NCBI GenBank assembly: GCA_016208965.1 | Contig: JACQXB010000023.1 | Location: 1 to 64,000 of the forward strand | Length of the DNA: 64,000 nt | Source: Nitrospirota bacterium | Lineage (GTDB): Bacteria > Nitrospirota > Thermodesulfovibrionia > UBA6902 > DSMQ01 | Direction of reading: 5' to 3' | Part shown: one piece after another, positions 1 through 64,000 of the stretch | How positions within the stretch are numbered: position 1 is the stretch's first letter | Layout: the number at the start of each line of letters is the position of its first letter | Made by a program: the position numbers and the translations under genes | Notes under the pieces: generated by a model | What the model saw: the letters and a program-made list of their open reading frames with translations, nothing else | Told to the model about the DNA's origin: nothing | The model's database searches: none

Positions 1-131
1 AGAGGGCTGAAGGAAAAAAACATAACCATGCTCTACGGTGTCTTGCCAGACAGTTGATAAAAGTGATCTTTAAAATGTTAACAGAGAACCGTGAATATAT
101 TTGCAAGGAGGAACTAAAGAAGGCTGCCTAA
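1..131 (+). pseudogene. C-terminal end of an IS110-type transposase (cut by window edge)
   Basis: Reading from base 3, an open frame runs in from the window edge to TAA at 129-131 and encodes about 42 residues. It contains RAEGKKHNHALRCLARQL followed by a hydrophobic stretch and TENREY. This is like the last helix of IS110/IS116/IS902 transposases, where a GK...AL..AARKL...I..ML pattern is typical. Only the tail is visible, so I cannot tell whether the element is intact upstream. No inverted repeat was recognised downstream. The family call rests on pattern memory only. Confidence 0.5.
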
Positions 132-258
132 AAAATATTCTTTATTTTTTACTTGATTTTTTAAATGGGAAGTTCAGGCATGCAAATATGCAATTAGATA
201 TTTTGGAACTCCACTTCCTTTTCAATCAGCGTAAAGTATTTTCCCTTTACTTTTAATT

Positions 259-603
259 TCACCAAGCAGAGTCTTCCTCTGCAGATACTGAAATCAGATC
301 ATCTGGTTTTACCAGTCCCCACGAAAAATAACGATTAATAGAACTATATTCTACCGCGCCAGATGGGTCTATGCTGTCAGCATCGACTCTCTGTGAGTAC
401 ATATTAAATTCCGAAATAGCATCTGCATTGTCCAAAATATTTATTGCCTGCCTTGTAATATACTGGTGTACAGGTTTCCCTTCAACGATATTAGCACCAT
501 CATTGCCTGCACCTGTATCGTAACTAAAAGCATTTTTTTGATGAAAAAATACCAACATTATAATCATTAAGAATATTGCCAAAAATCTGTCTGTCTTTAA
601 CAT
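259..603 (-). CDS. Small secreted protein with HxxIT segment, possibly truncated
   Basis: This 114-residue protein has an AAGGAG ribosome site just upstream of its ATG. A signal peptide covers roughly residues 1-28 (hydrophobic core FLAIFLMIIMLVFF, likely cut near AFS-YD). The mature part has KPVHQYITRQAINIL, which recalls the N-terminal His-containing helix of zinc-dependent phospholipase C-like proteins. No further zinc ligands follow because the frame ends at 114 residues, so it may be the surviving N-terminus of a longer exported protein. No operon partner is visible. Exact function is unknown. Confidence 0.5.
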   Translation of the reverse strand: MLKTDRFLAIFLMIIMLVFFHQKNAFSYDTGAGNDGANIVEGKPVHQYITRQAINILDNADAISEFNMYSQRVDADSIDPSGAVEYSSINRYFSWGLVKPDDLISVSAEEDSAW

Positions 604-639
604 TTTTTATCTCCTTATAACTACATAGACCAACATAAA

Positions 640-672
640 AACAAAAAAGGCGGTATGCAAACCGCCTCTATA
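640..672 (-). terminator. Rho-independent terminator-like hairpin (minus orientation)
   Basis: GGCGGT at 649-654 pairs with ACCGCC at 661-666 around a 6-base loop. Read on the minus strand the hairpin is followed by TTTTTTGTTTTT. It sits upstream of the minus-strand secreted-protein gene and would stop antisense transcription coming from the TA region at 850-1630. Confidence 0.6.
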
Positions 673-853
673 ATCCAAAGTTTAGAACAATGTCTTGAAT
701 TCCTGTAAGACTGACGCAGAAGTGATTTGCCCCATCTTTTCCCTTTCATTCCTGTTCCCCCGAAAAATTCTCAACATATTTAATTTGCAAAACTTTTAAA
801 ATTGACTAAAATCCTCCCGTTTGTTAATCTAATTTTAAAAGGAGGTGGTTCCA

Positions 854-1036
854 TTGTCAACAACATTAAAAGATGCTGTTAACTCTATTAAGACATTAAG
901 TAGTGCTATAAAACTTAAGAAAAAGACTTCTGATGAACTTCTCGGTAAATATGAGGGCATAATCTCCAAAGAGAAAACTTCTACTGAGTTTTTGCGAGAC
1001 CCCAGGAGCACGCTTTTTGGAAAAATCAAGGAGTAA
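854..1036 (+). CDS. Short antitoxin-like protein upstream of a PIN toxin
   Basis: This is a charged protein of about 60 residues (STTLKDAVNSIKTLSSAIKLKKK...). I place the start at TTG 854 because AAAAGGAGGTG lies at 837-846 with normal spacing; a GTG at 845 falls inside that ribosome site. It has no recognisable DNA-binding fold but has the size, charge and position of the antitoxin partner of a VapC-type PIN gene. The PIN gene starts 3 bases after its stop codon, with AAGGAG overlapping the stop. Its role is inferred from position only. Confidence 0.5.
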   Translation: MSTTLKDAVNSIKTLSSAIKLKKKTSDELLGKYEGIISKEKTSTEFLRDPRSTLFGKIKE

Positions 1037-1039
1037 TTT

Positions 1040-1264
1040 TTGGAACTTAAAAAAGTTTTCCTTGATACTGACGTTGTAATCAATTGGCTAATAAAAGAAG
1101 CCGAGAGCGTATCTGGCAGAGAACTCTGGAAAGCGCCGTATGCAATTGTAAAACTCGTTGAAAGCAAAACCGTTCTTGGTATGATTTCGTTGACTACTCT
1201 CATGGAGATTAGATACCTCCTCCGACGTAAAAAATCTTATACAAACCAGCAGAAGGAAGGATAA
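1040..1264 (+). pseudogene. Truncated PIN-domain (VapC-like) toxin
   Basis: The TTG start at 1040 follows AAGGAG at the end of the antitoxin-like gene. The product begins KKVFLDTDVVINWLI, the first acidic strand of a PIN-domain ribonuclease, and continues through a conserved-looking helix (SLTTLMEIRYLLRRKKSY). It then stops after 74 residues. PIN toxins are usually 125-150 residues, and the later acidic catalytic residues are missing. Downstream sequence belongs to another gene family in a different frame, so the 3' half was lost by deletion or recombination. Probably inactive. Confidence 0.6.
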
Positions 1265-1359
1265 ATGTTTATAAAACTATAGAAGCAAGATATATAAAAG
1301 TAACCTATAAAGAGTTTTCTGATGAAATTCTTGTTATAAGCGTTGTAGATAAAAGTTAA
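1234..1359 (+). pseudogene. C-terminal remnant of a DUF4258-like protein
   Basis: In the +2 frame relative to the truncated PIN gene, sequence up to TAA 1357-1359 reads INVYKTIEARYIKVTYKEF followed by SDEILVISVVDKS. This matches the C-terminal strand pattern of DUF4258-type small proteins, which often sit directly upstream of DUF2283 genes. The DUF2283 gene indeed starts 9 bases later, with AAGGAGG between them. The 5' end of this gene was replaced by the PIN fragment, giving a chimeric scar of two TA-type loci. Confidence 0.5.
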
Positions 1360-1368
1360 GGAGGCAAA

Positions 1369-1632
1369 ATGAAGATTGAATACAGTAAAGAAGCAGATGC
1401 AATCTATGTCTATTTTAAAGAAGAATATGTAGCAAAATCTAAAGAGATTGAAGATGGTGTTGTGATAGATTTTGATGCAAAAGGGCAACTAATTGGAATA
1501 GAAGTATTAGATGTAAGCCAGAGGTTTAGGCGGTTAATGATAAAGGATATTTCGAGGAGTGAGAGATACCTTGATGTTGTTGCAGTGCTGAGTTTTGCAT
1601 CTCTGCCTATGGCGCTTGGACTTAAAAGCTGA
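1369..1632 (+). CDS. DUF2283 protein with an aberrant C-terminal tail
   Basis: Residues 1-53 (MKIEYSKEADAIYVYF ... GQLIGIEVLDVSQRF) are a typical DUF2283 domain: an Asp/Glu-rich beta strand, then VVIDFDAKG.LIGIEVLD. The start is supported by AAGGAGG at 1358-1364. DUF2283 proteins are normally 60-75 residues. Here the last ~34 residues read through sequence that is antisense to a DUF4143 ATPase remnant, so the natural end was lost near 1528. It may still fold. DUF2283 genes commonly pair with DUF4258 or PBECR2-like toxins, and one intact example occurs at 34992-35512. Confidence 0.6.
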   Translation: MKIEYSKEADAIYVYFKEEYVAKSKEIEDGVVIDFDAKGQLIGIEVLDVSQRFRRLMIKDISRSERYLDVVAVLSFASLPMALGLKS

Positions 1633-1752
1633 CCTGTTCTTAAAGCAGCCAAATGCAAGAGATTCCTGAAGGAGATAATATCCATAATCCGGCTTAATTC
1701 TCTGACATGCCGCTGTTACTGGATCCGCAATATCCCGCTCGATGTATGTCAT
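1525..1752 (-). pseudogene. Remnant of an AAA_14/DUF4143 ATPase
   Basis: Two minus-strand frames together give a DUF4143 C-terminal domain signature. MTYIERDI reads from 1752, and the continuation shifts frame into FRNLLHLAALRTGQLLSPSA and STATTSRYLSLLEISFIINRL ending near 1530. DUF4143 proteins carry YLERDVRDL, then FRRFLRLLAARTGQLLN, then a winged-helix stretch. One frameshift lies near 1690 and the gene is cut off at both ends. The N-terminal AAA+ domain is absent. Confidence 0.55.
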
Positions 1753-1845
1753 AATATTTCATATTACAGCGTCATAATGACACTATGTCAAGAAAAACGG
1801 ATTAATTATAGCAAATCAATGTGAGATTATATTACCTGTTTTTTG

Positions 1846-2259
1846 TTATGCAGGCTTTCTTACCTCAAGCCCTTCTATCCTCTTAAAATCCTTTTCATCA
1901 TAAGTATAGACTGTAGAAAAACCCTTTTCTAATCCCCAGTGCCCCATTACTGCATCAGCAAATTTTATGTTTTTGCCTTCATAAACCTCAAGAGACTTTC
2001 TGAATACGTCTTCCATCTCAATCTTTATTTCCGATGTATTTAAAATTGCCATTAACAATTCTTTAATTTTCTTTTTTTCAATTTTATAAACCTTTTCCAG
2101 GACAAAAACCGTTTCCATAATTGCGACAGGCAAAAGATATAAGGTTATACCTTTGTCTTTTGCTTCTTTAAGTAATTTTTCAACAGTCTTTCTTTTAATA
2201 TCATCGTCTTTTACTAATAGTCTAAGAATTACGCTTGTGTCTATGAATGCTTTTAGCAC
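1846..2259 (-). CDS. vapC: VapC-family PIN-domain toxin
   Basis: This intact PIN-domain protein of about 137 residues should act as an endoribonuclease toxin. It has the first Asp in FIDTSVILRLL, a Glu in the AIMETVFVLE helix, and the C-terminal acidic pair in KFADAVMGHWGL and YTYDEKDFKRI. I choose GTG 2259 as start because GGAGG lies upstream and PIN proteins begin at this strand; an ATG at 2280 would add 7 residues and increase the overlap with the antitoxin. The antitoxin gene ends at 2222, so the two reading frames overlap by 38 bases, as is usual for TA pairs. Confidence 0.8.
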   Translation of the reverse strand: MLKAFIDTSVILRLLVKDDDIKRKTVEKLLKEAKDKGITLYLLPVAIMETVFVLEKVYKIEKKKIKELLMAILNTSEIKIEMEDVFRKSLEVYEGKNIKFADAVMGHWGLEKGFSTVYTYDEKDFKRIEGLEVRKPA

Positions 2260-2485
2260 GTTCTTTAGCAACCTCCTCAATAGCTTTTTCTCTCATTTCT
2301 TTAATAGTCATGCCAAGATTAGGCAAAATTCCTATATAGTCAAATATAGTTTTGCCTTTCTTTAAGACTATCTTGTCTTTTTCTTCTTCAAGGACAAGGG
2401 AATCCCCTTCTTTTATGCCAAATTTTTTCCTCACTTTTTGGGGGAGCGTTATTTGTCCTTTTGGCAATACTTTTACTGCTTGCAT
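2222..2485 (-). CDS. vapB: AbrB/MazE-type antitoxin
   Basis: This 87-residue protein begins with a SpoVT/AbrB fold: KVLPKGQITLPQKVRKKFGIKEGDSLVLEEE. The C-terminal half (DYIGILPNLGMTIKEMREKAIEE) probably wraps the toxin. AGGAGG is well placed before the ATG. It is the first gene of a two-gene operon with the PIN toxin and is expected to repress the operon as a complex. This pair is complete, unlike the pair at 854-1264. Confidence 0.8.
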   Translation of the reverse strand: MQAVKVLPKGQITLPQKVRKKFGIKEGDSLVLEEEKDKIVLKKGKTIFDYIGILPNLGMTIKEMREKAIEEVAKERAKSIHRHKRNS

Positions 2486-2823
2486 AATTCCTCCTACTAT
2501 TTATTTTTATCCTACTAAATATAAATGTAGCCTAAAATAAATTCTTTGTCAAGAAAAAAATTGAAATTTTGCTCAGAATCCTCCTGTTTGTTAAATCTTA
2601 GCCTGAAAGCTTGGCTTTTGACGAAATTCTCCATAATATAGTCAATAAAGTGACCGAATTTTTAAAAAATATGTCTATTTATATCCCTCATTAATACCTT
2701 TCCTATCAAACAAATGGGGTCTTGTCTTTTTAACAATCTTTTTTCAAGGATTTCAGCCATTTCATCTATGCTATAATCTTGAAAACACAAACCGATGAGA
2801 ATATAAAAAATTTAAATTTGTAA
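2486..2823. other. Intergenic region upstream of tgt
   Basis: The stretch is AT-rich with no gene. TATAAT at 2772-2777 is a possible -10 element for tgt, without a convincing -35. A 19-base segment beginning AATCCTCCTGTTTGTTAA near 2577 resembles one at about 810-830 upstream of the first TA pair, so the two TA regions may share a small dispersed sequence. Confidence 0.4.
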
Positions 2824-4065
<1,242 letters not shown>

Positions 4066-4109
4066 GCATGCAGATTATAAACAAAGTAGCGAGTAGAAAG
4101 TAGAGAGAA

Positions 4110-5093
4110 ATGAATATCCTCATCACAGGTGGTGGAGGTTTTATAGGCAAACCTTTAAGTCGTGAACTTTTAAATTCAGGGCACAATGTAATTGTAACTA
4201 CAAGACGTCAGATTACTCCAAAAGACAATGCAAATCCCCCCTCACCCCCCTTTAGTAAAGGGGGGATGGGGGGATTTTTAGAAATGCTTACATGGAATCC
4301 ACCAACTCTCATACCCCCGGAGATAATGTCAAGCATTGATGCTGTTATAAATCTTGCCGGAGAGTCTATTGCGTCAGGGCGATGGACAAAAAGGCGGAAA
4401 GGGCTTATCCTGTCAAGCCGCATAAATACAACACTCGCGCTTGTGCAGTCAATGAAACAAATCCCCCTTTATCCCCCTTTATCAAAGGGGGACGGAGGGA
4501 GATTACCAAAGGTCTTAATCAGCGCCTCTGCCATAGGTTATTATGGTCCCTGCGGAGATGAATTTGTAACAGAAGATACTCCTCCCGGCACTGACTTCCT
4601 TGCGGAAGTATGTAAAGCATGGGAGGCAGAGGCATTAAAGGCAGAGGAGTCGGGTGTTCGGGTTGTGCTTCTCCGTCTCGGCGCAGTGCTTGAATCTGAT
4701 GGAGGGGCTTTACCAAAAATAGCATTGCCGTTTAAATTTTTTTTAGGCGGTCCAATTGGTAATGGAAAACAATGGTTTTCATGGGTTCATAGAGATGATG
4801 TTTTGGGTATTATTAAGTTTTCTTTAGAAAATGATTCAATCTCGGGTCCTGTTAATATCACTGCACCAAATCCTGTAAGAAACAAAGAATTTTGCACCTC
4901 CTTGGGCAATGCGATTCATAGACCATCATGGCTTCCTGTTCCTGCATGGATAGTTAAACTAACACTTGGAGAGCTTGGGGATGTCCTACTTGAAGGCCAG
5001 AGGGTTGCTCCTGAGAAGACAATGAAGGAGGGATATAAGTTTAAATATCCTGAGCTTAATGAGGCGTTAAGAGCGATATTTGAGCCAGAATAA
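4110..5093 (+). CDS. TIGR01777-family (YfcH-like) NAD(P)-binding epimerase
   Basis: This is an SDR-fold protein with the Rossmann motif [12 protein letters not shown] at residues 4-15, [13 protein letters not shown], the active-site YYGPCGDE region and the C-terminal DUF1731 segment ([27 protein letters not shown]). The substrate of this family is unknown. The usual length is about 300 residues; this one has 327. Two inserts, [15 protein letters not shown] (about residues 42-57) and [15 protein letters not shown] (about 117-132), are both translations of the GGGGGATT palindrome family and explain the difference. It lies 44 bases after tgt. Confidence 0.85.
4232..4278. repeat. Palindromic repeat (AAATCCCCCC family) in frame in epimerase gene
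   Basis: AAATCCCCCCTCACCCCCC pairs with GGGGGGATGGGGGGATTT around TTTAGTAAA. It is translated as [15 protein letters not shown]. Further copies lie at 4458-4504, 30443-30489, 63267-63314 and inside both composite elements. Confidence 0.9.
4458..4504. repeat. Second AAATCCCCC-family palindrome in the same gene
   Basis: AAATCCCCCTTTATCCCCC pairs with GGGGGACGGAGGGAGATT. It is translated in frame as [15 protein letters not shown]. It has diverged from the first copy, so it is not a simple tandem duplication. Confidence 0.85.
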
Positions 5094-5155
5094 TTCCATT
5101 AAGATTCTGGTATAATAAAGCCCTCAAAAAGTTAAGACACCCTGAGGTGAGCTAT

Positions 5156-6445
5156 ATGACACTAACCCATAAAAAATCTTTAGAGTTGTTTAAAAAGGCA
5201 AAAACCTGCATCCCCGGCGGTGTTAACAGCCCTGTAAGGGCATTTAAGGCTGTTGGTGGAAATCCGTTGTTCATCAAATCAGCAAAAGGCTCAAAGATAT
5301 ACGATGCTGACGGGAATGAATATATTGACTATGTGCTTTCATGGGGACCAATGATTCTTGGACATGCACATCCGCAGGTTACAAGGGCGCTAAAGAAGAC
5401 CGTAGAGAATGGCACAAGTTACGGAGCGCCAACGAGCCTTGAGACAGAACTTGCAGAGATGATACTTAAGGTGTATCCGTCAATGGACAAACTAAGGATG
5501 GTGAATTCAGGTACAGAGGCAACAATGGCTGCTATCAGGGTTGCAAGAGGGTTTACAGGTAAAGATAAAATAATAAAATTTGAAGGATGCTATCACGGAC
5601 ACGGAGACGCCTTTCTGGTAAAGGCAGGGTCAGGTGCAACCACACTTGGTGTGCCTGATAGTCCGGGGGTGCCAAAGGATTATGCAAAAAACACTATAAC
5701 AGTTCCTTTTAATGATTTAATGGCACTTAAAAAGACTCTTGAGAAAGAGGCAAAGAATATTGCCTGTATGATTCTGGAGCCTGTAGTTGGGAATATTGGA
5801 TGTGTTCTTCCAAGAAAAGGTTTTCTTGAGGGGGTAAGCGAGCTTACTAAAAGATATGATATTGTCTTAATATTTGATGAGGTCATGACAGGTTTCAGGG
5901 TCTCATTCGGCGGTGCACAGAAGGCATACAAAATAAAGCCTGATATGACCTGCCTTGGAAAGGTAATCGGCGGGGGCTTGCCTGTTGGCGCGTATGGAGG
6001 AAGAAAAGACATAATGGCAATGGTATCGCCTGAAGGTCCTGTTTATCAGGCAGGCACACTTTCAGGCAATCCTATTGCAATGACTGCTGGTATAGAGACA
6101 TTAAAGATTTTATCCAAACCTGATACTTATAAGAATCTTGAAGAAAAGGCAAAAACACTTGAAGATGGACTTAAGGATGCTGCAAAAATGGCAGGGGTTA
6201 AGACAAAGTTTTATAGGGCAGGGACAATGTTCTGCACATATTTTACTGATAAAGAGGTTGTAGATTATAAGACAGCTAAAGCTTCTGACACAGGTAGGTT
6301 CGCAAGGTTCTTTCAGGAGATGCTTAAAAGAGGGGTCTACCTTGCACCATCACAGTTTGAGGCAGGTTTTATCTCCCTTGCACATTCTCAAAAAGATATA
6401 AATACCACTGCAAGAGCTGCTTATGAAGCATTCAGAAAGGCATAA
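5156..6445 (+). CDS. hemL: Glutamate-1-semialdehyde 2,1-aminomutase (HemL)
   Basis: This PLP enzyme converts glutamate-1-semialdehyde to 5-aminolevulinate in the C5 heme pathway. Motifs are [11 protein letters not shown] near the N-terminus, [33 protein letters not shown] and the PLP-lysine region [17 protein letters not shown] take ATG 5156 (about 429 residues, normal length) because GAGGTGA sits 6 bases upstream; a GTG at 5147 falls inside that site. A TATAAT lies at 5111-5116. The stop codon overlaps the ychF start (TAATG), so the two genes are probably co-transcribed. Confidence 0.95.
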
Positions 6446-7575
6446 TGAGACTTCTCATTACTGGTTTTTCCAACTCGGGCAAGACAACTATCTTCAATGC
6501 ACTTGCAGGATTAAATTTTGAAGTCACGGTATATCCTACATTAGCTTCAAGCAATCCTGAACCGCATATCGGCATTGTAAATGTCCCTGACAGCAGGGTT
6601 GAAAGGCTTTCTGCTGTTTATAAACCCAAGAAAAAAACCTTTGCAACAATAGAGTACATTGACTATATAGGTTTTACAAAAGGAGATACTGCGCAAAACT
6701 TTAGGGTCTTTAATTTTATAAAAGAAGCTGACGCAATAGTTCATGTTATAAGGGCATTTGATGACCCTGCTGTTTTACATCCAATGGAAAGCATTGACCC
6801 TGTGAGGGATGCAAGAGATTTTGAGTCTGAGCTTATATTGGGGGATTTAGAGTTTATTGAGAAAAGACTTGAACGGATAGAGCATTCTTTAAAAAGAGGC
6901 GAGAAAAAGACAGTTAAGCCCGGCGATAAAGAACTCCTTTTAAAATGCATGTCAGCACTTGAAAGTGAAATACCGCTTCGACATCTTGAGTTTACAGAGG
7001 AAGAAAAAAAACTTATGCAGGCATATCAACTCCTTTCCATAAGCCCGGAGATAATAGTGCTTAACATGGCAGAGGGTGATTTAAAAACAGATAAAGAGAG
7101 CAGGCTGAAGGCTGAACTGGAAAATTATTTCAAAGCCAAATCCCCAACCCCTAACTCCCAAGCACCTGATTATCCCGTGCTTTTTTTATGCGGAAAAATA
7201 GAAATGGAGGTTTCCCAGCTTTTAGTAGAAGAGAGGGCTGAATTCCTTAAGGAACTTTCCATTAAAGAGCCTGCTACGGATAAGTTATGCAGAATTTCAT
7301 ATGAACGACTTGGCTTGATTACCTTCTTCACTGTGGGAGAAGACGAGGTAAAGGCATGGACAATAAAAAAAGGCACTAATGCACAAAAGTCAGCAGGGAA
7401 AATTCATTCAGATATAGAGAGAGGTTTTATAAGGGCTGAGGTCATAGGTTTTGATGATTTTGTGCAGTCAGGCGAAAACATGGTCACTGCCAAAGGCAAG
7501 GGGCTCTTAAGGCTTGAAGGCAAAGAGTATATTGTAAGAGACGGGGATATTATTAATTTTAAATTTAATGTGTAA
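6445..7575 (+). CDS. ychF: YchF/Obg-family ATPase
   Basis: This is a 376-residue P-loop protein of the Obg branch, translation-associated and typically preferring ATP. The P-loop is GFSNSGKTTIF at the N-terminus. A coiled-coil segment lies at about residues 125-170, and a C-terminal TGS-like domain ends GLLRLEGKEYIVRDGDIINFKFNV. The G1 loop has Ser-Asn-Ser where most family members have Pro-Asn-Val-Gly, and the N-terminal part is divergent, so this is an atypical YchF paralogue. It is translationally coupled to hemL and converges on the metallo-hydrolase gene. Confidence 0.85.
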   Translation: MRLLITGFSNSGKTTIFNALAGLNFEVTVYPTLASSNPEPHIGIVNVPDSRVERLSAVYKPKKKTFATIEYIDYIGFTKGDTAQNFRVFNFIKEADAIVHVIRAFDDPAVLHPMESIDPVRDARDFESELILGDLEFIEKRLERIEHSLKRGEKKTVKPGDKELLLKCMSALESEIPLRHLEFTEEEKKLMQAYQLLSISPEIIVLNMAEGDLKTDKESRLKAELENYFKAKSPTPNSQAPDYPVLFLCGKIEMEVSQLLVEERAEFLKELSIKEPATDKLCRISYERLGLITFFTVGEDEVKAWTIKKGTNAQKSAGKIHSDIERGFIRAEVIGFDDFVQSGENMVTAKGKGLLRLEGKEYIVRDGDIINFKFNV

Positions 7576-7621
7576 CCTGCTTAATGCGAAGATTGACATG
7601 ATATGGCAGGGAATATCTTAA

Positions 7622-8251
7622 TTATTTGCTAAATTCGTCCGCGAACATATTCTCTTCTTTTTCTATGCCGATTGTTGTCTCTCCGCCATGTCCTGAAAGC
7701 ACTCTTGTATCATTTGGCAAAGACATCAGCCTTCTGAATGATTCCTTAAGTTTTGCTAAGTCTCCGCCATGAAAATCTGTCCTTCCAACAGAGCCCTGAA
7801 AAAGAGTATCGCCTGTAAATACAGTTCCCTCGCCGTATAAGCATAGACCCCCAGGGCTGTGTCCCGACGTATGGATTACTTTGAATGTAAGATTGCCTGC
7901 CTTTATTTCATTTCCTTCGCTAAGAAATTCATCAGGGGGTGGAATATCATCAAGGTTATATCCAAAAAATGCAGCCTGATCTTTTGCCGCATTATATAAG
8001 TCCGCTTCTTCCTTATGTATTAATATCTTGGCGCCTGTGGTTTCCTTTATGTCCCCTACCGCACCTATATGGTCAAAATGTCCATGAGTGCATACAATAG
8101 CCGCAACACGCAAATTATCGGTTTTTATGATGTCTAAAATCCTGTCAGGCTCATCTCCGGGGTCAATAACAATAGCCTCTTTTGTCCTCTCATCTCCTAC
8201 GATGTAGCAGTTCTCCTCAAGTGGCCCGACAATTAGTTTTTTTATAATCAT
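7622..8251 (-). CDS. Metallo-beta-lactamase fold hydrolase (glyoxalase II-like)
   Basis: The protein of about 209 residues has THGHFDHIGA (HxHxDH), TSGHSPGGLC, FTGDTLF and SGHGGET, which supply the usual two-metal ligands of the MBL fold. This size class, with GPLEENCYIV near the N-terminus, resembles YcbL/GloB-like hydrolases, so a thioester hydrolase is likely but unproven. I choose ATG 8251 because GAGGTGAG immediately precedes it; an ATG at 8266 lacks such a site. It lies just downstream of the broken PemK-like gene. Confidence 0.88.
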   Translation of the reverse strand: MIIKKLIVGPLEENCYIVGDERTKEAIVIDPGDEPDRILDIIKTDNLRVAAIVCTHGHFDHIGAVGDIKETTGAKILIHKEEADLYNAAKDQAAFFGYNLDDIPPPDEFLSEGNEIKAGNLTFKVIHTSGHSPGGLCLYGEGTVFTGDTLFQGSVGRTDFHGGDLAKLKESFRRLMSLPNDTRVLSGHGGETTIGIEKEENMFADEFSK

Positions 8252-8258
8252 TCTCACC

Positions 8259-8462
8259 TCACGCAACTTTTCTTTTTGTGGAGTTCAAGCATGCGGTCAA
8301 ATCTGGCACAAAGAGAATTTCCTCTGGAATTTTTGAAAAGATTCCAAGAATTATTATATCCTCTCCCTTTGCTGTTATTACAATTGCAGGTCTTACCTTA
8401 GAGGATACGAGGTCTGTGAAAGGGAAATTAACGAGTACAATATCACATGGTTTATATGTCAC
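8259..8462 (-). pseudogene. Truncated PemK/MazF-like toxin
   Basis: Starting at GTG 8462 the product reads VTYKPCDIVLVNFPFTDLVSSKVRPAIVI, the conserved N-terminal half of MazF/PemK endoribonucleases. It then runs to IPEEILFVPDLTACLNSTKRKVA and stops after about 67 residues; family members have 105-120. The C-terminal strand and helix are missing or frameshifted. The gene overlaps the antitoxin frame by 11 bases. The toxin is likely inactive, leaving the antitoxin as an orphan. Confidence 0.65.
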
Positions 8463-8643
8463 TGTAAATGTCTTCTTCCTTATCTTCCCACTCAGGGAAT
8501 GAGGTTTGGGCAACACTCATCATCATATGGGTTTCAAGATATTCGTGGATTTCATGATCTAATTTAAGAATTTGTTCTGCGGTCATCTGCGGAAGAAGTT
8601 TTTTTATTTCCTCAGCTGTTACATCAATAGTGACTTTAGGCAT
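8452..8643 (-). CDS. Antitoxin partner of a PemK-like toxin
   Basis: This 63-residue protein (MPKVTIDVTAEEIKKLLPQMTAEQILKLDHEIHEYLETHMM) ends in an acidic tail (EWEDKEEDIYSDI) typical of toxin-wrapping segments. It is followed by an overlapping MazF/PemK-like frame. The helical MTAEQILKL segment resembles small antitoxins annotated next to PemK genes in related genomes. It probably binds a toxin that is now broken. Confidence 0.55.
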   Translation of the reverse strand: MPKVTIDVTAEEIKKLLPQMTAEQILKLDHEIHEYLETHMMMSVAQTSFPEWEDKEEDIYSDI

Positions 8644-8790
8644 CTCGTCCTCTTCTTGATTAATTATAGCATAAAAGGGAAAGGAGTTATCTCACCCAAG
8701 GACAGAGATAATTTTATTGACATAATAAAAAAAATTTTATAGACTTTATAGACGATTTTTCAAAATATTTCTTAAAGGAGGATGAACAGA

Positions 8791-9372
8791 ATGTTTAAGA
8801 AGACACTTGCAGCGATTCTTTCATTGATGCTTGTAATGGTCCTCACGAGCATAGTAAGTGCCAATGGTCCACAGTATGTTGGGGCAAAAAAATGTAAGGC
8901 ATGTCATCTGAAGCAGTATAAGGCATGGGAAAAAACAAAAAATGCAGAGGCTTTTGGAAATTTAAAGCCTGGGGTTAAAGCAGAGGAAAAGAAAAAGGCA
9001 AAGCTGGACCCGAATAAAGACTATACTACTGACCCTGAGTGTTTAAAATGTCATACAACAGGTTATGGCAAGCCAGGAGGGTTTAAAAGTCTTGCAGAAA
9101 CACCTGATATGATAAATGTCCAATGTGAGATGTGCCATGGAGCTGGTGGTGAATTTACAAAGATAATGAAGAAGAATAAGGAATTCAAATTAGCCGAGGT
9201 TACAGCGGTAGGCTACGTATTTCCAAGTAATCCTGAAGCTGAAAAGCAATGTCTTGTATGTCATGGAGGGGATAGCCCATTTAATGAAAAGGTTGACCCA
9301 AAATACAAATGGGATTTTAAAGAGAGGATTAAAAAGACTCACGAGCATTTTCCTCTAAAATACAAACATTAA
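8791..9372 (+). CDS. Periplasmic tetraheme cytochrome c (c554-like)
   Basis: A signal peptide (FKKTLAAILSLMLVMVLTSIVSA) precedes a mature protein with four CxxCH heme sites: CKACH, CLKCH, CEMCH and CLVCH. The pattern QYVGAKKCKACH...W..TKNAEAF is characteristic of cytochrome c554/c'-type electron carriers. ATG 8791 is preferred because AAAGGAGG ends at 8780; the ATG at 8782 would be only one base from it. It is a single gene followed by a strong terminator. It may exchange electrons with the membrane complex encoded convergently at 9505-12321, though this is inference. Confidence 0.88.
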   Translation: MFKKTLAAILSLMLVMVLTSIVSANGPQYVGAKKCKACHLKQYKAWEKTKNAEAFGNLKPGVKAEEKKKAKLDPNKDYTTDPECLKCHTTGYGKPGGFKSLAETPDMINVQCEMCHGAGGEFTKIMKKNKEFKLAEVTAVGYVFPSNPEAEKQCLVCHGGDSPFNEKVDPKYKWDFKERIKKTHEHFPLKYKH

Positions 9373-9387
9373 TTATTTTTTAGAACA

Positions 9388-9430
9388 TAAAAAAGGGTCT
9401 GGAAAAATTCCAGCCCCTTTTTCGTTTATA
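9388..9430. terminator. Bidirectional Rho-independent terminator
   Basis: AAAAAAGGGTCTGG pairs with CCAGCCCCTTTTTT around AAAAATT. The A-run on one side and T-run on the other let it serve both the cytochrome gene (plus) and the NrfD operon (minus). Confidence 0.75.
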
Positions 9431-9504
9431 ACTAAATCAGCTACTTGTCATGCTTAATTTCCTTTTTAGAGCATCCTTTTTTTATTAACGTATATTTTTT
9501 TATC

Positions 9505-10704
9505 TCAGACTTTCTGCCTCAATTCCCCCGTATTAACTGCTATTGCAATTTTTGCCAGCACGGTAAAGATTAGCATTCCCGCTGCCCATATACCGCTGGC
9601 AATCCAGAATTCCAGGGCATTAGGGAAATAATCATATATCTCACCCAAGGTGTCAGGTATAAATCCGGGTAAGACCAAACCCATGCCTTTTTCTATATAA
9701 ACGCCTAGAAATATCAATATACAGGCAAGGTTTAAGGTTTTAAATTTTTCTCTTGTCTTTGGTATCAGCAACAGGATAAATGCAATTGAATTGAATGTAA
9801 TCGCTGTCCATATCCATGGAACCAATTGATTATGTCCGTGCAGTCCGCTCCAGAGATACTCCAGTGAAGCAATATGCGCAGTTGCAGAATAATGCTCTTT
9901 AAATAATTCTGCAACAAGGAAGAAAAGGTTTAAACTCATTGCATACGCTATAATTTCGCCAATCTTAAAAAGCGCCTGGTCAGTGATTCTAAAGCTCGTC
10001 CTTTTTCTGATTATCTGGAAAAGTATAAGCATAAAGGCAGGGCCCGAGCAGAATGCCGATGCAATAAATCTGGGCGCTAATATAGCTCCGTTCCAGAATG
10101 GTCTTGCTGGAAGTCCGGCATATAAAAAGGCTGTAACCGTGTGAATGCTTATAGCAGCAGGAATCGAGAATATTATAAAAGGCATTAAAAGTTTTGTACT
10201 ATAATGTTCGTTTCTGTAAAGCTTATACAGGGCATACCCGCCTATAATCATGTTCAATATTAAATATATATTTAATACAACTACATCCCACGCCAGAATT
10301 GACTGGGGAAAATTAAGCAACCCTATTTTAGGTATAAGGTGCCAGAATCTTTCCGGACTCCCCATATCAACAGTAACAAACATAAGGCACATTGACACTG
10401 CGGCAATAGCCATCATCTCTCCGAGTATAACAATCTCTTTAATCGGCTCCCAGTGATAAAGATATGCTGGCACAACGAGGACCACAGCTGCAGCAGCAAC
10501 ACCAACTAAAAACGTAAAGTTAGCAATATACCAGCCCCATGAAACCTGGTCTCTCATATTAGTTACAATAAGGCCCTGATCAGCTTGCTTAGCAAGCAAT
10601 ACTATTGCTACTGCTATAAAGACAAAGAGAGACATCATCCACAGCTTATAAGCCTTACCGCCGGTTATTAATGTTCTGAGTATTCCTTTTGTCGCCTCAA
10701 ACAT
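9505..10704 (-). CDS. NrfD/PsrC-family quinone-interacting membrane subunit
   Basis: This 399-residue polytopic protein has about ten hydrophobic segments. It carries features of the NrfD/PsrC/DsrP family: VSWGWYIANFTFLVGVAAAAVVLV, a GSPERFWHL segment, and charged residues near helix ends (HNQLVPWIW). Such subunits bind menaquinol and pass electrons to a partner FeS protein. It is the third gene of a minus-strand operon after a tetraheme cytochrome and a ferredoxin-like protein, so the trio should form a menaquinol:periplasm oxidoreductase. No molybdopterin subunit is present. Confidence 0.88.
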   Translation of the reverse strand: MFEATKGILRTLITGGKAYKLWMMSLFVFIAVAIVLLAKQADQGLIVTNMRDQVSWGWYIANFTFLVGVAAAAVVLVVPAYLYHWEPIKEIVILGEMMAIAAVSMCLMFVTVDMGSPERFWHLIPKIGLLNFPQSILAWDVVVLNIYLILNMIIGGYALYKLYRNEHYSTKLLMPFIIFSIPAAISIHTVTAFLYAGLPARPFWNGAILAPRFIASAFCSGPAFMLILFQIIRKRTSFRITDQALFKIGEIIAYAMSLNLFFLVAELFKEHYSATAHIASLEYLWSGLHGHNQLVPWIWTAITFNSIAFILLLIPKTREKFKTLNLACILIFLGVYIEKGMGLVLPGFIPDTLGEIYDYFPNALEFWIASGIWAAGMLIFTVLAKIAIAVNTGELRQKV

Positions 10705-10738
10705 AATCTTTACCCCCGTCTCCTCTACTAGTCATAGA

Positions 10739-11680
10739 CTAACTTTTAACTGGAAAACCCATACTGAAAAAGTAAAAGAATTTTGGGTTGGTGTTCAGCT
10801 CTTCTTTGAGTCTGAAAACCCTGAAGTTTTCAAGTATATAGCGTATTTCACTTGCGGGATCAAGCAGATTACCGAATTTTCTTGCCCCGACAGGGCAAAC
10901 TTCAACACATGCCGTGTACCTGCCTTCCCTTGATCTTTGAATGCAGAAAGTGCACTTTTCAACTACACCTTTATATCTGGGCCTGTTTCCAAGATAATGC
11001 ATCACAGGATTCAACTCCTCCTTGGGTATATTAGGCCTTCCCCAGTTAAAGCTCCTGGCGCCATAAGGACATGCTGCCATACAAAATCTGCAGCCCACAC
11101 ACCAGTTATAATCCACCACTACTATTCCATCAGGCTCTTTCCACGTAGCCTGTACAGGGCATACTCTTACGCATTGCGGATTTTTGCACTGCTGACATTG
11201 AACAGGTACATAGAAACGGCCTTTTTCAGGTACTTTCTCGACATTATAGTAGCGGTTTGATCCCTCTAAATCCAGCCACTTTTCATTTTTCTCAAATTCC
11301 AGAACCTTTATCCACTGAATCTGGGGGTTTCTGGACTGATTGTTTTCATCAACGCATGCATAGACACAGCGCCTACACCCTATACATCTGGAGAGATCAA
11401 GCGCATAGCCGAACTCAACATTATCAATCGGAGGCGTAACTTTGACCGTAACTTTTTTCCCGAATTTTTCTGATAATTCCTTATCTAAGTTTGTTAGTAT
11501 CTTTTTTAGTTCGTCTTTATCCAGTCTTTTAAAATGCTGTCTGAAATATTCTTCCCAAATAGAGGCATCAGCATTTCCAAGAGGCATGGAAAGGGCAGCT
11601 ACTCCTGCTGCAAAACCAGCAAGGAACTTTCTTCTTGTTACCTTGTGTTTATCATTACCTTTCTGTATATCATCTGACAT
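10739..11680 (-). CDS. Four-cluster ferredoxin subunit (DsrO/NrfC-like), Tat-exported
   Basis: The N-terminus has a twin-arginine signal (TRRKFLAGFAAGVAALSM). Cysteine groups CIGCRRCVYAC, CQQCKNPQCVRVCP, CVGCRFCMAACP and CTFCIQRS...CVEVCP can hold four [4Fe-4S] clusters, as in DsrO, NrfC and HybA. Start ATG 11680 is chosen for GGAGG seven bases upstream; an ATG at 11710 overlaps the upstream stop but lacks a site. Located between a tetraheme cytochrome and an NrfD gene, it should wire electrons between quinol-side and heme-side partners on the outer face of the membrane. Confidence 0.9.
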   Translation of the reverse strand: MSDDIQKGNDKHKVTRRKFLAGFAAGVAALSMPLGNADASIWEEYFRQHFKRLDKDELKKILTNLDKELSEKFGKKVTVKVTPPIDNVEFGYALDLSRCIGCRRCVYACVDENNQSRNPQIQWIKVLEFEKNEKWLDLEGSNRYYNVEKVPEKGRFYVPVQCQQCKNPQCVRVCPVQATWKEPDGIVVVDYNWCVGCRFCMAACPYGARSFNWGRPNIPKEELNPVMHYLGNRPRYKGVVEKCTFCIQRSREGRYTACVEVCPVGARKFGNLLDPASEIRYILENFRVFRLKEELNTNPKFFYFFSMGFPVKS

Positions 11681-11706
11681 TGGTTTGCCTCCAAAAATAT
11701 ATTCTG

Positions 11707-12321
11707 TCAATTAGCATTATCTGTGGTAGTTATCCTTATCTCTTTAGGTTTTCTCGGCGCCGGCATGGGTTCTAACGGCTTAAAAGTCGGGTTATGCGGA
11801 TTATGGCACTGGGTACAGTGCAAATATTCCTTATCACCATTCCAGTATCCTGTCCTCTTGCCGTGAATACCCATTTTCCATTCTCTGTATGTTCTTCGAT
11901 GACATTGTTCGCATATCCTATAATATTCCTTAAAATCAACCAGTTTTCCATTGATAAGTCTCAGCTTATCCCTATTGCCGGCACTATGACAGTCAAGACA
12001 CCACCTATTTTCAGAATCATGATTTATAAACTTGCCTGGGGTTTCGTCATGAGGTTCTCCCAATTCACGCCTTTGGGGATTGACTTCCCAATCTTTATCA
12101 TGACATTCCGAACAGCTGGACACTTTCTGCACCTGAAATATTCTAAATTTATTCATTGGTGCAAGATATTTTTTTATTTCTTCTACAGGTCTATCATAGG
12201 GAACTTCTTCTTTCGGAGCTGCCTTTGTTGTTTCTTCATGTACAGCGTTTGCCGAGATAGAGAAAAAGAATATAAAGGTTACGAGCACAGACCATAAAAC
12301 TACAAAATCTCTCTTCCGCAT
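11707..12321 (-). CDS. Tetraheme cytochrome c, first gene of the NrfD operon
   Basis: A signal peptide (hydrophobic VLWSVLVTFIFFFSISANA) is followed by four CxxCH motifs: CSECH, CLDCH, CEQCH and CTQCH. Conserved-looking His residues (EPHDETPG, NHDSENRWC, GIHGKRTGYW) could be distal heme ligands. A Pro-rich tail ends the protein. ATG 12321 has GGAG seven bases upstream; TTG 12327 is less likely. The order cytochrome, FeS protein, NrfD resembles menaquinol-oxidising complexes feeding periplasmic reductases. It is divergent from ubiE across a 172-base promoter region. Confidence 0.88.
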   Translation of the reverse strand: MRKRDFVVLWSVLVTFIFFFSISANAVHEETTKAAPKEEVPYDRPVEEIKKYLAPMNKFRIFQVQKVSSCSECHDKDWEVNPQRRELGEPHDETPGKFINHDSENRWCLDCHSAGNRDKLRLINGKLVDFKEYYRICEQCHRRTYREWKMGIHGKRTGYWNGDKEYLHCTQCHNPHNPTFKPLEPMPAPRKPKEIRITTTDNAN

Positions 12322-12493
12322 TTTCAAACTCCTACTATTATAATTACGGAGACCCTTATGAATCTCAAGACCTCGGCATTTGAGTTTACTTAAATATCTT
12401 TACCCTGTCAAAACAAAAAATATTATCAAGCTATAAAATTATTTTATTTTTACTATCTCAACCCCATGAGAATGTATAATATAATAATAAGCA

Positions 12494-13237
12494 ATGAACA
12501 TGCCATCAAAAGAAGCCAATAAAATACAGGGGATGTTTTCCTCAATTGCACCACGTTATGACCTCCTGAACAAAATACTCAGTCTCGGTAGAGACAGGTA
12601 TTGGAGGGAATTTACCGTGAGAAAGCTCCCAGAGATAAATAACGGTGTGTTTCTTGATGTAGCAACAGGCACTGCTGATATTGCCATTGAGATAGTTAAA
12701 CACTATCCTTTAGGCATCAATGTAATCGGTGTGGATTTCAGTCATCATATGCTTGAGTTAGGTAGGAAAAAGGTGGAGAGATTAGGATATAGTGGTCAGA
12801 TAGAGTTACGTTATGGTGATGCCAATTCCCTGCCTTTTGAGGATAATACATTTGATGGTGCAATAGTTGCATTCGGGATACGCAATCTACCCGACTATAA
12901 GAAAGGGTTTCAAGAAATGAGCAGGGTTTTAAAAAATGGCGGCAAAATGGTAGTGCTGGAGTTCACCCCGTTAGAAAGCTTTTCTAACGGGGCAAGCCTG
13001 AGCTTTCTAACGGGACAGAGCCACATCCTCAGATACTTTTATCTTACAAAGGTGTTGCCCTTAATAGGTGAGATAATCTCAGGAAGAAAGGGTGCTTATA
13101 AATACCTTTCCGATTCAGTGGTAGATTTCCCCGATCCTGAAAAACTAAAAGAAATAATGAAGGGGGCAGGACTAAGAGAAGTTAAATATTATCTGCTGAC
13201 CTTTGGGACTGTGGCAGTGCATGTAGGAACAAAATAA
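12494..13237 (+). CDS. ubiE: Demethylmenaquinone/ubiquinone C-methyltransferase (UbiE/MenG)
   Basis: This SAM-dependent methyltransferase performs the last step of menaquinone synthesis. Motifs are MFSSIAPRYDLLN near the N-terminus, FLDVATGTADIAI (motif I), the acidic GVDFSHHML, IVAFGIRNLPDYKKG and the C-terminal FGTVAVHVGTK. An insert of about 16 residues (ESFSNGASLSFLTGQS) after VVLEFTPL comes from a GTTAGAAAG palindrome; normal proteins continue directly to about RYFYLTKVLPLIG. TATAAT occurs about 20 bases upstream. Its placement next to a quinol-dependent complex is consistent with a menaquinone-based chain. Confidence 0.93.
   Translation: MNMPSKEANKIQGMFSSIAPRYDLLNKILSLGRDRYWREFTVRKLPEINNGVFLDVATGTADIAIEIVKHYPLGINVIGVDFSHHMLELGRKKVERLGYSGQIELRYGDANSLPFEDNTFDGAIVAFGIRNLPDYKKGFQEMSRVLKNGGKMVVLEFTPLESFSNGASLSFLTGQSHILRYFYLTKVLPLIGEIISGRKGAYKYLSDSVVDFPDPEKLKEIMKGAGLREVKYYLLTFGTVAVHVGTK
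12966..13014. repeat. GTTAGAAAG-family palindrome in frame in ubiE
   Basis: CCCCGTTAGAAAGC, its inverted arm TTTTCTAACGGGG, and a further GCTTTCTAACGGGA are arranged within 49 bases. The same arm sequences bound the larger intergenic elements at 31408-31752 and 32668-32764. Confidence 0.85.
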
Positions 13238-13350
13238 AATTCAAAATTAAAAATTCATCCCGAATAGTCGGGACAAAATTGTGGAAGAAAGATTTTTTAA
13301 TTAAAATAAAATATTCCTTAATTTTACATTTTAATTTTTAATTTTTGGTT

Positions 13351-13707
13351 ATGGCTCGTTTCGTTATTCAGGAGCATCAGGCAACCCATCTACACTGGGA
13401 CTTTAGACTTGAAAAAGAGGGAGTCCTTAAAAGCTGGGCTGTGCCAAAGGGAATTCCCGAAGAAAAAGCAGTCAAAAGGCTTGCTATTCAGGTAGAAGAC
13501 CATGAGCTCAGTTATGTAGATTTTGAAGGGACGATACCCGAGGGGTTATATGGTGCAGGAACAGTAAAAATCTGGGATAATGGGACATATGAATTACAAT
13601 CTGAATCCCCAAAGCGTATTGTCTTTGAATTAAAAGGTAAACGGCTCAAAGGCAAATACAGTCTCGTGCATCTAAAAGAGAAACAGTGGCTTTTGATAAA
13701 ACTTTGA
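13351..13707 (+). CDS. Stand-alone LigD-type 3'-phosphoesterase domain
   Basis: The protein of about 118 residues carries the 3'-phosphoesterase motifs HQATHLHWDFRLE, LKSWAVPKGIP, VEDHELSYVDFEGTIPEG and YGAGTVKIWDNGTYE, with the C-terminal LKGKYSLVHLKEKQWLLIK. These domains remove 3'-phosphates or ribonucleotides at DNA ends and are usually fused to ligase D. Here the ligase and polymerase domains are absent and no Ku gene is nearby, so it probably works as an independent end-cleaning enzyme. ATG 13351 is preferred over TTG 13345. Confidence 0.88.
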   Translation: MARFVIQEHQATHLHWDFRLEKEGVLKSWAVPKGIPEEKAVKRLAIQVEDHELSYVDFEGTIPEGLYGAGTVKIWDNGTYELQSESPKRIVFELKGKRLKGKYSLVHLKEKQWLLIKL

Positions 13708-13727
13708 AAAAGAACCTGTCATCCCGA

Positions 13728-13836
13728 GTTCTTCGCTTTTGTCATTGCGATGCCGATATTTCGGCAGAAGCAATCTCTATTATAATGATGAGATTGCTTC
13801 GTCGTCCCGATGTTTCGGGACTCCTCGCAATGACAT
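13728..13836. repeat. REP-like TCATTGCGA / TCGCAATGAC palindrome
   Basis: The left arm contains GTCATTGCGATGCCGATATT and AGCAATCTC. The right arm contains GAGATTGCTTCGTCG and CTCGCAATGACATC. Smaller inverted repeats (CCCGATGTTTCGGGA) are nested. The element lies directly upstream of rsmG and would be translated if a start upstream of 13844 were used. Confidence 0.8.
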
Positions 13837-13843
13837 CAAAATT

Positions 13844-14554
13844 ATGAATCCAAAAGAGTTGCTTAAAGAAGGTTTAAATCAAATCGGCATTTCATATTCT
13901 GAAGAACAAATAAAATCCTTTCTGACCTATCTCTCTGAGCTTAAAAAATGGAACAGGGTATATAACCTTACGGCTTTAAAGACTGATGAGGATATAGTCG
14001 TAAAACATTTTTTAGATTCCTTGCTCTATCTAAAAGCCATCCTTAAAGAGAGTTTCAAGTCTCAAGTTTCAAGTTTCAAGTTAAAGAATTCCGAAGTCTC
14101 CGAACTCAAAATAGCTGATGTAGGGACAGGCGCAGGTTTCCCGGGGATACCAATCAAGCTCACTCGCCCTGAGATAGAACTTACCCTCATTGAGCCATCA
14201 AGGAAAAAGTCTGCATTTCTTCGGCATATAGTGAGGGCGCTGAAGTTAAAAAATGTAACTGTCTTAGAGGCTCGTTTAGAAGACCTCCCAGAGGAACAAG
14301 AGAGAAACTATGATATTATTGTCTCAAGGGCTATATTTAAGGTTAAGGATTTTCTCAAAATGGCATGTCCTTATCTTAAGGGAGATGGAATACTTGTATT
14401 AAGCAAGGGACCAAAAGTTTCAGAAGAATTAAATGAAGCGCTATTAGATAGTGCTTTCATAAAAGGGGCAGATACGGTTGCAGAAATCTTTAGGCTTGAG
14501 CTTCCATTTATTAATGCCAAGAGAAATTTATTAATCTTAAAATGTAAACCCTGA
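13844..14554 (+). CDS. rsmG: 16S rRNA (guanine527-N7)-methyltransferase (RsmG)
   Basis: Motifs are WNRVYNLTALKTDEDIVVKHFLDSL, IADVGTGAGFPGIPIKLTRPEIELTLIEPSRKKSAFL and VSRAIFKVKDFL, diagnostic for RsmG. ATG 13844 is chosen because everything upstream in the open frame is REP-like repeat. An insert of about 15 residues (FKSQVSSFKLKNSEVSE) before the SAM-binding motif is encoded by a TTTCAAG repeat; normal RsmG passes almost directly from HFLDSL...L to ..DVGTG. The insert falls in a surface loop ahead of the Rossmann fold, so function is probably kept. Confidence 0.93.
   Translation: MNPKELLKEGLNQIGISYSEEQIKSFLTYLSELKKWNRVYNLTALKTDEDIVVKHFLDSLLYLKAILKESFKSQVSSFKLKNSEVSELKIADVGTGAGFPGIPIKLTRPEIELTLIEPSRKKSAFLRHIVRALKLKNVTVLEARLEDLPEEQERNYDIIVSRAIFKVKDFLKMACPYLKGDGILVLSKGPKVSEELNEALLDSAFIKGADTVAEIFRLELPFINAKRNLLILKCKP
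14051..14086. repeat. TTTCAAGTC-type micro-repeat inside rsmG
   Basis: Four imperfect copies of a 7-9 base unit (AGTTTCAAG, TCTCAAG, TTTCAAG, TTTCAAG) are translated in frame as SFKSQVSSFKLK. Confidence 0.8.
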
Positions 14555-14556
14555 CT

Positions 14557-15423
14557 TTAATGTCCCCCCTTTATTGCATCTGCAATCCTTGCAACCCTTG
14601 CCATAGCCTTTACATCATGCACCCTTATTATATTTGCCCCGTTAAATATCCCGATAGCCACTGCAGATGCTGTGCCCTCAAGTCTTTCTGAGGGGGGTAA
14701 ATCTCCGAGGTATGAACCATAATGGTTCGTACCGAGAGTCTTACCAATGAATGATTTTCTTGATACCCCTAAAAGAATTGGTTTTTCAAACCCTCTGAAT
14801 TCATTTAATCGCCTCATGATTTCAAGATTATGCTCAACTGTTTTCCCAAAGCCGATACCAGGGTCAATAATTATTTTATCCTCTGAAACGTCGGCATTTC
14901 GGGCAATCTCAATCCCCTCTCTTAGATAATCCATTATTTCAGGGATGAGGGCTTTGTATGTTGGGTTTACCTGCATATTTTTAGGTGTGCCCTTTATATG
15001 CATTATTACAACAGGCGACTGATAGCGGGCTACGACCTCGGGCATTCTTGCATCAAATCTTAATCCGCTTATATCATTTACAATCGAAGCGCCTACTGAA
15101 AGGGCAGCCCCTGCAACATCTGCCTTATATGTATCAATTGATATAGGGATCTTTATCTTTTTTTTAAGCGCCTCAATTACAGGGACAACACGTCTTATAT
15201 CTTCCTTTATAGATATTGATTCTGCCCCTGGTCTTGTGGATTCTCCCCCAACATCTATAATGTCTGCACCTTCTTCTTCCATCCTTAAAGCGTGGTTTAT
15301 AGCACTTTCCTTATTGAAATATAAACCACCATCTGAGAAGGAATCAGGTGTAACATTAATGATGCCCATAATGTGGGTTCGTTGAGAGAAGTCAAAATTG
15401 AAGTCTTTCCAGATAAGTCTCAT
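14557..15423 (-). CDS. folP: Dihydropteroate synthase (FolP)
   Basis: This enzyme joins p-aminobenzoate to hydroxymethyl-dihydropterin pyrophosphate in folate synthesis. Motifs are MGIINVTPDSFSDGG, DVGGESTRPGA, SIDTYK, VNDISG, MHIKGTP..MQ, DPGIGFGKT, GVSRKSFIG and RVHDV. The loop after SFIGKTLG contains an extra TNHYGSYLG, which is the translation of a perfect GGTATGAACC palindrome (14709-14733); homologues go directly to P..ERLEGT. It is convergent with rsmG, two bases apart. Confidence 0.95.
   Translation of the reverse strand: MRLIWKDFNFDFSQRTHIMGIINVTPDSFSDGGLYFNKESAINHALRMEEEGADIIDVGGESTRPGAESISIKEDIRRVVPVIEALKKKIKIPISIDTYKADVAGAALSVGASIVNDISGLRFDARMPEVVARYQSPVVIMHIKGTPKNMQVNPTYKALIPEIMDYLREGIEIARNADVSEDKIIIDPGIGFGKTVEHNLEIMRRLNEFRGFEKPILLGVSRKSFIGKTLGTNHYGSYLGDLPPSERLEGTASAVAIGIFNGANIIRVHDVKAMARVARIADAIKGGH
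14709..14733. repeat. GGTATGAACC palindrome in frame in folP
   Basis: GGTATGAACCAT pairs with ATGGTTCGTACC. The same palindrome occurs at 31582-31606 and 31668-31691 and in the inverted copy at 47044-47067 and 47128-47152. Confidence 0.85.
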
Positions 15424-15463
15424 ATTGTTTAGGATTTAGAATTTCGAATTTAGGATTTAGAAA

Positions 15464-17389
15464 CTATACTGCTGGTTCTGGAGTAGCGCCACTTATACCC
15501 TTTTCTAACTTTGAATCGCTATCTTCTTTCTTTTGAATTACGGCAGCTGCTTCTGCCTTTGAACCCGCGCCTTTATCTTTTTCTATCTTTACGGGTTCAG
15601 TAGCGCTGAGTTCTCTGCCCTGAATTATAGCATCTATTTCAGTCCCATCAAGTGTTTCTTTTTCAAGCAGGGCATGGGCAATTTTTTCAAGAATTGTGCG
15701 GTTCTCAAAAAGGAGATTTTTTGCATACTCATATCTTTCGGTGATAATCCTCCTTACCTCCCCATCAATCGCCTCAGCGGTCTTTTCAGAGTAGTCTTTA
15801 TGTCGGGTGATTTCCTTTCCGAGAAAGATATGTTCCTCTCTTTTTCCAAAAGTCACTGGTCCTAATCTCTCGCTCATTCCCCACTCTGTAACCATCTTCC
15901 TTGCAAGTTCAGTTGCCCTTTCAAGGTCGTTGCCAGCACCTGTGGTCATATACCCAAGTGCTACCTCCTCTGCTGCCCTTCCGCCCAATAGCACCGCAAG
16001 GACGTTTAATAGATACTCCCTTGGATATGTATATCTATCATCTATTGGGAGTTGTTGTGTAACACCCAATGCCATACCTCTGGGGATTATACTTACCTTA
16101 TGAATTGGGTCTGTCCCTGGTGTGAGTTTAGCCACGAGGGAATGACCTGCCTCGTGATGAGCGGTATTACGTTTTTCTGTCTCTGATAATATCATGCTCT
16201 TTCTCTCTACACCCATCATAACCTTATCTTTTGCATATTCAAAATCCTTCATTTCAACCTTGCTCTTAGACTGCCGCGCCGCAAGAAGCGCAGCCTCATT
16301 AACAAGATTCGCAAGGTCTGCCCCTGAAAACCCAGGGGTTCCCCGCGCAAGCAATTCAAGACTTACATCTTCAGCAAGCGGGATCTTCCTTGCATGAACC
16401 TTAATAATCTCAAGCCTTCCCTTAACATCAGGCCGAGGGACAACGACCTGTCTGTCAAATCTACCAGGTCTTAGAAGTGCAGGGTCAAGGACATCGGGTC
16501 TGTTGGTTGCAGCAAGGACTATTATGCCTTCATTTGGGTCAAATCCATCCATCTCAACAAGAAGCTGATTTAATGTCTGCTCCCTCTCATCGTGTCCACC
16601 ACCAAGTCCTGCCCCGCGATGCCTACCAACTGCATCTATCTCGTCTATGAACATAATACATGGGGCATTTTTCTTTGCCTGTTCAAAAAGGTCTCTTACC
16701 CTTGAAGCGCCCACCCCAACAAACATCTCCACAAAATCAGAACCGCTTATGGAGAAAAACGGGACACCTGCCTCTCCTGCAATAGCCCTCGCAAGTAGTG
16801 TCTTTCCTGTTCCAGGTGCTCCAATAAGCAGGACGCCTTTAGGGATTTTCCCGCCTAATTTCTGGAATTTCTGGGGGTCTTTTAAGAAATCTATTATCTC
16901 CTGAACCTCTGCCTTTGCCTCTTCAATGCCTGCTACATCTGCAAAGGTCAACTTCACTGCCTTCTCAGATACAAGCTTTGCCTTGCTTTTGCCAAAGGAT
17001 AACGCCTTGTTTCCACCTACCTGCATTTGCCTCATGAAAAGCACCCAGAGAAAAAATATTAATATAATCGGGCCAAAATTCAAAAATATATTTACATACC
17101 ATGGGTTCTGTTCAGGCTTTACCGTGATCTTCGCGCCCTTTGCTTGCAGTTCTTTCACGAGGTCAGGATAATCAGGGGCATAGGTTTTAAACCTTGTCCC
17201 TTCCTTTAGGGTTCCAGTGATTAGATTATCAGGTTTTTTTATCGTAACCTCTACAACTTCACTATTTTGCAGCCTTGCCAGAAAATCAGAAAATGTCACT
17301 TCCTCTTCAACCTTCGGTGCCTTGAAAAGGTTAAAAACCATGACCATCATCACACCAAAAAGAACCCATATGATTATACTTTTATACAA
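15464..17389 (-). CDS. ftsH: ATP-dependent zinc metalloprotease FtsH
   Basis: This 641-residue membrane AAA+ protease has two N-terminal transmembrane segments (about residues 5-24 and 102-122). Next come Walker A GAPGTGKT, Walker [12 protein letters not shown], the second region of homology with [20 protein letters not shown], and the zinc site HHEAGH with a downstream Glu/Asp helix. The C-terminal tail after about residue 600 is charged and low-complexity ([24 protein letters not shown]). It degrades misassembled membrane proteins and regulators. It is divergent from gatA, with a 133-base gap likely holding both promoters. Confidence 0.96.
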
Positions 17390-17522
17390 CTCTAACTGCC
17401 TCCGTTTAAATAAACTAACATATTCTTTAAGGTTTTACAATATATTGAATTTATTGTTAGTTACTGGTATAACATTGTAATATGTCTGATACTTTTAACT
17501 TTTAACTCTTAGTGGAGAGGCA

Positions 17523-18977
17523 GTGAAACTTTATAATTTAACCATAAGCAAGGCGAGGGAGGCTATCAGTAAAGGTGAGGTAAGTCCTTCTGAGTTAGTT
17601 AATGCTATATTTAAAAGGATTGAGGATGTTGAGGAAAAGATAAAGGCATATGTGACTCTTACAAAAGTTCGGGCAATAGAGGAGGCAAAACAGCGAGGGA
17701 TTGATATAAAAAAAGGCATTAAAAAAGAGCTCGCCGGCATCCCCCTTGCAATAAAAGACAATATTTGCACAGAGGGAGTAAGGACCACCTGTTCATCAAG
17801 GATTCTTGAAAATTTTATCCCGCCTTATGAAAGCACAGTTACACGAAGACTTAAAGAAGAGGGTTATATCCTTATTGGCAAAACCAATCTTGATGAATTC
17901 GCAATGGGCTCATCAACTGAAAATTCAGCATTTGGCGCAACAAAGAATCCATGGGATATTAGCAGGATACCAGGTGGTTCAAGCGGAGGCTCTGCCTCAG
18001 CAGTAGCGTCAGGCGAGTGCATAGCTGCATTGGGCTCTGATACAGGTGGTTCAATAAGACAGCCTGCAGCACTCTGCGGGGTTGTGGGATTAAAGCCAAC
18101 TTATGGAAGTGTCTCTCGCTATGGACTTGTTGCCTTTGCGTCATCCCTTGACCAGATTGGCCCTATAACAAAGGATGTGAGGGATTCAGCTATACTCCTT
18201 AACATAATCAGCGGACATGACCCTCTGGATTCAACGTCTGCTCCGATTTCTGTGCCTGATTTTGAGTCTGTACTTGGTAAAGATATAAAGGGCATTAAGA
18301 TAGGAATACCAAAGGAGTATTTTATAGAAGGTATGGATAAAGAGGTTGAGTCCTCTGTAATGAATGCGGTAAAGAGATTAGAGGATATTGGAGCAATACC
18401 AGTGAATATTACACTTCCCCATACAGATTATGCAGTTGCAACTTATTATATCCTTGCAAGCTCCGAGGCATCATCCAATCTTGCAAGATACGATGGAGTA
18501 AAGTATGGTTTCAGGGCGGAAGGGAAGGATTTAATGGATATGTATATGAAGACAAGGGCAAAAGGATTTGGCACAGAGGTTAAAAGAAGGATAATGCTCG
18601 GCACATATGCACTTTCAGCAGGTTATTATGAGGCTTACTATGGAAAGGCACAGCATGTAAGGACACTGATAAAAAGGGATTTTGAAAAAGTATTTGAGAC
18701 AGTAGATATAATAATTACCCCCACTACACCAACCCCGGCCTTCAAGATAGGCGAAAAAGTAGATGACCCACTGCAAATGTATTTATCAGACATCTTTACA
18801 ATATCAGTAAACCTTGCGGGTATCCCTGCTATATCAATCCCCTGCGGCTTTAGCTCTCAAAACCTTCCAATAGGTATGCAGATAATAGGAAGGCATTTTA
18901 ATGAAGAGACCATACTAAAGGTTGCCTATGCATATGAGCAAAGCACAGAGTGGCATTTAAGAAAACCTGACTTATAA
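17523..18977 (+). CDS. gatA: Asp/Glu-tRNA amidotransferase subunit A (GatA)
   Basis: This 484-residue amidase has the Ser-cisSer-Lys triad in [20 protein letters not shown] and [36 protein letters not shown], matching GatA rather than a generic amidase (..[21 protein letters not shown]). It supplies ammonia for converting Glu-tRNA(Gln) or Asp-tRNA(Asn). The GTG start at 17523 has GGAGAGG upstream. gatB and gatC are not adjacent, so the complex is encoded at separate loci. A 140-base repeat lies between it and murJ. Confidence 0.95.
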
Positions 18978-19010
18978 CCAATCTTTGTTAATTGAATACC
19001 ATATATGTTA

Positions 19011-19150
19011 AGCGATTTACATTTATACATAGCAGGCATAGATGACAGAAAAGGCTTTGTTGCAACACCTTTAGACATGCCATACTGCAAGCCCTGATTC
19101 CACTTATCAAATGTGTTTTAAGGCTAAAAGGATTTGCAGTATGGCATAAG
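19011..19150. repeat. 140-bp dispersed repeat, copy 1 (overlaps murJ start)
   Basis: Bases 19011-19150 match 26566-26705 with only two visible differences (GGCATA/GACATA and TCAAATG/TCAGATG). The last third is bounded by inverted repeats ATGCCATACTGCAA and TTGCAGTATGGCAT. The flanks differ between copies, so this is a mobile-type unit of about 140 bases. On the plus strand it contains a 30-codon frame beginning LSDLHLYIAGIDDRKGFVA. Confidence 0.9.
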
Positions 19151-20693
19151 AATAGCCACTTTTATTAGCAGGGTTTTAGGCTATATAAAAGACATGATAT
19201 TAGCTGTTTTCTTTGGTGCAACAGGGCTTTCAGACACATTCTTTGTTGCATTCAGAATCCCCAATCTTTTAAGAGAACTCTTTGCAGAAGGCTCCATGTC
19301 TTCTGCGTTCATCCCTGTTCTTACAGAGCATCAGACAAAACAGGGGATGGAAGAGGCAAAGAAACTTGTAAAAATTATATTTACAGCCATCCTGATTTTC
19401 GTTAGCTTAATATGTCTCATTGGCATTATCTTTGCTCCTGCAATTGTGACAATAATAGCCCCTGGTTTTCTCAGTATGCCAGAGAAATTTTCGTTAACCG
19501 TACTCTTAACAAGAGTAATGTTCCCTTTTCTTTTATTTATCAGCCTTGCAGCCCTTGTAATGGGGGCATTGAATATAAGACGTGTTTTTTTTATACCAGC
19601 GCTTGCCCCTGCAATGTTGAATGCTGCCATAATAGCTACTGTCCTCATATTTACTACGAGAATGGAACAACCCATTGTTGCTGTTGCAATAGGAGTAGCA
19701 TTTGGAGGATTCATCCAGTTTGCATTTCAACTGCCTTCTTTTTTTAAAAATGGGTACAGCTTAGCGCCAGAATATAATTTCACTCATCCAGGACTCAAAA
19801 AGATGGCTATACTTATTCTTCCTGCAACTATGGGAATGGCGGTTGCACAGATAAATATATTCGTCAGTACAATCCTTGCATCATATCTTCCTGAAGGCAG
19901 TATTACTTATCTTTATTATTCAATGCGTCTTATACAGTTTCCTATCGGGATATTCGGCGTTGCAATGGGGATGGCGGTTCTTCCAACCCTCTCAGAGCAT
20001 GCAGTAAAAGGAGAGTTTGACAAACTAAGAGGCGATTTTTCATTTGCATTAAGAATGCTTTTCTTTATTACCGTCCCAGCAATGGCAGGATTAATTGCAT
20101 TAAGAGAGCCGATAGTTAATATACTTTTTCAGAGGGGTAGATTTGACTATATTGCAACAACAGGCACAACACAGGCGCTGCTCTTCTACTCCCTCGGGAT
20201 ATGGGCGATAGTTGGCACGAGGATTGTCACAGCAAGCTTTTATTCAATGCAGGACACCAAAACACCGGTAAAGATTGCTGTTGCGGCATTAACAACAAAT
20301 ATCATTTTGAGCCTTGTTTTTATGGGACCGCTTAAACACGGCGGCCTTGCCCTCGCTAATGCCATTGCTTCATCTGTAAACTTTATTGCCCTTTTTTCTT
20401 TGCTGAGAAAAAAGCTTGGCAGGGTTGACGGGAGAAATATACTAAGGTCTTTTGTGAAGACATCTCTTGCATCTGCGATTATGGGTGCAGCAGGCTGGTT
20501 GATAATAAGGAGCGGCATGTGGAAAGAAAGCGGTATGCTGATGCAAAAAACTTATACGCTTTCAGGTGTGACGGCGGTATGCATTGCAATATATCTCTTA
20601 ATCATGCGCCTCTCAAAAAGTGAAGAGCTAAAATATCTTATAGGAATGTACAAAGAAAGAAGACTTAAATCACAAACACAAAGCAATGGCTGA
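19134..20693 (+). CDS. murJ: Lipid II flippase MurJ
   Basis: This 519-residue protein of about 14 transmembrane segments has the MurJ hallmarks ISRVLGYIKDMILAVFFGATGLSDTFFVAFRIPNLLRELFAEGSMSSAFIPVLTEH, and later VLPTLSEHA. It moves lipid II across the inner membrane for peptidoglycan synthesis. An in-frame stop lies at 19125-19127, so the coding region must begin at TTG 19134, inside the right end of the 140-bp repeat, or at a non-standard codon just after it. Residues 1-5 are therefore repeat-encoded. The rest aligns normally. Confidence 0.92.
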   Translation: MQYGIRIATFISRVLGYIKDMILAVFFGATGLSDTFFVAFRIPNLLRELFAEGSMSSAFIPVLTEHQTKQGMEEAKKLVKIIFTAILIFVSLICLIGIIFAPAIVTIIAPGFLSMPEKFSLTVLLTRVMFPFLLFISLAALVMGALNIRRVFFIPALAPAMLNAAIIATVLIFTTRMEQPIVAVAIGVAFGGFIQFAFQLPSFFKNGYSLAPEYNFTHPGLKKMAILILPATMGMAVAQINIFVSTILASYLPEGSITYLYYSMRLIQFPIGIFGVAMGMAVLPTLSEHAVKGEFDKLRGDFSFALRMLFFITVPAMAGLIALREPIVNILFQRGRFDYIATTGTTQALLFYSLGIWAIVGTRIVTASFYSMQDTKTPVKIAVAALTTNIILSLVFMGPLKHGGLALANAIASSVNFIALFSLLRKKLGRVDGRNILRSFVKTSLASAIMGAAGWLIIRSGMWKESGMLMQKTYTLSGVTAVCIAIYLLIMRLSKSEELKYLIGMYKERRLKSQTQSNG

Positions 20694-21146
20694 TATTCAC
20701 TTATTCAGAGACATTAGTATCTGCTTAAATGTCATGCTGGCTATTATAATCCAACTTATACAAACTGCAATGCTTATGGATCTAACGTGAATTGTACAAC
20801 TACTGGTGGAGACTATGTTGATAATCTATGTTTCGATTTACTGAAGGAATTTGTCCCTGACCGTGACTGGAACATACATCAAATAAGTATCATCAGAAAT
20901 GCCCTTATTGATGTTCTTACAAAATTTCATGGGAAAAAAGAATACGACCTATATCCTTGGCTGCTTGAGTCTGAGCTCCTGTCCTTGCATTTGTCTTAAA
21001 TATTCTTAGCGAATATCATTTCTGAAGGCGCCAAACCCACTTCGTAGGTGGGCGTGGACTCTCCTATTTGTGGTTATTACCATTTTTTGTGCTTTTATAT
21101 TAAAATTAATAACTACGAATAAATGACCTTCTCATAATAATGGGTT
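20694..21146. other. Intergenic region between murJ and tRNA-Ser
   Basis: It holds one weak short reading frame (listed separately) and a small hairpin CCCAC-TTCGTA-GGTGGG near 21038-21055. No other gene or element is recognised. Confidence 0.4.
20787..20999 (+). CDS. Possible small protein of unknown function
   Basis: A 70-codon frame beginning at GTG encodes an acidic product (DNLCFDLLKEFVPDRDWNIHQISIIRNALIDVLTKFH). Composition looks protein-like, but there is no good ribosome site, the N-terminal ten residues look unnatural, and no family is recognised. It may be a gene remnant. Confidence 0.3.
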   Translation: MNCTTTGGDYVDNLCFDLLKEFVPDRDWNIHQISIIRNALIDVLTKFHGKKEYDLYPWLLESELLSLHLS

Positions 21147-21234
21147 GGAGGAGTGGCCGAGTGGACGATGGCGGCGGTCTTGAAAACCGTTGTACCGAAA
21201 GGTACCGTGGGTTCGAATCCTACCTCCTCCGCCA
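21147..21234 (+). tRNA. tRNA-Ser (anticodon TGA)
   Basis: Acceptor arm GGAGGAG pairs with CTCCTCC at 21224-21230. The anticodon loop is CTTGAAA, with a long variable arm (GTACCGAAAGGTACC) as expected for serine tRNA, and TTCGAAT in the T loop. CCA is encoded. It lies convergently next to serS, its own synthetase gene. Confidence 0.95.
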
Positions 21235-21243
21235 TTTACTTGT

Positions 21244-22533
21244 TTATTTCTTAGTTATTTTGTTTATGCCCATATATGGCTGTAACACCTCGGGTATTAT
21301 AACAGAGCCGTTTTCTTGTTGGAAATTTTCAAGTATTGCTGCGAATGTGCGTCCTATTGCGAGTCCTGAGCCGTTTAGGGTATGCACAAACTCTGTGCCT
21401 TTTTGCCCTTTACGCTTGAATCTTATGTCAGCTCTCCTTGACTGAAAATCCTCAAAATTAGAGCATGAGGATACCTCTCTGTATTTTCCTTGTGCAGAAA
21501 ACCAGACTTCAATATCATAAGTTTTGGCAGATGAGAATCCCAAATCTCCTGTGCAGAGTGCAACCACACGATAAGGAAGCTCCAATCTTTTCAGAACCTC
21601 TTCTGCATTGGTTGTAAGAGATTCAAGTTCATTATAAGAGTCTTCAGGTTTTACAAATTTTACAAGTTCTACTTTATTAAACTGATGTTGTCTTATAAGT
21701 CCTTTTGTGTCTTTACCGTATGAGCCTGCTTCACGCCTGAAACACGGAGTATATGCAGTGTAATAAATCGGCAGGTCTTCTTCATTTAGAATCTCATCTC
21801 TGTGAATGTTTGTAACAGGAACCTCAGCAGTAGGTATAAGGAAAAAATCCCTTTCGTCATTGCTAATCTTAAAGAGGTCATCCTCAAATTTGGGAAGCTG
21901 TCCTGTGCCTGTCATAGCCTCTTTATTCACAATGATTGGGGGGAATACCTCTGTATATCCGAATTCATTTGTATGCAGGTCAAGCATGAAGTTTACCAGT
22001 GCCCTTTCGAGCTTTGCCCCAGGACCCTTATATAGAACAAACCTCGCTCCTGCAATCTTCCCAGCCCTTTCAAAATCAAGGATCCCAAGACTCTCTCCTA
22101 TTTCCCAGTGGTTTTTGGGGACAAAAGAAAATTGTGGTATTTCTCTCCATCTTCTTATCTCAAGATTTCCTGTGTCATCCTTTCCTAACGGGACTGATTT
22201 ATGGGGTATATTAGGCATAAACAAAAGCTCTTGAATGGCTTTGCTCTCTAATTCCCGCAGATGTTGCTCTTTCTGGGTTATTTCATCAGAGACGGTCTTG
22301 GCATTCTCTAAAAGGGTTGGGTTGTTTTCACCTATCCTTCTGAGCCTTCCTATTTCTTCAGAGAGTTCATTCCTTCTCTGTCTAAGGCTCTCGACAACTC
22401 CAAGTAAGGTTCTCCTTTCAGACTCTATTCGTAGCAATTCATCAAGGATTGAGGCATCTACCCCCCTCTTTTTAATGGCATCTATAACCTTAACCTTATC
22501 CGTGTTTTCTCTTACAAACTTAATGTCAAGCAT
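21244..22533 (-). CDS. serS: Seryl-tRNA synthetase (SerS)
   Basis: This 429-residue class II synthetase has an N-terminal antiparallel coiled coil (about residues 25-105) that grips the long variable arm of tRNA-Ser. Motif 2 is [28 protein letters not shown] and motif 3 is [26 protein letters not shown] lies in the serine site. It faces the tRNA-Ser gene ten bases beyond its stop. A palindrome TTCCCTGTAGC/GCTACAGGGAA lies upstream near 22602-22626. No T-box-like leader was seen. Confidence 0.96.
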
Positions 22534-22735
22534 AGTGATATATAAGAGTAAGATAATAGAAATTAAAAATCAACAGCCTGTGAAGATTTGGTATAATTGA
22601 TCTTCCCTGTAGCTTGCTACAGGGAATCTTAATGTAAGGAAGTTATTTTTTTTATATTCGCTCGCTTGATCCCGATGTTTCGGGAAATACGCTCGCTATC
22701 CATTTAATTAAATTACTTTAATTCTACGGGGTGTG

Positions 22736-23170
22736 ATGAAGTACCAGATTGGAAAGCCTAAGAGAATTATTGTCGTAAGGTTTGAAGATAGGGATGATGT
22801 GCTAAATGGCCTTGCGAGTATTGCCAGGAAAGAGGACATCAGGGCAGGGGTTTTCTGCCTTGTTGGAGGAATGAGAGAAGGCAGTATCGTGGTTGGTCCT
22901 GAGAAAGACGAGATACCTCCAAAACCTGTGTGGAAAGGGCTTGGAGAAAGCCATGAGGTTGTTGGTCTTGGAACAATCTTCTGGGAGGGTGAGGAGCCAA
23001 AGATTCACTTTCATGGAGCCTTTGGCAAAAAAGATATGGTGAAGGTTGGATGCCTCAGAGAAAAATCAGAGACCTTTCTTGTGCTTGAGGCAGTTATTAT
23101 AGAGATAGAGGGAGTAGATGCTGTCAGAGAATTTGATCCTGTTTCAGGACTTACGCTTTTAAAACTCTAA
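22736..23170 (+). CDS. PPC/DUF296 domain protein (AT-hook-associated fold)
   Basis: This single-domain protein of about 144 residues has the PPC pattern. It runs from R.IVVRFEDRDDVLNGLASIARKEDIRAGVFCLVGGMREGSIVV, through SHEVVGLGTIFW, to IHFHGAFGKKD with conserved histidines, ending LLKL. Bacterial members form trimers and may bind metal or DNA. ATG 22736 is preferred to GTG 22733, with GGGGTG upstream. Its 3' end overlaps the convergent Fis-type gene by 20 bases. Confidence 0.85.
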   Translation: MKYQIGKPKRIIVVRFEDRDDVLNGLASIARKEDIRAGVFCLVGGMREGSIVVGPEKDEIPPKPVWKGLGESHEVVGLGTIFWEGEEPKIHFHGAFGKKDMVKVGCLREKSETFLVLEAVIIEIEGVDAVREFDPVSGLTLLKL

Positions 23171-23612
23171 GGTCTATTTTTAGTTTCTTAATTTTTTCTC
23201 TTAATGTATTACGGTTTATTCCTAAGAGTTTTGATGCCTTTATCTGATTGCCTTTTGTCTCTTTTAGAACCATTGTAATCAGTGCCTTTTCTACCTCTGG
23301 GATAACAGTGTCATAGAGATTAAATTTTTCAAGGCGATTTATGTTTTGAATAAATCTCCTTAGTCTTTCCTCTATAAACTCCCCAATAGACCTTGCCTGC
23401 CTTTTCTTAATATCAAAATCTTCTATCTCTAATACAGGACATTGAGACAAGATACACGCCTTTTTAACTGCACTTTCGAGTTCTCTTTCACTGCCCCTCC
23501 AGTGAGTTAAAAGATATTCTTCAACATCCCCGGATAGCTCCTTACTGCCTGTTTTAAGCTGTTCGTCTGATAACTTGATAAAGTGTCTTGCAAGAGATAA
23601 TATTTCTGTCAT
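23151..23612 (-). CDS. Fis-type DNA-binding protein, remnant of an NtrC-family activator
   Basis: The 153-residue product matches only the end of sigma-54 activators. LARHFI... and LLTHWRGSERELESAVKKACIL correspond to the post-AAA lid (normally L..Y.WPGNVRELEN). The C-terminal helix-turn-helix is VLKETKGNQIKASKLLGINRNTLREKIKKLKI. The receiver and AAA+ domains, including GAFTGA, are absent. It lies 45 bases downstream of a histidine kinase, where a full response regulator is expected. It may be a domain-reduced DNA-binding partner or a decayed gene. Confidence 0.7.
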   Translation of the reverse strand: MTEILSLARHFIKLSDEQLKTGSKELSGDVEEYLLTHWRGSERELESAVKKACILSQCPVLEIEDFDIKKRQARSIGEFIEERLRRFIQNINRLEKFNLYDTVIPEVEKALITMVLKETKGNQIKASKLLGINRNTLREKIKKLKIDLRVLKA

Positions 23613-23656
23613 TTGATATTGTTTAGAGTTTTGGGTTTAGGATTTTCTCTAAAAGC

Positions 23657-25195
23657 TTAGAGGTCTTTGCGTACAACAACCCTCTGATAGAATTCACACT
23701 TTCTGCAATCACCTAATTTTTGGGCAATAGCTCCGCTTACACCTCTTCCACAAAATGTACCTGCTACAACCCAGCATATCCTTCCGTAATTAGGATGGGC
23801 AGTGCATCTCATTCCTATAGCACCTTCTGCCTTCTCAACGCCGCATTTGTGGAATTCCCAGCACTTTATTTTGCTGTCATCTTCTGATGGTTGATATGGG
23901 AAATATAGTGTAAAAGATGTGCCTTTACCTGACTCACTTTGCACGGTTATTAGTCCATTATGCTCATCCATAATCTTCTTGCATATAGAAAGCCCCAGCC
24001 CTGTTCCCGCGCCTATGCTTTTTGTAGTATAAAAAGGTTCAAATATCTTATCTACCTTTTCCCGTGGTATACCTGTGCCTGTATCAGTTATCTCTATAAC
24101 AACAAACTTCACATCATATAACTCTCTCATAGATGTGCTTATAGTAATTGTCCCACCCTTGGGCATTGCATCTATGGCATTAGTGATAAGGTTATTTACT
24201 GCCTGCCTGACCTGCTCATGGTCAATCAGAACATGAGGAAGTGATGTATTAATGTTTTCCTTAATCTTGATGGATTGTTCATCACACATGACTTTGAATG
24301 TCCTTATGGACTCCCTTGCTGCATCGTTTATATCTTGTTTCTTTAGATGAAATCTTACCTCTCTTGAAAATGTGAGCACACCCCTGAGTATGTTCTCAAG
24401 CCTCTCAACCTCTGAGGCAATAAAATCTGCATATTCTTTTTCCTTTGTCCCTTCCGGGAGTATTTTATCAAGCCTCTTTGCAAATCCACCAATAGAGGTT
24501 AATGGGTTTCTAATTTCATGGGCTACATCCGCAGTAAGCTTTCCCATTGCAGCAAGTCTTTCTGCCTGAACGAGCTTTCCCTGAAGCAGCCTTAATGCAT
24601 CAATGGAACCTTCTAACTCTTTATTGAGGTTTGATATTTTCTCTTTGTCCTTTTTTAGTTTCTCTGAAAGCATCCCAATGGGCAGGGCTAATAAAAACAG
24701 AAAAACAGACCTAACAGCGAAATTAGTCCAGTGAAATTCATCGAAATTATAATCACTACTTGTAGATTTGAAATAAAGCACCGTTGACAGCCCTGCCACG
24801 GTTATCCCTGTGATATATCCATAATAAAAAGAGTAAAGAGCGGTAATTAAATAAAACCCGGTGAAAAAGGGGCTGTCAAAACCACCGCTTACACTGACAA
24901 GCAGTGATACAAAGGCAAAATCAAAAATAAGCGAGAGGAGATAAATAATCTCCTTTCTTATTGAGGAAATAAATAACAAGAGATAAATGAATATGCTGTA
25001 TACAGTAAAATAGATGAAGAGATTCGTTACATCTCTTGCTGAAGATTGTGAAATATCAGAGAATATAAGCCAGGCTATTCCACCTGCAAGGACAACAACT
25101 CGTAAAACAAAAAAGATGATATCAGCTCTCTCTATATATAGCTTTACCTTCTCATATCTTCCCTTCAGTTTTTTATAGACAGTATCCTGAGCCAT
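23657..25195 (-). CDS. Membrane histidine kinase with C-terminal two-CW domain
   Basis: The 512-residue kinase has about six N-terminal transmembrane segments (residues 25-175), then a coiled coil, the phosphoacceptor box VAHEIRNPLTSIGGFAKRL, N-box VNNLITNAIDAM, G1 DTGTGIP and G2 GTGLGLS. After the kinase core a Cys-rich tail of about 65 residues (KCWEFHKCGVEKAEG..C...C WVVAGTFCGRG...CRKCEFYQRV) matches the two-CW domain seen in anaerobe signalling proteins, probably metal- or redox-binding. The downstream partner is a truncated NtrC-type protein, so the cognate regulator is uncertain. Confidence 0.9.
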   Translation of the reverse strand: MAQDTVYKKLKGRYEKVKLYIERADIIFFVLRVVVLAGGIAWLIFSDISQSSARDVTNLFIYFTVYSIFIYLLLFISSIRKEIIYLLSLIFDFAFVSLLVSVSGGFDSPFFTGFYLITALYSFYYGYITGITVAGLSTVLYFKSTSSDYNFDEFHWTNFAVRSVFLFLLALPIGMLSEKLKKDKEKISNLNKELEGSIDALRLLQGKLVQAERLAAMGKLTADVAHEIRNPLTSIGGFAKRLDKILPEGTKEKEYADFIASEVERLENILRGVLTFSREVRFHLKKQDINDAARESIRTFKVMCDEQSIKIKENINTSLPHVLIDHEQVRQAVNNLITNAIDAMPKGGTITISTSMRELYDVKFVVIEITDTGTGIPREKVDKIFEPFYTTKSIGAGTGLGLSICKKIMDEHNGLITVQSESGKGTSFTLYFPYQPSEDDSKIKCWEFHKCGVEKAEGAIGMRCTAHPNYGRICWVVAGTFCGRGVSGAIAQKLGDCRKCEFYQRVVVRKDL

Positions 25196-25219
25196 AATAC
25201 ATAGGGGTTAAGAATTATT

Positions 25220-26530
25220 TTATCCTGCCTTCTGAAGCCCTTTGAATATATTCCATGTCTTTAAGATATCTATTGCCCGTTGAAGTTGAACATCCTCTTC
25301 CTCTGATACATCTTCTCCTGTCTCTATTGTTTCATCCTCTTTATCTGTCTCGGGTTTTTTATCTTTTATTGTGTCGTTTTCAAGATGTCTTTCAAGGTCT
25401 TTTTCTCTTATAATAGGATGTTTCACTCCTTTTTGGGTTTTGGGTTTCACAATAATATCAGGCACAATTCCTGTAGTTTGGATAGATATCCCTTTAGGCG
25501 TATAATACCGGGCAGTTGTAAGTCTTAGACCAGAACCATCGCTTAAAGGAATTACTGTTTGAACTGATGCCTTCCCAAAGGTCTTTGTCCCCACAATTAC
25601 TGCCCTTGACCAGTCTTTAAGCGCCCCTGCTACAATCTCCGAAGCACTGGCACTTCCTTCATTTACCAGAACTACCATGGGATAATCATAATGTTGTCCG
25701 TTATTCCTCGTATGATATTCCTTTCTTTCATCTCCCCTTCCCTTTATATAAACAACGAGTTTAGCCAGAGGAAGAAATTGGCTTGATACATCCACAGAAG
25801 ACTCTAAGAGCCCCCCAGGGTTATTCCTTAAATCAAGAACAAGAGAGGCTATTTTTTCCTTCTCAAGATTTTTCAATGTATTCTCAAGGTCTTGTGATGT
25901 TTGTTCCTGAAAGTTAGTGATTTTTATATACCCTATCCCTTCTTCTAAAACCTTGCTCTTTACACTTTGGATTTTTATTATGTCCCTTACGATAGGTATG
26001 TCCTTTGGCTCATCCCATCCCTTACGCATTATGGTTATTGTCACAGATGTCCCCTTGAGTCCCCTTAACTTACTGACCGCATCTTGTAAGTTCATGTCCT
26101 TTGTTGACTCACCGTTGATTTTAATAATCTTGTCGCCTGCCTTTACCCCTGCCTTATGTGCCGGGGTATCATCAATAGGCGCAATAACTGTAAGCATGTC
26201 ATCTTTTATCCCGATTTGAATTCCGATACCGCCAAATTCTCCCTTTGTTTCAACCTGCATCTCTTTAAATGCCTCGGGTGTCATGAAGGTAGAGTGCGGG
26301 TCTAAGGAATTAAGCATTCCTTTTATTGCACCATAGATAAGGTCCTTATCATTTGCCTCCTCCACATAGTTCTTCTTTATCAAAGAAAGCACCTCTGTAA
26401 AGGTTTTTAAGCTTTCATAATGCTCTTCTCCTGTTACCTTTGCTAAACCCCATTGCCCAATTGTTGCACCTGTAAAAACAAGTGTTATAATCAATATCAT
26501 CCATAAGAGTATTGTTTTTTGCCTAAACAT
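25220..26530 (-). CDS. ctpA: Carboxyl-terminal processing protease (CtpA, S41)
   Basis: The 436-residue protein has an N-terminal membrane anchor or signal. Next come a lid helix with LDPHSTFMTPEAF, a PDZ domain (GGIGIQIG...VKAGDKIIKING, about residues 95-175), the catalytic Ser in GSASASEIVAGALKDW and the catalytic Lys in GTKTFGKASVQ. The last ~70 residues are charged and low-complexity. It cleaves C-termini of periplasmic proteins. It lies downstream of an envC-like gene, an arrangement common in cell-wall loci, with a 140-bp repeat between them. Confidence 0.93.
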   Translation of the reverse strand: MFRQKTILLWMILIITLVFTGATIGQWGLAKVTGEEHYESLKTFTEVLSLIKKNYVEEANDKDLIYGAIKGMLNSLDPHSTFMTPEAFKEMQVETKGEFGGIGIQIGIKDDMLTVIAPIDDTPAHKAGVKAGDKIIKINGESTKDMNLQDAVSKLRGLKGTSVTITIMRKGWDEPKDIPIVRDIIKIQSVKSKVLEEGIGYIKITNFQEQTSQDLENTLKNLEKEKIASLVLDLRNNPGGLLESSVDVSSQFLPLAKLVVYIKGRGDERKEYHTRNNGQHYDYPMVVLVNEGSASASEIVAGALKDWSRAVIVGTKTFGKASVQTVIPLSDGSGLRLTTARYYTPKGISIQTTGIVPDIIVKPKTQKGVKHPIIREKDLERHLENDTIKDKKPETDKEDETIETGEDVSEEEDVQLQRAIDILKTWNIFKGLQKAG

Positions 26531-26565
26531 CTTTAACCTCCATAATTATGTTATCAGTTATCTTG

Positions 26566-26705
26566 AGCGATTTACATTTATACATAGCAGACATAGATGA
26601 CAGAAAAGGCTTTGTTGCAACACCTTTAGACATGCCATACTGCAAGCCCTGATTCCACTTATCAGATGTGTTTTAAGGCTAAAAGGATTTGCAGTATGGC
26701 ATAAG
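26566..26705. repeat. 140-bp dispersed repeat, copy 2 (upstream of ctpA)
   Basis: This is a near-identical direct copy of 19011-19150. It separates envC from ctpA in the minus-strand operon and includes the inverted arms ATGCCATACTGCAA (26633-26646) and TTGCAGTATGGCAT (26689-26702). On the minus strand it holds an open frame with VATKPFLSSMSAMYKCKSL. Confidence 0.9.
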
Positions 26706-26733
26706 ATAATCATCAGTAACTGTCCACCAAATT

Positions 26734-27945
26734 TTATTTTTTCCTTAACCAGTAAACTGGATTGATTGGTTTCCCTTTATATCTGATTTCAAAATACAGA
26801 CTTGGCACATTAAGAATTCCTGATTCTCCAACCCTTCCAACAGGCTGATATTCTTTAATAATATCACCTACTTCATGAAAAATCTCCGATAGGTGTGCAT
26901 AAAGGGTATGATAGCCATCCCCGTGGTTAATTATAAGAAGCTGACCATAACCCTTAAACCAGTCTGCATATACTACCCTTCCTCCGTATACTGCCCTTGC
27001 AGCCTCACCTCTTCCTGCCTGTATCTCTATTCCATTTTTGAAAACAGATATATTAAATTGAGGGTCCTTATAATTTCCAAATGGTATTAATATCTTACCA
27101 TCAACAGGCCATGGAAGTCTCCCTTTAAGTGCAGCGAAGCCCTTGCCAAACACCGGCGGGAGGGGTTCTTCTTTTTCAAGTTTTTTAATCATCTCAAAAA
27201 GTCTTTTTGATGATTCTTCAAGCTCTTTAATCATCTTTTCATAGGAACGTCTTTCCCTTTTTACAGAGGCAAGGAGGGTGTCTTTCTTCTGCCGCTCTAC
27301 CTGTATTTCGTCTGCCTTCTTTTTAATTTTTTGTTTGTTTATCTCAAGTTCTTTCTTAAGAACAGCCATCTCTTGCATTTTCATTTTAAGTTCGTCTAAC
27401 TCTTTACTATAAGCCTCCATCACTTTACGGTCATAATAAGCAATAAAACTAATATATCTACTTTTTTTAATCAAATTCTGATAATCCATGGCTGACATCA
27501 ATATAACCGCAGCATCACCTCGCTGTTGTTTGTAAAGACTCCTCAGTCGCTGCCTTAAAAATTCTTGCCTCTTTTCAAGCTTCCCATTGAGGGTGAAGAC
27601 CTCTACATCAAGTGACCTTATTTTTGTTCGAGTCTGTTTTAATCGATTGTCATAATACACCATTTCTTCCTTCTTCTCACTTAGCGCCTTATCTATCCTC
27701 TCTAATTCTGAAAGGATAGATTTTTCTTTTTTAATAGTCTTCGCTGCTTTTCGCTTCTCCATGTCAAGTTTTTTCTGAACTTCCTTAAGTTCATCCCTGG
27801 GATCAGAGGCTTCTACAAGTGAGAAGTAAGCCCGCCCCGCTTCGCAGAGCGAGGCCGGGGAAGTGAGAAGTAAGAAGTTAAAAACAAGAAGTAAAATCCG
27901 AACGTTCCACTTCCTACTTCCTACTTCCCACTTCCCATTTCTCAT
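26734..27945 (-). CDS. envC: EnvC-like murein hydrolase activator (coiled coil plus LytM)
   Basis: After a signal peptide, residues about 50-260 form long coiled coils and the C-terminus is a LytM/M23 domain (GGRVVYADWFKGYGQLLIINHGDGYHTLYAHLSEI). Zinc ligands are incomplete: GIEIQA replaces the HxxxD strand and LYFEIR replaces LHFEIR. This is as in EnvC, which activates amidases rather than cutting. Its gene follows ftsEX by one base, matching the FtsEX-EnvC system. The first ~45 residues (MRNGKWEVGSRKWNVRILLL...) are encoded by two palindromic repeats, including the whole hydrophobic core. Confidence 0.9.
   Translation of the reverse strand: MRNGKWEVGSRKWNVRILLLVFNFLLLTSPASLCEAGRAYFSLVEASDPRDELKEVQKKLDMEKRKAAKTIKKEKSILSELERIDKALSEKKEEMVYYDNRLKQTRTKIRSLDVEVFTLNGKLEKRQEFLRQRLRSLYKQQRGDAAVILMSAMDYQNLIKKSRYISFIAYYDRKVMEAYSKELDELKMKMQEMAVLKKELEINKQKIKKKADEIQVERQKKDTLLASVKRERRSYEKMIKELEESSKRLFEMIKKLEKEEPLPPVFGKGFAALKGRLPWPVDGKILIPFGNYKDPQFNISVFKNGIEIQAGRGEAARAVYGGRVVYADWFKGYGQLLIINHGDGYHTLYAHLSEIFHEVGDIIKEYQPVGRVGESGILNVPSLYFEIRYKGKPINPVYWLRKK
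27817..27945. repeat. GAAGTAAGAAGT and CCCGCCCCGC palindromes forming the envC signal region
   Basis: Direct and inverted copies of GTGAGAAGTAAGAAGT and ACTTCCTACTTCCCACTT span this region. A nested hairpin CCCGCCCCGCTTCGCAGAGC/GAGGCCGGGG lies between. All of it is translated as the N-terminus of the EnvC-like protein. Confidence 0.85.
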
Positions 27946-27946
27946 T

Positions 27947-28831
27947 TCAATACCTTATTCTACCAACAGCAAATATACTTCCAATAAGGCTCATCAGTGC
28001 CCCGGTAAAGGGAGGTAACAGATAAGCAGTAAAGGGGAAGGATGTTGTCGCACCTTTGATTGAAGGTAAAAATTCTATAATCTTGGATGTTGCAAACATA
28101 TAAATACCCTGAAGGGTAAATAATCCAATAATTCCACCGAGTATCCCAATAAAAAGCCCTTCTATCAGGAATGGCAGCATTATAAAACTCCTTGTTGCAC
28201 CTAATAGCTTTAATGTCTCTATCTCCTCTGCTCTTCTGTAAAATAAAATCTTAATGGTACTGTAGGTAACAAATGCAGTAGCAATAAATATCACACTACC
28301 GAGAATTATGGCTATAACATTTATGCCCTTTGACAGTGAATTTAAGGATGAAAGCCATTTCTCTCCATACTGCACATCTTCTACCCATGCAATTTGCCTT
28401 ATATGTTCTGCCTTCTGTTTTATCCGTAACGGCTCTAATGCCCTCCTTTCAAGCCTAAGTTCAAAAGACGATGGCAGTGGATTTTCTTCAAATCCTCCAA
28501 GAATAGGATTTGCAGCCCCTAATGTCTGTTTTAGCTCTTTAAGCGCCTCATCTTTTGATATGTAATTGACCTCAATGATGTCCTTGTCTTTTTTAAAATA
28601 TTCTTTTAATAATTCTACATCCTCCAATGTCATGTTGTCTTTAAGATATACAATAAGTCCAAACCCCTTTGCCCACTGCCTAAGCGACAGATCCATGTTT
28701 AGAGTTATAAGAGTGAAGGCACCGAGGATCATGAGCCCCAGAGCAACTGTAAGGACCGTAAGGGCGTTTATCAATTTTTCATGCCAGAAGTTTTTGACTG
28801 CGGTTTGGAATAAATAATAAAGAGTTCTCAA
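27947..28831 (-). CDS. ftsX: Cell division protein FtsX
   Basis: This 294-residue permease-like protein has one transmembrane segment near residues 20-42, a large extracytoplasmic domain (about 45-165, with KDDKDIIEVNYISKDEALKEL-type FtsX_ECD features), and three more segments at about 172-195, 220-245 and 265-290. It partners FtsE and controls periplasmic amidase activation through EnvC. It overlaps the ftsE stop by four bases, which implies translational coupling. Confidence 0.93.
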   Translation of the reverse strand: MRTLYYLFQTAVKNFWHEKLINALTVLTVALGLMILGAFTLITLNMDLSLRQWAKGFGLIVYLKDNMTLEDVELLKEYFKKDKDIIEVNYISKDEALKELKQTLGAANPILGGFEENPLPSSFELRLERRALEPLRIKQKAEHIRQIAWVEDVQYGEKWLSSLNSLSKGINVIAIILGSVIFIATAFVTYSTIKILFYRRAEEIETLKLLGATRSFIMLPFLIEGLFIGILGGIIGLFTLQGIYMFATSKIIEFLPSIKGATTSFPFTAYLLPPFTGALMSLIGSIFAVGRIRY

Positions 28832-29490
28832 CCTATTGTATCCTTCCCAATCCTGCCATTTTCTAAATATATTACCCTCTTACCTGTGTCTCTGAAAAGT
28901 TCTCTGTGGTGAGTTGCAATAACTACTGTTGTGCCTCTTAAATTTATCTCTCTAAAGAGTTTCATGATATTGGCAGAGGCGTCTGGGTCAAGATTTCCTG
29001 TTGGTTCATCCGCAATCAAGAGCATTGGTTTTGATACCACTGCCCTGGCTATCGCAGCCATCTGCTGCTGCCCTCCGGAAAGATGTTGAGGAAAATCATT
29101 TGCCTTATATTTTAGCCCTATATCGCTTAGTAACCCACTTACAGTCTCTTTTATATCTTTTGGACGCCCACCTTGGACCCTTAATGCAAGTGCAACATTG
29201 TCAAAGATAGTGATATTCTGCAAAAGCCTAAAATCCTGAAAAACTACCCCTATACTTCTTCTTAAAAACGGAATGCTGTTCCGGCTCAGTTTTCCTATAT
29301 CCCATCCTGCAACGATGATATTCCCTTCATCAGGCCGTTCTGCCATATAAATGAGTCTGAGCAGGGTTGTCTTTCCTGCTCCACTTGGACCTGTTATATA
29401 AACAAGAGCGCCTTTATCAATTAAAAAGGTTATATCTTTAAGCACATATTCATTATCAAAATACTTTGAAACATTAGATAGTTGAATCAT
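28828..29490 (-). CDS. ftsE: Cell division ATP-binding protein FtsE
   Basis: This 220-residue ABC ATPase has Walker A GPSGAGKTTLLRL, Q-loop VVFQDFRLL, signature LSGGQQQMAAIARA, Walker B MLLIADEPTGNLDPD and the switch His in IATHHREL. It energises FtsX. The order ftsE-ftsX-envC is an operon with overlaps or single-base gaps, directly after the transketolase pair. Confidence 0.95.
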   Translation of the reverse strand: MIQLSNVSKYFDNEYVLKDITFLIDKGALVYITGPSGAGKTTLLRLIYMAERPDEGNIIVAGWDIGKLSRNSIPFLRRSIGVVFQDFRLLQNITIFDNVALALRVQGGRPKDIKETVSGLLSDIGLKYKANDFPQHLSGGQQQMAAIARAVVSKPMLLIADEPTGNLDPDASANIMKLFREINLRGTTVVIATHHRELFRDTGKRVIYLENGRIGKDTIG

Positions 29491-29491
29491 T

Positions 29492-30514
29492 TCATAGTGC
29501 CTCTTCTACAGTTTTAACAATGCCCTCTGGGGTAAGCCCATATAGCTTTAATAAAGCATCAGGATTACCCGAACAGCCAAAGACATCCCTTATCCCTATT
29601 CTCTTTACAGGCACAGGGTAATTCTCAGAGAGAAATTCACATACCGCCCCTCCAAGACCCCCTATCACTGAATGTTCCTCTGCAGTAATAATTAACTTTG
29701 AGCTTTTTGCTGCTAAAAGCAGAGTGTCTTCATCAAGGGGTTTTATTGTAGACATATTAATAACACCGGTATCGATACCTTGACTTGAAAGTGACTTTGC
29801 AGCCTTCAAAGCAGCATCTACCATAATGCCTACTGCTATTATATTAGCATCTTTTCCTATACGAAATACATATGCCCGTCCGAGTTTGAATTTATAATCA
29901 GGAGGCATGATGCACGGAACCTTTACCCTTCCAAGTCTGACATAAACAGGGCCGGAGTAATCTGCTATTGCATTGATTACTGAGGTGGTTTCAATTGCAT
30001 CAGCCGGGACAATTACTGTCATGTTTGGGAGTACCCTCATCAGCGCTATATCTTCAAGCGCCTGATGGGATGCCCCGTCTTCCCCTACCGTTATCCCCCC
30101 ATGAGTTGCAACAAGTTTGACATTTGTATTTGAATAGCATATAACCAGCCTTATCTGGTCCCATGCCCTGCCTGTTTCAAAGACTGCAAATGTTGAGGCA
30201 AAAGGGACTTTGCCTGTCAGAGACAATCCTGCTGCTGTCCCAACCATATCCTGCTCTGAAACGCCTAAATTAAAAAACCTATGAGGGAATGCCTTTGCAA
30301 ATTTCGCTGTCTTTGTTGAACCTGAGAGGTCAGCATCTAACACTACAATATTATCCCTCTTTTTCCCGAGCTCAAGCAAAGCCTCTCCATAAGCATCCCT
30401 TGTTGCAATCATTTTTACTTCTGTGTTCTGTGCTCTGTGCTCAAATCCCCCCATCCCCCCTTTGCTAAAGGGGGGTGAGGGGGGATTATTTGTGCTCTGT
30501 GTTCTTTCCCCCAT
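29492..30514 (-). CDS. Transketolase, C-terminal subunit
   Basis: This is the Pyr plus C-terminal half of a split transketolase: ATRDAYGEALLELG, LDADLSGSTKT, NLGVSEQDMVGTAAGL, ATHGGITVGEDGASHQ. It works with the N-terminal subunit encoded immediately upstream in the pentose phosphate pathway. ATG 30514 has AAAGGAG eight bases upstream, spanning the upstream stop, whereas ATG 30412 (the start of the conserved part) has no site. The protein therefore most likely carries an N-terminal extension of about 34 residues ([16 protein letters not shown] and flanks) encoded by a palindromic repeat. Confidence 0.92.
   Translation of the reverse strand: MGERTQSTNNPPSPPFSKGGMGGFEHRAQNTEVKMIATRDAYGEALLELGKKRDNIVVLDADLSGSTKTAKFAKAFPHRFFNLGVSEQDMVGTAAGLSLTGKVPFASTFAVFETGRAWDQIRLVICYSNTNVKLVATHGGITVGEDGASHQALEDIALMRVLPNMTVIVPADAIETTSVINAIADYSGPVYVRLGRVKVPCIMPPDYKFKLGRAYVFRIGKDANIIAVGIMVDAALKAAKSLSSQGIDTGVINMSTIKPLDEDTLLLAAKSSKLIITAEEHSVIGGLGGAVCEFLSENYPVPVKRIGIRDVFGCSGNPDALLKLYGLTPEGIVKTVEEAL
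30443..30489. repeat. AAATCCCCCC palindrome inside the transketolase C-subunit frame
   Basis: AAATCCCCCCATCCCCCC pairs with GGGGGGTGAGGGGGGATTA. It is flanked on both sides by TGTGTTCTGTGCTCTGTGC-type micro-repeats. It is translated as [16 protein letters not shown], identical to the acyltransferase insert at 63267-63314. Confidence 0.9.
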
Positions 30515-31351
30515 TTACTCAAGCTCCTTTAATGCCCTTTCAAGCTCTGCTGGTGTTGGAGCAATGCCATGATATTCTACCTTTCCTTCAAAAAATGAAA
30601 CGCCCTTGCCTTTTATAGTATGTGCAATTATAACAGTAGGTTTGCCTTTAATGTTTTCTGCCTCATTAAGGGCGCTGAGTATTTGTTCCATATTATGTCC
30701 GTCAACCTCCATTACATGCCAACCAAATGCGGCCCATTTGTCATGTAAGGGAGCAATTCTCATCACTTCCTCTACAGGACCATCTATCTGCAATCCGTTG
30801 TTGTCCACAATGCCGCAGATATTATCAAGTCCATAATGTGCCGCTGTCATAGCAGCTTCCCATATCTGCCCCTCCTGTATCTCGCCATCACCCATAAGGC
30901 AGTATACCCTTGAAGAAATCTTATCAAGCCTAAATCCTAAGGCTATGCCATTAGCAACAGATAACCCCTGGCCTAATGAACCTGTTGATATTTCAACCCC
31001 TGGAAGCGTCCTGCAATATGGATGTCCCTGAAGAGGACTATGGATTTTTCTCAGGGTAGAAAGCAGCTCAACCGAAAAAAAACCTGTCTTTGCAAGAACT
31101 GCATATAGAAGAGGCGCTACATGTCCTTTTGAGAGGATAAACCTGTCTCTTTCTCTCCACTCAGGGTCTTTAGGATTAAATTTCATCTTCGCAAAGAAAA
31201 GCGCTGCTACCACATCAACGGCTGAGAGCGAGCCACCTGTATGACCTGAGCCTGCTTCTGTCAACATCTTCAGGATGAGGACCCTTATCTCTCGTGCAAT
31301 GTTCTTAAGGGTTTCAATATCTGTGATTTTTCCACCTGCTGCAAAGCCCAT
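30515..31351 (-). CDS. Transketolase, N-terminal subunit
   Basis: This is the TPP-binding half of the split transketolase: GSGHTGGSLSAVDVV, FILSKGHVAPLLYA, the TPP motif MGDGEIQEGQIWEAAMTAAHYGLDNI and VDGHN. ATG 31351 is taken because GAGGAG lies seven bases upstream; ATG 31369 has none. About 279 residues is normal for this subunit. It is adjacent to the C-terminal subunit gene with no gap. Confidence 0.93.
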   Translation of the reverse strand: MGFAAGGKITDIETLKNIAREIRVLILKMLTEAGSGHTGGSLSAVDVVAALFFAKMKFNPKDPEWRERDRFILSKGHVAPLLYAVLAKTGFFSVELLSTLRKIHSPLQGHPYCRTLPGVEISTGSLGQGLSVANGIALGFRLDKISSRVYCLMGDGEIQEGQIWEAAMTAAHYGLDNICGIVDNNGLQIDGPVEEVMRIAPLHDKWAAFGWHVMEVDGHNMEQILSALNEAENIKGKPTVIIAHTIKGKGVSFFEGKVEYHGIAPTPAELERALKELE

Positions 31352-31407
31352 TTCTTTTGCTCCTCTCATTTCTTATTGAACAGACCCTTAATGCTAAAAA
31401 TATTTTA

Positions 31408-31752
31408 CCCTGTTAGAAAACCCCGCCATTTATGGTGGGGATGATAAAAATAAATAATATTCATCTTAATACAAATGCATTAAATTACTTTACATAAAAT
31501 CTCCCCCTTACCCCTCTTTGCCAAAGAGGGGGACAAAGTATGGCTTTGCCAAAGAGGGGAATATGAGGAATCTCCCCCTTTGGTATGAACCGCTCTGGTT
31601 CATACCTTTGTAAAAGGGGGATGAAGGGGGATTTTTTAATTGTATTCATTTTACCTTTGTAATTTTAGTATGAACCGTTATGGTTCATACTTTACTTAAT
31701 GCGTTTGTATTAGAAAGGGCGAAGTTTAAAGTCCTATCCTTTCTAACGGGGT
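31408..31752. repeat. GTTAGAAAG inverted-repeat element split by a second element
   Basis: The left end CCCTGTTAGAAAA is followed by the hairpin CCCCGCCATTTATGGTGGGG and an AT-rich tail. The right end is CCTTTCTAACGGGG. The same order (arm, CCCGCC hairpin, TAAAAAAATATAAATAG, arm) is found uninterrupted at 32668-32764, so the composite element probably inserted into it. Confidence 0.75.
31465..31712. mobile_element. ~248-bp composite palindromic element, copy A
   Basis: Ends are CTTAATACAAATGCATTAA and TTAATGCGTTTGTATTA, forming terminal inverted repeats. Inside are two GTATGAACC palindromes and two CCCCCTCTTT/AAAGAGGGGG hairpins. The reverse complement matches 47021-47268 almost throughout (roughly 90 percent by eye). 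There is no coding capacity, so it is a MITE-like element moved in trans, if at all. Confidence 0.85.
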
Positions 31753-31795
31753 TTACGAATTATAAAACGATAAGATGATTAGAAGCAATAGATTT

Positions 31796-32389
31796 TTAGA
31801 TTACATACTTAACCACTATGAAGCCAAGGATTAATAACGCAAAGAATATAAGTGTGAGAAGGTTGAAATATTTATCTATAAAATCCTTTATCCTCGGACC
31901 ATAAAAGTAAATAAATCCTGCAACAAGGAAAAACCTTCCAGCCCGCCCTGCAATTGATGATAGGATAAAAATAGGGAAGTTTATCTTGAACGCACCAGCA
32001 GCTATGGTAAATACCTTGTATGGTATAGGTGTAAATGCTGCCACGCTAACTACCCATGCATCGTATTTCATATAAAGAGATTGAAGGTATTTATACTTTT
32101 CCATCGCTGCATATCCATAAAATTCAAGAATAGGCATTCCGACCATATCCATAAATCCAAAGCCTATACCATATCCAATCACTCCTCCAATTACAGAACC
32201 AACTGTACAAAAAGTGGCGTACTTAAATGCCTTTTTAGGAATAGAAATAGATAGTGTTATTAAAAGCACATCAGGTGGAACTGGGAAAAAGGATGACTCG
32301 GTAACAGCAAGTAAAAAAAGTGCAGGCACAGCATAAGGAGTTTCTGCCCAGTGCAATACCCAGTCATAAAGTTTTTTTAGATATTTCAT
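31796..32389 (-). CDS. DedA/YqaA-family membrane protein
   Basis: This 197-residue protein has about five hydrophobic segments and the SNARE-associated/DedA pattern: ALFLLAVTESSFFPVPPDVLLI (acidic plus FPVPPD), GSVIGGVIGYGIG, and TPIPYKVFTIAAGAF with SSIAGRAGRF. The YqaA branch lacks the long C-terminal region of classical DedA. Family members act in lipid flipping and membrane homeostasis; the specific substrate here is unknown. It is transcribed alone and flanked by repeat-rich gaps. Confidence 0.88.
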   Translation of the reverse strand: MKYLKKLYDWVLHWAETPYAVPALFLLAVTESSFFPVPPDVLLITLSISIPKKAFKYATFCTVGSVIGGVIGYGIGFGFMDMVGMPILEFYGYAAMEKYKYLQSLYMKYDAWVVSVAAFTPIPYKVFTIAAGAFKINFPIFILSSIAGRAGRFFLVAGFIYFYGPRIKDFIDKYFNLLTLIFFALLILGFIVVKYVI

Positions 32390-32397
32390 GGCTGTTA

Positions 32398-32450
32398 AAC
32401 AAAGTAGGCGTCCCGATCCCGAAGCGTCGGGACAGGACGCCTACTTTGTT
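32398..32450. repeat. Perfect nested palindrome downstream of trpS
   Basis: The 16-base arms AACAAAGTAGGCGTCC and GGACGCCTACTTTGTT enclose a smaller hairpin TCCCGA-AGCG-TCGGGA. There is no T-run after either arm, so it is not a standard terminator. Confidence 0.85.
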
Positions 32451-32469
32451 AGGTTAAATATACCTAACG

Positions 32470-32525
32470 AAACTATCTCAGGGGTGTGGCCGCCAAGCTT
32501 AATAAAAACACTCCTGAGATAGTTT
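32470..32525. repeat. Inverted repeat AAACTATCTCAGG ... CCTGAGATAGTTT
   Basis: The 13-base perfect arms are separated by 30 bases. It is located between the nested palindrome and the GTTAGAAAG element. Confidence 0.8.
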
Positions 32526-32667
32526 AAATTTACAAAGTAAAAACACCTTGATTTTCAATCTCGCCACCTTGAGTTATTTTCTCTTCCAGAGCTATAGGTG
32601 TATCTTAGGAAAGATGCTACACTAAATTATACCAATAACTGTAAGTTTTTGTCTATATAAAATTTTG

Positions 32668-32764
32668 CCCCGTTAGAAAGAACGTCCCGCCTTTTAGGCG
32701 GGGTAAAAAAATATAAATAGCGAGACCCGCAGCAAATTGCAATGGGTCGAGCTTTCTAACGGGG
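32668..32764. repeat. Intact GTTAGAAAG element (97 bp)
   Basis: CCCCGTTAGAAAG and CTTTCTAACGGGG bound a hairpin CCCGCCTTTTAGGCGGG and a second small stem GACCCGCAGC...GGGTC. This is the full-length reference for the family copies in ubiE and at 31408-31752. Confidence 0.85.
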
Positions 32765-32803
32765 GTTACATAAAAATATTTATTTTCAAAGAGTTACCTT
32801 TGT

Positions 32804-33784
32804 TTAGTATAACCCAAGTACATTCTTAACCTCTGTCAGGGTCTCTTTGGCTGCCATCTTTGCCTTTTCAGTTCCTGCCCGCGCTATATCTTTTAAAAAC
32901 TCAGGTTTCTCCAAAAATCTTTTCCGGGCAGACCATATAGGTTCCAACACTTTAAAAATGTTCTTTATTAATATCTCCTTGCAATCAAGACAGCCAATCG
33001 CGGCTGTGCGGCAGCTGTCAGCAACCTCCTCTTGTTCATTTTTTGTTGAAAATATCTTATGAAGCTGAAATACAGGTGAAAGCTCAGGGTCGCCTTTGTC
33101 TGTACGTCTTATCCTTTTGGGGTCAGTCATCATGGTTTTTATCTTCTGTTCAACCTCCTTAGGGGCATCACTGAGATAAATACAGTTATTGTAGCTCTTG
33201 CTCATCTTTCTTCCGTCTAATCCTGTTACTTTTGGAAACTCTGTTAAAAGTCCCTCCGGCTCAGGGAACACATCCCCATAAAGGAAGTTAAATCTCCTGC
33301 AAATCTCCCTTGTGATTTCCAGATGGGACAACTGGTCAATACCAACAGGAACATAATTAGCCTTATAAATCAGTATGTCTGCTGACTGAAGCACAGGGTA
33401 ACCTAAAAATCCATGGGTAGCCAAATCCCTGTCTTTGATCTCTTGCTGTTTTTCCTTATATGTTGGGACGCGCTCAAGCCATCCCAGGGGTGTTATCATT
33501 GAAAGCAGTATATGTAGTTCAGCATGTTCAGGAACCCATGATTGTATAAATATAGTTGACTTTTTAGGGTCCAGTCCAACAGCAAGATAGTTAACAAGCA
33601 TATCTTCAATATTTTCTTTTATCTGAGATGCGTCAGTGTATTGAGTAGTAAGGGCATGCCAATCTGCAATAAAATAATAACACTCGTATTTCTCCTGCAA
33701 CCTCACCCAATTTTGTAGTGCCCCCACTAAATTCCCTAAATGAAGCCTCCCGCTGGGCTGCATTCCACTAAGGACCCTTTCCAC
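32804..33784 (-). CDS. trpS: Tryptophanyl-tRNA synthetase (TrpS)
   Basis: This 326-residue class I synthetase has SGMQPSGRLHLGNLVGAL (HIGH-type, HLGN), the KMSKS loop in GRKMSKSYNN, GYPVLQSADILIYKA and VGIDQLSHLEITREI. Its length is typical of the bacterial single-domain enzyme. It starts one base after the M50 protease gene, so the two are co-transcribed. No tryptophan-responsive leader was recognised. Confidence 0.96.
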   Translation of the reverse strand: MERVLSGMQPSGRLHLGNLVGALQNWVRLQEKYECYYFIADWHALTTQYTDASQIKENIEDMLVNYLAVGLDPKKSTIFIQSWVPEHAELHILLSMITPLGWLERVPTYKEKQQEIKDRDLATHGFLGYPVLQSADILIYKANYVPVGIDQLSHLEITREICRRFNFLYGDVFPEPEGLLTEFPKVTGLDGRKMSKSYNNCIYLSDAPKEVEQKIKTMMTDPKRIRRTDKGDPELSPVFQLHKIFSTKNEQEEVADSCRTAAIGCLDCKEILIKNIFKVLEPIWSARKRFLEKPEFLKDIARAGTEKAKMAAKETLTEVKNVLGLY

Positions 33785-33785
33785 T

Positions 33786-34412
33786 TTAACCTCCTATTAA
33801 AAGGTACACCAGTAAAATGACAATTGGAAATATTATATAACTTGTCACACCTAAGAATATAAGCCCGAGTAATATGATGAACCCATAAGGCTCAATCCTG
33901 CTATAAGCAACTGCATGTTTATGTGATAGCAATCCCATTAGTATTTTGCTTCCATCAAGAGGTGGAATAGGAATAAGATTAAATACACCAAGACCAATGT
34001 TTAATACAACACAGTATCTGAGCATTAAAACCACTGGGATGTAAATCTCATCAGGTAAGGCAAGGGTAGTACGGAGAGTTTTATATAAAAATGCTGATAT
34101 AATTGCAATTATAAAATTTGCCCCTGGCCCTGCAATAGAGACCCACATCATGTCCTGCCTTGGGTTTTTCAGATTATATGGATTAACAGGAACAGGCTTT
34201 GCCCACCCGATCATTCTCGTAAATATAAAAACCATTGTACCTATAGGGTCAAGATGCTTTAATGGGTTTAAAGTTAACCTGCCTGCAAATCTTGCCGTGG
34301 GGTCGCCGAGTTTGTCAGCAACAAAGCCGTGGGCTACCTCGTGAAAGGTAACAGCAATCAAAAGTGGAACCGCTAATAAGGCGGTCTCTCTAATTATTTG
34401 GGTAAAGTCCAA
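33786..34412 (-). CDS. Site-2 protease family M50 membrane metalloprotease
   Basis: The protein of 208 residues and about six transmembrane segments carries HEVAHGFVADKLGD (HExxH) and NLIPIPPLDGSKILMGLL (the distal Asp motif). It belongs to the short M50 branch often found next to trpS and scpA in bacteria. It should cut substrates within the membrane; the substrate is unknown. It is first in a two-gene unit with trpS. Confidence 0.92.
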   Translation of the reverse strand: MDFTQIIRETALLAVPLLIAVTFHEVAHGFVADKLGDPTARFAGRLTLNPLKHLDPIGTMVFIFTRMIGWAKPVPVNPYNLKNPRQDMMWVSIAGPGANFIIAIISAFLYKTLRTTLALPDEIYIPVVLMLRYCVVLNIGLGVFNLIPIPPLDGSKILMGLLSHKHAVAYSRIEPYGFIILLGLIFLGVTSYIIFPIVILLVYLLIGG

Positions 34413-34517
34413 GATATCTCACCTTCTATAGTATTGTTTTTCTCTTCAAGCAGTGGATATAACTATGATACATAATTTATAAAATAAAAAACTACTTCCG
34501 TTGGGCAGTTGTTGCCT

Positions 34518-34575
34518 TATATCTGGCATCTTGTATCTTGAATCTTGAATCCTGTATCATGAATCTTGCAAGTAA
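34518..34575. repeat. ATCTTGTATC/ATCCTGTATC micro-repeat
   Basis: Tandem imperfect 8-base units (CATCTTGT, ATCTTGA, ATCTTGA, ATCCTGT, ATCATGA, ATCTTGC) lie directly upstream of tRNA-Thr. They are of the same type as the insert in tgt. Confidence 0.75.
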
Positions 34576-34578
34576 ACA

Positions 34579-34650
34579 GCCGATGTAGCTCAGTGGCAGA
34601 GCAACTGATTCGTAATCAGTAGGTCGAGGGTTCAAGTCCCTCCATCGGCT
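34579..34650 (+). tRNA. tRNA-Thr (anticodon CGT)
   Basis: Acceptor GCCGATG pairs with CATCGGC at 34643-34649. The anticodon loop is TTCGTAA, and TTCAAGT lies in the T loop. CCA is not encoded; the gene runs into TTTTTTT, a likely terminator. It marks the left border of the accessory region and could be an integration target, but no duplicated 3' end was found. Confidence 0.95.
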
Positions 34651-34711
34651 TTTTTTATTTTCAATGACTTACAGCCGATAGAGATTAACTAATACCCCTA
34701 TCACACCACTA

Positions 34712-34815
34712 ATTGTATAGTTTTTGTATAGTTGGTTTCTCACCGTTAATAGTGTTATCCAGTATATCTACCGCTTTAACTTTGTGGCTTGGTGCAAGAT
34801 GGGCATATCTGAGGG
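34712..34815 (-). pseudogene. Tail fragment of a tyrosine recombinase
   Basis: The sequence is about 80 percent similar by eye to 37503-37602, in the same orientation. There the minus strand reads MTLRYSHLAPSHKVKAVDIL, the last helix of an XerC/phage-type integrase with its active-site Tyr. The fragment ends abruptly at CTGAGGG, where a HigA fragment begins. Confidence 0.65.
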
Positions 34816-34936
34816 AACATCTTTATCGCGTGCTTTCAAGGCGAGGCAATCCTGAAATAAGAAGCCTGCTGACACTGCTTCACGCTATGGGACTGGAGCT
34901 TAGTGTAAAGGTGCAGAAACAGGTTTATGCGTAAGT
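34812..34936 (+). pseudogene. Duplicated C-terminal fragment of a HigA antitoxin
   Basis: This is nearly identical to 38369-38486 (encodes EHLYRALSRRGNPEIRSLL TLLHAMGLELSVKVQKQVYA as one run). Only the last ~40 codons are present, fused to the integrase tail. It is a recombination scar rather than a gene. Confidence 0.8.
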
Positions 34937-34991
34937 CAGCAGGGAACGGAAGCAAGGATTTTCTCTGTTAATTCTCCTACTTGGCTTTAAG

Positions 34992-35222
34992 CTATGAAAA
35001 AGCGAGTTCAGCTTTAATAGGAAGGGTTTTGATGTCTTTTGCATTTTTAAACCATTTCCTGAAGTTCAGGATTGAAAAACCAACCACTTCGCCACTCACA
35101 GGATTAACCCTAAGAAAGAAGTCATCTTCTACTTCTTTGGAAATAGCTTTTTCAGGGTCGCCTATCGAAATGTCCAAAACATCCCCTTCGTCATCATATG
35201 CCATTCTTAATTCTTTTCCCAT
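34992..35222 (-). CDS. DUF2283 protein (TA partner)
   Basis: This DUF2283 protein of about 76 residues has ELRMAYDDEGDVLDISIGDPEKAI, an acidic strand and VVGFSILNFRKWF. ATG 35222 is chosen for AAGGA upstream; the frame from 35261 would overlap the partner gene more. It is encoded after, and overlapping, a PBECR2-like gene, in the same toxin-then-partner order seen in degraded form at 1234-1632. It probably neutralises the upstream protein. Confidence 0.7.
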   Translation of the reverse strand: MGKELRMAYDDEGDVLDISIGDPEKAISKEVEDDFFLRVNPVSGEVVGFSILNFRKWFKNAKDIKTLPIKAELAFS

Positions 35223-35512
35223 AAAGTTTTTCCTTTTTTGATTACATCTGTAATATAACAAGTAAGAATAAAGGAACGCAAACCCTTCTTTGTTGCCACA
35301 AGCATATATTTCCCATCAAAAATATCACTATAAAACTTGTAGTAAAGCAATACATCTGCGTCTCTTTTGCTTTTCTTAACATAATCTGGCGTGGACAGGA
35401 CTTCGTGAATTCTTTCTTTATAAGGCTCTATTTCTATATGCTCCCTAACAATGTGGCGCCATCTTTCATCAGTAAGTTCAATTACGTTACTAAAGATATC
35501 TGTTATCGTCAT
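35207..35512 (-). CDS. PBECR2/DUF4258-like putative RNase toxin
   Basis: This 101-residue protein (ERWRHIVREHIEIEPYKERIHEVLSTPDYVKKS, KYMLVATKKGLRSFILTCYITDVIKKGKTLW) has the fold pattern of phage-type BECR nucleases: a His in the first helix, then strands ending with FI.T.Y.T...K.G..LW. Toxin activity is inferred from the family and from the DUF2283 partner overlapping its 3' end. No clear ribosome site lies before ATG 35512. Confidence 0.65.
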   Translation of the reverse strand: MTITDIFSNVIELTDERWRHIVREHIEIEPYKERIHEVLSTPDYVKKSKRDADVLLYYKFYSDIFDGKYMLVATKKGLRSFILTCYITDVIKKGKTLWEKN

Positions 35513-35587
35513 AATCTATTTTTTTATTTTTCATCTTGAAAGCAAAACCATTATAACACATTGTATGTGTTACCAGAATGTGAAATC

Positions 35588-35654
35588 TCTTTCATGCCAT
35601 CTGCGGTATGAACCGCATTGTATCCTGAACCGTCTGGTGCAGGATGGTACATAC
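35588..35654. repeat. Nested palindrome GCGGTATGAACCGC ... GGTACATACCCGC
   Basis: A degenerate relative of the GTATGAACC family with inner arms ATCCTGAACC/GGTGCAGGAT. It is located between TA and membrane-protein genes. Confidence 0.6.
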
Positions 35655-35711
35655 CCGCGGAGAAGAAAAATGTGGGATGTGGTGCTTCTATTTCTCCTAA
35701 ATTAATAACCT

Positions 35712-36110
35712 TTACCTTAATATTTTTACAAAAACAAACAATATTACCAAGCAGATAAGAACATATTTAATGATTTTAATGTCAACATTAATTTTTCTTA
35801 GCTGTTCTAATTGTTGGTACTGAATAATATAGAGTTTATAGCGCTGTTCATCATCAGAACTATCAACAAACGAAAGATGTTCTCTCTCTTCTACTTCTGC
35901 TGCCTTTGTTTCACGTTTCTCGAGATTCTTTAATATCGGGCCGGCAAGAAAAGCAGTAAGTATAACTCCAAGAAATACGCATACGATGATAAGTGGATAA
36001 CGAATAAACGGGGACAGTCCTTTTAGAAAAAGTGAGTCAGCAATATATACTATGCCACCTGTTACTCCAACATATATAAAGGAGACGATTATCGACTGCA
36101 AAGTTTCCAT
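35712..36110 (-). CDS. Membrane protein of unknown function
   Basis: This 132-residue protein has hydrophobic segments at about residues 7-27, 37-59 and 112-131 and a charged central region (KNLEKRETKAAEVEEREHLSFVDSSDDEQRYKLY) likely to be helical. No family is recognised. Codon use and the isolated position within the accessory region suggest an acquired gene. It is not obviously linked to the neighbouring TA modules. Confidence 0.6.
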   Translation of the reverse strand: METLQSIIVSFIYVGVTGGIVYIADSLFLKGLSPFIRYPLIIVCVFLGVILTAFLAGPILKNLEKRETKAAEVEEREHLSFVDSSDDEQRYKLYIIQYQQLEQLRKINVDIKIIKYVLICLVILFVFVKILR

Positions 36111-36144
36111 AAGAATTAGATAATAGTTTTATCTTATATAATCT

Positions 36145-36370
36145 TTATTTCTTTTGCAATGAGAGATAAAAACCTCTCATGGTCTTCTGGCGAAAGACTT
36201 TCTCAAACTGAAACACAGGGTCAAGGAGAAAAAATGCTTCACAGAAACTCCTCAAATGCCTCTCCTCTTTCCTCCTCCAAAGACAGGGAAGCTATCCAAG
36301 CCTCTAATTCAGCCCATGAGGAAACACCATCAGTCGGGCTTAGAAGATTAACTTTCTGTATAAAAAAGTG
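36145..36370 (-). pseudogene. Frameshifted fragment resembling a helicase/restriction-type N-terminus
   Basis: The minus strand reads SPTDGVSSWAELEAWIASLS, then LEEERGEAFEEF. After a one-base shift it continues CEAFFLLDPVFQFEKVFRQK and stops. The pattern GEAFEEF.EAFF..DP.....V resembles the opening of restriction-associated DEAD helicases or Mrr-like domains, but this is weak. It is a short remnant in the 391-base gap, which otherwise holds a small CCCCTC/GAGGGG hairpin and a CCCGTTCTCACGGG hairpin near 36410-36480. Confidence 0.35.
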
Positions 36371-36501
36371 TAGCTCAACGGAGGGATAGAATCAATTAGA
36401 ATTTCACTTAAAAATCTCCCCTCACCCCTTTGTCAAAGAGGGGATTAAAACTGGATTCCCGTTCTCACGGGAATGACAGATAAAACGCTATTAATAAGAT
36501 G

Positions 36502-36786
36502 TTACCTTTGTAAAGAAATAACAAGTCGTCTATTAAACACCTTTGCTATCCTGTTAAGGAATTCAAAAGAGGGCATACGCTTATCTTTAGGGCTTTCAAC
36601 TCTTGAAATTACTTGCTGTTTAGTCCCTATCTCTTTAGCCAATTGTGCCTGTGTGAGATGATGTGCCTTTCTTAAAAGAGCTATCTCCTGCGCTATCTTC
36701 CTTTTTGCTTCTGCCCTGTCAAAGTAAATCTTAAACTCCTTGTCATTTAAATGTCTCTCAATGTGTTTATCAAGGTCGCTTTTCAT
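36502..36786 (-). CDS. XRE-family helix-turn-helix protein
   Basis: This 94-residue protein has a clear HTH: AQEIALLRKAHHLTQAQLAKEIGTKQQVISRVESPKDKRMPSFEFLNRIAKVF. It resembles HigA/RelB-type antitoxin regulators but has no RelE-like partner next to it. It starts one base after the TumA-like gene stop, so it is probably the third gene of the TumE/TumA-like operon and may act as an additional regulator. Confidence 0.8.
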   Translation of the reverse strand: MKSDLDKHIERHLNDKEFKIYFDRAEAKRKIAQEIALLRKAHHLTQAQLAKEIGTKQQVISRVESPKDKRMPSFEFLNRIAKVFNRRLVISLQR

Positions 36787-36787
36787 T

Positions 36788-37162
36788 TCAAACCATTATC
36801 TCAACCAGTATCTTTTCATACTCAACAACTGGTTTGGTCTTGTGCCTGCCTTCTTTGGTTTTTTCAATCTCTATTAATCCAAGCTCTGAAAGGTAATGGA
36901 CATCGTCTGTAACATTCTTTGCATCTCTGTGTAATATCTTTGCAAGCTTATAGATGGAATCAGGCTTATATTTCCTGATAACCTTCAATATCCTCAATCG
37001 TTCATCGGTAATAAATTTCCTCATTGTCTTTAATGAGTCAAAAGAGATAACCGATTTAGGTTCTACTTTCTTGCCCTTTGCTACTGCTTTCATGGCATCC
37101 TTTGCCTCTCTAATAAATCCATCTTCACTCTGGATGTCCAATCTTACATTTTTAATCTTCAT
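36788..37162 (-). CDS. TumA-like antitoxin with winged helix
   Basis: This 124-residue protein has an N-terminal region rich in charged residues and a winged-helix segment (ERLRILKVIRKYKPDSIYKLAKILHRDAKNVTDDVHYLSELGLIEI). This matches HVO_A0114-type or TumA antitoxins. Its start overlaps the end of the TumE-like toxin gene by 11 bases. It should neutralise the toxin and repress the operon. Confidence 0.7.
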   Translation of the reverse strand: MKIKNVRLDIQSEDGFIREAKDAMKAVAKGKKVEPKSVISFDSLKTMRKFITDERLRILKVIRKYKPDSIYKLAKILHRDAKNVTDDVHYLSELGLIEIEKTKEGRHKTKPVVEYEKILVEIMV

Positions 37163-37436
37163 GGTTTACCCTCCTTGCATCGTTAAAAAAATCCTCAAAG
37201 AGTTTATCAATGCCCTTAAAGTTATAGGGATAAATATTGTCTTTATAATGCCTGTGGTCTCCTTTTCTTTCTGAATTGTCATAGCCTATTATCCTTTTAC
37301 CCTCTCTAATATAAACAAGAGAATATTTAAACCCATGTGGCTTGTCTGGTGTTTCAGTAACTTGCCATGCCTTGATTTCAATAATGTCTCCATTGGGATA
37401 AACCCTCTTACGCATTATGAAAGGCTTTGCCTTCAT
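37152..37436 (-). CDS. TumE-family toxin (DUF6516-like)
   Basis: From ATG 37436 the product of about 94 residues reads MKAKPFIMRKRVYPNGDIIEIKAWQV, HGFKYSLVYIREGKRIIGYDNSERKGDHRH and ends NFKGIDKLFEDFF. This matches TumE-type toxins (HGFKYSL...YDN..GKGDHRH). The open frame continues upstream to 37607, but that part is an integrase tail. No ribosome site precedes 37436. Instead a promoter (TTGCTT, 17 bases, TATAAT) ends seven bases before the ATG, so translation may be leaderless. Confidence 0.75.
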   Translation of the reverse strand: MKAKPFIMRKRVYPNGDIIEIKAWQVTETPDKPHGFKYSLVYIREGKRIIGYDNSERKGDHRHYKDNIYPYNFKGIDKLFEDFFNDARRVNHED

Positions 37437-37443
37437 ATAGGTT

Positions 37444-37472
37444 ATTATATACCATGTATCAGAATAAAGCAA
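37444..37472 (-). promoter_or_regulatory. Promoter of the TumE/TumA operon
   Basis: On the minus strand TTGCTT (37467-37472) is separated by 17 bases from TATAAT (37444-37449). Transcription would start at or next to the ATG at 37436, predicting a leaderless mRNA. Confidence 0.6.
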
Positions 37473-37494
37473 TAAAAAAGGCTTGGAATAACCT

Positions 37495-37607
37495 TGCCCT
37501 AAACTGTATAGTTTTTGTATAGTTGGCTTCTCATTCAAAGTGCTGTCCAGTATATCTACTGCCTTAACCTTATGAGATGGTGCAAGGTGGGAATATCTGA
37601 GGGTCAT
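37495..37607 (-). pseudogene. C-terminal fragment of a tyrosine recombinase
   Basis: MTLRYSHLAPSHKVKAVDIL reads from ATG 37607; the RYSHL motif holds the catalytic Tyr of XerC-like recombinases. It runs on to STLNEKPTIQKLYSLG and then into the TumE region. The catalytic Arg-His part is missing. A diverged second copy is at 34712-34815. Confidence 0.7.
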
Positions 37608-37802
37608 AGTGAGGGTCTTATCAAGAAATGAGACTTTTGACCAATTTCATTCTTTGAGAGTAAAAGGGCACTTCTTTTTATAAACCTCCAGAAGCAAAAA
37701 ACGGTCGTTGCCTCTAACTTGGTCGTTTTCGGATAAGAAAAATGCGGGGATGTATTGTCTCTATTAATCCCTATATACTAAGACGAGAATCTTTAAAACC
37801 TC

Positions 37803-37832
37803 TTGACAATAATGTAGCTTATAAGCTACTAT
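37803..37832 (+). promoter_or_regulatory. higBA promoter with palindromic operator
   Basis: TTGACA (37803-37808), an 18-base spacer and TACTAT (37827-37832). A perfect 16-base palindrome GTAGCTTATAAGCTAC (37814-37829) covers the spacer and -10, the expected place for HigA repression. The ATG follows eight bases after the -10 with no ribosome site, so higB is probably leaderless. Confidence 0.75.
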
Positions 37833-37839
37833 CAACATA

Positions 37840-38169
37840 ATGGAAACATGCCCTTTCACGTTTGAGTATTATATTACTGAAACTGGCAAGATTCCATTTA
37901 AAGAGTGGCTTGAAAGCCTCAAAGATATACATGCCCGGGCTAAAATTCGAATTGCACTTGACCGCATAAGGCTGGGAAACTTTGGACATGCTAAGTCTAT
38001 TGGTGAGGGCGTTAATGAATTGAAAATTGATTGCGGTCCCGGATACCGCGTATATTATGCTTTTACTGGAAAGACAATTGTTTTGCTTCTGCTTGGCGGA
38101 GATAAGGCATCACAGAGTAAAGATATTGCTCGTGCAAAGGAGTACAGGAGAGTATTTAAACGGAGGTGA
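37840..38169 (+). CDS. higB: HigB-like RelE/ParE-superfamily toxin
   Basis: The 109-residue toxin reads FEYYITETGKIPFKEWLESLKDIHARAKIRIALDRIRLGNFGHAKSIGEGVNELKIDCGPGYRVYYAFTGKTIVLLLLGGDK. This is the pattern of the phage-derived Gp49-like/HigB addiction-module killer proteins that cut mRNA on the ribosome. It is followed after five bases by an XRE-type antitoxin. Both reading frames are intact. Confidence 0.85.
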   Translation: METCPFTFEYYITETGKIPFKEWLESLKDIHARAKIRIALDRIRLGNFGHAKSIGEGVNELKIDCGPGYRVYYAFTGKTIVLLLLGGDKASQSKDIARAKEYRRVFKRR

Positions 38170-38174
38170 TATAA

Positions 38175-38486
38175 ATGGCAATAAAACCAAAAAAGAGTTA
38201 TCAGGAAGACCTTATTGAAAGTCTGAAAAATCCGAAAGAGGCTGCCGCATATTTGAATGCTGCAATTGAAGAAGGAGACCGTGAATTATTATTGCTCGCG
38301 CTCAGAAATATTGCCGAAGCTCAAGGCGGAATATCAGCAATAGCAAAAAAGGCTCATCTTAACAGGGAACACCTTTATCGTGCTCTTTCAAGGCGAGGCA
38401 ATCCTGAAATAAGAAGCCTGCTGACACTGCTTCACGCTATGGGACTGGAGCTTAGTGTAAAGGTGCAGAAACAGGTTTATGCATAA
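38175..38486 (+). CDS. higA: HigA-like addiction-module antidote protein
   Basis: This 103-residue antitoxin has the layout of the addiction-module antidote family (DLIESLKNPKEAAAYLNAAIEEGDRELLLLALRNIAEAQGGISAIAKKAHLNREHLYRALSRRGNPEIRSLLTLLHAMG), which includes an HTH. GGAGGTG is well placed upstream. It should bind the palindrome in the promoter. Its C-terminal 40 codons are duplicated at 34812-34936. Confidence 0.87.
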   Translation: MAIKPKKSYQEDLIESLKNPKEAAAYLNAAIEEGDRELLLLALRNIAEAQGGISAIAKKAHLNREHLYRALSRRGNPEIRSLLTLLHAMGLELSVKVQKQVYA

Positions 38487-38541
38487 GTCAGCAGATGTAG
38501 GCACTCTTTATCAAAAATAGTCCCTACTTTTTACTATGTAT

Positions 38542-38577
38542 GGTGATAACAAGAAAACTTGTTATCACCCTTTTTTG
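38542..38577 (+). terminator. Rho-independent terminator of higBA
   Basis: The perfect 12-base stem GGTGATAACAAG/CTTGTTATCACC has a four-A loop, followed by CTTTTTT. It isolates higBA from the cassette that follows. Confidence 0.9.
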
Positions 38578-38718
38578 CGTGGATAACAAGTTAGGAATTA
38601 TAATCACATCCATGAAAAATTGTCAAATTCGTTGCTTAATGCTATCGCTTGTAGTATGATAACAAGAAACCAGTTAATAATATTGTTAGGCTGTAAATAA
38701 AACGAAAGGAGACCATCA

Positions 38719-39213
38719 ATGTTCAGATACAAGCCGAGACAAAAGAATTTATTGTATCTGTTCTTAGCTTTTATTTTAGCACTGGGCGTTGGCGGATGTT
38801 CTGTAAAGCTTATTACAGACCATGATGCGAACACATTTGAGGAAATTTTAAAGGTTTCAAAAAAAGTTGATTGATTTTACGGTAACTTACTTGAGACACC
38901 AGAAATCGACAGGAAATATTCGAAATACGCCGAACAATACGTTGAGATAGAAACGGACATTAGATCGCTCATAACACGCAATCAAGCTAGGCCACTAAAT
39001 GAAGAATCAATAAAGATTTCAGAAACAATTCTTAAACTTTGGGTTAAATACAAGCAAAAATATCAAAAAGAAGATAGCTACTCAAATGGTACAGCAAAAC
39101 TTGATAGAAATAGATTCGTTAGACTATTCAATGCGGCGGCTGCCGCAGAAGAAGTAAAAAAACTAGAACCAGATGATCGTGATGATAAAAAAGATAGTAA
39201 AGAAGTTAAGTAA
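38719..39213 (+). pseudogene. Lipoprotein gene interrupted by an in-frame TGA
   Basis: From ATG 38719 (GAAAGGAG upstream) the product has an N-terminal KPRQKN, a hydrophobic core and the lipobox GVGGC-S. At codon 52 there is a TGA (38872-38874). The same frame then stays open for 112 more codons to TAA 39211-39213, with sensible helical, charged composition (KYSKYAEQYVEIETDIRS, LKLWVKYKQKYQKEDSYSNG). A single TGG-to-TGA change would explain it. No other gene here uses TGA as sense and no SECIS-like element was seen, so it is probably a recent null allele or a sequence error. Confidence 0.7.
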
Positions 39214-39247
39214 TTATGAATGAATCGACTTGCAGGAGGTTCCATAA

Positions 39248-39571
39248 ATGGGTTTTGATATTGATAAAACACTAAATGAAATGGCAAAAGCTATTGGAGC
39301 AATTTTTACCGGTGAGTGGCCCAAAGTCAAAGACTGCGTAGAAAATGTGCTCAAGGATGAGAGGAAAGCATTGGCAGATATTGCGAAAGCTCGATTGTCA
39401 GACAATATAAATGATGATGAATTAAAATCTCAGCTTGAAGACGAACAGGCAACATTGGAAGCCGCTCTCTTGGTTTGCGGACTAAAAGCAAAAGCAATGG
39501 TTCAGAAGGCAATAAATGCTGCCCTAAAAGTTTTTGAGGATGCTGTTAAAACGGCTATAAAGGCAATGTAA
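39248..39571 (+). CDS. Small alpha-helical protein of unknown function (cassette gene 2)
   Basis: The 107-residue protein begins GFDIDKTLNEMAKAIGAIFTGEWPKVKDCVENVLKDERKALADIA and is almost wholly helical and amphipathic, with many Ala, Lys and Asp residues and two Cys. CAGGAGG is seven bases upstream of the ATG. It has no signal peptide. The family is not recognised. It is sandwiched between a lipoprotein and a two-helix membrane protein in the same cassette, which suggests a joint envelope-related job. Confidence 0.7.
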   Translation: MGFDIDKTLNEMAKAIGAIFTGEWPKVKDCVENVLKDERKALADIAKARLSDNINDDELKSQLEDEQATLEAALLVCGLKAKAMVQKAINAALKVFEDAVKTAIKAM

Positions 39572-39633
39572 CATTAGAAGGTCTACATGGCTTTAGACAA
39601 ACTGTAGCATTAAATTGAAAGGAGGTATATAAA

Positions 39634-39960
39634 ATGGCAATCTTTTTTAAATCAACACCAATAATTAACACAGCCAAAGATTTATTTGAAGAAGCTCTAA
39701 AAACGGATCCTGCCACAATTTCTCAGCCATCTGTTGAGGCAGCTAAAAAGGCAGAGGAAATTGCTCGTTCGGCGAGGGGTTCTTTTTCTTGGGGGCGACT
39801 TGCTGTAGCTATAGTATTACTACTTGGGATATTGATTGCTGCTATCTATACCGCTCAAAACGATAAGTTAGTAGATTTGTATAAGTTGCTACTACATTCT
39901 TTTGAGTTGATCTTAGGAGCGGTTGTAGGTCTTCTCACTGGAGAAGCAATCAGCCGTTAA
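39634..39960 (+). CDS. Small two-helix membrane protein of unknown function (cassette gene 3)
   Basis: The 108-residue protein has transmembrane segments at about residues 55-75 (WGRLAVAIVLLLGILIAAIY) and 86-105 (LLHSFELILGAVVGLLTGEA). An amphipathic N-terminal half precedes them. A strong AAAGGAGG precedes the ATG. The layout recalls holin-like or small pore proteins, but no family is recognised. Its stop lies 37 bases before the attC site. Confidence 0.7.
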   Translation: MAIFFKSTPIINTAKDLFEEALKTDPATISQPSVEAAKKAEEIARSARGSFSWGRLAVAIVLLLGILIAAIYTAQNDKLVDLYKLLLHSFELILGAVVGLLTGEAISR

Positions 39961-39996
39961 AAAAAAGATAAGGACAGCGTCATGGAATGTATGAGT

Positions 39997-40056
39997 GCCT
40001 AACAAATCACTCAAGACCGACGCGCAAAATCGCGCGTCTTAGTTCGGCCGTTAAAA
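39997..40056 (+). repeat. attC recombination site
   Basis: It starts GCCTAACAA (R'' RYYYAAC core), continues TCACTCAAGACC, has the central stem GACGCGC/GCGCGTC around AAAAT, then TTAGTTCGGC and ends CGTTA. Length and layout closely resemble known short attC sites of aadA-type cassettes (TAACAA.TCA.TCAAG...CGGCTTAA.TC...CGTTA). It lies immediately after cassette gene 3. Confidence 0.8.
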
Positions 40057-40219
40057 TGAATTTATTCAGGAAACTGTTCACTCCCAATAAAACAACGTGC
40101 AAATTGGGCAAGAAATCTATTATAACTCTTTCCTAAATGTGGGTTGATAATTCTGATATTAAGAATCGGGCGGTAAATATTCCCACTGCATAATGTAAAG
40201 GGGCAATTCTTGATGGGCA

Positions 40220-40414
40220 TTAGTAAATGTGAACCCTGTCTTTTTCAGGGACATAGAAGATTACAGGGTCTTTTGCTCCTTTTTTCTTTGCTTCCTCAAA
40301 GACCTTTGATGGGTATTTGCCAAAGCTTAGGACTCTTTTATCTTTGAATGATTTTGTGGCTACATATTGACCGCTGTATTTATCCCCATCTTTTACTAAA
40401 ATGTTTCGTGGCAT
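40220..40414 (-). CDS. DUF5678-like small protein
   Basis: The product of about 64 residues (MPRNILVKDGDKYSGQYVATKSFKDKRVLSFGKYPSKVFEEAKKKGAKDPVIFYVPEKDRVHIY) follows the DUF5678 pattern: a tight beta pair around KY.G.YVA, then a helix with an A..KG motif, then an exposed YVP strand. ATG 40414 has GGAGGG four bases upstream. These proteins often accompany small TA-like modules. It sits directly downstream of trpD on the same strand. Confidence 0.6.
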   Translation of the reverse strand: MPRNILVKDGDKYSGQYVATKSFKDKRVLSFGKYPSKVFEEAKKKGAKDPVIFYVPEKDRVHIY

Positions 40415-40467
40415 ATAACCCTCCGATCTTAATGCTATTATATCAGAAAATATATAAAATGAGACTT

Positions 40468-41484
40468 TCAATCCTTTAGTCTATTGGTAAAAACCTTTAT
40501 CTCTTCTAATTTCTTGTAAGCCTTTCCTGAATCTATTACATTGGATGCCTTGCCTACGGCATCAGAGAAGTTTTCTGCCACATCTCCTGATATAAGGGCT
40601 GCTGCTGTATTGAGTAAGACTATATCCCTCTTGGCTCCCTTCTTGCCATTTAATATATCAAGGGTTATCTTTGCGTTCTCCTGAGCAACACCTCCAATTA
40701 AATCTTCTTTTTTAGCCCTTGTAAGACCTAAATCCTCAGGTGTTATGTAGTAAGTATTAACTCTGCCATTTTTTAGCTCTGATATCTTTGTTCTTCCTGT
40801 AATTGTTATCTCATCAAGTCCGTCCTCGCCATGAACAACAAAAGCGCGTGCTGTACCAAGGTTATTAAGTGCCTCTGCTATTACCTCTGTGAGATCACCC
40901 CTGAAAACACCAAGCACCTGTCTTTTAGCCCCCGCAGGATTTGTAAGAGGCCCAAGCATATTAAATATAGTCCTTATCCCCATCTCTTTTCTTGGGCCTA
41001 TGGCATACTTCATTGCTGGATGAAATAGTGGAGCAAATAAGAATCCAAATCCTGTAGCATTAAGGCATTCTTCAACCTCTTCGGGCCTGAGGTCTATTCT
41101 TACACCTAATGCCTCAAGCACATCTGCGCTTCCTGATTGACTTGATACAGAACGGTTTCCGTGCTTGGCTACCGGGACTCCGCAGGCAGCTACAATTATG
41201 GCTGAGGTAGTAGATATATTGAATGTATGAGCCATATCGCCGCCAGTCCCACAGGTATCAACAGTGCGGTCAGGCGCCTTTATTTTTACTGCCTTTTCAC
41301 GCATAACCCTTGCTGCGACTGTAATCTCCTCAATGGTCTCGCCTTTTATTCTTATGGCGGTAAGAAAAGACGCAATCTGGGCATCTGTGGCACTGCCTTC
41401 CATTATGTCACGCATTGCCCCAGCCATCTGGTCCTGAGAGAGATTATTGTTGTGCACTAATAAATTAATTGCCTCTTTAATCAT
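40468..41484 (-). CDS. trpD: Anthranilate phosphoribosyltransferase (TrpD)
   Basis: This 338-residue enzyme transfers phosphoribose to anthranilate in tryptophan synthesis. Motifs are TVDTCGTGGDMAHTFNISTTSA, AKHGNRSVSSQSGSADVLEALG, FLFAPLFHPAMK, GPRKEMGIRTIFNMLGPLTNPA and VHGEDGLDEI. It stands alone, away from other trp genes, inside an otherwise accessory region, so it marks a return to core sequence. Confidence 0.95.
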   Translation of the reverse strand: MIKEAINLLVHNNNLSQDQMAGAMRDIMEGSATDAQIASFLTAIRIKGETIEEITVAARVMREKAVKIKAPDRTVDTCGTGGDMAHTFNISTTSAIIVAACGVPVAKHGNRSVSSQSGSADVLEALGVRIDLRPEEVEECLNATGFGFLFAPLFHPAMKYAIGPRKEMGIRTIFNMLGPLTNPAGAKRQVLGVFRGDLTEVIAEALNNLGTARAFVVHGEDGLDEITITGRTKISELKNGRVNTYYITPEDLGLTRAKKEDLIGGVAQENAKITLDILNGKKGAKRDIVLLNTAAALISGDVAENFSDAVGKASNVIDSGKAYKKLEEIKVFTNRLKD

Positions 41485-41564
41485 TAGCTTTTGTCATATT
41501 ATAGCATCTTCCAGTATTTATTCATGCCAAAATTTTAGCGTCTGTCTTATAATAGTCAGATACT

Positions 41565-41927
41565 TTGCTGGGGAAGATTGAGAGGAGGGAGAACGATTGG
41601 ATTAACTCCGTCATAAATCTCCTGCTTAACCTGCAGAAGACCGTGGAAGAAGAGAGCATGGACGCACAACCTGAGTCCCTGCTTGAGGCGATAGACGCCT
41701 TCCCCGGCGCCGTAGTTATCGTTACCCATAGCGAAATGATACTTCATGCCATCGCGACAAGGCTCATTGTCTTTGACAACGGGAAGGCAACACTTTTTGA
41801 AGGCACGTATACAGAACAACGTAAAAGATTTTATCAATATAAATTTCCCTCCCTTTGCCAAAGAGAAGGAAATAAATGCGTGCTTTACAAAATTAAGAAA
41901 CTTTTTGATAACGCCGGGAGCCTTTAG
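41565..41927 (+). pseudogene. C-terminal remnant of an ABC-F type ATPase
   Basis: Residues 32-80 of the frame (ESMDAQPESLLEAIDAFPGAVVIVTHSEMILHAIATRLIVFDNGKATLFEGTYTE) match the end of the second nucleotide-binding domain of ABC-F proteins: the D-loop region, then the switch His in VTHSEM, then the GKA..FEG.Y tail. Walker A, signature and Walker B are absent. The flanks do not continue the family. It overlaps the convergent antitoxin-like gene by 35 bases. Confidence 0.65.
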
Positions 41928-42135
41928 CTATTTTGCCTTCCCTTTTCATCCTGCTTATCAAACTCTCTACAGTTTCATCTTTAAAAAGCTCTCTCCTAAG
42001 TTTTGTATAATCTCCTTCGCCTTTTTCATACTGCAGGAAGAATTTTAAGGCGTCCGCAACTCCAAGATGTTCTTTTAACACTTTCCATCCGGCTTTTCTC
42101 AACTCTACAGGTGTTAATTCTAAAGCTTTCCTCAT
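41893..42135 (-). CDS. Antitoxin-like partner of a PIN protein
   Basis: This 80-residue basic protein (MRKALELTPVELRKAGWKVLKEHLGVADALKFFLQYEKGEGDYTKLRRELFKDETVESLISRMKREG) is encoded with its ATG overlapping the PIN gene stop. The arrangement of PIN protein followed by this type of helical protein is seen in other genomes as a TA pair with reversed order. DNA-binding ability is not obvious. Confidence 0.6.
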   Translation of the reverse strand: MRKALELTPVELRKAGWKVLKEHLGVADALKFFLQYEKGEGDYTKLRRELFKDETVESLISRMKREGKIAKGSRRYQKVS

Positions 42136-42581
42136 TACTTGAAAACCTCCTCTACTACAAATCTTATTAAGGGTCTAACCTTAACTTTCAACATTTTCTC
42201 TATGGTTTTGCATTTCTTTACCAGAATATCATCACATGTCACAAAAAAGTCAGCTTTTGCATTTTCTGCACATGCAATATGTAGTGCATCAATACCCATA
42301 ATACCAAACTTCTCAATCTCTTTTGCCCTTTTTTCTAAATCCTCATCATAGTCAACATATGTTGAAGATAATTCCAATAAATCACTGATTATGTCTTTAC
42401 GGTCTGTATAAGGATTATGGCTGTTTTCATCTTCAAGTGTAAAAGAACTTACGATAGTGATTTCTTTCTTGATAGCTTTTGACAGCAGCAATATGAATTC
42501 CAATGTCTCTATAACAATTCTTGCCTGCCGCTGCTCATCAAAAGGTCTGTTGTATACACAGAGGTCTAAATATAATTTCAC
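42135..42581 (-). CDS. PIN-domain protein
   Basis: This 148-residue protein has the PIN acidic residues in KLYLDLCVYNRPFDEQ, FTLEDENSH, GIMGIDALHIACAE and FFVTCDDILVKKC. It is complete. It lies upstream of and overlaps the antitoxin-like gene. It is expected to be an RNase toxin; the first strand's Asp and the ALHIA helix are typical of a separate PIN subclass from the VapC at 1846-2259. Confidence 0.75.
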   Translation of the reverse strand: MKLYLDLCVYNRPFDEQRQARIVIETLEFILLLSKAIKKEITIVSSFTLEDENSHNPYTDRKDIISDLLELSSTYVDYDEDLEKRAKEIEKFGIMGIDALHIACAENAKADFFVTCDDILVKKCKTIEKMLKVKVRPLIRFVVEEVFK

Positions 42582-42609
42582 TTTTCAGCTGCCTTTTACA
42601 ATTGAAATC

Positions 42610-42807
42610 TCAATGTATCTTACTATAAAAGGGTGCATACTCCTGCTCTTTTATAAGATTAGCAGCATAAGGATAAAATTTAATATAGGGCTGTCCATGA
42701 CAAATATTGGGGTCTATTTCTATAGGTTCATTTATTAAATTTACCCTCTTCTCGTAAACGATAAGAAATTTGATTTTATTCTTGCACATTCTTTTATAAT
42801 CTGTCAA
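42610..42807 (-). pseudogene. Degraded DUF433 protein
   Basis: The segment NEPIEIDPNICHGQPYIKFYPYAANLIKEQEY matches the start of DUF433 (I.IDP.ICGGKPVIKGTRIPV..IL) but then diverges and stops. The upstream part of the frame looks unrelated. DUF433 proteins usually pair with PIN/DUF5615 toxins. Probably inactive. Confidence 0.5.
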
Positions 42808-42848
42808 ACGATAAAAAGGGCTTGTACCTCAGGTTGCTAAACTCGCTA

Positions 42849-43613
42849 CTAAGGTAAGAGTTTAACTTGTTTGAAAACTTTTTTAAAAGAGGAAATCAAG
42901 TTTTTTGCTCGGTTATAATACATGGCATGGGAAGGCTTATCTCTGACATTTGATATATCCAGAATTGTCGTGTTTATTCCAATAGGGCAATTTCCACCTA
43001 AGAGAAAAAGATCAACGTCATCCTTAAACTCTTTGATACCTTCAATTGGGTCAATAATAGGTTTATGACCGGATCTATTAGCAGAGGTATTTGCAATCGG
43101 AAAATCAGCTTCTTCAACAAGAACTTCGGTTACTTTATCCATGCAAACTATAAGTACAGAATCAGAATTAGAAGTCACAAAATCAGGAATAGCATAATTT
43201 CCTTCTCGATTTTTTTTCTTCTTTAAGACAAAACTGAGATAACCAGGCCAAAATTTCTGTGGTAATATTTCAAATTTCTTATCAATTACTGCCCACTCTT
43301 TCAAACGGTTATATTTAGCAAGCACGGTCAATGCTTTGTCTCGTGACCTATTTTTGACGCGGTATAATCTCTCCACGGCTTTCTTATCCGTTGCTTTGAC
43401 AGCTATTCCATATGTGAGTTCAGAGTAATATAAAACGAGACCACCATTGCCCAACACTTTTATAGCTTGTTGCACATTTTCTTTTACTGTTGGCCCAAGC
43501 AAAATTTTATTAATTAATTGAGGATCATCACGCTTTAAATCTTCCATAAATTTCAGCAATTCTTCTGTTGGTGGATACAAAAGTTCCTTTTTCCCTCTCA
43601 TGGTATTAGTCAT
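42849..43613 (-). CDS. YrdC/Sua5-domain protein
   Basis: The 254-residue protein has an N-terminal extension of about 50 residues and then a YrdC domain: QAIKVLGNGGLVLYYSELTYGIAVKATDKKAVERLYRVKNRSRDKALTVLAKY, KFWPGYLSFVL, DFPIANTSANRSG, NTTILDIS. Normal TsaC has TVYGLGADA and K.R....P; here TYGIAVKA and KNRSRDKAL are close but changed. It may be a divergent threonylcarbamoyl-AMP synthase paralogue with another substrate. It sits between a leuC remnant and TA genes. Confidence 0.75.
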   Translation of the reverse strand: MTNTMRGKKELLYPPTEELLKFMEDLKRDDPQLINKILLGPTVKENVQQAIKVLGNGGLVLYYSELTYGIAVKATDKKAVERLYRVKNRSRDKALTVLAKYNRLKEWAVIDKKFEILPQKFWPGYLSFVLKKKKNREGNYAIPDFVTSNSDSVLIVCMDKVTEVLVEEADFPIANTSANRSGHKPIIDPIEGIKEFKDDVDLFLLGGNCPIGINTTILDISNVRDKPSHAMYYNRAKNLISSFKKVFKQVKLLP

Positions 43614-43662
43614 TAATTCCTCTCCAAAAGAAAATATATTTAATTACCAAAACTAATATGTC

Positions 43663-44070
43663 CTAATCCAAATACTTCCGTGGATCGGTGACTTTCCCTT
43701 CAATTGCAGATACTGCTACAGAGGCCGGAGAGGCCAAAATTACTTTTGCATTCAGGCCTCCCATTCTTCCTAAAAAATTTCTATTATTTGAACTGATAAG
43801 TGTGTCATTATCTGCTACTAAGCCACCGTTTATCCCCGAACATAATCCACATGCAGGGTGTATGATAATTGCTCCAGCCTCTGCAAGAGTCGCTATAATA
43901 CCTTTTTGAATTGCCTCAAGATATACTTTTCTTGACGCTGGTGTTACAATAAATTCTACACGATCATTGACTTTTCGATTTTTTAATATAGAGGCGGCAA
44001 CCTGCAAATCTTCTAAACGGCCATTAGTACACGAGCCAAGAAACGCTTTTCGTATTTCTTTGCCTTCTAC
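43663..44070 (-). pseudogene. C-terminal fragment of an aconitase-family dehydratase (LeuC-like)
   Basis: The frame is open from 44070 and reads EGKEIRKAFLGSCTNGRLEDLQVAASILKNRKV, VTPASRKVYLEAI, PACGLCSGINGG and SNNRNFLGRMGG...VTDPRKYLD. These are the 4Fe-4S Cys motifs and terminal region of 3-isopropylmalate/homoaconitate dehydratase large subunits. Only about 136 of roughly 420 residues remain. An in-frame stop lies upstream, and leuD is absent. Confidence 0.8.
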
Positions 44071-44268
44071 TCAGGTGTCTCTATTTACTCCTCACGTATT
44101 CACGTATTCCAGGGACACCATACTTAATTCTATTGTCATTCTTTTTGGTTCATGCTTCAGGTGACATCAGACTCTGGCTCTTTTTTGAGACTTACTTTAA
44201 ACTTTGCCGCTAAAGCATTCTTGTTTTTTTTATACAAGAAGAAAATAGATAAATATCTCCCTGCATCA
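44071..44268. repeat. GGTGTCTC ... GGGACACC inverted repeat region
   Basis: CAGGTGTCTCTATTTACTCC and TCCAGGGACACCATACTTA form an imperfect inverted repeat with a CACGTATTCACGTATT core. It lies next to the leuC truncation point and may mark the insertion that cut the gene. Confidence 0.45.
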
Positions 44269-45756
44269 TTATTCCATCTTTTTTTCTATGAACGCATCCC
44301 TCAATAGTTTGCTCTGTCTCTCAAAAGCCTGTCTCGGATTTTTAGGGTCTTTCATAAGGGAAATTTCCTGAGTGATGAGCCTTGCAAGGTTAAGCACATG
44401 GGTATCTACTTTTGCAGATTCTCTTTTGTAAAGGGGATGGTCTTTGTTTATGTAGATTGTTGTCTCTTCAGAAAAGACCTCAGGACCGTCTTCTCCAAAG
44501 CTGTCTACACAGCAAGAAACACCTATCTCCCCAAACTTTATTCTCTTTATTACAGCATTTGGTGTTAACTGCTTTACTTTTGGTTTTTTCTTTTTCTTGG
44601 TTTTTTCTGCCTTTACGATTTTTTCAGACATTTCGGGATGAACTGTCTCTGTTATCCCCCCCTTTGATGTTGTTGTTGCTGCTCCTCCGATGCCTTTTGT
44701 CTCCTCTCCTATCGGCAACGCTCCGAAAGGGGATAAATCAGGGTTTGAAGCTAATGACTTATATATCCTCTGAAGCGCCTCTTTTAAGGCACGGCTGACT
44801 TTCCTGCCTTCTTTTTTGCCGGTAAGTCTTTGAAGAACAGTTTTTACATCTGCCATAACCTTTTCCATAACTTTCTGGAATGATTCGTATTCAGGAGAAT
44901 CTTTTATAAAACCTGTTCTGTCGCTTGTAATCGGTAAAAAGTCTGCGTTTACCTCTCCTCTTATCCTTATCATTACCCTTCCCCATGTCTCCATGCCAAA
45001 AAGTTCGCGTTTTACAGTTACCTGTTTTACCTTAACCTCTATTCCAACGTCCTTAGTCGTTGAGGCGGTATCGGGGAGTACTACTATCTCCCCTGTAACG
45101 GGACCAAAACTTGTTCCTTCAATAAATGGAATTCTATGTCCTGTAAGACTTCTTGGGGTAATGGTATGACTATTAATCCTCACCCTGAAATGAGGCGCCT
45201 TTAAAGGTGTCCCTTCAATTATTTTTGCCTCTATATCCTTTGGATCAAACCTCCTGCTTAATCCTATAAGTATGACAGTTGTCCCGCTTTCCTTACGGAA
45301 ATCAGGCGGTAATATTTCAAGGGGAAGATGCCAAATGTCTCTGGTTTTTCCCCATTCCTCTTTGTCAAAAATTACCCTTGCTGCAAAATCATTGTTTTTT
45401 GTTATTACCTCAAATCGTTTGCACGCTGAGAGACTTGCGAACTTTCCAATGCCAAACTGTCCGATTCTGTCCCTGCCGTAAACCGGAGATTTCGGGGCAT
45501 AGAGTTTCTGCTGAGAGCCTATATTAAAATATTGCTTGAGACCGTCTCTATCCATGCCCGTCCCGTTATCCCTGATTTCAATTATATCATCGGTAACAAT
45601 AACCTCAACAACCGTTGCATCTGCATCATAGCCGTTATTTACAAGCTCTCTTATAAATTCAATGCTCTCTGTATAAAGCCTCTCCCCAATAGTGATGATG
45701 TGGCTTTTATCAATAGTTACCAGGATGTATTCGCTGCCTTGATGTCCTTCAGTCAT
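44269..45756 (-). CDS. GHKL (Hsp90/MORC-like) ATPase with C-terminal extension
   Basis: Residues 20-250 form a GHKL ATPase: the N-box ESIEFIRELVNNGYDADAT, G1 DNGTGMDRDGL and GRDRIGQFGIGKFASLSAC, then S5-fold strands. A Lys-rich linker (KAEKTKKKKKPKVKQL, about 375-390) follows. The C-terminal ~100 residues include SCCVDSFGEDGPEVFSEETTIYINKDHPLY, which is also seen at the end of some defence-related ATP-binding proteins. It is a single gene at the edge of the accessory region. Function is unknown; a role in defence or DNA transactions is possible but only inferred. Confidence 0.75.
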   Translation of the reverse strand: MTEGHQGSEYILVTIDKSHIITIGERLYTESIEFIRELVNNGYDADATVVEVIVTDDIIEIRDNGTGMDRDGLKQYFNIGSQQKLYAPKSPVYGRDRIGQFGIGKFASLSACKRFEVITKNNDFAARVIFDKEEWGKTRDIWHLPLEILPPDFRKESGTTVILIGLSRRFDPKDIEAKIIEGTPLKAPHFRVRINSHTITPRSLTGHRIPFIEGTSFGPVTGEIVVLPDTASTTKDVGIEVKVKQVTVKRELFGMETWGRVMIRIRGEVNADFLPITSDRTGFIKDSPEYESFQKVMEKVMADVKTVLQRLTGKKEGRKVSRALKEALQRIYKSLASNPDLSPFGALPIGEETKGIGGAATTTSKGGITETVHPEMSEKIVKAEKTKKKKKPKVKQLTPNAVIKRIKFGEIGVSCCVDSFGEDGPEVFSEETTIYINKDHPLYKRESAKVDTHVLNLARLITQEISLMKDPKNPRQAFERQSKLLRDAFIEKKME

Positions 45757-45883
45757 TTTTGTATTCTCATCCTACCACAATTAAATGACAATTAAAAGGT
45801 CCTAATCGATTGAAATTTCTCTATACCATCCATGAGTTCGGCATAAATATCTTCAACCTCTCCCGGAAAGTTTCACCTGCAGA

Positions 45884-45913
45884 TTGACACCGCTGTTTTA
45901 GATGTGATAGGCT
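45884..45913 (+). promoter_or_regulatory. Probable promoter of the TPR gene
   Basis: TTGACA (45884-45889), an 18-base spacer and TAGGCT (45908-45913), followed by ATG 45925. No clear ribosome site lies before the ATG. Confidence 0.4.
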
Positions 45914-45924
45914 TTTTATAAGCT

Positions 45925-47019
45925 ATGGATAAATCAGCAATCATAAAAAAGGCACAGAAGTATACTGCACAGGGTGATATAGACAAAGCCATCGCTGAAT
46001 GGCAAAAACTCCTTGCGGATGATAAAGACGGCAATATCCATAATGTAATAGGTGATTTATATCTAAAAAAAAGAGATAAAGAAAACGCCATTGAGGCCTT
46101 TAAGAAGGCTGCCGACTTCTTCAGAAAAGATGGTTTTTATCTAAAGGCTATTGCTATATATAAAAAAATCCTCAATATAGATCCATCAGATATATTAAGC
46201 CTTATTGCCCTGGGAGAGCTTAACGCAGAAAAGGGCTTAATAGGAACTGCTAATGAGTATTTCCTCGCTGCAGCAGAGATATTTACAAAAGAAGGCTCCA
46301 TAGAAAAGGTATTGGATATATATAAAAAGATGCTCAGTTTTTCCCCATCTGATATACCCTTAAAGATAAAGGAATATAAAAAACTTCTTGGCAGTATATA
46401 TCTCAAAGGGGGGATAAAGGATAAGGCATGGGAATGGTTGTCGACTTTTATAGAGGAGTTAATCCTTTTAAAAAAGTGGGATGAGGCACTTGAACTCCTC
46501 GGGAATTTTAGTGGTTTCAATCCAATAGAAGTTAAGAGACATATTATAAGTATCTATAATGGAAAAGGTGATAACGATAGGGTAATAAAGGAAATGCTTG
46601 ATCTTGCAGGGCTATACGAAGGCAATGGTCTCTTAAAAGAAGCCCTTCAGTTATACGAAGATCTTCTGGAGTTGGCTCCTTCTCTGAAATCAGCAAGAGA
46701 AAAAATCAGTGAACTTAGAAAAACCATTGGAGAGGAGATAATGCCTCCTGAGGTGAAGCCTGTTATTATTAAAGAGAGCAGGATACCATTAGAAGAATCT
46801 ATCCCCCCCCATGCTACCCCCAACGCCTTAAAAGAAGGTCTGGAAGAAGCAGAGTTTTATATTCAACAGGACCTTAAAGATGAAGCTATAAACATCTACG
46901 AGGGGCTGCTATCTACCTTTCCTGATGACAAAGAGATAGCAGAGAGGCTCCGTTTACTTAAATATTCTGAAGGAAAGAAGCATGTTAAAACCAAAAAAGA
47001 CAGGGTGTCGTATATATAA
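45925..47019 (+). CDS. Tetratricopeptide-repeat protein
   Basis: The 364-residue protein consists of about seven TPR helical pairs. Examples are IIKKAQKYTAQGDIDKAIAEWQKLL, NVIGDLYLKKRDKENAIEAFKKAADFF, KAIAIYKKILNIDPSD and AEFYIQQDLKDEAINIYEGLL. It has no signal peptide or enzymatic domain, so it is a cytoplasmic scaffold. It is followed, after a 248-bp repeat, by an ExeA-like ATPase. Linked TPR/ExeA genes are common in type IV pilus and secretion loci, but pilin genes are not in the window. Confidence 0.85.
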   Translation: MDKSAIIKKAQKYTAQGDIDKAIAEWQKLLADDKDGNIHNVIGDLYLKKRDKENAIEAFKKAADFFRKDGFYLKAIAIYKKILNIDPSDILSLIALGELNAEKGLIGTANEYFLAAAEIFTKEGSIEKVLDIYKKMLSFSPSDIPLKIKEYKKLLGSIYLKGGIKDKAWEWLSTFIEELILLKKWDEALELLGNFSGFNPIEVKRHIISIYNGKGDNDRVIKEMLDLAGLYEGNGLLKEALQLYEDLLELAPSLKSAREKISELRKTIGEEIMPPEVKPVIIKESRIPLEESIPPHATPNALKEGLEEAEFYIQQDLKDEAINIYEGLLSTFPDDKEIAERLRLLKYSEGKKHVKTKKDRVSYI

Positions 47020-47020
47020 A

Positions 47021-47268
47021 CTAATGCAAACGCATTAAGTAAAGTATGAACCATAACGGTTCATACTAAAGTTACAAAAGTAAAATGAATACAATTAAAA
47101 AATCCCCCTTCATCCCCCTTTTACAAAGGTATGAACCAGAGCGGTTCATACCAAAGGGGGAGATTCCTTACGTTCCCCTCTTTAGCAAAGCCATACTTTG
47201 TTCCCCTCTTTGGCAAAGAGGGGTGAGGGGAGATTTTATGTAAACTAATTTAATGCGTTTGTATTAAG
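47021..47268. mobile_element. ~248-bp composite palindromic element, copy B (inverted)
   Basis: Starts CTAATGCAAACGCATTAAG and ends TTTAATGCGTTTGTATTAAG. The order of internal palindromes is the mirror of copy A (31465-31712), and the two are highly similar when one is reversed. It starts two bases after the TPR stop codon. Confidence 0.85.
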
Positions 47269-47302
47269 TTGCGTATAACGCGTTACGGCTCACAGAGGCA
47301 AT

Positions 47303-48163
47303 ATGGATTGCTTAGAATTTTATAGTTTAAGACAGCAGCCCTTCTCAAACACTGTTGAGACAAAATTTTACTACAATAGCCAGCAGCACGCAGAGGCTAT
47401 GGTACGGCTAAAATACGCAATTGACACCATGAAGGGGCTTGCTGTTGTAGTGGGAGACATTGGCACAGGCAAGACAACACTTGCCAGAAAGATGATTGAT
47501 GAGCTTGATGAAACAAAATATGAGTCAGCCCTGCTTGTTGTAATTCACTCATCTATTACAACAGAATGGCTTATGAGAAAGATTGCCATACAGATCGGGG
47601 TACAAAATCCTGCAAGCATAAAATCAGAGCTGTTGGGGCAGGTTTATGAGAGATTAACCGAAGTCTATGAGGCAGGACTAAAGCCTGTTATCCTTATAGA
47701 CGAAGTACAGATGCTTCAGTCACGCGAGATTATGGAAGAATTCAGAGGGCTTCTTAATATGGATGTCCCAGAAGGGAAGCTTGTGACTTTTGTGTTTTTT
47801 GGTCTTCCAGAGTTGGATGAGGTTCTATCTCTGGATGAACCCCTCAGACAGCGTATTGCTGTCAAATGCAGGTTAAAGGCATATACTGAAGATATAACAA
47901 GCGATTATATAAGACACAGACTTAAGGTTGCAGGATGTGACCATAACGTCTTTACAGAAGAGGCTATCAAAGCCATTTATCTTTACTCTAATGGAGTTCC
48001 ACGACTGATAAATACAGTTTGCGACAATGCCCTTCTTGAAGGATACATTCTTAAGAAAAAAGAGATCGACAGGGGCATCATTGAATCCGTTGCTGTCAGC
48101 CTTGGACTAAAAATAGAACCAACTCCAAAAGTTCATAAAGAACCGCACGCAGGGATATTGTAG
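47303..48163 (+). CDS. ExeA/GspA-like AAA ATPase
   Basis: The 286-residue protein opens with FYSLRQQPFSNTVETKFYY, the hallmark of the ExeA family. It has Walker A VVGDIGTGKTTLAR, Walker B PVILIDEVQML, a sensor stretch FFGLPELDEVL and NGVPRLINTVCDNALL in the lid. Homologues assemble secretin or pilus machinery, or act in MSHA-type loci. It has no peptidoglycan-binding C-terminus. The last 15 codons are partly duplicated downstream. Confidence 0.88.
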   Translation: MDCLEFYSLRQQPFSNTVETKFYYNSQQHAEAMVRLKYAIDTMKGLAVVVGDIGTGKTTLARKMIDELDETKYESALLVVIHSSITTEWLMRKIAIQIGVQNPASIKSELLGQVYERLTEVYEAGLKPVILIDEVQMLQSREIMEEFRGLLNMDVPEGKLVTFVFFGLPELDEVLSLDEPLRQRIAVKCRLKAYTEDITSDYIRHRLKVAGCDHNVFTEEAIKAIYLYSNGVPRLINTVCDNALLEGYILKKKEIDRGIIESVAVSLGLKIEPTPKVHKEPHAGIL

Positions 48164-48223
48164 TTTCAGGCAAATATGCTAAAAATAGAACTAACTCCAA
48201 AAGTTCATAAAGAACTACTATAA
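48108..48223. repeat. Tandem duplication of the ExeA-like gene tail
   Basis: The sequence from CTAAAAATAGAACC at 48108 (encoding LKIEPTPKVHKE) recurs at 48179-48220 with four or five changes, reading LKIELTPKVHKELL. The unit length is 71 bases. Confidence 0.8.
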
Positions 48224-48224
48224 C

Positions 48225-48986
48225 TCATATATTTTCTTTGAAATCATTTTCCTCAAGTAATGGATTAACAAAGAGTTTTTCAATCTTTATTGAAAACCTG
48301 TAGTTGCCTGCCTCAACCTTCAAGTTAGACGAATACCAGAAGTCTCCGGCTTTCTTTGGCTCTTCATAGAGAATATATATCTTTTTATCTCTAACTATAA
48401 GCTCCTGGCTTTTTGGTAAAAGCGTTAGATTATCAAGATGTATCTCTCTATTCTCTGCCCTTATAATGTACTCCCTTTCATCTTTGTACATAACAGAATT
48501 TTCAAGACCATCCCACCAGAATATAGAAAGATAGAGGTTCCTGCTAAATTCCCTTAAATTAATAACCAGTTTTTCATTAAGCTTGTTATTACCTTTGCCT
48601 GACAGGTTATATACCACCCCGTCTTTTACGAGGAAGTTCCCCACAGGTATACCTAATGTATACAATCTTATGTGTAGCCAGTTAGGTCTCTTAAGAAGCA
48701 CAGATGCATCAACATATGTATAAGTGTTGTTGTCCTTCTCCGTAGCTACGGCTACAATTACCTTCAATGTCTCAACATCTTTGCTGGCAATGGCAATAAT
48801 CTCATCAAGTGTAAGGTCTATGTCTTTGTATAGAGATGGGGGTGCGACCTTAGGTGCACAACCTACATAAAAAGTGAGAAGTAAGAAGTAAGAAGTAATC
48901 CCGATTAATCGGGACCACTTCCCACTTCCTACTTCCCAGTTATTCAAGATACTAAAAAAATAGTATCTCAAGTGCCTCATGGACAT
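48225..48986 (-). CDS. DUF4292/LolB-like outer-membrane lipoprotein
   Basis: The product of about 253 residues has a putative lipobox at FYVGC, then a LolA/LolB-type fold (DASVLLKRPNWLHIRLYTLGIPVGNFLVKDGVVYNLS). It ends with a strand-rich half (LKVEAGNYRFSIKIEKLFVNPLLEE). Its role is probably in lipoprotein or outer-membrane biogenesis. ATG 48986 lies inside the 3' end of radA (35-base overlap). The signal region NWEVGSGKWSRLIGITSYFLLLTFYV is entirely encoded by a GAAGTAAGAAGT/ACTTCCTACTTC inverted repeat with a CCCGATTAATCGGG hairpin at its centre. Confidence 0.8.
   Translation of the reverse strand: MSMRHLRYYFFSILNNWEVGSGKWSRLIGITSYFLLLTFYVGCAPKVAPPSLYKDIDLTLDEIIAIASKDVETLKVIVAVATEKDNNTYTYVDASVLLKRPNWLHIRLYTLGIPVGNFLVKDGVVYNLSGKGNNKLNEKLVINLREFSRNLYLSIFWWDGLENSVMYKDEREYIIRAENREIHLDNLTLLPKSQELIVRDKKIYILYEEPKKAGDFWYSSNLKVEAGNYRFSIKIEKLFVNPLLEENDFKENI
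48873..48946. repeat. GAAGTAAGAAGT inverted repeat forming a signal peptide
   Basis: GTGAGAAGTAAGAAGTAAGA and CACTTCCCACTTCCTACTTC flank CCCGATTAATCGGG. It belongs to the same family as 27817-27945 in envC. Confidence 0.85.
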
Positions 48987-50292
48987 TCTTCGCCCCTATA
49001 ATCTCAATGTTTAATCCCTTAATGTTATTGGCATTGCCAGCAGGTATAACACCTCTTTTAAAACCTAACTTCATGGCCTCTTTAATCCTTACCTCTGCCT
49101 GGCTTATCGCCCTTATCTCTCCAGAAAGTCCAACCTCTCCAAAAACAAATGTATTAGGCTCTACAGCCATATTTTTAAAAGAAGATGCAATAGCAGTAAC
49201 AACTGCCATATCCACAGACGGTTCATCTATTCTTAATCCACCAACAACATTGACAAATACATCCATACTGCCAAGGTGCATGCCGATACGTTTTTCAAGA
49301 ACAGCAACAAGAAGATTAACTCTCTGATAATCAACACCGAGCGCTGTCCTCCTTGGAAGCCCGAACCCTGATGTAGATGTCAGTGCCTGGAGCTCAACCA
49401 GCAATGGCCTTGTGCCTTCAAGACTTGCTGTAACTACTGAGCCGGGGACATTAAGCGGTCTTTCAGAGAGGAAAAGTTCAGATGGATTCTCTACTTCTTT
49501 AAGCCCTGATTCGCTCATCTCAAATACACCAATCTCATTCGTAGAGCCAAATCTATTTTTTACTGCCCTGAGGATCCTGAAAGGTCCTCCCTTATCTCCT
49601 TCAAAATAAAGGACTGTGTCAACGATATGTTCAAGGACCCGCGGACCTGCGATAGCGCCTTCTTTGGTAACATGCCCTATTATAAAAATAGGTATGTGAT
49701 GCTTTTTAGCGAAAAACATAAGTTTTGTTGCACACTCCCTTATCTGACTTACAGAGCCTGGAGCTGACAGAAGGTCTGAGGAGAATGTTGTCTGGATGGA
49801 GTCAACGACAACTGCATTTGGTTCAATTTCCTCTGCCACAGAGATTATACCTTCAAGCAATGTTTCAGGCAGTAAAACCACATTGGAAGATTTGAACGTT
49901 AACCTGTCCGCCCTGAGCTTTATTTGTTCAGGAGATTCTTCCCCTGATACATACAGTGTTTTGCCTAACTTTGTTAGTCCCCGAATCGCCTGAAGCAAAA
50001 GGGTTGATTTCCCTATGCCTGGGTCCCCGCCTATAAGCACAATAGATCCCGGCACAACGCCTCCACCTAATGCCCTGTCAAACTCTTTGATTTCAGTAGA
50101 GTATCGGATGCCTGTTGAAGAAGAAATCTCAGAAAGGATAACAGGGGTAGCTGTCTCGGCCTTTCTGAGTTTGGTAATATTTTTTTCTTCTACAAAACTG
50201 TTCCATGCACCACAGTCAGGACACTTTCCGAGCCACTTAGGAGATGAATAGCCACAACTCTGACATTGATAGAAGATCTTGGGACGCGGCAT
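48952..50292 (-). CDS. radA: DNA repair protein RadA
   Basis: This 446-residue RecA-like protein processes recombination intermediates. It has an N-terminal zinc finger (CQSCGYSSPKWLGKCPDCGAWNSF), Walker A GGDPGIGKSTLLLQ, the KNRFGSTNEIGVFEM motif and a C-terminal Lon-like domain (GGLRIDEPSVDMAV...VFGEVGLSGEIR). Its ATG overlaps the gyrA stop codon. It is unusual in being operonic with gyrA. Confidence 0.96.
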   Translation of the reverse strand: MPRPKIFYQCQSCGYSSPKWLGKCPDCGAWNSFVEEKNITKLRKAETATPVILSEISSSTGIRYSTEIKEFDRALGGGVVPGSIVLIGGDPGIGKSTLLLQAIRGLTKLGKTLYVSGEESPEQIKLRADRLTFKSSNVVLLPETLLEGIISVAEEIEPNAVVVDSIQTTFSSDLLSAPGSVSQIRECATKLMFFAKKHHIPIFIIGHVTKEGAIAGPRVLEHIVDTVLYFEGDKGGPFRILRAVKNRFGSTNEIGVFEMSESGLKEVENPSELFLSERPLNVPGSVVTASLEGTRPLLVELQALTSTSGFGLPRRTALGVDYQRVNLLVAVLEKRIGMHLGSMDVFVNVVGGLRIDEPSVDMAVVTAIASSFKNMAVEPNTFVFGEVGLSGEIRAISQAEVRIKEAMKLGFKRGVIPAGNANNIKGLNIEIIGAKNVHEALEILFF

Positions 50293-52715
50293 CAGTTCTC
50301 TTCTTCTTTTTCGCTCTCAGGTACCCTGGCAACACTTACAACCTTATCATCTTTTCCGAGGTCTATGAGTCTCACACCCTGCGTATTCCTGCCAATTGTG
50401 GAAATATTTGACGCCTTAAGCCTGATGATCTTCCCGCTGCTTGCAATAATCATTATCTCATCCTCAGTAGTAACCTGCAGTACGCCTACCACTTTTCCGT
50501 TCCTTGGTGTCACCTTTATAGTGATTACCCCTTTGCCGGCCCTGCTCTGGACACGATATTTATCTAAGGGTGTCCTCTTGCCGTAGCCATTTTCTGTCAC
50601 TGTAAGCAATGTTGCCTTTTCATCTAAAACATCTGCTGATACTACTTTATCTTTAGGCTGAAGCCTTATACCTCTTACCCCATGCGCAACCCTGCCTATC
50701 TCTCTTACATTTTCTTCCTTGAATCTTATTGATAAACCTTCTCTGGTGCTAAGGACAATATCTTGTTTACCGTCTGTTATTCTTACGCCGATTAATTCAT
50801 CGTCAGGGTCAAGATTTATTGCATTTATCCCCTTGGTCCGTGGGTTGCTATAAGCGCTAAGCGCTGTCTTTTTTACAACCCCTTTCTCAGTTGCCATGAA
50901 TAAATAAAGCCCTTCTTTGAATTCCTTTACAGGAAGGACTGTTGTTATGTTCTCACCTTCTACCAACTGAAGAAGGTTTACAATTGCCTTGCCCTTTGCA
51001 GCCCTGCCTGCCTCTGGTATCTGATACACCTTAAGCCAGTAAAGTCTTCCTTTATTTGTGAAGAAAAGAAGGTAGTCATGCGTAGAGGCAGTAAAGAGCT
51101 GTTCAACAAAATCTTCTTCTCTTGTCTCCATTCCGATAAGTCCCTTCCCACCCCTTCGCTGGCTTTTGTAAAGGCTGAGCGGATTACGTTTTATATAACC
51201 CTGATGAGAAATGGTGATAACCATCTCTTCCTCTGTTATGAGGTCTTCTATGGTTATCTCCTTTGCCTCTCCTGTTATCTCTGTCCTTCTTGGGTCAGCA
51301 TAATTCTTTTTTATCTCAACCGATTCTTCTTTTATTATGTTATTTACCAATGCATCGCTTGCAAGGATTGCCTTTAACCTCTCAATATCTTTAAGTGTAT
51401 CCTTATAATCCCTTATAATCTTTTCCCTCTCAAGCCCGGTGAGCCTCTGCAGTTTCATATCAAGGATTGCCTGTGCCTGAACCTTTGTCAGTGGGAATTT
51501 TTTGATTAACCCCTCAAGCGCCTCCTCAGGACTCTTTGATTTTCTTATGAGACTTATAACCTCATCAAGATGGTCAAGGGCAATCTTTAATCCTTCAAGT
51601 ATGTGAGCCTTTTCCTCTGCCTTTCTTAATTCAAATCTTGTCTTCCTTGCTATAACATCCCGCCTGTGCGCAAGGAAATACGAAAGAATTCTTTTAATGT
51701 CTAAAACCTTTGGCTGGCTATTCACAATTGTAAGCATTATTATGCCAAAAGTGGACTCCATTGCAGTGTGCTTGTAAAGCTGATTAAGCACCACCTGTGC
51801 CAGCTCTCCGCGCTTAAGCTCTACAACAACCCTTATACCTTCCCTATCAGATTCATCTCTGATGTCTGATATGCCTTCAATCTTTTTCTCGCGCACAAGC
51901 TCTGCAATCTTCTCTATAAGCCTTGCCTTATTTACCTGATACGGAAGCTCTGTGACTATTATGCTTTCACTTTTCCCCTCCTGCTCAATCTCTGCCTTTG
52001 CCCTGATTTTGATAAGCCCTCTGCCTGTAGTATATGCATCAACAATGCCCTGTCTTCCGTGAATGATTCCGCCTGTTGGGAAGTCAGGTCCTTTAATTAC
52101 CTTCAAGAGCTTCTCAACCGCTGTATCAGGATTGTCTATCATCAATAAAAGTCCGTCAATAATTTCTCCAAGATTATGAGGCGGTATATTAGTAGCCATT
52201 CCAACTGCAATGCCTGATGAGCCGTTAATTATAAGGTTTGGAATCTTTGACGGCAGTACCACAGGCTCTTCTGTGGTCTCATCAAAGTTTGTCACAAAGT
52301 CAACGGTTTCCTTGTCTATGTCTGCAAGTATCTCCTCTGCAATTTTCATAAGGCGCGCCTCTGTATACCTGTAAGCCGCTGGCGGGTCGCCGTCTATGGA
52401 GCCAAAGTTTCCCTGTCCGTCAATAAGTGGATAGCGCATATTAAAGTCCTGAGCAAGCCTTACAAGCGTATCATAAACAGCAGAATCGCCATGCGGGTGG
52501 TACTTCTTAAGCACCTCTCCGACAACGCCTGCACACTTTGAATATCTCTTTCCCGGCAGAAGCCCTTCTCTAAGCATTGCATAAAGGATTCTTCTCTGCA
52601 CAGGCTTAAGCCCGTCTCTTACCTCAGGAAGCGCCCTTCCAATAATTACGCTCATTGCGTAATCAAGGTAGCTGACCTTCATCTCTTCTTCAATGTTTAT
52701 CATTAAGTTAGACAT
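50292..52715 (-). CDS. gyrA: DNA gyrase subunit A
   Basis: This 807-residue type IIA topoisomerase subunit has [26 protein letters not shown], the catalytic Tyr in [10 protein letters not shown], and beta-pinwheel repeats. The GyrA box QRRGGKG is at about residue 520 and distinguishes it from ParC. It acts with GyrB to supercoil DNA. It is downstream of gyrB, with a ~200-base repeat-filled gap. Confidence 0.97.
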
Positions 52716-52915
52716 TTATTCTCCTTTTGATGCACGATGCACGATACAGGATGCACGATTCACGCTGACACTTAGACACTCTGATGCTTTGACACTCTGA
52801 TATGATATGTCTCTAAATTATTACATAAGTGTCAAAGGGTCAAAGTATCAAAGTATCAAAGACTCTGACACTGTGTCCTGTATCATGCATCTTGAATCTT
52901 GTATCAATTTACTTT
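52716..52915. repeat. Micro-repeat arrays between gyrB and gyrA
   Basis: Two kinds are nested. GATGCACGATACAGGATGC-type units lie at 52730-52762 and their complement (TGTATCATGCATCTTGAATC) at 52876-52905. GACACTCTGATGCTTTGACACTC lies at about 52771-52800, with the inverted TGTCAAAGGGTCAAAGTATC array at 52828-52875. The whole region can fold as one large hairpin. Confidence 0.8.
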
Positions 52916-55318
<2,403 letters not shown>

Positions 55319-55340
55319 TTATCTCCTCTCTCTAAAGGCA

Positions 55341-55404
55341 GTGAATAATAGCTATTAGCTATTAGCTATTAGCTTTTAGTTTTTAGCTTATCGCTTATTA
55401 GCTT
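55341..55404. repeat. AGCTATT heptamer repeats between dnaN and gyrB
   Basis: Seven to eight tandem imperfect units (AGCTATT, AGCTATT, AGCTATT, AGCTTTT, AGTTTTT, AGCTTAT, CGCTTATT, AGCTTACAGC). It is the same style of micro-repeat as in rsmG and bioA. Confidence 0.75.
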
Positions 55405-55413
55405 ACAGCTTTT

Positions 55414-56520
55414 TCATATCCTCATTGGCATAATAACGCATGTATAATCTTTCCCTTCTACTTCACGTAAAATGGCAGGACTAAGTGGATCTTGAAGATC
55501 CATCCTAATAGAGTCACCATCTACAGACCTCAATATATCCATTAAGTAACGGGCATTAAAACCAGTTGATATAGACTCCCCTTTATACTGTATATCCATT
55601 TCCTCCCTTGCCTCTCCAATGTCAGGATTTATAGAAATCAGAATTAACCTGTTAGTTTCTATGTCAAGCCTCACTGCGTTAGTCCCTTCCCTGCTCATTA
55701 TGGAAGTCCTTTTTAACGCCCTCAAAAAACCGTGCCTATCTATAGTTGCCTTCTTTTCGTTGCCTTGAGGGATAACCTGCTCATAATTTGGATAAGTCCC
55801 CTCTATAAGTCGTGAGGTGAGGGCAACATCCTCAATGGTAAAATAGACATGATTCTTATCAAGCCCTACCTCAATACTTGTAACTTTTTCTTCAAGGAGT
55901 TTAATTAGTTCTACAGCAGATTTCTTGGGTAATATGAGCTTTTTCTCCTCTGAGAGATTCCCTTCTATCTCTTTGGTAATAAGTGAGAGTCTGTGTCCAT
56001 CTGTACCAACAAACCTTAACTCAACAACCTTTTTCTTTGGAATAAAGTGCAGAAGAATCCCGTTTAAGGTATATCTGGGGTCATTATCACCAGTAGCATA
56101 AATAGTTTTCTCAATCATGGTCTTTAATACATCTGAATTCATATTCAATACATCTATGCGACTTATTTCTGGTAAGGCAGGGTATTCTTCTTCTGGCAGC
56201 CCCATTAATTTAAATGTGCTTTTCCCTGAGGAAACCTTTATCCAGTTGTTCTCCTGTGACTCTAACAGTATATCATCCTCTACCTCCTTGGCTATCTCAA
56301 ATAGCTTTCTTGCAGGTATGCAGAGACTACCTTTCTCAATAACATCTGCCTTGAATGTCCCCTTAATTACAATATCAAGATCAGTAGCCACAATTGATGC
56401 GGTCTTATCGGCCTTCAATAAAAAGTGGCAAAGTATTGGCATGGTGGTCTTCTTTTCAACAACACCTTGAATCCTCTGCAGCGCACTTTGTATTTCTTCC
56501 CTTTCTATCTTTAGCTTCAT
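55414..56520 (-). CDS. dnaN: DNA polymerase III beta clamp (DnaN)
   Basis: This 368-residue sliding clamp consists of three similar domains: KIEREEIQSALQRIQGVVEKKTTMPILCHFLL at the N-terminus, FVGTDGHRLSLI in domain 2, and the C-terminal DYTCVIMPMRI, equivalent to the usual YLVMPMRL end. It encircles DNA for replication. It lies between dnaA and gyrB. Confidence 0.96.
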   Translation of the reverse strand: MKLKIEREEIQSALQRIQGVVEKKTTMPILCHFLLKADKTASIVATDLDIVIKGTFKADVIEKGSLCIPARKLFEIAKEVEDDILLESQENNWIKVSSGKSTFKLMGLPEEEYPALPEISRIDVLNMNSDVLKTMIEKTIYATGDNDPRYTLNGILLHFIPKKKVVELRFVGTDGHRLSLITKEIEGNLSEEKKLILPKKSAVELIKLLEEKVTSIEVGLDKNHVYFTIEDVALTSRLIEGTYPNYEQVIPQGNEKKATIDRHGFLRALKRTSIMSREGTNAVRLDIETNRLILISINPDIGEAREEMDIQYKGESISTGFNARYLMDILRSVDGDSIRMDLQDPLSPAILREVEGKDYTCVIMPMRI

Positions 56521-56558
56521 AATATCCCCCTTTAATTGTTTCTATTTATTTATAGTTT

Positions 56559-57905
56559 TTAATCCTTAATTTTGTTTATTAAATAATCAAGCTTTCTACT
56601 GAAATCCCCATCAGTGCTTCTCCGCTTTTCAACCTGCTTGCAGGCATGTATAACAGTTGAATGGTCTTTACCACCGAAGCCTTTGCCTATCTCAGAAAGA
56701 GAGGTATCTGTAAGAGCCTTGCACAGATACATAGCAACCTGCCTTGGAAAGACAATGTCCCTGCTTCTTTTCCTCGCCTTTATATCGTGTGGTTTTAGTC
56801 CATAGTATTCACATACAGTCTTTTGTACAAACTCCACAGTTAGAGCCTTCTTCTCTTCGTACATCATATCGTTGAGAACCTCTTTAGCCATTTCAGTAGT
56901 TATAGGACTGCCTGAAATTGAAGAGTAAGCGCCAAGTCTTATCATACATGACTCTAATTCCCTGATATTTGACTTTACCTTGTCTGCTAACAAATATATC
57001 ACATCCTCTGGGAGTTTAATACCTTCCATTTCAGACTTCTTCCCTAATATCGCTACCTTTGTTTCAACATCAGGCGCCTGAATATCTGCAATAAGTCCCA
57101 TACCAAATCTTGACCTCAAACGTTCAGTGATGGGAGATATATCTTTTGGGGGTCTATCACTTGAAAAGACAATCTGTTTATGTGAATCATAAAGGGCATT
57201 AAATGTATGGAACAGCTCATCCTGTGTGCCGGTTTTCCCGGCGATGAACTGTATGTCATCTATAAGCAGAACATCAAGATCTCTATATTTTCCCTTAAAT
57301 TCGTTCATTTTGTCATTCCTCATAGAATAAACAAATTCATTAAGGAATTGCTCGACAGAGGCATATAAAAGCTTGATGCCCGGTACCTTATCTATTACTA
57401 AATCTATTACTAAATTCCCTATTGCATTCATTAAATGGGTCTTCCCGAGCCCCACCCCACCATAAATAAATAGTGGATTATAAGACTTACCAGGGGAATT
57501 AGCAACCGCCATTGCAGCAGCGCGGGCAAATTGATTGCAATGACCTTCCACAAAACTGTCAAATGTATACTTTGGGTTAAGGAAAATACCCTTGCTTGCA
57601 AGCCTTGCCTTTCGGTTCTCTAACTTTGCCTCAACCTTTCTCAGGGTGGCATCCTGTTGTTTATCTGAAATCTTAAATTTAATTGACACCTGCCTCTTAA
57701 TGATCTTCTCTATCACCTCGTTAATTAACCCTATGTAATGGTCCTCAATCCACTCTTTGAAAAACCTGTTTGGTGTCTCAATCGTGAGTTGTTGGTCTTG
57801 AAGTTGTATTAATTTAAGAGGTTTAAACCAGAGTTCAAATGTCTGGTTATCAATCTTCTCCTGGATAGCATCAATGGCTTTCCCCCAGATATCATCTAAA
57901 TCCAT
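56559..57905 (-). CDS. dnaA: Chromosomal replication initiator DnaA
   Basis: This 448-residue AAA+ initiator has an N-terminal helical domain (IWGKAIDAIQEKIDNQTFELWFKPL), Walker A GGVGLGKTHLMNAIG, Walker B DVLLIDDIQFIAGK and a domain IV HTH. The signature RQVAMYLCKALTDTSLSEIGKGFGGKDHSTVIHACKQV is clear. It is transcribed leftward; the ~300-base region beyond its start is the likely origin. Confidence 0.97.
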   Translation of the reverse strand: MDLDDIWGKAIDAIQEKIDNQTFELWFKPLKLIQLQDQQLTIETPNRFFKEWIEDHYIGLINEVIEKIIKRQVSIKFKISDKQQDATLRKVEAKLENRKARLASKGIFLNPKYTFDSFVEGHCNQFARAAAMAVANSPGKSYNPLFIYGGVGLGKTHLMNAIGNLVIDLVIDKVPGIKLLYASVEQFLNEFVYSMRNDKMNEFKGKYRDLDVLLIDDIQFIAGKTGTQDELFHTFNALYDSHKQIVFSSDRPPKDISPITERLRSRFGMGLIADIQAPDVETKVAILGKKSEMEGIKLPEDVIYLLADKVKSNIRELESCMIRLGAYSSISGSPITTEMAKEVLNDMMYEEKKALTVEFVQKTVCEYYGLKPHDIKARKRSRDIVFPRQVAMYLCKALTDTSLSEIGKGFGGKDHSTVIHACKQVEKRRSTDGDFSRKLDYLINKIKD

Positions 57906-58197
57906 ATCTACAATCCCCCTGGAATCAACCCTTACCCAAAAATTACCTTGTGATATACACCTGTTAATTTGGGTTATCTAAGTTATAAACATAATGCTAA
58001 CACATTGTTGATAACTTTATAGCAGGCGAAATAGTTTTTTTATTTTAAGGATAACTAACACCCTAAGCAGAAGAAATGAATTAACCTTCAACCCCAAACT
58101 TCTTGCTTAGTTAAGATATCATACCTTAGCTTATTCAGTATAAGCAAGATATTTTCCATAAAATTTGCTAATAGAAAACCGCCCTTTTTTGTGTCTC
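57906..58197. other. Probable oriC-adjacent region upstream of dnaA
   Basis: The region is AT-rich and non-coding, between divergent dnaA and a TrmB gene. Near-consensus DnaA boxes are TGTTGATAA (58006-58014, complement TTATCAACA, one mismatch) and TTATAAACA (57983-57991, two mismatches). Gene orientation flips here: leftward to the left (dnaA to radA), rightward to the right. No dense box cluster was seen, so part of the origin may lie elsewhere, for example within dnaN-gyrB. Confidence 0.45.
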
Positions 58198-58226
58198 TTG
58201 ACATTTGTTAACCACTATGGTAGTTA
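58198..58226 (+). promoter_or_regulatory. TrmB-gene promoter with operator palindrome
   Basis: TTGACA (58198-58203), a 17-base spacer and TAGTTA (58221-58226). An imperfect palindrome TTAACCACTATGGTAGTTAA (58208-58227) covers the spacer. ATG 58232 lies at about the transcription start, predicting a leaderless, self-regulated gene. Confidence 0.5.
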
Positions 58227-58231
58227 ATAAT

Positions 58232-59020
58232 ATGATTAAAGACAATGTTATCTCAAGGTTAATGCAACTTGGGCTTTCAGAATATGAAGCGAGGGCATAT
58301 ATATCCCTACTAAAAGAAAGCCCCGCAAGTGCCTATGAAATCGCAAAAAACTCAGGTATCCCTACCTCAAAGATATACGAAGTCATCAAGAAATTGCAGT
58401 CAAGAAAAATGGTGCAGTCTATCCATGGTGATCGGTCAAGGATTTTTATCCCGCAATCCCCTGATGAGTTTGCCAGTACCATCAGACTTGCAATGGAAGA
58501 TAGTCTTGGGGCTATAAAAGAGGAGCTTAAGGAATTTAAGACAGATATAGAGACAGACTATACCTGGAGTATAAGGGATTATGATGGTCTTATACTTAAA
58601 GCAAAGAGAATAATTGATACCGCGGAAAGTACCATCCTATTATCCATATGGCCCCAAGAAATGGAGTTGTTATTGAATATGCTTACTACTGCAGAGGCTC
58701 GAGGGGTAAAGGTGATTGTAGTACACTATGGGGCAACTAATATAAAAATAGGACGGATCTTCAAACACCCGGTAGAAGATACAATTTATGCTCAAGGTGA
58801 TATAAGAGGCTTTGCAATTACTGTTGATTCAAAAGAGGCACTTATATGCAACATCAGCAGAAAAAAGATAGAAGCGATATGGAGCATGAATAGCGGGTTT
58901 GTTATAATGGTAGAGGAGTATATTAGACATGATATTTATTTAGTAAAAGTTATCACACGTTTTGCCCCGTTGCTTAAAGAAAAATTCGGGGATAGATATG
59001 AAGGGCTCCGGGATATTTAG
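58232..59020 (+). CDS. TrmB-family transcriptional regulator
   Basis: This regulator of about 262 residues has an N-terminal winged helix (LMQLGLSEYEARAYISLLKESPASAYEIAKNSGIPTSKIYEVIKKLQSRKMV), the TrmB signature. Its C-terminal half (AKRIIDTAESTILLSIWPQEMELLLNML) resembles the PLD-like effector domain of TrmBL proteins. TrmB proteins are mostly sugar-responsive in archaea; the ligand here is unknown. The start could also be ATG 58217; neither has a ribosome site. It is located beside the origin and upstream of bioA. Confidence 0.85.
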   Translation: MIKDNVISRLMQLGLSEYEARAYISLLKESPASAYEIAKNSGIPTSKIYEVIKKLQSRKMVQSIHGDRSRIFIPQSPDEFASTIRLAMEDSLGAIKEELKEFKTDIETDYTWSIRDYDGLILKAKRIIDTAESTILLSIWPQEMELLLNMLTTAEARGVKVIVVHYGATNIKIGRIFKHPVEDTIYAQGDIRGFAITVDSKEALICNISRKKIEAIWSMNSGFVIMVEEYIRHDIYLVKVITRFAPLLKEKFGDRYEGLRDI

Positions 59021-59054
59021 AACAAAAACTAGTGTAGCGTTTCATAAATAAGCT

Positions 59055-59082
59055 GTCATTCCTGTTTTCACGGGAATGACAA
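59055..59082. repeat. GTCATTCC ... GGGAATGAC hairpin
   Basis: GTCATTCCTGTTTTCACGGGAATGAC lies between the TrmB gene and bioA. A related sequence is at 36456-36480. It may terminate or process the TrmB transcript. Confidence 0.6.
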
Positions 59083-59094
59083 AAAATAATAACT

Positions 59095-60474
59095 ATGAGC
59101 AGTCAATCATTAAAAAAACATCTTGAAAGATTAGATAAAAAATATCTTTGGCATCCATTTACGCAGATGAAGGAGTGGGAGAAGGAATCTCCTATAATTA
59201 TTATAGAAGGCAGAGGTTCCTTTATTAAGGATATCTCTGGTAGATGGTATCTTGACGGTGTATCATCAATCTGGGTCACAGTCCATGGACACAGAAAAAA
59301 GGAGATTGATGATGCAATAAAGGGGCAGATTGAGAAAGTAAGCCATTCAACATTTCTTGGTCTTACCCATCCTCCTGCCATAGAACTGGCAGAGAAGATT
59401 ATAACAACTATTAACTCGTCACTCGTCACTCGTCACTCGTCACTATCTCGTGTCTTCTATTCTGACAATGGTTCCACTGCTGTTGAGGTTGCCCTTAAGA
59501 TGGCTTTTCAATACTGGAAACACATAGGTGTTAAAAGCAAAACACGATTCTTATCCCTTAATAATGCATACCATGGAGACACAATTGGCGCAGTAAGTGC
59601 GGGAGGTATGGATATGTTTCATAAGGTATTCTCTCCACTGCTTTTCAAGACATATAAAGCACCTTCACCTTACTGCTATCGGTGTGAGTTCGGGAAAGAG
59701 CATCCCTCCTGTAAGCTTTACTGTCTTAAAGTAATGGATGGCATGATGAAAAGATATCACAAAGAGATAGCAGGATTAATCATTGAACCTACTGTACAAG
59801 GAGCAGGAGGTATGATTGTCTCCCCACCAGGATATCTAAGGGGTGTAAGAAAATTATGCAGTAAATATAATGTCCTGATGATTGCGGATGAGGTTGCAAC
59901 TGGTTTTGGAAGGACAGGTAAGATGTTCGCGTGTGAACATGAAGATGTAAGCCCTGATATTTTGTGTGTTTCAAAGGGGATTACAGGGGGGTATCTGCCG
60001 CTTGCTGCAACAATTGCCACAGAAGAAATATACAATGCCTTCCTTGGGGAATTTAAAGAATTAAAGACTTTTTTTCACGGGCATACCTATTCAGGAAACC
60101 CGCTTGCCTGTGCCGCTGCCCTGGCAAACATAGAGGTGTTCAAAAAAGACAAAACCCTGAAGATGATGCAGAGGAAAATTGAAATCTTAGAGAAAGGACT
60201 TACGGAGATAAAAAAGCTTCCCCATGTTGGAAATGTAAGACAGAAAGGTTTTATGATAGGGATAGAGCTTGTAAAAAATAAGAAGACAAAAACACCATAT
60301 CCCTTTGAAGAAAAAATAGGGTGGAATGTATGCCATAAGGCAAGAGCTCAAGGGCTCCTCTTAAGACCACTTGGTAATGTTATAGTGTTAATGCCGCCCC
60401 TTAGTATTTCCCATGATGAGTTAGAAATGCTTACCTGTATAACAGCATCAGCTATTAAGGAAGCAACAGGTTGA
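59095..60474 (+). CDS. bioA: Adenosylmethionine-8-amino-7-oxononanoate aminotransferase (BioA)
   Basis: This 459-residue class III aminotransferase has LWHPFTQMKEW and DGVSSIWVTVHGHRKKEID at the N-terminus, YSDNGSTAVEVALKMAFQYW, DEVATGFGRTG, the PLP-lysine in SKGITGGYLPLA and HGHTYSGNPLACAAALA. It makes DAPA in biotin synthesis. NSSLVTRHSSLS between KIITTI and RVFYSD is a repeat-encoded insert (59415-59450). No other bio gene is adjacent; the PLP enzyme downstream is not BioF-like. Confidence 0.94.
   Translation: MSSQSLKKHLERLDKKYLWHPFTQMKEWEKESPIIIIEGRGSFIKDISGRWYLDGVSSIWVTVHGHRKKEIDDAIKGQIEKVSHSTFLGLTHPPAIELAEKIITTINSSLVTRHSSLSRVFYSDNGSTAVEVALKMAFQYWKHIGVKSKTRFLSLNNAYHGDTIGAVSAGGMDMFHKVFSPLLFKTYKAPSPYCYRCEFGKEHPSCKLYCLKVMDGMMKRYHKEIAGLIIEPTVQGAGGMIVSPPGYLRGVRKLCSKYNVLMIADEVATGFGRTGKMFACEHEDVSPDILCVSKGITGGYLPLAATIATEEIYNAFLGEFKELKTFFHGHTYSGNPLACAAALANIEVFKKDKTLKMMQRKIEILEKGLTEIKKLPHVGNVRQKGFMIGIELVKNKKTKTPYPFEEKIGWNVCHKARAQGLLLRPLGNVIVLMPPLSISHDELEMLTCITASAIKEATG
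59415..59450. repeat. CGTCACT micro-repeat inside bioA
   Basis: Four copies of CGTCACT (CTCGTCACTCGTCACTCGTC...) followed by ATCTCG are translated in frame as SSLVTRHSSLS. Confidence 0.85.
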
Positions 60475-60515
60475 ACCTCAGGATTTGTTTTAAAAAAATA
60501 TGGTATTATCTTACA

Positions 60516-60592
60516 CGGGGCGTAGCGCAGCCTGGTAGCGCACACGGTTCGGGACCGTGGGGCCGAAGGTTCAAATCCTTTCGCCCCGACCA
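60516..60592 (+). tRNA. tRNA-Pro (anticodon CGG)
   Basis: Acceptor CGGGGCG pairs with CGCCCCG at 60582-60588. The anticodon loop TTCGGGA gives CGG. The D arm is AGCGCAGCCTGGTAGCGC. CCA is encoded. Confidence 0.95.
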
Positions 60593-60700
60593 TACAAATT
60601 TCATCAAGCGAAATTTGCAGTTAAAAGTGAAAAGTTATAAGTGTAGGAATTTTAGCCTTAACTTTAAACTCTTAACTCATAACTTTTAACTGTTGTTATC

Positions 60701-60774
60701 GCCCCTGTAGCTCAGAAAGGAAGAGCAGAGGTTTCCTAAACCTTGTGCCGCAGGTTCGACTCCTGCCAGGGGCA
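60701..60774 (+). tRNA. tRNA-Arg (anticodon CCT)
   Basis: Acceptor GCCCCTG pairs with CAGGGGC at 60767-60773. The anticodon stem GAGGT/ACCTT encloses TTCCTAA (CCT). The T arm is CAGGTTCGACTCCTG. CCA is not encoded. A TTTTAACT/AGTTAAAA micro-repeat lies just upstream. Confidence 0.93.
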
Positions 60775-60824
60775 TTAAATTTTTAGTTTGATAATTCCAA
60801 CTTTAGTTATATAATGATATCCTG

Positions 60825-61796
60825 ATGAAGGCTCTCGTTACAGGGGCATCAGGTTTTATAGGTAGTCACCTCGTAGAAAAACTTCTAAGCAGTGGTTACG
60901 AGGTCTCTTGTCTGGTTAGAAAGACATCTAATTTTAGGTGGCTTGAGAACCCAAACCTAACAATCATCCATGGAGACTGTGCAGATAAGGAATCCTTAAA
61001 TAATATACGGGGTTTTGACTACATCTTCCATTTAGCAGGTTTAACAAAGGCTAATTGCGGAAGCGAGTTCTATACCGTAAATACAAAGGCTACCGAAAAC
61101 ATAGTAGAAATCGTGCCCAAAAATAATCCGCAGATTAGAAGATTTGTATATCTAAGCAGTCTTTCTGCATTTGGACCAAGCCTTAACAGCAAACTGCCAG
61201 ATGAGAACCATAAACCCCATCCTGTATCAGATTATGGTAATAGCAAACTAATGGGAGAAGAAGTTGTGCTTAAATATAGGGATAGAATGCCGATTTCTAT
61301 ATTAAGACCTTCTGCTGTTTATGGCCCGCGTGATAAGGAAATATTCCTATTCTTTAAACTTATAAAAAGGGGTATCCTTCCTTACTGGGGTAAGGGTCAT
61401 GTATCATTAGTTTATATAGATGACCTAATAAATGCTATAATACTCTCGGCAGAGAAAGAAGAAGCAGTGGGAGAGGTCTTTTTTATTTCAGATGGTATGG
61501 TTTATTCTAATGAAGAAGTAATAAATGAAATAGCAAATGCCCTTGAGGTTAAATTGATGAGGGTAAGGTTACCTAAGGCTATTTTGCCGGTAATAGGATT
61601 TATTGGAGAAAACGTAGGGAAGGTAATAAATAAAGCCACAATGATTAACAGGGATAAGATCAAAGAACTAATGTATTCAGAATGGGTGTGTGATATCTCA
61701 AAGGCAAAGGATAAGCTCGGCTTTATGCCAAAGGTTAAATTAAAGGAAGGGATAAAATGGACAGCAGAGTGGTACAAGATTCACAGGTGGATTTAA
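60825..61796 (+). CDS. NAD-dependent epimerase/reductase (CerR-like candidate)
   Basis: This 323-residue extended SDR has ALVTGASGFIGSHLVEKLL, DYIFHLAGLTKA, LSSLSAFGPS, the catalytic YGNSKLMGE (Tyr-Lys) and RPSAVYGPRD. By itself it could be a sugar or hydroxysteroid-type dehydrogenase. Its 3' end overlaps an alpha-oxoamine synthase (serine palmitoyltransferase-like) gene by 40 bases, and an acyltransferase follows. In Caulobacter the ceramide reductase CerR is an SDR of this type next to spt, which makes that role plausible here. Confidence 0.8.
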   Translation: MKALVTGASGFIGSHLVEKLLSSGYEVSCLVRKTSNFRWLENPNLTIIHGDCADKESLNNIRGFDYIFHLAGLTKANCGSEFYTVNTKATENIVEIVPKNNPQIRRFVYLSSLSAFGPSLNSKLPDENHKPHPVSDYGNSKLMGEEVVLKYRDRMPISILRPSAVYGPRDKEIFLFFKLIKRGILPYWGKGHVSLVYIDDLINAIILSAEKEEAVGEVFFISDGMVYSNEEVINEIANALEVKLMRVRLPKAILPVIGFIGENVGKVINKATMINRDKIKELMYSEWVCDISKAKDKLGFMPKVKLKEGIKWTAEWYKIHRWI

Positions 61797-62977
61797 AAAC
61801 AGATATTTTTGAAAAATGCCAAAGGTTTACCGCTGCTAAAGAGGCAATGGCTGCAGGGATATATCCTTATTTCCGTGTGTTAGAATCCGCGCAGGAGCCA
61901 GAGGTAATTGTTAATGGTAAAAGGATGATAATGATTGGTTCAAACAATTATCTCGGTCTTACAAACCATCCGAGGGTAAAGGAGTCAGCGATAGAGGCAA
62001 TTAGGAGGTATGGAACTGGTTGTGCAGGTTCAAGGTTCTTAAGCGGAACTCTTGACATACATGTTGCCTTGGAGGAAAAACTTGCCCGCTTTATGAGAAA
62101 AGAGACTGCCTTGGTTTTCTCAACAGGATTTCAAACAAACCTCGGTGTGATACCATCTCTTATAGGTAAAGATGATGTCGTCTTAATAGACAAAATGGAC
62201 CATGCGAGTATAATTGATGGCTGCAGGCTTTCGTTTGGCGAGGTAAAAAAGTATAAACACAATGATATTAAAGACCTTGAAAGACTTCTTCAGCAGTATA
62301 GTGATAAGGCAAAACTAATAGTTGTTGACGGCGTATTTAGCATGGAGGGAGATATCGTTGACCTGCCCAATGTAGTAAGGATTGCTAAAAAATACGATGC
62401 ACGGGTGATGGTTGACGATGCCCATGGTATAGGTGTTCTTGGTAAGACAGGGCGCGGTACTGCTGAGCATTTTGATTTAGAGGACGAAGTAGACCTAATC
62501 ATGGGAACATATTCTAAATCTCTTGCCTCTATCGGTGGATTTATCTCAGGTTCAGATGATGTAATCCACTATATAAAACACTTTGCAAGGTCTTTTATCT
62601 TCAGTGCAAGCCCCCCTCCTGCATCTATATCAGCAGTAAGTACTGCAATAGATATAATTGAACAAGAACCGGAGAGACTGGATCGCCTGTGGCGCAATAC
62701 AAGGAAAATGTTTAATGGATTTAAATCATTGGGATTTGATACAGGACAGAGCGAGACCCCTATAATACCTATTATTGTCGGAGAAGACATGAAGGCATTT
62801 ACAATGGCAAGGATGCTTCACAACAGGGGTATCTTTGCCAATGTGGCAGTAAACCCTGCAGTGCCTAATGGCAAAGCCCTCATACGGACAAGTTATATGG
62901 CAACACATACGGATGAGCAGCTTGATAAGGTTCTTATGGAATTTAAAGAAGTTGGTAAGATTTTAGGGATAATTTAA
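61757..62977 (+). CDS. Serine palmitoyltransferase-like alpha-oxoamine synthase
   Basis: This 406-residue PLP enzyme has IGSNNYLGLTNHPRVKESAIEAIRRYGTGCAGSRFLSGTLDIHVALEEKLARF, DKMDHASIIDG, VDGVFSMEGDI, DDAHGIGVLG and the PLP-lysine in GTYSKSLASIGGF. GTGCAGSRFLSGT fits serine palmitoyltransferase better than BioF or Kbl. It should condense serine with an acyl donor to 3-ketosphinganine. AAGGAAGG six bases before ATG 61757 supports the overlapping start. It is the middle gene of the putative ceramide operon. Confidence 0.85.
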   Translation: MDSRVVQDSQVDLKTDIFEKCQRFTAAKEAMAAGIYPYFRVLESAQEPEVIVNGKRMIMIGSNNYLGLTNHPRVKESAIEAIRRYGTGCAGSRFLSGTLDIHVALEEKLARFMRKETALVFSTGFQTNLGVIPSLIGKDDVVLIDKMDHASIIDGCRLSFGEVKKYKHNDIKDLERLLQQYSDKAKLIVVDGVFSMEGDIVDLPNVVRIAKKYDARVMVDDAHGIGVLGKTGRGTAEHFDLEDEVDLIMGTYSKSLASIGGFISGSDDVIHYIKHFARSFIFSASPPPASISAVSTAIDIIEQEPERLDRLWRNTRKMFNGFKSLGFDTGQSETPIIPIIVGEDMKAFTMARMLHNRGIFANVAVNPAVPNGKALIRTSYMATHTDEQLDKVLMEFKEVGKILGII

Positions 62978-62979
62978 AA

Positions 62980-64000
62980 TTGCTTGAGGTCCTTGCTGTA
63001 AATAATAGAAGCTCATTTAAAGAATTCCTAAATCTCCCCTTTAAGTTATACGATAAAAATCCTTTCTGGGTGCCTCCACTCTTAAAAGACCTGAAAGAAC
63101 AATTCTCACCCCAAAACCCGTTTTTAAAGCATGCTGAGATAGCCCCTTTTATAGCAAAAATTGATGGTAAAACCGTTGGAAGAATAACCGCTATATATAA
63201 CTCTGCCCATATAGATTTTCATAATGAAGCACACATGCCTCGAAGAGACACAAAAGACAATGAAAATAATCCCCCCTCGCCCCCCTTTAGCAAAGGGGGG
63301 ATGGGGGGATTTTCAGGTGAGAAAACGGGTTTTTTTGGTTTTTTTGAATGCATAGATTACCCTGTCGTTGCAAAGGCGCTTCTTGAAAGGGTTAAGCAAT
63401 GGCTTAGAGAGAAAGGGATAACTATACTCCGCGGACCCGTAAATTTTTCCACCAACGATGAATGCGGCTTACTTATAGACGGATATAACTGCTCACCAAT
63501 GATTATGATGCCTTATAATCCCTCATATTACTCAATGCTCCTTGAACAATGTGGATTCGCAAAGGCAAAGGACCTCTATGCATACATAATAGATGTACCC
63601 AAGACCATCCTCCCGGAGAAAGTCTTTAGAGTCGTGAGGATTGCGGAGAAACACAACATAACCGTTAGGCACATAAACATCAAATCTTTTAGGCAAGAGA
63701 TGGAGATTTTTAAAAGTATCTATAATTCAGCATGGGAGCGAAACTGGGGCTTTGTCCCAATGACCGATGAAGAAATAGACCATGAAGCAAAAAAGCTGAA
63801 GCCAATAATAATCCCGGAACTCACATTGATAGCCGAATGTAGAGGTCAGCCGGTTGGTTTTATGATGATGCTGCCTGATTTCAATTATGTCCTGAAGAAA
63901 CTCAATGGCAGACTTTTCCCGTTTGGAATTCTTAAAGCCCTCTGGTATTCAAGAAAGATAAAAGACCTGCGGCTCCTGCTTCTTGGGATAAAAGAGGGTT
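62980..64000 (+). CDS. YghO-like GNAT acyltransferase, bCerS candidate (partial, runs off window)
   Basis: A frame opening with TTG 62980, two bases after the previous stop, stays open to the window end (340 codons). It reads LPFKLYDKNPFWVPPLLKDLKEQF, HAEIAPFIAKIDGKTVGRITAI, GFFGFFECIDYPVVAKALL, GPVNFSTNDECGLLIDGY, MMPYNPSYYSMLLEQCGF and NSAWERNWGFVPMTDEEI. This is the YghO-type acyltransferase pattern. Residues about 97-112 ([16 protein letters not shown]) are a palindromic repeat insert before GFFGFFE. Next to spt it may be the bacterial ceramide synthase. The start is uncertain and the 3' end is missing. Confidence 0.8.
   Translation, partial: MLEVLAVNNRSSFKEFLNLPFKLYDKNPFWVPPLLKDLKEQFSPQNPFLKHAEIAPFIAKIDGKTVGRITAIYNSAHIDFHNEAHMPRRDTKDNENNPPSPPFSKGGMGGFSGEKTGFFGFFECIDYPVVAKALLERVKQWLREKGITILRGPVNFSTNDECGLLIDGYNCSPMIMMPYNPSYYSMLLEQCGFAKAKDLYAYIIDVPKTILPEKVFRVVRIAEKHNITVRHINIKSFRQEMEIFKSIYNSAWERNWGFVPMTDEEIDHEAKKLKPIIIPELTLIAECRGQPVGFMMMLPDFNYVLKKLNGRLFPFGILKALWYSRKIKDLRLLLLGIKEG
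63267..63314. repeat. AAATCCCCCC-family palindrome inside the acyltransferase gene
   Basis: AATCCCCCCTCGCCCCCC pairs with GGGGGGATGGGGGGATT. It is translated as [16 protein letters not shown], the same peptide as in the transketolase subunit. Confidence 0.9.

Follow-up and report, generated by a model that had tools for sequence, protein, structure and literature searches.

The question raised by this locus is whether two palindromic stretches that lie in frame within a single epimerase gene are pieces of repeat DNA that entered the coding region and are tolerated there, or an old part of the protein. The window, i.e., the whole stretch of 64,000 nucleotides analyzed here (positions 1 to 64,000 of contig JACQXB010000023.1), belongs to a 1.67-Mb genome (G000) that is 87.8% complete and, among named relatives, stands closest to Nitrospirota (Nitrospirae) groundwater MAGs. 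The palindrome families are denoted F1 to F6, and F1 is the family of both epimerase inserts. The following features of the window are relevant:

4110..5093, + strand: gene of a TIGR01777 (SDR39U1-like) epimerase, 327 aa, with both inserts inside (TIGR01777 E=2.6e-100; best Foldseek hit 4b4o, E=4e-30).
4232..4278, + strand: insert 1, a full F1 palindrome, A3T-C6-TCA-C6-TTT-AGT-AAA-G6-AT-G6-ATTT, encoding a 15-residue peptide at residues about 42-56 (inverted repeat, fold, pLDDT, homologues).
4460..4504, + strand: insert 2, an F1 palindrome with arms of 5 C, encoding a 15-residue peptide at residues about 118-132 (inverted repeat, pLDDT, homologues).
12966..12992, no strand assigned: F5 palindrome CCCCGTTAGAAA...TTTCTAACGGGG, of a separate palindrome family, within ORF 12494-13237 (palindrome listing).
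30444..30487, - strand: F1 palindrome in open frame in the transketolase-like ORF 29492-30514 (-), C-terminal transketolase part; the peptide is that of insert 1 (letter-for-letter match).
31511..31691, no strand assigned: intergenic composite of about 180 nt, made of F2 (CCCCTCTTT) and F6 (GTATGAACC) palindromes of the gene-avoiding class (palindrome listing).
47043..47223, no strand assigned: second intergenic F6/F2 composite of about 180 nt, in reversed order (palindrome listing).
63268..63311, + strand: F1 palindrome in open frame in ORF 62980-64182 (+); the peptide is that of insert 1 (letter-for-letter match).

A search of the window against Rfam at the gathering score returned four tRNAs only, and the palindromes match no RNA family.

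The two in-frame palindromes that the first-pass annotation had placed in a TIGR01777 gene are present as inverted repeats within ORF 4110-5093, with the core of insert 2 lying in a codon register other than that of insert 1. In single-strand folding, insert 1 reaches -20.4 kcal/mol (0 of 200 shuffles as good) and insert 2 reaches -12.8 kcal/mol (4 of 200). The AlphaFold model of the window epimerase, built with 62 aligned proteins, has a mean pLDDT of 91.8 and a pTM of 0.91; the 10-residue means of pLDDT drop to 55 only at residues 41-50 and 121-130, i.e., at the inserts, and the mean at 51-60 is 72. The epimerase fold is confidently predicted, and the only poorly defined parts of the model are the two inserts, which in this one protein are predicted to be disordered. 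The family has 17 invariant columns, all of which lie outside the two inserts. The same annotation reported identical peptides in a transketolase and an acyltransferase gene of the window, and the peptide does recur exactly in both ORFs; the name “acyltransferase”, however, finds no confirmation in Pfam, because ORF 62980-64182 (340 codons within the window) matches no family at E<=1e-4. The start codons of both ORFs are uncertain: the family match of the transketolase-like ORF begins at residue 29, past the insert, and the gene caller begins the other gene just past its insert, so that in each case translation may begin downstream of the repeat.

Insertion, as opposed to ancestry, is borne out by an alignment with homologues that lack the inserts. 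This alignment comprises 110 rows, 30 from loci of the same order and 80 from named records, six of which repeat genomes of the order by sequence. At the second epimerase site, 97 of the 110 rows have 3-7 residues and the other 13 have 17-36; these 13 long rows represent 10 distinct genomes of the 30 in the order (three rows are repeats), and the 74 rows that do not belong to the order (L138-L211) all lack the insert. In 92 of the 110 rows the loop has 6 residues, and relative to these rows insert 2 brings a net gain of 11 codons (33 nt), which is less than the element length of 44-46 nt; thus, the insertion was not a clean addition, and host codons were replaced or eroded. At the first site, a palindromic insert is found in 3 of the 28 loci of the order that reach the site (L016, L018, and L044). 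A syntenic congeneric pair, with 86-90% identity in long matches, differs by a double palindrome that is present in G031 and absent from G029. The junctions compared, at epimerase site 2 and in the G031/G029 pair, are not clean enough to resolve a target-site duplication.

That the loop is instead a conserved protein feature, palindromic in DNA by chance, is hardly credible. Five genomes do have similar peptides at a common site, but the 74 rows from outside the order, none of which has the insert, rule out an ancestral protein motif; furthermore, identical DNA occurs in many unrelated genes, and the peptide shifts with the register whereas the DNA is constant. The observation that, according to the annotation, would have overturned the insertion claim, namely homologues in which non-palindromic DNA encodes identical residues at the corresponding position, was not made in these rows. 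We therefore describe the repeat itself.

The full F1 unit is AAAT-C6-(2 or 3 nt)-C6-TTT-NNN-AAA-G6-(3 or 2 nt)-G6-ATTT, with constant stems, a variable 3-nt loop and inverted ends (terminal inverted repeats). The length from AAT to ATT is 44 or 45 nt in all 16 copies measured, of which 11 are in genes, 3 in 5'-extended frames and 2 outside; because copies in and outside genes do not differ in length, selection on frame does not account for it. The exact core CCCCCTTT-NNN-AAAGGGGG (CCCCCTTTNNNAAAGGGGG) has 68 copies in the 1.67-Mb genome, compared to 0 for the reversed-pattern control, and the window contains 39 near matches to the core versus 12.5 expected, a number reached in 0 of 100 shuffles. 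Only two pairs of fully identical elements were found among the 16 full ones, so that recent movement receives weak support. The purL gene (L061:12053-16297, C10 of the same genome) holds two F1 copies, identical to each other over 44 nt, and one F3 copy. Four genes hold two palindromes 32 nt apart that are read as a single insert of about 26 codons.

The counts inside and outside genes and the frame bias, which had been proposed as checks, were obtained from the 50 F1 copies listed by position; the remaining 18 of the 68 are outside the count, and loci L333-L337 were omitted because their choice by protein similarity to the insert would bias the count towards genes. Open frames contain 40 of the 50 copies. 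Among the 31 copies of a 461-kb sample, 20 are strictly within called genes, 6 are in the 5'-extended frame of a called gene and 5 are outside, one of the latter in a frame of 301 codons with a match to PF02621, a menaquinone biosynthesis family (MqnA); among the 19 held-out copies, 13 are in frames of at least 110 codons and 6 are not. The core is read in the three registers 16, 23, and 1 times (n=40, the register of the MqnA copy being assigned from coordinates), and the lone third-register copy has the loop GGA, which keeps the frame open. Given the stop-free registers, the third is expected in 1.8 of 24 cases, and the probability of none is 0.13. Stop codons in the third register are therefore sufficient to account for the restriction, and a frame preference beyond stop avoidance is unsupported. 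One and the same F1 DNA yields PPF or PPL depending on the register, and it is read on either strand, which indicates that the DNA is conserved rather than the peptide.

The families differ in their location. F1 and F3 together are strictly in genes in 24 of 36 cases, compared to 1 of 24 for F2, F4, and F6 (p=7e-7), a grouping that was chosen after the table was seen and that leaves out F5 (2 of 4 in genes). In the 461-kb sample, all 26 F1 copies without a nearby F2 or F3 are in ORFs, N-terminal extensions and the MqnA frame included; the corresponding held-out figure is 11 of 14, so that the post hoc rule that a lone F1 lies in an ORF is weaker than it first seemed. With a coding density between 0.73 (called genes) and 0.83 and about 3.6 of 6 registers open, random landing with full tolerance of open registers would put about three quarters of the copies in genes; the observed 40 of 50 indicates no visible cost in core enzymes. 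Some process must account for this share: targeting, the loss of copies between genes, or the growth of such copies into composites.

The host genes include those for protoporphyrinogen oxidase, HemW, precorrin-2 methyltransferase, cobI, CobD, CbiB, HisF, TopA, PurL, HemC, and an RND permease, as well as NuoG, chorismate synthase (aroC), Cas6, IleRS (ileS), acyl-CoA ligase, NrdJ, and mqnA. In most core-enzyme hosts the family model spans the insert, and in alignments of HisF, HemC, TopA, and PurL with PDB entries, breaks or gaps coincide with the inserts. Two of 20 hosts (ORFs of L065 and L068) have no NCBIfam match, although the L068 ORF matches DUF4416 in Pfam, and three others match weakly or beside the insert. 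The chorismate synthase (L320:1079-2377, 433 residues) spans the whole 327-position Pfam model with residues 2-408 and so has many extra residues besides F1.

F1 extends beyond this genome. Its core is found in 44 of 61 genomes (this one and its relatives), in 85 of the 295 genomes sampled from the phylum, with up to 207 copies, and in 9 of the 50 genomes behind the named homologues, with 1-13 copies; the reversed control gave 0 in each of the three sets. One of those nine is from Nitrospirota, and the others are delta-proteobacterial, Desulfobulbaceae, Ignavibacteria/Ignavibacteriae, or bacterium BMS3Abin04. Sampling a single copy from each genome of the order and class gave 15 of 29 copies in ORFs; in the genomes behind the named homologues (up to two or three copies each) 3 of 16 are, one of these three in Nitrospirota (L220). 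The registers in this 45-copy cross-genome sample are 7, 11, and 0, and some of the copies (at least L096 and L216) are at a contig edge and were counted as outside ORFs. One genome, G346 (HGW-Deltaproteobacteria-13), has 13 cores with several loops (CAT, CTT, and CGC, for example) absent from the listing of the window's own genome, and perhaps represents an unrelated hairpin class. A full F1 element is also carried by one contig of the IMG/VR viral collection (L338).

The same loops are occupied by different repeats in different lineages. Of the ten genomes with an insert at epimerase site 2, three have F1, another three have F1/F2-type doubles, and three have TPLSPL-type palindromes, whereas the insert of one (L026) is undefined and not recognizably palindromic. 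In L021 and L133, a small palindrome (within SLPTGQAGP) is nested in the TPLSPL-type insert. Presence of the site-2 insert needs 8 changes on the tree, and a one-clade constraint was rejected both for the ten inserted genomes (p-AU 0.0002) and for the five that share the left junction (p-AU 0.007), for groups that were named after the tree was seen. A single shared origin of the insert is thus rejected by the AU test, although an old insertion with repeated loss would be compatible with these data. The hairpin loop of HisF has palindrome-type peptides in G000, L231, L248, and L252, less clearly in L230, and other low-complexity peptides elsewhere; its lag-7 signal is weak (0.34 versus 0.25). 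The first loop of HemC contains F1, at the DNA level, in G000, L264, and L267, and in many relatives (among the HemC homologues L258-L287) both HemC loops, after RENPRDALI and after VPIAAY, are filled in frame by 7-nt tandem repeats, the unit of which varies between genomes. For the two HemC loops the lag-7 self-match averages 0.61 over 29 loops and 0.58 over the 22 of 29 loops with at least 36 nt, compared to 0.29-0.30 gene-wide.

These refillings could mean that insertion prefers the DNA of certain loops, where F1, F1/F2 composites, TPLSPL palindromes, and 7-nt arrays arrive repeatedly, tolerance being not the whole story. This is a tentative reading. At least three palindromic kinds of insert and an undefined one at a single epimerase site, the rejection of one clade, and the likewise refilled HisF and HemC loops point towards it, whereas random hits on permissive loops would look alike, the left junction common to five genomes also fits one old insertion followed by loss and rearrangement, the AU groups were picked post hoc, and the relatives all lack a palindrome peptide where TopA of G000 has its insert. 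We would accordingly word only as a possibility, which we do not favor, that core-enzyme loops of the order are recurrent landing pads, entered in frame across lineages by unrelated repeats (44-45 nt palindromes, composites, and 7-nt arrays of many unit sequences) through a site-biased process and not solely through random insertion followed by survival. If this were true, the length of protein loops in these bacteria would be set largely by repeat DNA.

What, then, is F1? Quite probably, it is a selfish palindrome of this Nitrospirota lineage that resembles the Rickettsia palindromic elements (RPE) and survives in genes as translated flexible loops. Under this explanation, the 44-45 nt palindromes would spread as selfish DNA; a copy in a gene would survive if its register is stop-free, if its net length does not shift the frame, and if it sits in a surface loop; and the surviving inserts would be translated in the cell into flexible peptides, rich in Pro, Gly, and Lys, that do not disturb the fold and are presumably near-neutral. 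Several observations fit this explanation less well. Random insertion with purifying selection should deplete F1 in genes, yet F1 is hardly depleted there compared to the coding density (0.73 called; 0.83); the net gain at site 2 is below the element length; in the named-homologue genomes only 3 of 16 copies are in ORFs; and active mobility, which the selfish explanation suggests, is weakly supported as far as recent movement is concerned (two identical pairs among 16). It is also conceivable, though very improbable, that the insert is removed or skipped, by RNA excision or ribosome bypass, so that the protein is made without it: there are strong hairpins at the site and core enzymes tolerate the insert, but the open frames of 40 of the 50 copies would be needless in that case, and around six copies outside called genes (five F1 and one F3) no broken conserved gene was seen by eye.

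With the selfish palindrome as the preferred explanation, the mover has to be considered, and our first guess, a tentative one, would be a single-strand (Y1/HUH type) transposase acting in trans. In its specific form, that of a REP/REPIN-like element moved by a RAYT (Y1 tyrosine transposase), this idea is rather doubtful. The genome encodes an intact 289-aa Y1 protein of the RAYT type and a 90-aa remnant, and Y1 genes occur in 41 of 44 genomes with F1 compared to 7 of 17 without F1 (Fisher p=4e-5; Spearman 0.61; uncorrected for kinship). Linkage at the locus level does not accompany this co-occurrence: no F1-type hairpin flanks the gene in 20 Y1 loci (part of all Y1 matches, with exact stems of at least 9 only), GTAG or CGTC is found in 0 of 62 24-nt flanks (background 0.04 and 0.02), and three genomes have F1 without Y1. 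Another candidate, an intrastrand-triplex instability motif (PIT/TMECO-type) that arises and spreads via replication errors instead of a transposase, is unlikely. F1 has the matching order of blocks, i.e., C-run, loop, G-run, short spacer, and G-run, and TMECO is characterized, in the passages of PMC4666352 devoted to it, as repetitive, unstable, and without linked transposases. On the other hand, the exact TMECO pattern, CCCTCNCCC N3-6 GGGNGAGGG N3 GGGNGAGGG, has 0 matches in 461 kb on both strands, and TMECO is always intergenic in E. coli K-12 whereas F1 is mostly in genes.

The comparison with known systems follows from these results. Short hairpins that are found in some ORFs, with dimers coding for 20-30 residues, are also reported for the GTAG/CGTC REPs, including RPE-4/RPE-6 of R. 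conorii, in the relevant part of PMC3733652, where two species of Xanthomonas are described as having recB hit by REPs at nearly the same position. As described there, the GTAG/CGTC REPs are mostly intergenic, and F1 lacks their tag (0 of the 62 flanks), so that F1 does not belong to them. REPIN/RAYT systems (PMC3116915, in the portion concerned) likewise consist of hairpin repeats, and Y1 co-occurs with F1 across genomes; the difference is that F1 lies beside 0 of the 20 Y1 loci. With TMECO/PIT, F1 has in common the architecture of C-block, loop, G-block, spacer, and G-block, as outlined in PMC4666352, and the absence of the exact pattern from the 461 kb argues against membership. The Correia pair of 107-bp and 155-bp elements, as presented in the section of PMC2229807 concerned, parallels F1 versus F2/F4/F6 in that an open-frame element is in genes and the other almost only intergenic; the organism and the size are different, and the comparison is by description. 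Coding palindromes in general are known; the open-licence literature searched yielded no description of F1, of its peptides, or of re-use of loops by multiple repeats, and what was not found in that literature is thus the F1 family and this re-use (different palindromes across genera; HemC 7-nt repeats).

The closest likeness is that drawn by the first-pass annotation, to the RPE, and it holds as a likeness of behavior: insertion in a tolerated frame is supported, and F1 appears to work like the Rickettsia elements in kind. RPE (Ogata 2000, 2002, via PMC2229807) are, in the account given in that source, palindromic repeats in frame in conserved protein genes and also intergenic, with counterparts in Wolbachia and Methanocaldococcus. 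Similarly, F1 is a dispersed palindrome with many copies (68 cores, control 0), in frame in conserved genes that have insert-free homologues. The differences are in size and composition, RPE being 105-146 bp in Rickettsia according to the same account and F1 44-45 bp, GC-run based, and in Nitrospirota, as well as in location: 40 of 50 F1 copies are intragenic, and loops in the F1 lineage are re-used across genera by different repeats. Filled and empty HisF, HemC, and epimerase proteins are natural replicates in which the cost of an insert of 11-30 residues is measurable, and the filled and empty loops let one ask whether repeat DNA targets loops or merely survives there. F1 thus shows that coding palindromes, for which Rickettsia is the best-known source, occur in a further phylum as well, where core enzymes contain many of them and loops are re-used.

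Follow-up and report, generated by a model that had tools for sequence, protein, structure and literature searches.

Does a short stretch of a Nitrospirota chromosome, bounded on one side by an integron-type core and on the other by a hairpin resembling an attC site, constitute a genuine gene cassette, and if so, how does it come to lie where no integrase gene stands beside it? We examined the locus within the window, by which we mean the whole 64-kb stretch of DNA analysed, within the draft genome to which it belongs (1.67 Mb in 50 contigs, 88% complete) and in the genomes of its relatives.

A gene cassette with a canonical attC site

An initial sequence-only reading had placed the cassette between a GTTAGGC core and an attC site beginning GCCTAAC and closing with CGTT, and these positions proved exact to the nucleotide (Table 1). 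The attC R'' box is the exact reverse complement of the left core at all seven positions; that is, the first bases of the cassette (G^TTAGGC) are complementary to the start of its own attC (GCCTAAC), a correspondence to which that reading had rightly drawn attention. The site runs GCCTAAC-AAATC-ACT(C)AAGA-...-TCTTAGT-TCGGCC-GTT, with R''/R' and L''/L' pairing, spacers of 5 nt after R'' and 6 nt between L' and GTT, and an L'' of 8 nt whose fourth base is extrahelical, leaving L'' and L' to pair at seven of seven positions. Identical geometry is found in the plasmid attC sites of aadA1, aadA2, aadA16, aac(6')-IIa and cmlA1. Compared with the class 1 attC of the aadA1/aadA2 type (60 bp), the window site is alike in length, in both spacings and in the extrahelical fourth base of L'', whereas its terminal stem-loop has a different sequence and the site is chromosomal, with non-resistance cargo.

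Canonical geometry with seven of seven L pairs occurred a single time in 254 kb of genome scanned, at this site, and its chance rate, from dinucleotide shuffles of the 64-kb window, was 0.025 per window. A covariance model (R1) built from ten attC sites with that of the window left out—seven taken from integrons on plasmids, two from locus L030 and one from contig C35 of the same genome—scored the site at 44.3 bits (E=4.5e-9), far above threshold, with the runner-up in the window at 9.9 bits, and ranked it fourth genome-wide. The last core at the attC reads GTTAAAA, with bases that belong to the flanking site, which fits the expectation for the last cassette of an array. We conclude that the segment is a genuine integron gene cassette.

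Table 1. Coordinates of the cassette, its genes and its flanks in the window
Feature	Position	Strand	Remarks
HigB/HigA-type toxin-antitoxin pair	37840-38486	+	TIGR02683 and TIGR02684 above cut-off
Conserved element (left flank), predicted Pc-attI	~38542-38691	+	hairpin GATAACAAG/CTTGTTATC, more GATAACAAG repeats, promoter, attI core
Predicted cassette promoter Pc	38632-38660	+	TTGCTT - 17 nt - TATGAT; conserved hexamers and spacing
Core site GTTAGGC, left end of cassette	38685-38691	+	cleavage G^TT
Integron gene cassette	38686-40050	+	1365 bp
Gene 1, lipoprotein	38719-39213	+	164 codons; lipobox ..GVGGC; TGA interruption at 38872-38874
Gene 2, soluble all-helical protein	39248-39571	+	107 aa
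Gene 3, two apparent transmembrane helices (by inspection)	39634-39960	+	108 aa
attC site	39997-40056	+	R'' 39997-40003, L'' 40009-40016, L' 40037-40043, GTT 40050-40052
Right flank, gene fragment (3' part, damaged) ending at the integron boundary	40053-40220	-	80-85% DNA identity to L152/L153

The same reading had supposed chromosomal cassettes to be little described in such organisms, and multi-gene cassettes to be rare; in this genome neither cassettes at large nor multi-gene ones are rare. Genome-wide, the attC model gave 23 matches at E<=5, of which about 20 are credible; some stand alone, and the rest form arrays on C3, C6, C10 and C21. Many of the array cassettes hold a toxin-antitoxin pair or a methylase gene, and in arrays several ORFs separate neighbouring attC sites, so that multi-gene cassettes are ordinary here. 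Most attC sites of the genome share AATCCAGCGGA...CCGCTGATT (on C3, C6, C10, C18, C22, C31 and C37). The window attC is of another type, a difference that suggests a foreign origin for its cassette.

A repeated element before the cassette

The 100–150 bp preceding the cassette are repeated in relatives, and the copies stop at the same ...ATATTG^TT. Sought with a sequence model (R2), the element was detected in 25 of 150 relatives and in 27 of 231 genomes of the class, and we tabulated 29 copies at E<=1e-4. Nearly all of the 19 closest copies contain TTGnnn, 17 nt and TATGAT, then AAC[AG]AGAAACCAGTTAATAA, then the GTT core; in the window the corresponding predicted promoter, Pc, ends ~25 nt 5' of the core. 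In about half of the copies the core deviates from GTTRRRY.

Cassettes follow some of these copies at the G^TT core: an attC lies on the same strand within 2.5 kb of 12 of the 29, and for the 28 copies outside the window we observed 11 such sites against ~0.46 expected, a figure that uses the attC density of this genome as a proxy for the others. Other cassettes at the element include a methyltransferase gene followed by an attC of 56.6 bits as a single cassette in G049, an RRM-type protein with attC in G056 and BrnTA with attC in G094. Directly upstream of five of the 29 copies (L205, L202, L203, L185 and L188) is a divergent intI or its remains, such that the element lies between intI and the first cassette; copies L149 and L208 are too near a contig start for an upstream intI to be judged. 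G453 (L205) retains a complete unit, consisting of an intact intI of 453 aa, the element, GTTAGGC, one gene and attC, while the integrase gene beside the element is incomplete in G442 (L202), where the contig stops within it, broken in G454, internally deleted in G129 and reduced to its N-terminus in G134. In G006 a related core, TCTAATAACTGGTTGTGC, comes after an intact integrase that belongs to the clade of these intI genes.

Linkage to intI and attC, together with the conserved promoter and core, indicates that the element is the attI site plus cassette promoter of one integrase clade, an assignment made from sequence comparison. As such it would bind the integrase, and Pc would be active. 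With no attC in the DNA examined for 17 of the 29 copies, the element might also act as a plain promoter. A reading of the left flank as a long attC of the HigBA pair was rejected, the partner box RYYYAAC being absent. The copy at L154 (G048:C20, 2101-2153) covers only the element's left half; its hairpin (GATAACGAG/CTCGTTATC) shows compensating changes, and it ends in a palindrome, GGATAAC...GTTATCC, which is possibly a binding site for the integrase or a regulator.

Outside class 1 integrons, attI sites are poorly described and are missed by standard software (PMC9024848). As far as our literature search reached, an attI-promoter family spread through one class, with most copies lacking intI, is new. 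Recognisable by sequence alone and tied to a specific integrase clade, such a family would outlast its integrase at most positions, and both the loss of integrases and their possible action in trans can thereby be tested directly.

A probable integron remnant without its integrase

In a complete integron intI adjoins attI; at the window locus a HigB/HigA-type pair takes up the position expected of intI, and a search for intI gave no match in the 64-kb window. Intact intI genes do exist elsewhere in the genome, one on C35 (415 bits) and one near the end of C17 (404 bits; cut-off 265), each near a contig end with cassette DNA alongside; the latter (C17:161003-161929) is the nearest on the contig, ~120 kb from the cassette. 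Both are of another type, with 42-43% identity to the cognate integrase and different attI sequences, and of the cognate type this genome keeps no more than fragments, on C27 and C41. The C27 fragment belongs to a decayed integron (L218, 1380-2480) in which a broken intI of the window-attI clade precedes a related core, TATAATAACTGGTT, and then attC-like DNA. Among 61 relatives, 27 had an integrase above the cut-off.

The element being linked to attC and intI in relatives, the window presents a cassette standing first at Pc-attI without an intI of its own, and we consider it probable that the locus is a chromosomal integron remnant, retaining Pc, attI and one cassette in first position after loss of its integrase gene. 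An intI would once have lain adjacent; an integrase would have taken up the cassette, in circular form, through attI x attC recombination at G^TT, Pc would drive transcription of the three cassette genes, and the adjacent integrase gene would have been lost. Because the draft is incomplete, a cognate intI could also be hidden in the unassembled part of the genome. The order of Pc, attI, cassette and attC is that of sedentary chromosomal integrons, from which the window locus differs in having no intI, and the intact unit of G453 joins all these parts around the same attI element.

Arrays that lack an integrase match complete integrons in frequency (PMC9024848), and a CALIN, a cluster of attC sites without intI, is by default recognised from two attC sites upwards (PMC9024848); other arrays of this genome qualify, and the window locus, with one attC, falls short of the definition. 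It is because software asks for two sites that isolated single cassettes go unnoticed. A CALIN with its own attI and no integrase is known from the Shewanella prophage M16-3 (PMC9892861). The window locus resembles it in that cassette DNA comes after an attI beside which no intI stands, yet it has a single attC, its attI is of another sequence and carries a conserved promoter, and sites of this kind are numerous across the class.

Rather than relics of intI loss, orphan Pc-attI elements might be landing pads that have spread by copying within the genome and rely on an integrase encoded elsewhere and acting in trans. G017, with at least four strong copies of the element, including a pair of like orientation separated by 3.8 kb, lends this some credence, as do the lack of an adjacent intI at most copies and the presence of an intact IntI of another type in G000 (the genome studied here), G017 and G003. 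We nevertheless judge it unlikely, given that intI or its remains stand at the expected place in five copies, which demonstrates intI loss as a process, and that the intact integrases of G000 are not of the cognate type; moreover, we know of no mechanism for copying attI. The wider proposition, that orphan promoter-bearing attI sites would serve this class as dispersed, expressed landing pads, several per genome, capturing single cassettes with an integrase acting in trans, likewise seems doubtful to us.

Insertion at an attG, a secondary site at an unremarkable G^TT of the genome, remote from integrons, has been documented (Loot et al. 2024, according to the accounts in PMC12444791 and PMC12901181 that cite it) and would suit the distance between the cassette and the nearest intact intI on the contig. 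The insertion point, however, coincides with the end of an element that other genomes show in linkage with intI and cassettes, and we rejected this highly improbable origin, which calls for a site that is neither attI nor attC, once the element was recognised as a likely attI. Least credible of all, to the point of being negligible, is that three ordinary chromosomal genes happen to precede a chance hairpin or transcription terminator resembling attC: the stem is indeed G+C-rich near its tip, but the full attC geometry, the exact match of R'' to the left core, the covariance score and homologous loci that likewise start at GTTAGGC all oppose it.

The neighbourhood of the presumed remnant offers further observations. 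Relatives of the right-flank gene at L152 and L153 look, by inspection, like retropepsin-type proteases, and the gene is longer in G028 and G040. A search with the joined flanks for an empty site returned none that was clear, the repeated left-flank element surfacing instead, and Rfam models matched only tRNAs in the window. A 131-bp direct repeat (34812-34942 and 38364-38494, 96% identical) duplicates the 3' end of the HigA antitoxin gene, the extra copy lying shortly after a tRNA (34579-34650); with one copy there and the other at HigBA, the repeats may bound a small island.

The cargo genes and their relatives

That the cassette holds three genes, each with a visible ribosome-binding site, agrees with the sequence-only reading; what had been read as a lipoprotein, however, is only the 5' third of a longer gene, whose first ORF of 51 aa is stopped by an in-frame TGA, after which no further stop interrupts the frame as far as 39213. 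In place of the TGA, homologues have Q, R, H or Y, and they are uninterrupted, and on account of this stop the cargo module may be inactive in this genome. The three proteins gave nothing significant in Pfam, NCBIfam, PADLOC or PHROGs, no relatives of them were found in viral contigs, and a PDB sequence search likewise found none. The AlphaFold model of the gene 2 product has five helices (pLDDT 90.4) and, by Foldseek, no match in PDB or BFVD at E<=0.001; that of a lipoprotein homologue, computed from a single sequence, is unreliable (pLDDT 51). Gene 3 has one homologue among 396 genomes of the phylum, 35% identical and adjoining a different lipoprotein.

The cargo is probably a small accessory module, consisting of a lipoprotein and a helical protein, to which gene 3 here adds a membrane protein with two helices. 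Judging from the lipobox and the membrane helices, the cell envelope is its likeliest site of action, a tentative placement that leaves the envelope-targeted module proposed from the sequence plausible and partly supported: the adjacency of the lipoprotein and helical genes is conserved, and the membrane protein's homologue sits beside a different lipoprotein, while the function itself is a prediction. That the pair might instead form a defence or inter-bacterial conflict module is an idea prompted by G187, where it lies directly 3' of genes that look, by inspection, like a methylase, an FRG-type and a DUF262-type gene, and by the abundance of methylases and toxin-antitoxin pairs in the cassettes of this genome; we think it improbable, the PADLOC matches of the cargo being weak (E 0.0014 or worse) and the contexts of the pair in Vibrio and in other classes of the phylum not evidently defensive.

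Lipoprotein and helical genes are adjacent in eight loci from distant taxa. Homologues of gene 1 at 51-55% identity come from a Bathyarchaeota MAG (L029) and a Betaproteobacterium (L030); both are uninterrupted and have gene 2 after them. Homologous loci free of attC-like ends would have spoken against a cassette, but in two of the three close homologous loci, these same two, GTTAGGC precedes the lipoprotein start, by 49 nt in L029 and 28 nt in L030, against a chance expectation of ~0.001 per locus. The L030 core is the end of an attC of 57 bits, and the genome has an intact intI; the pair is thus in cassette form there also. L029 has GTTAGGC at its left end and GCCTAAC after gene 2, and the pair is probably in cassette form there too, although the locus comes from a single MAG, in which mis-assembly or mis-binning is possible. 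Archaeal integrons have shown that cassettes are shared across domains (PMC9668308), and the same cargo pair in a Bathyarchaeota MAG resembles such sharing; unlike the window cassette, the L029 copy has no recognisable full attC and no third gene.

Profiles of both proteins recovered further adjacent pairs in G187 (L075) and Vibrio (L028), and more distant ones in three genomes from other groups of the phylum (L076, L077 and L081). As these are mostly without attC, the pair is older than its cassette form, and the cargo represents an undescribed two-gene family of distant phyla, possibly spanning domains. The distant pair at L077 is followed by a gene resembling a papain-type peptidase. At L029, ATGGATAGGGGGCAT occurs on either side of the cassette-like locus (5586-5600 and 6663-6677, approximate positions), ~1.08 kb apart.
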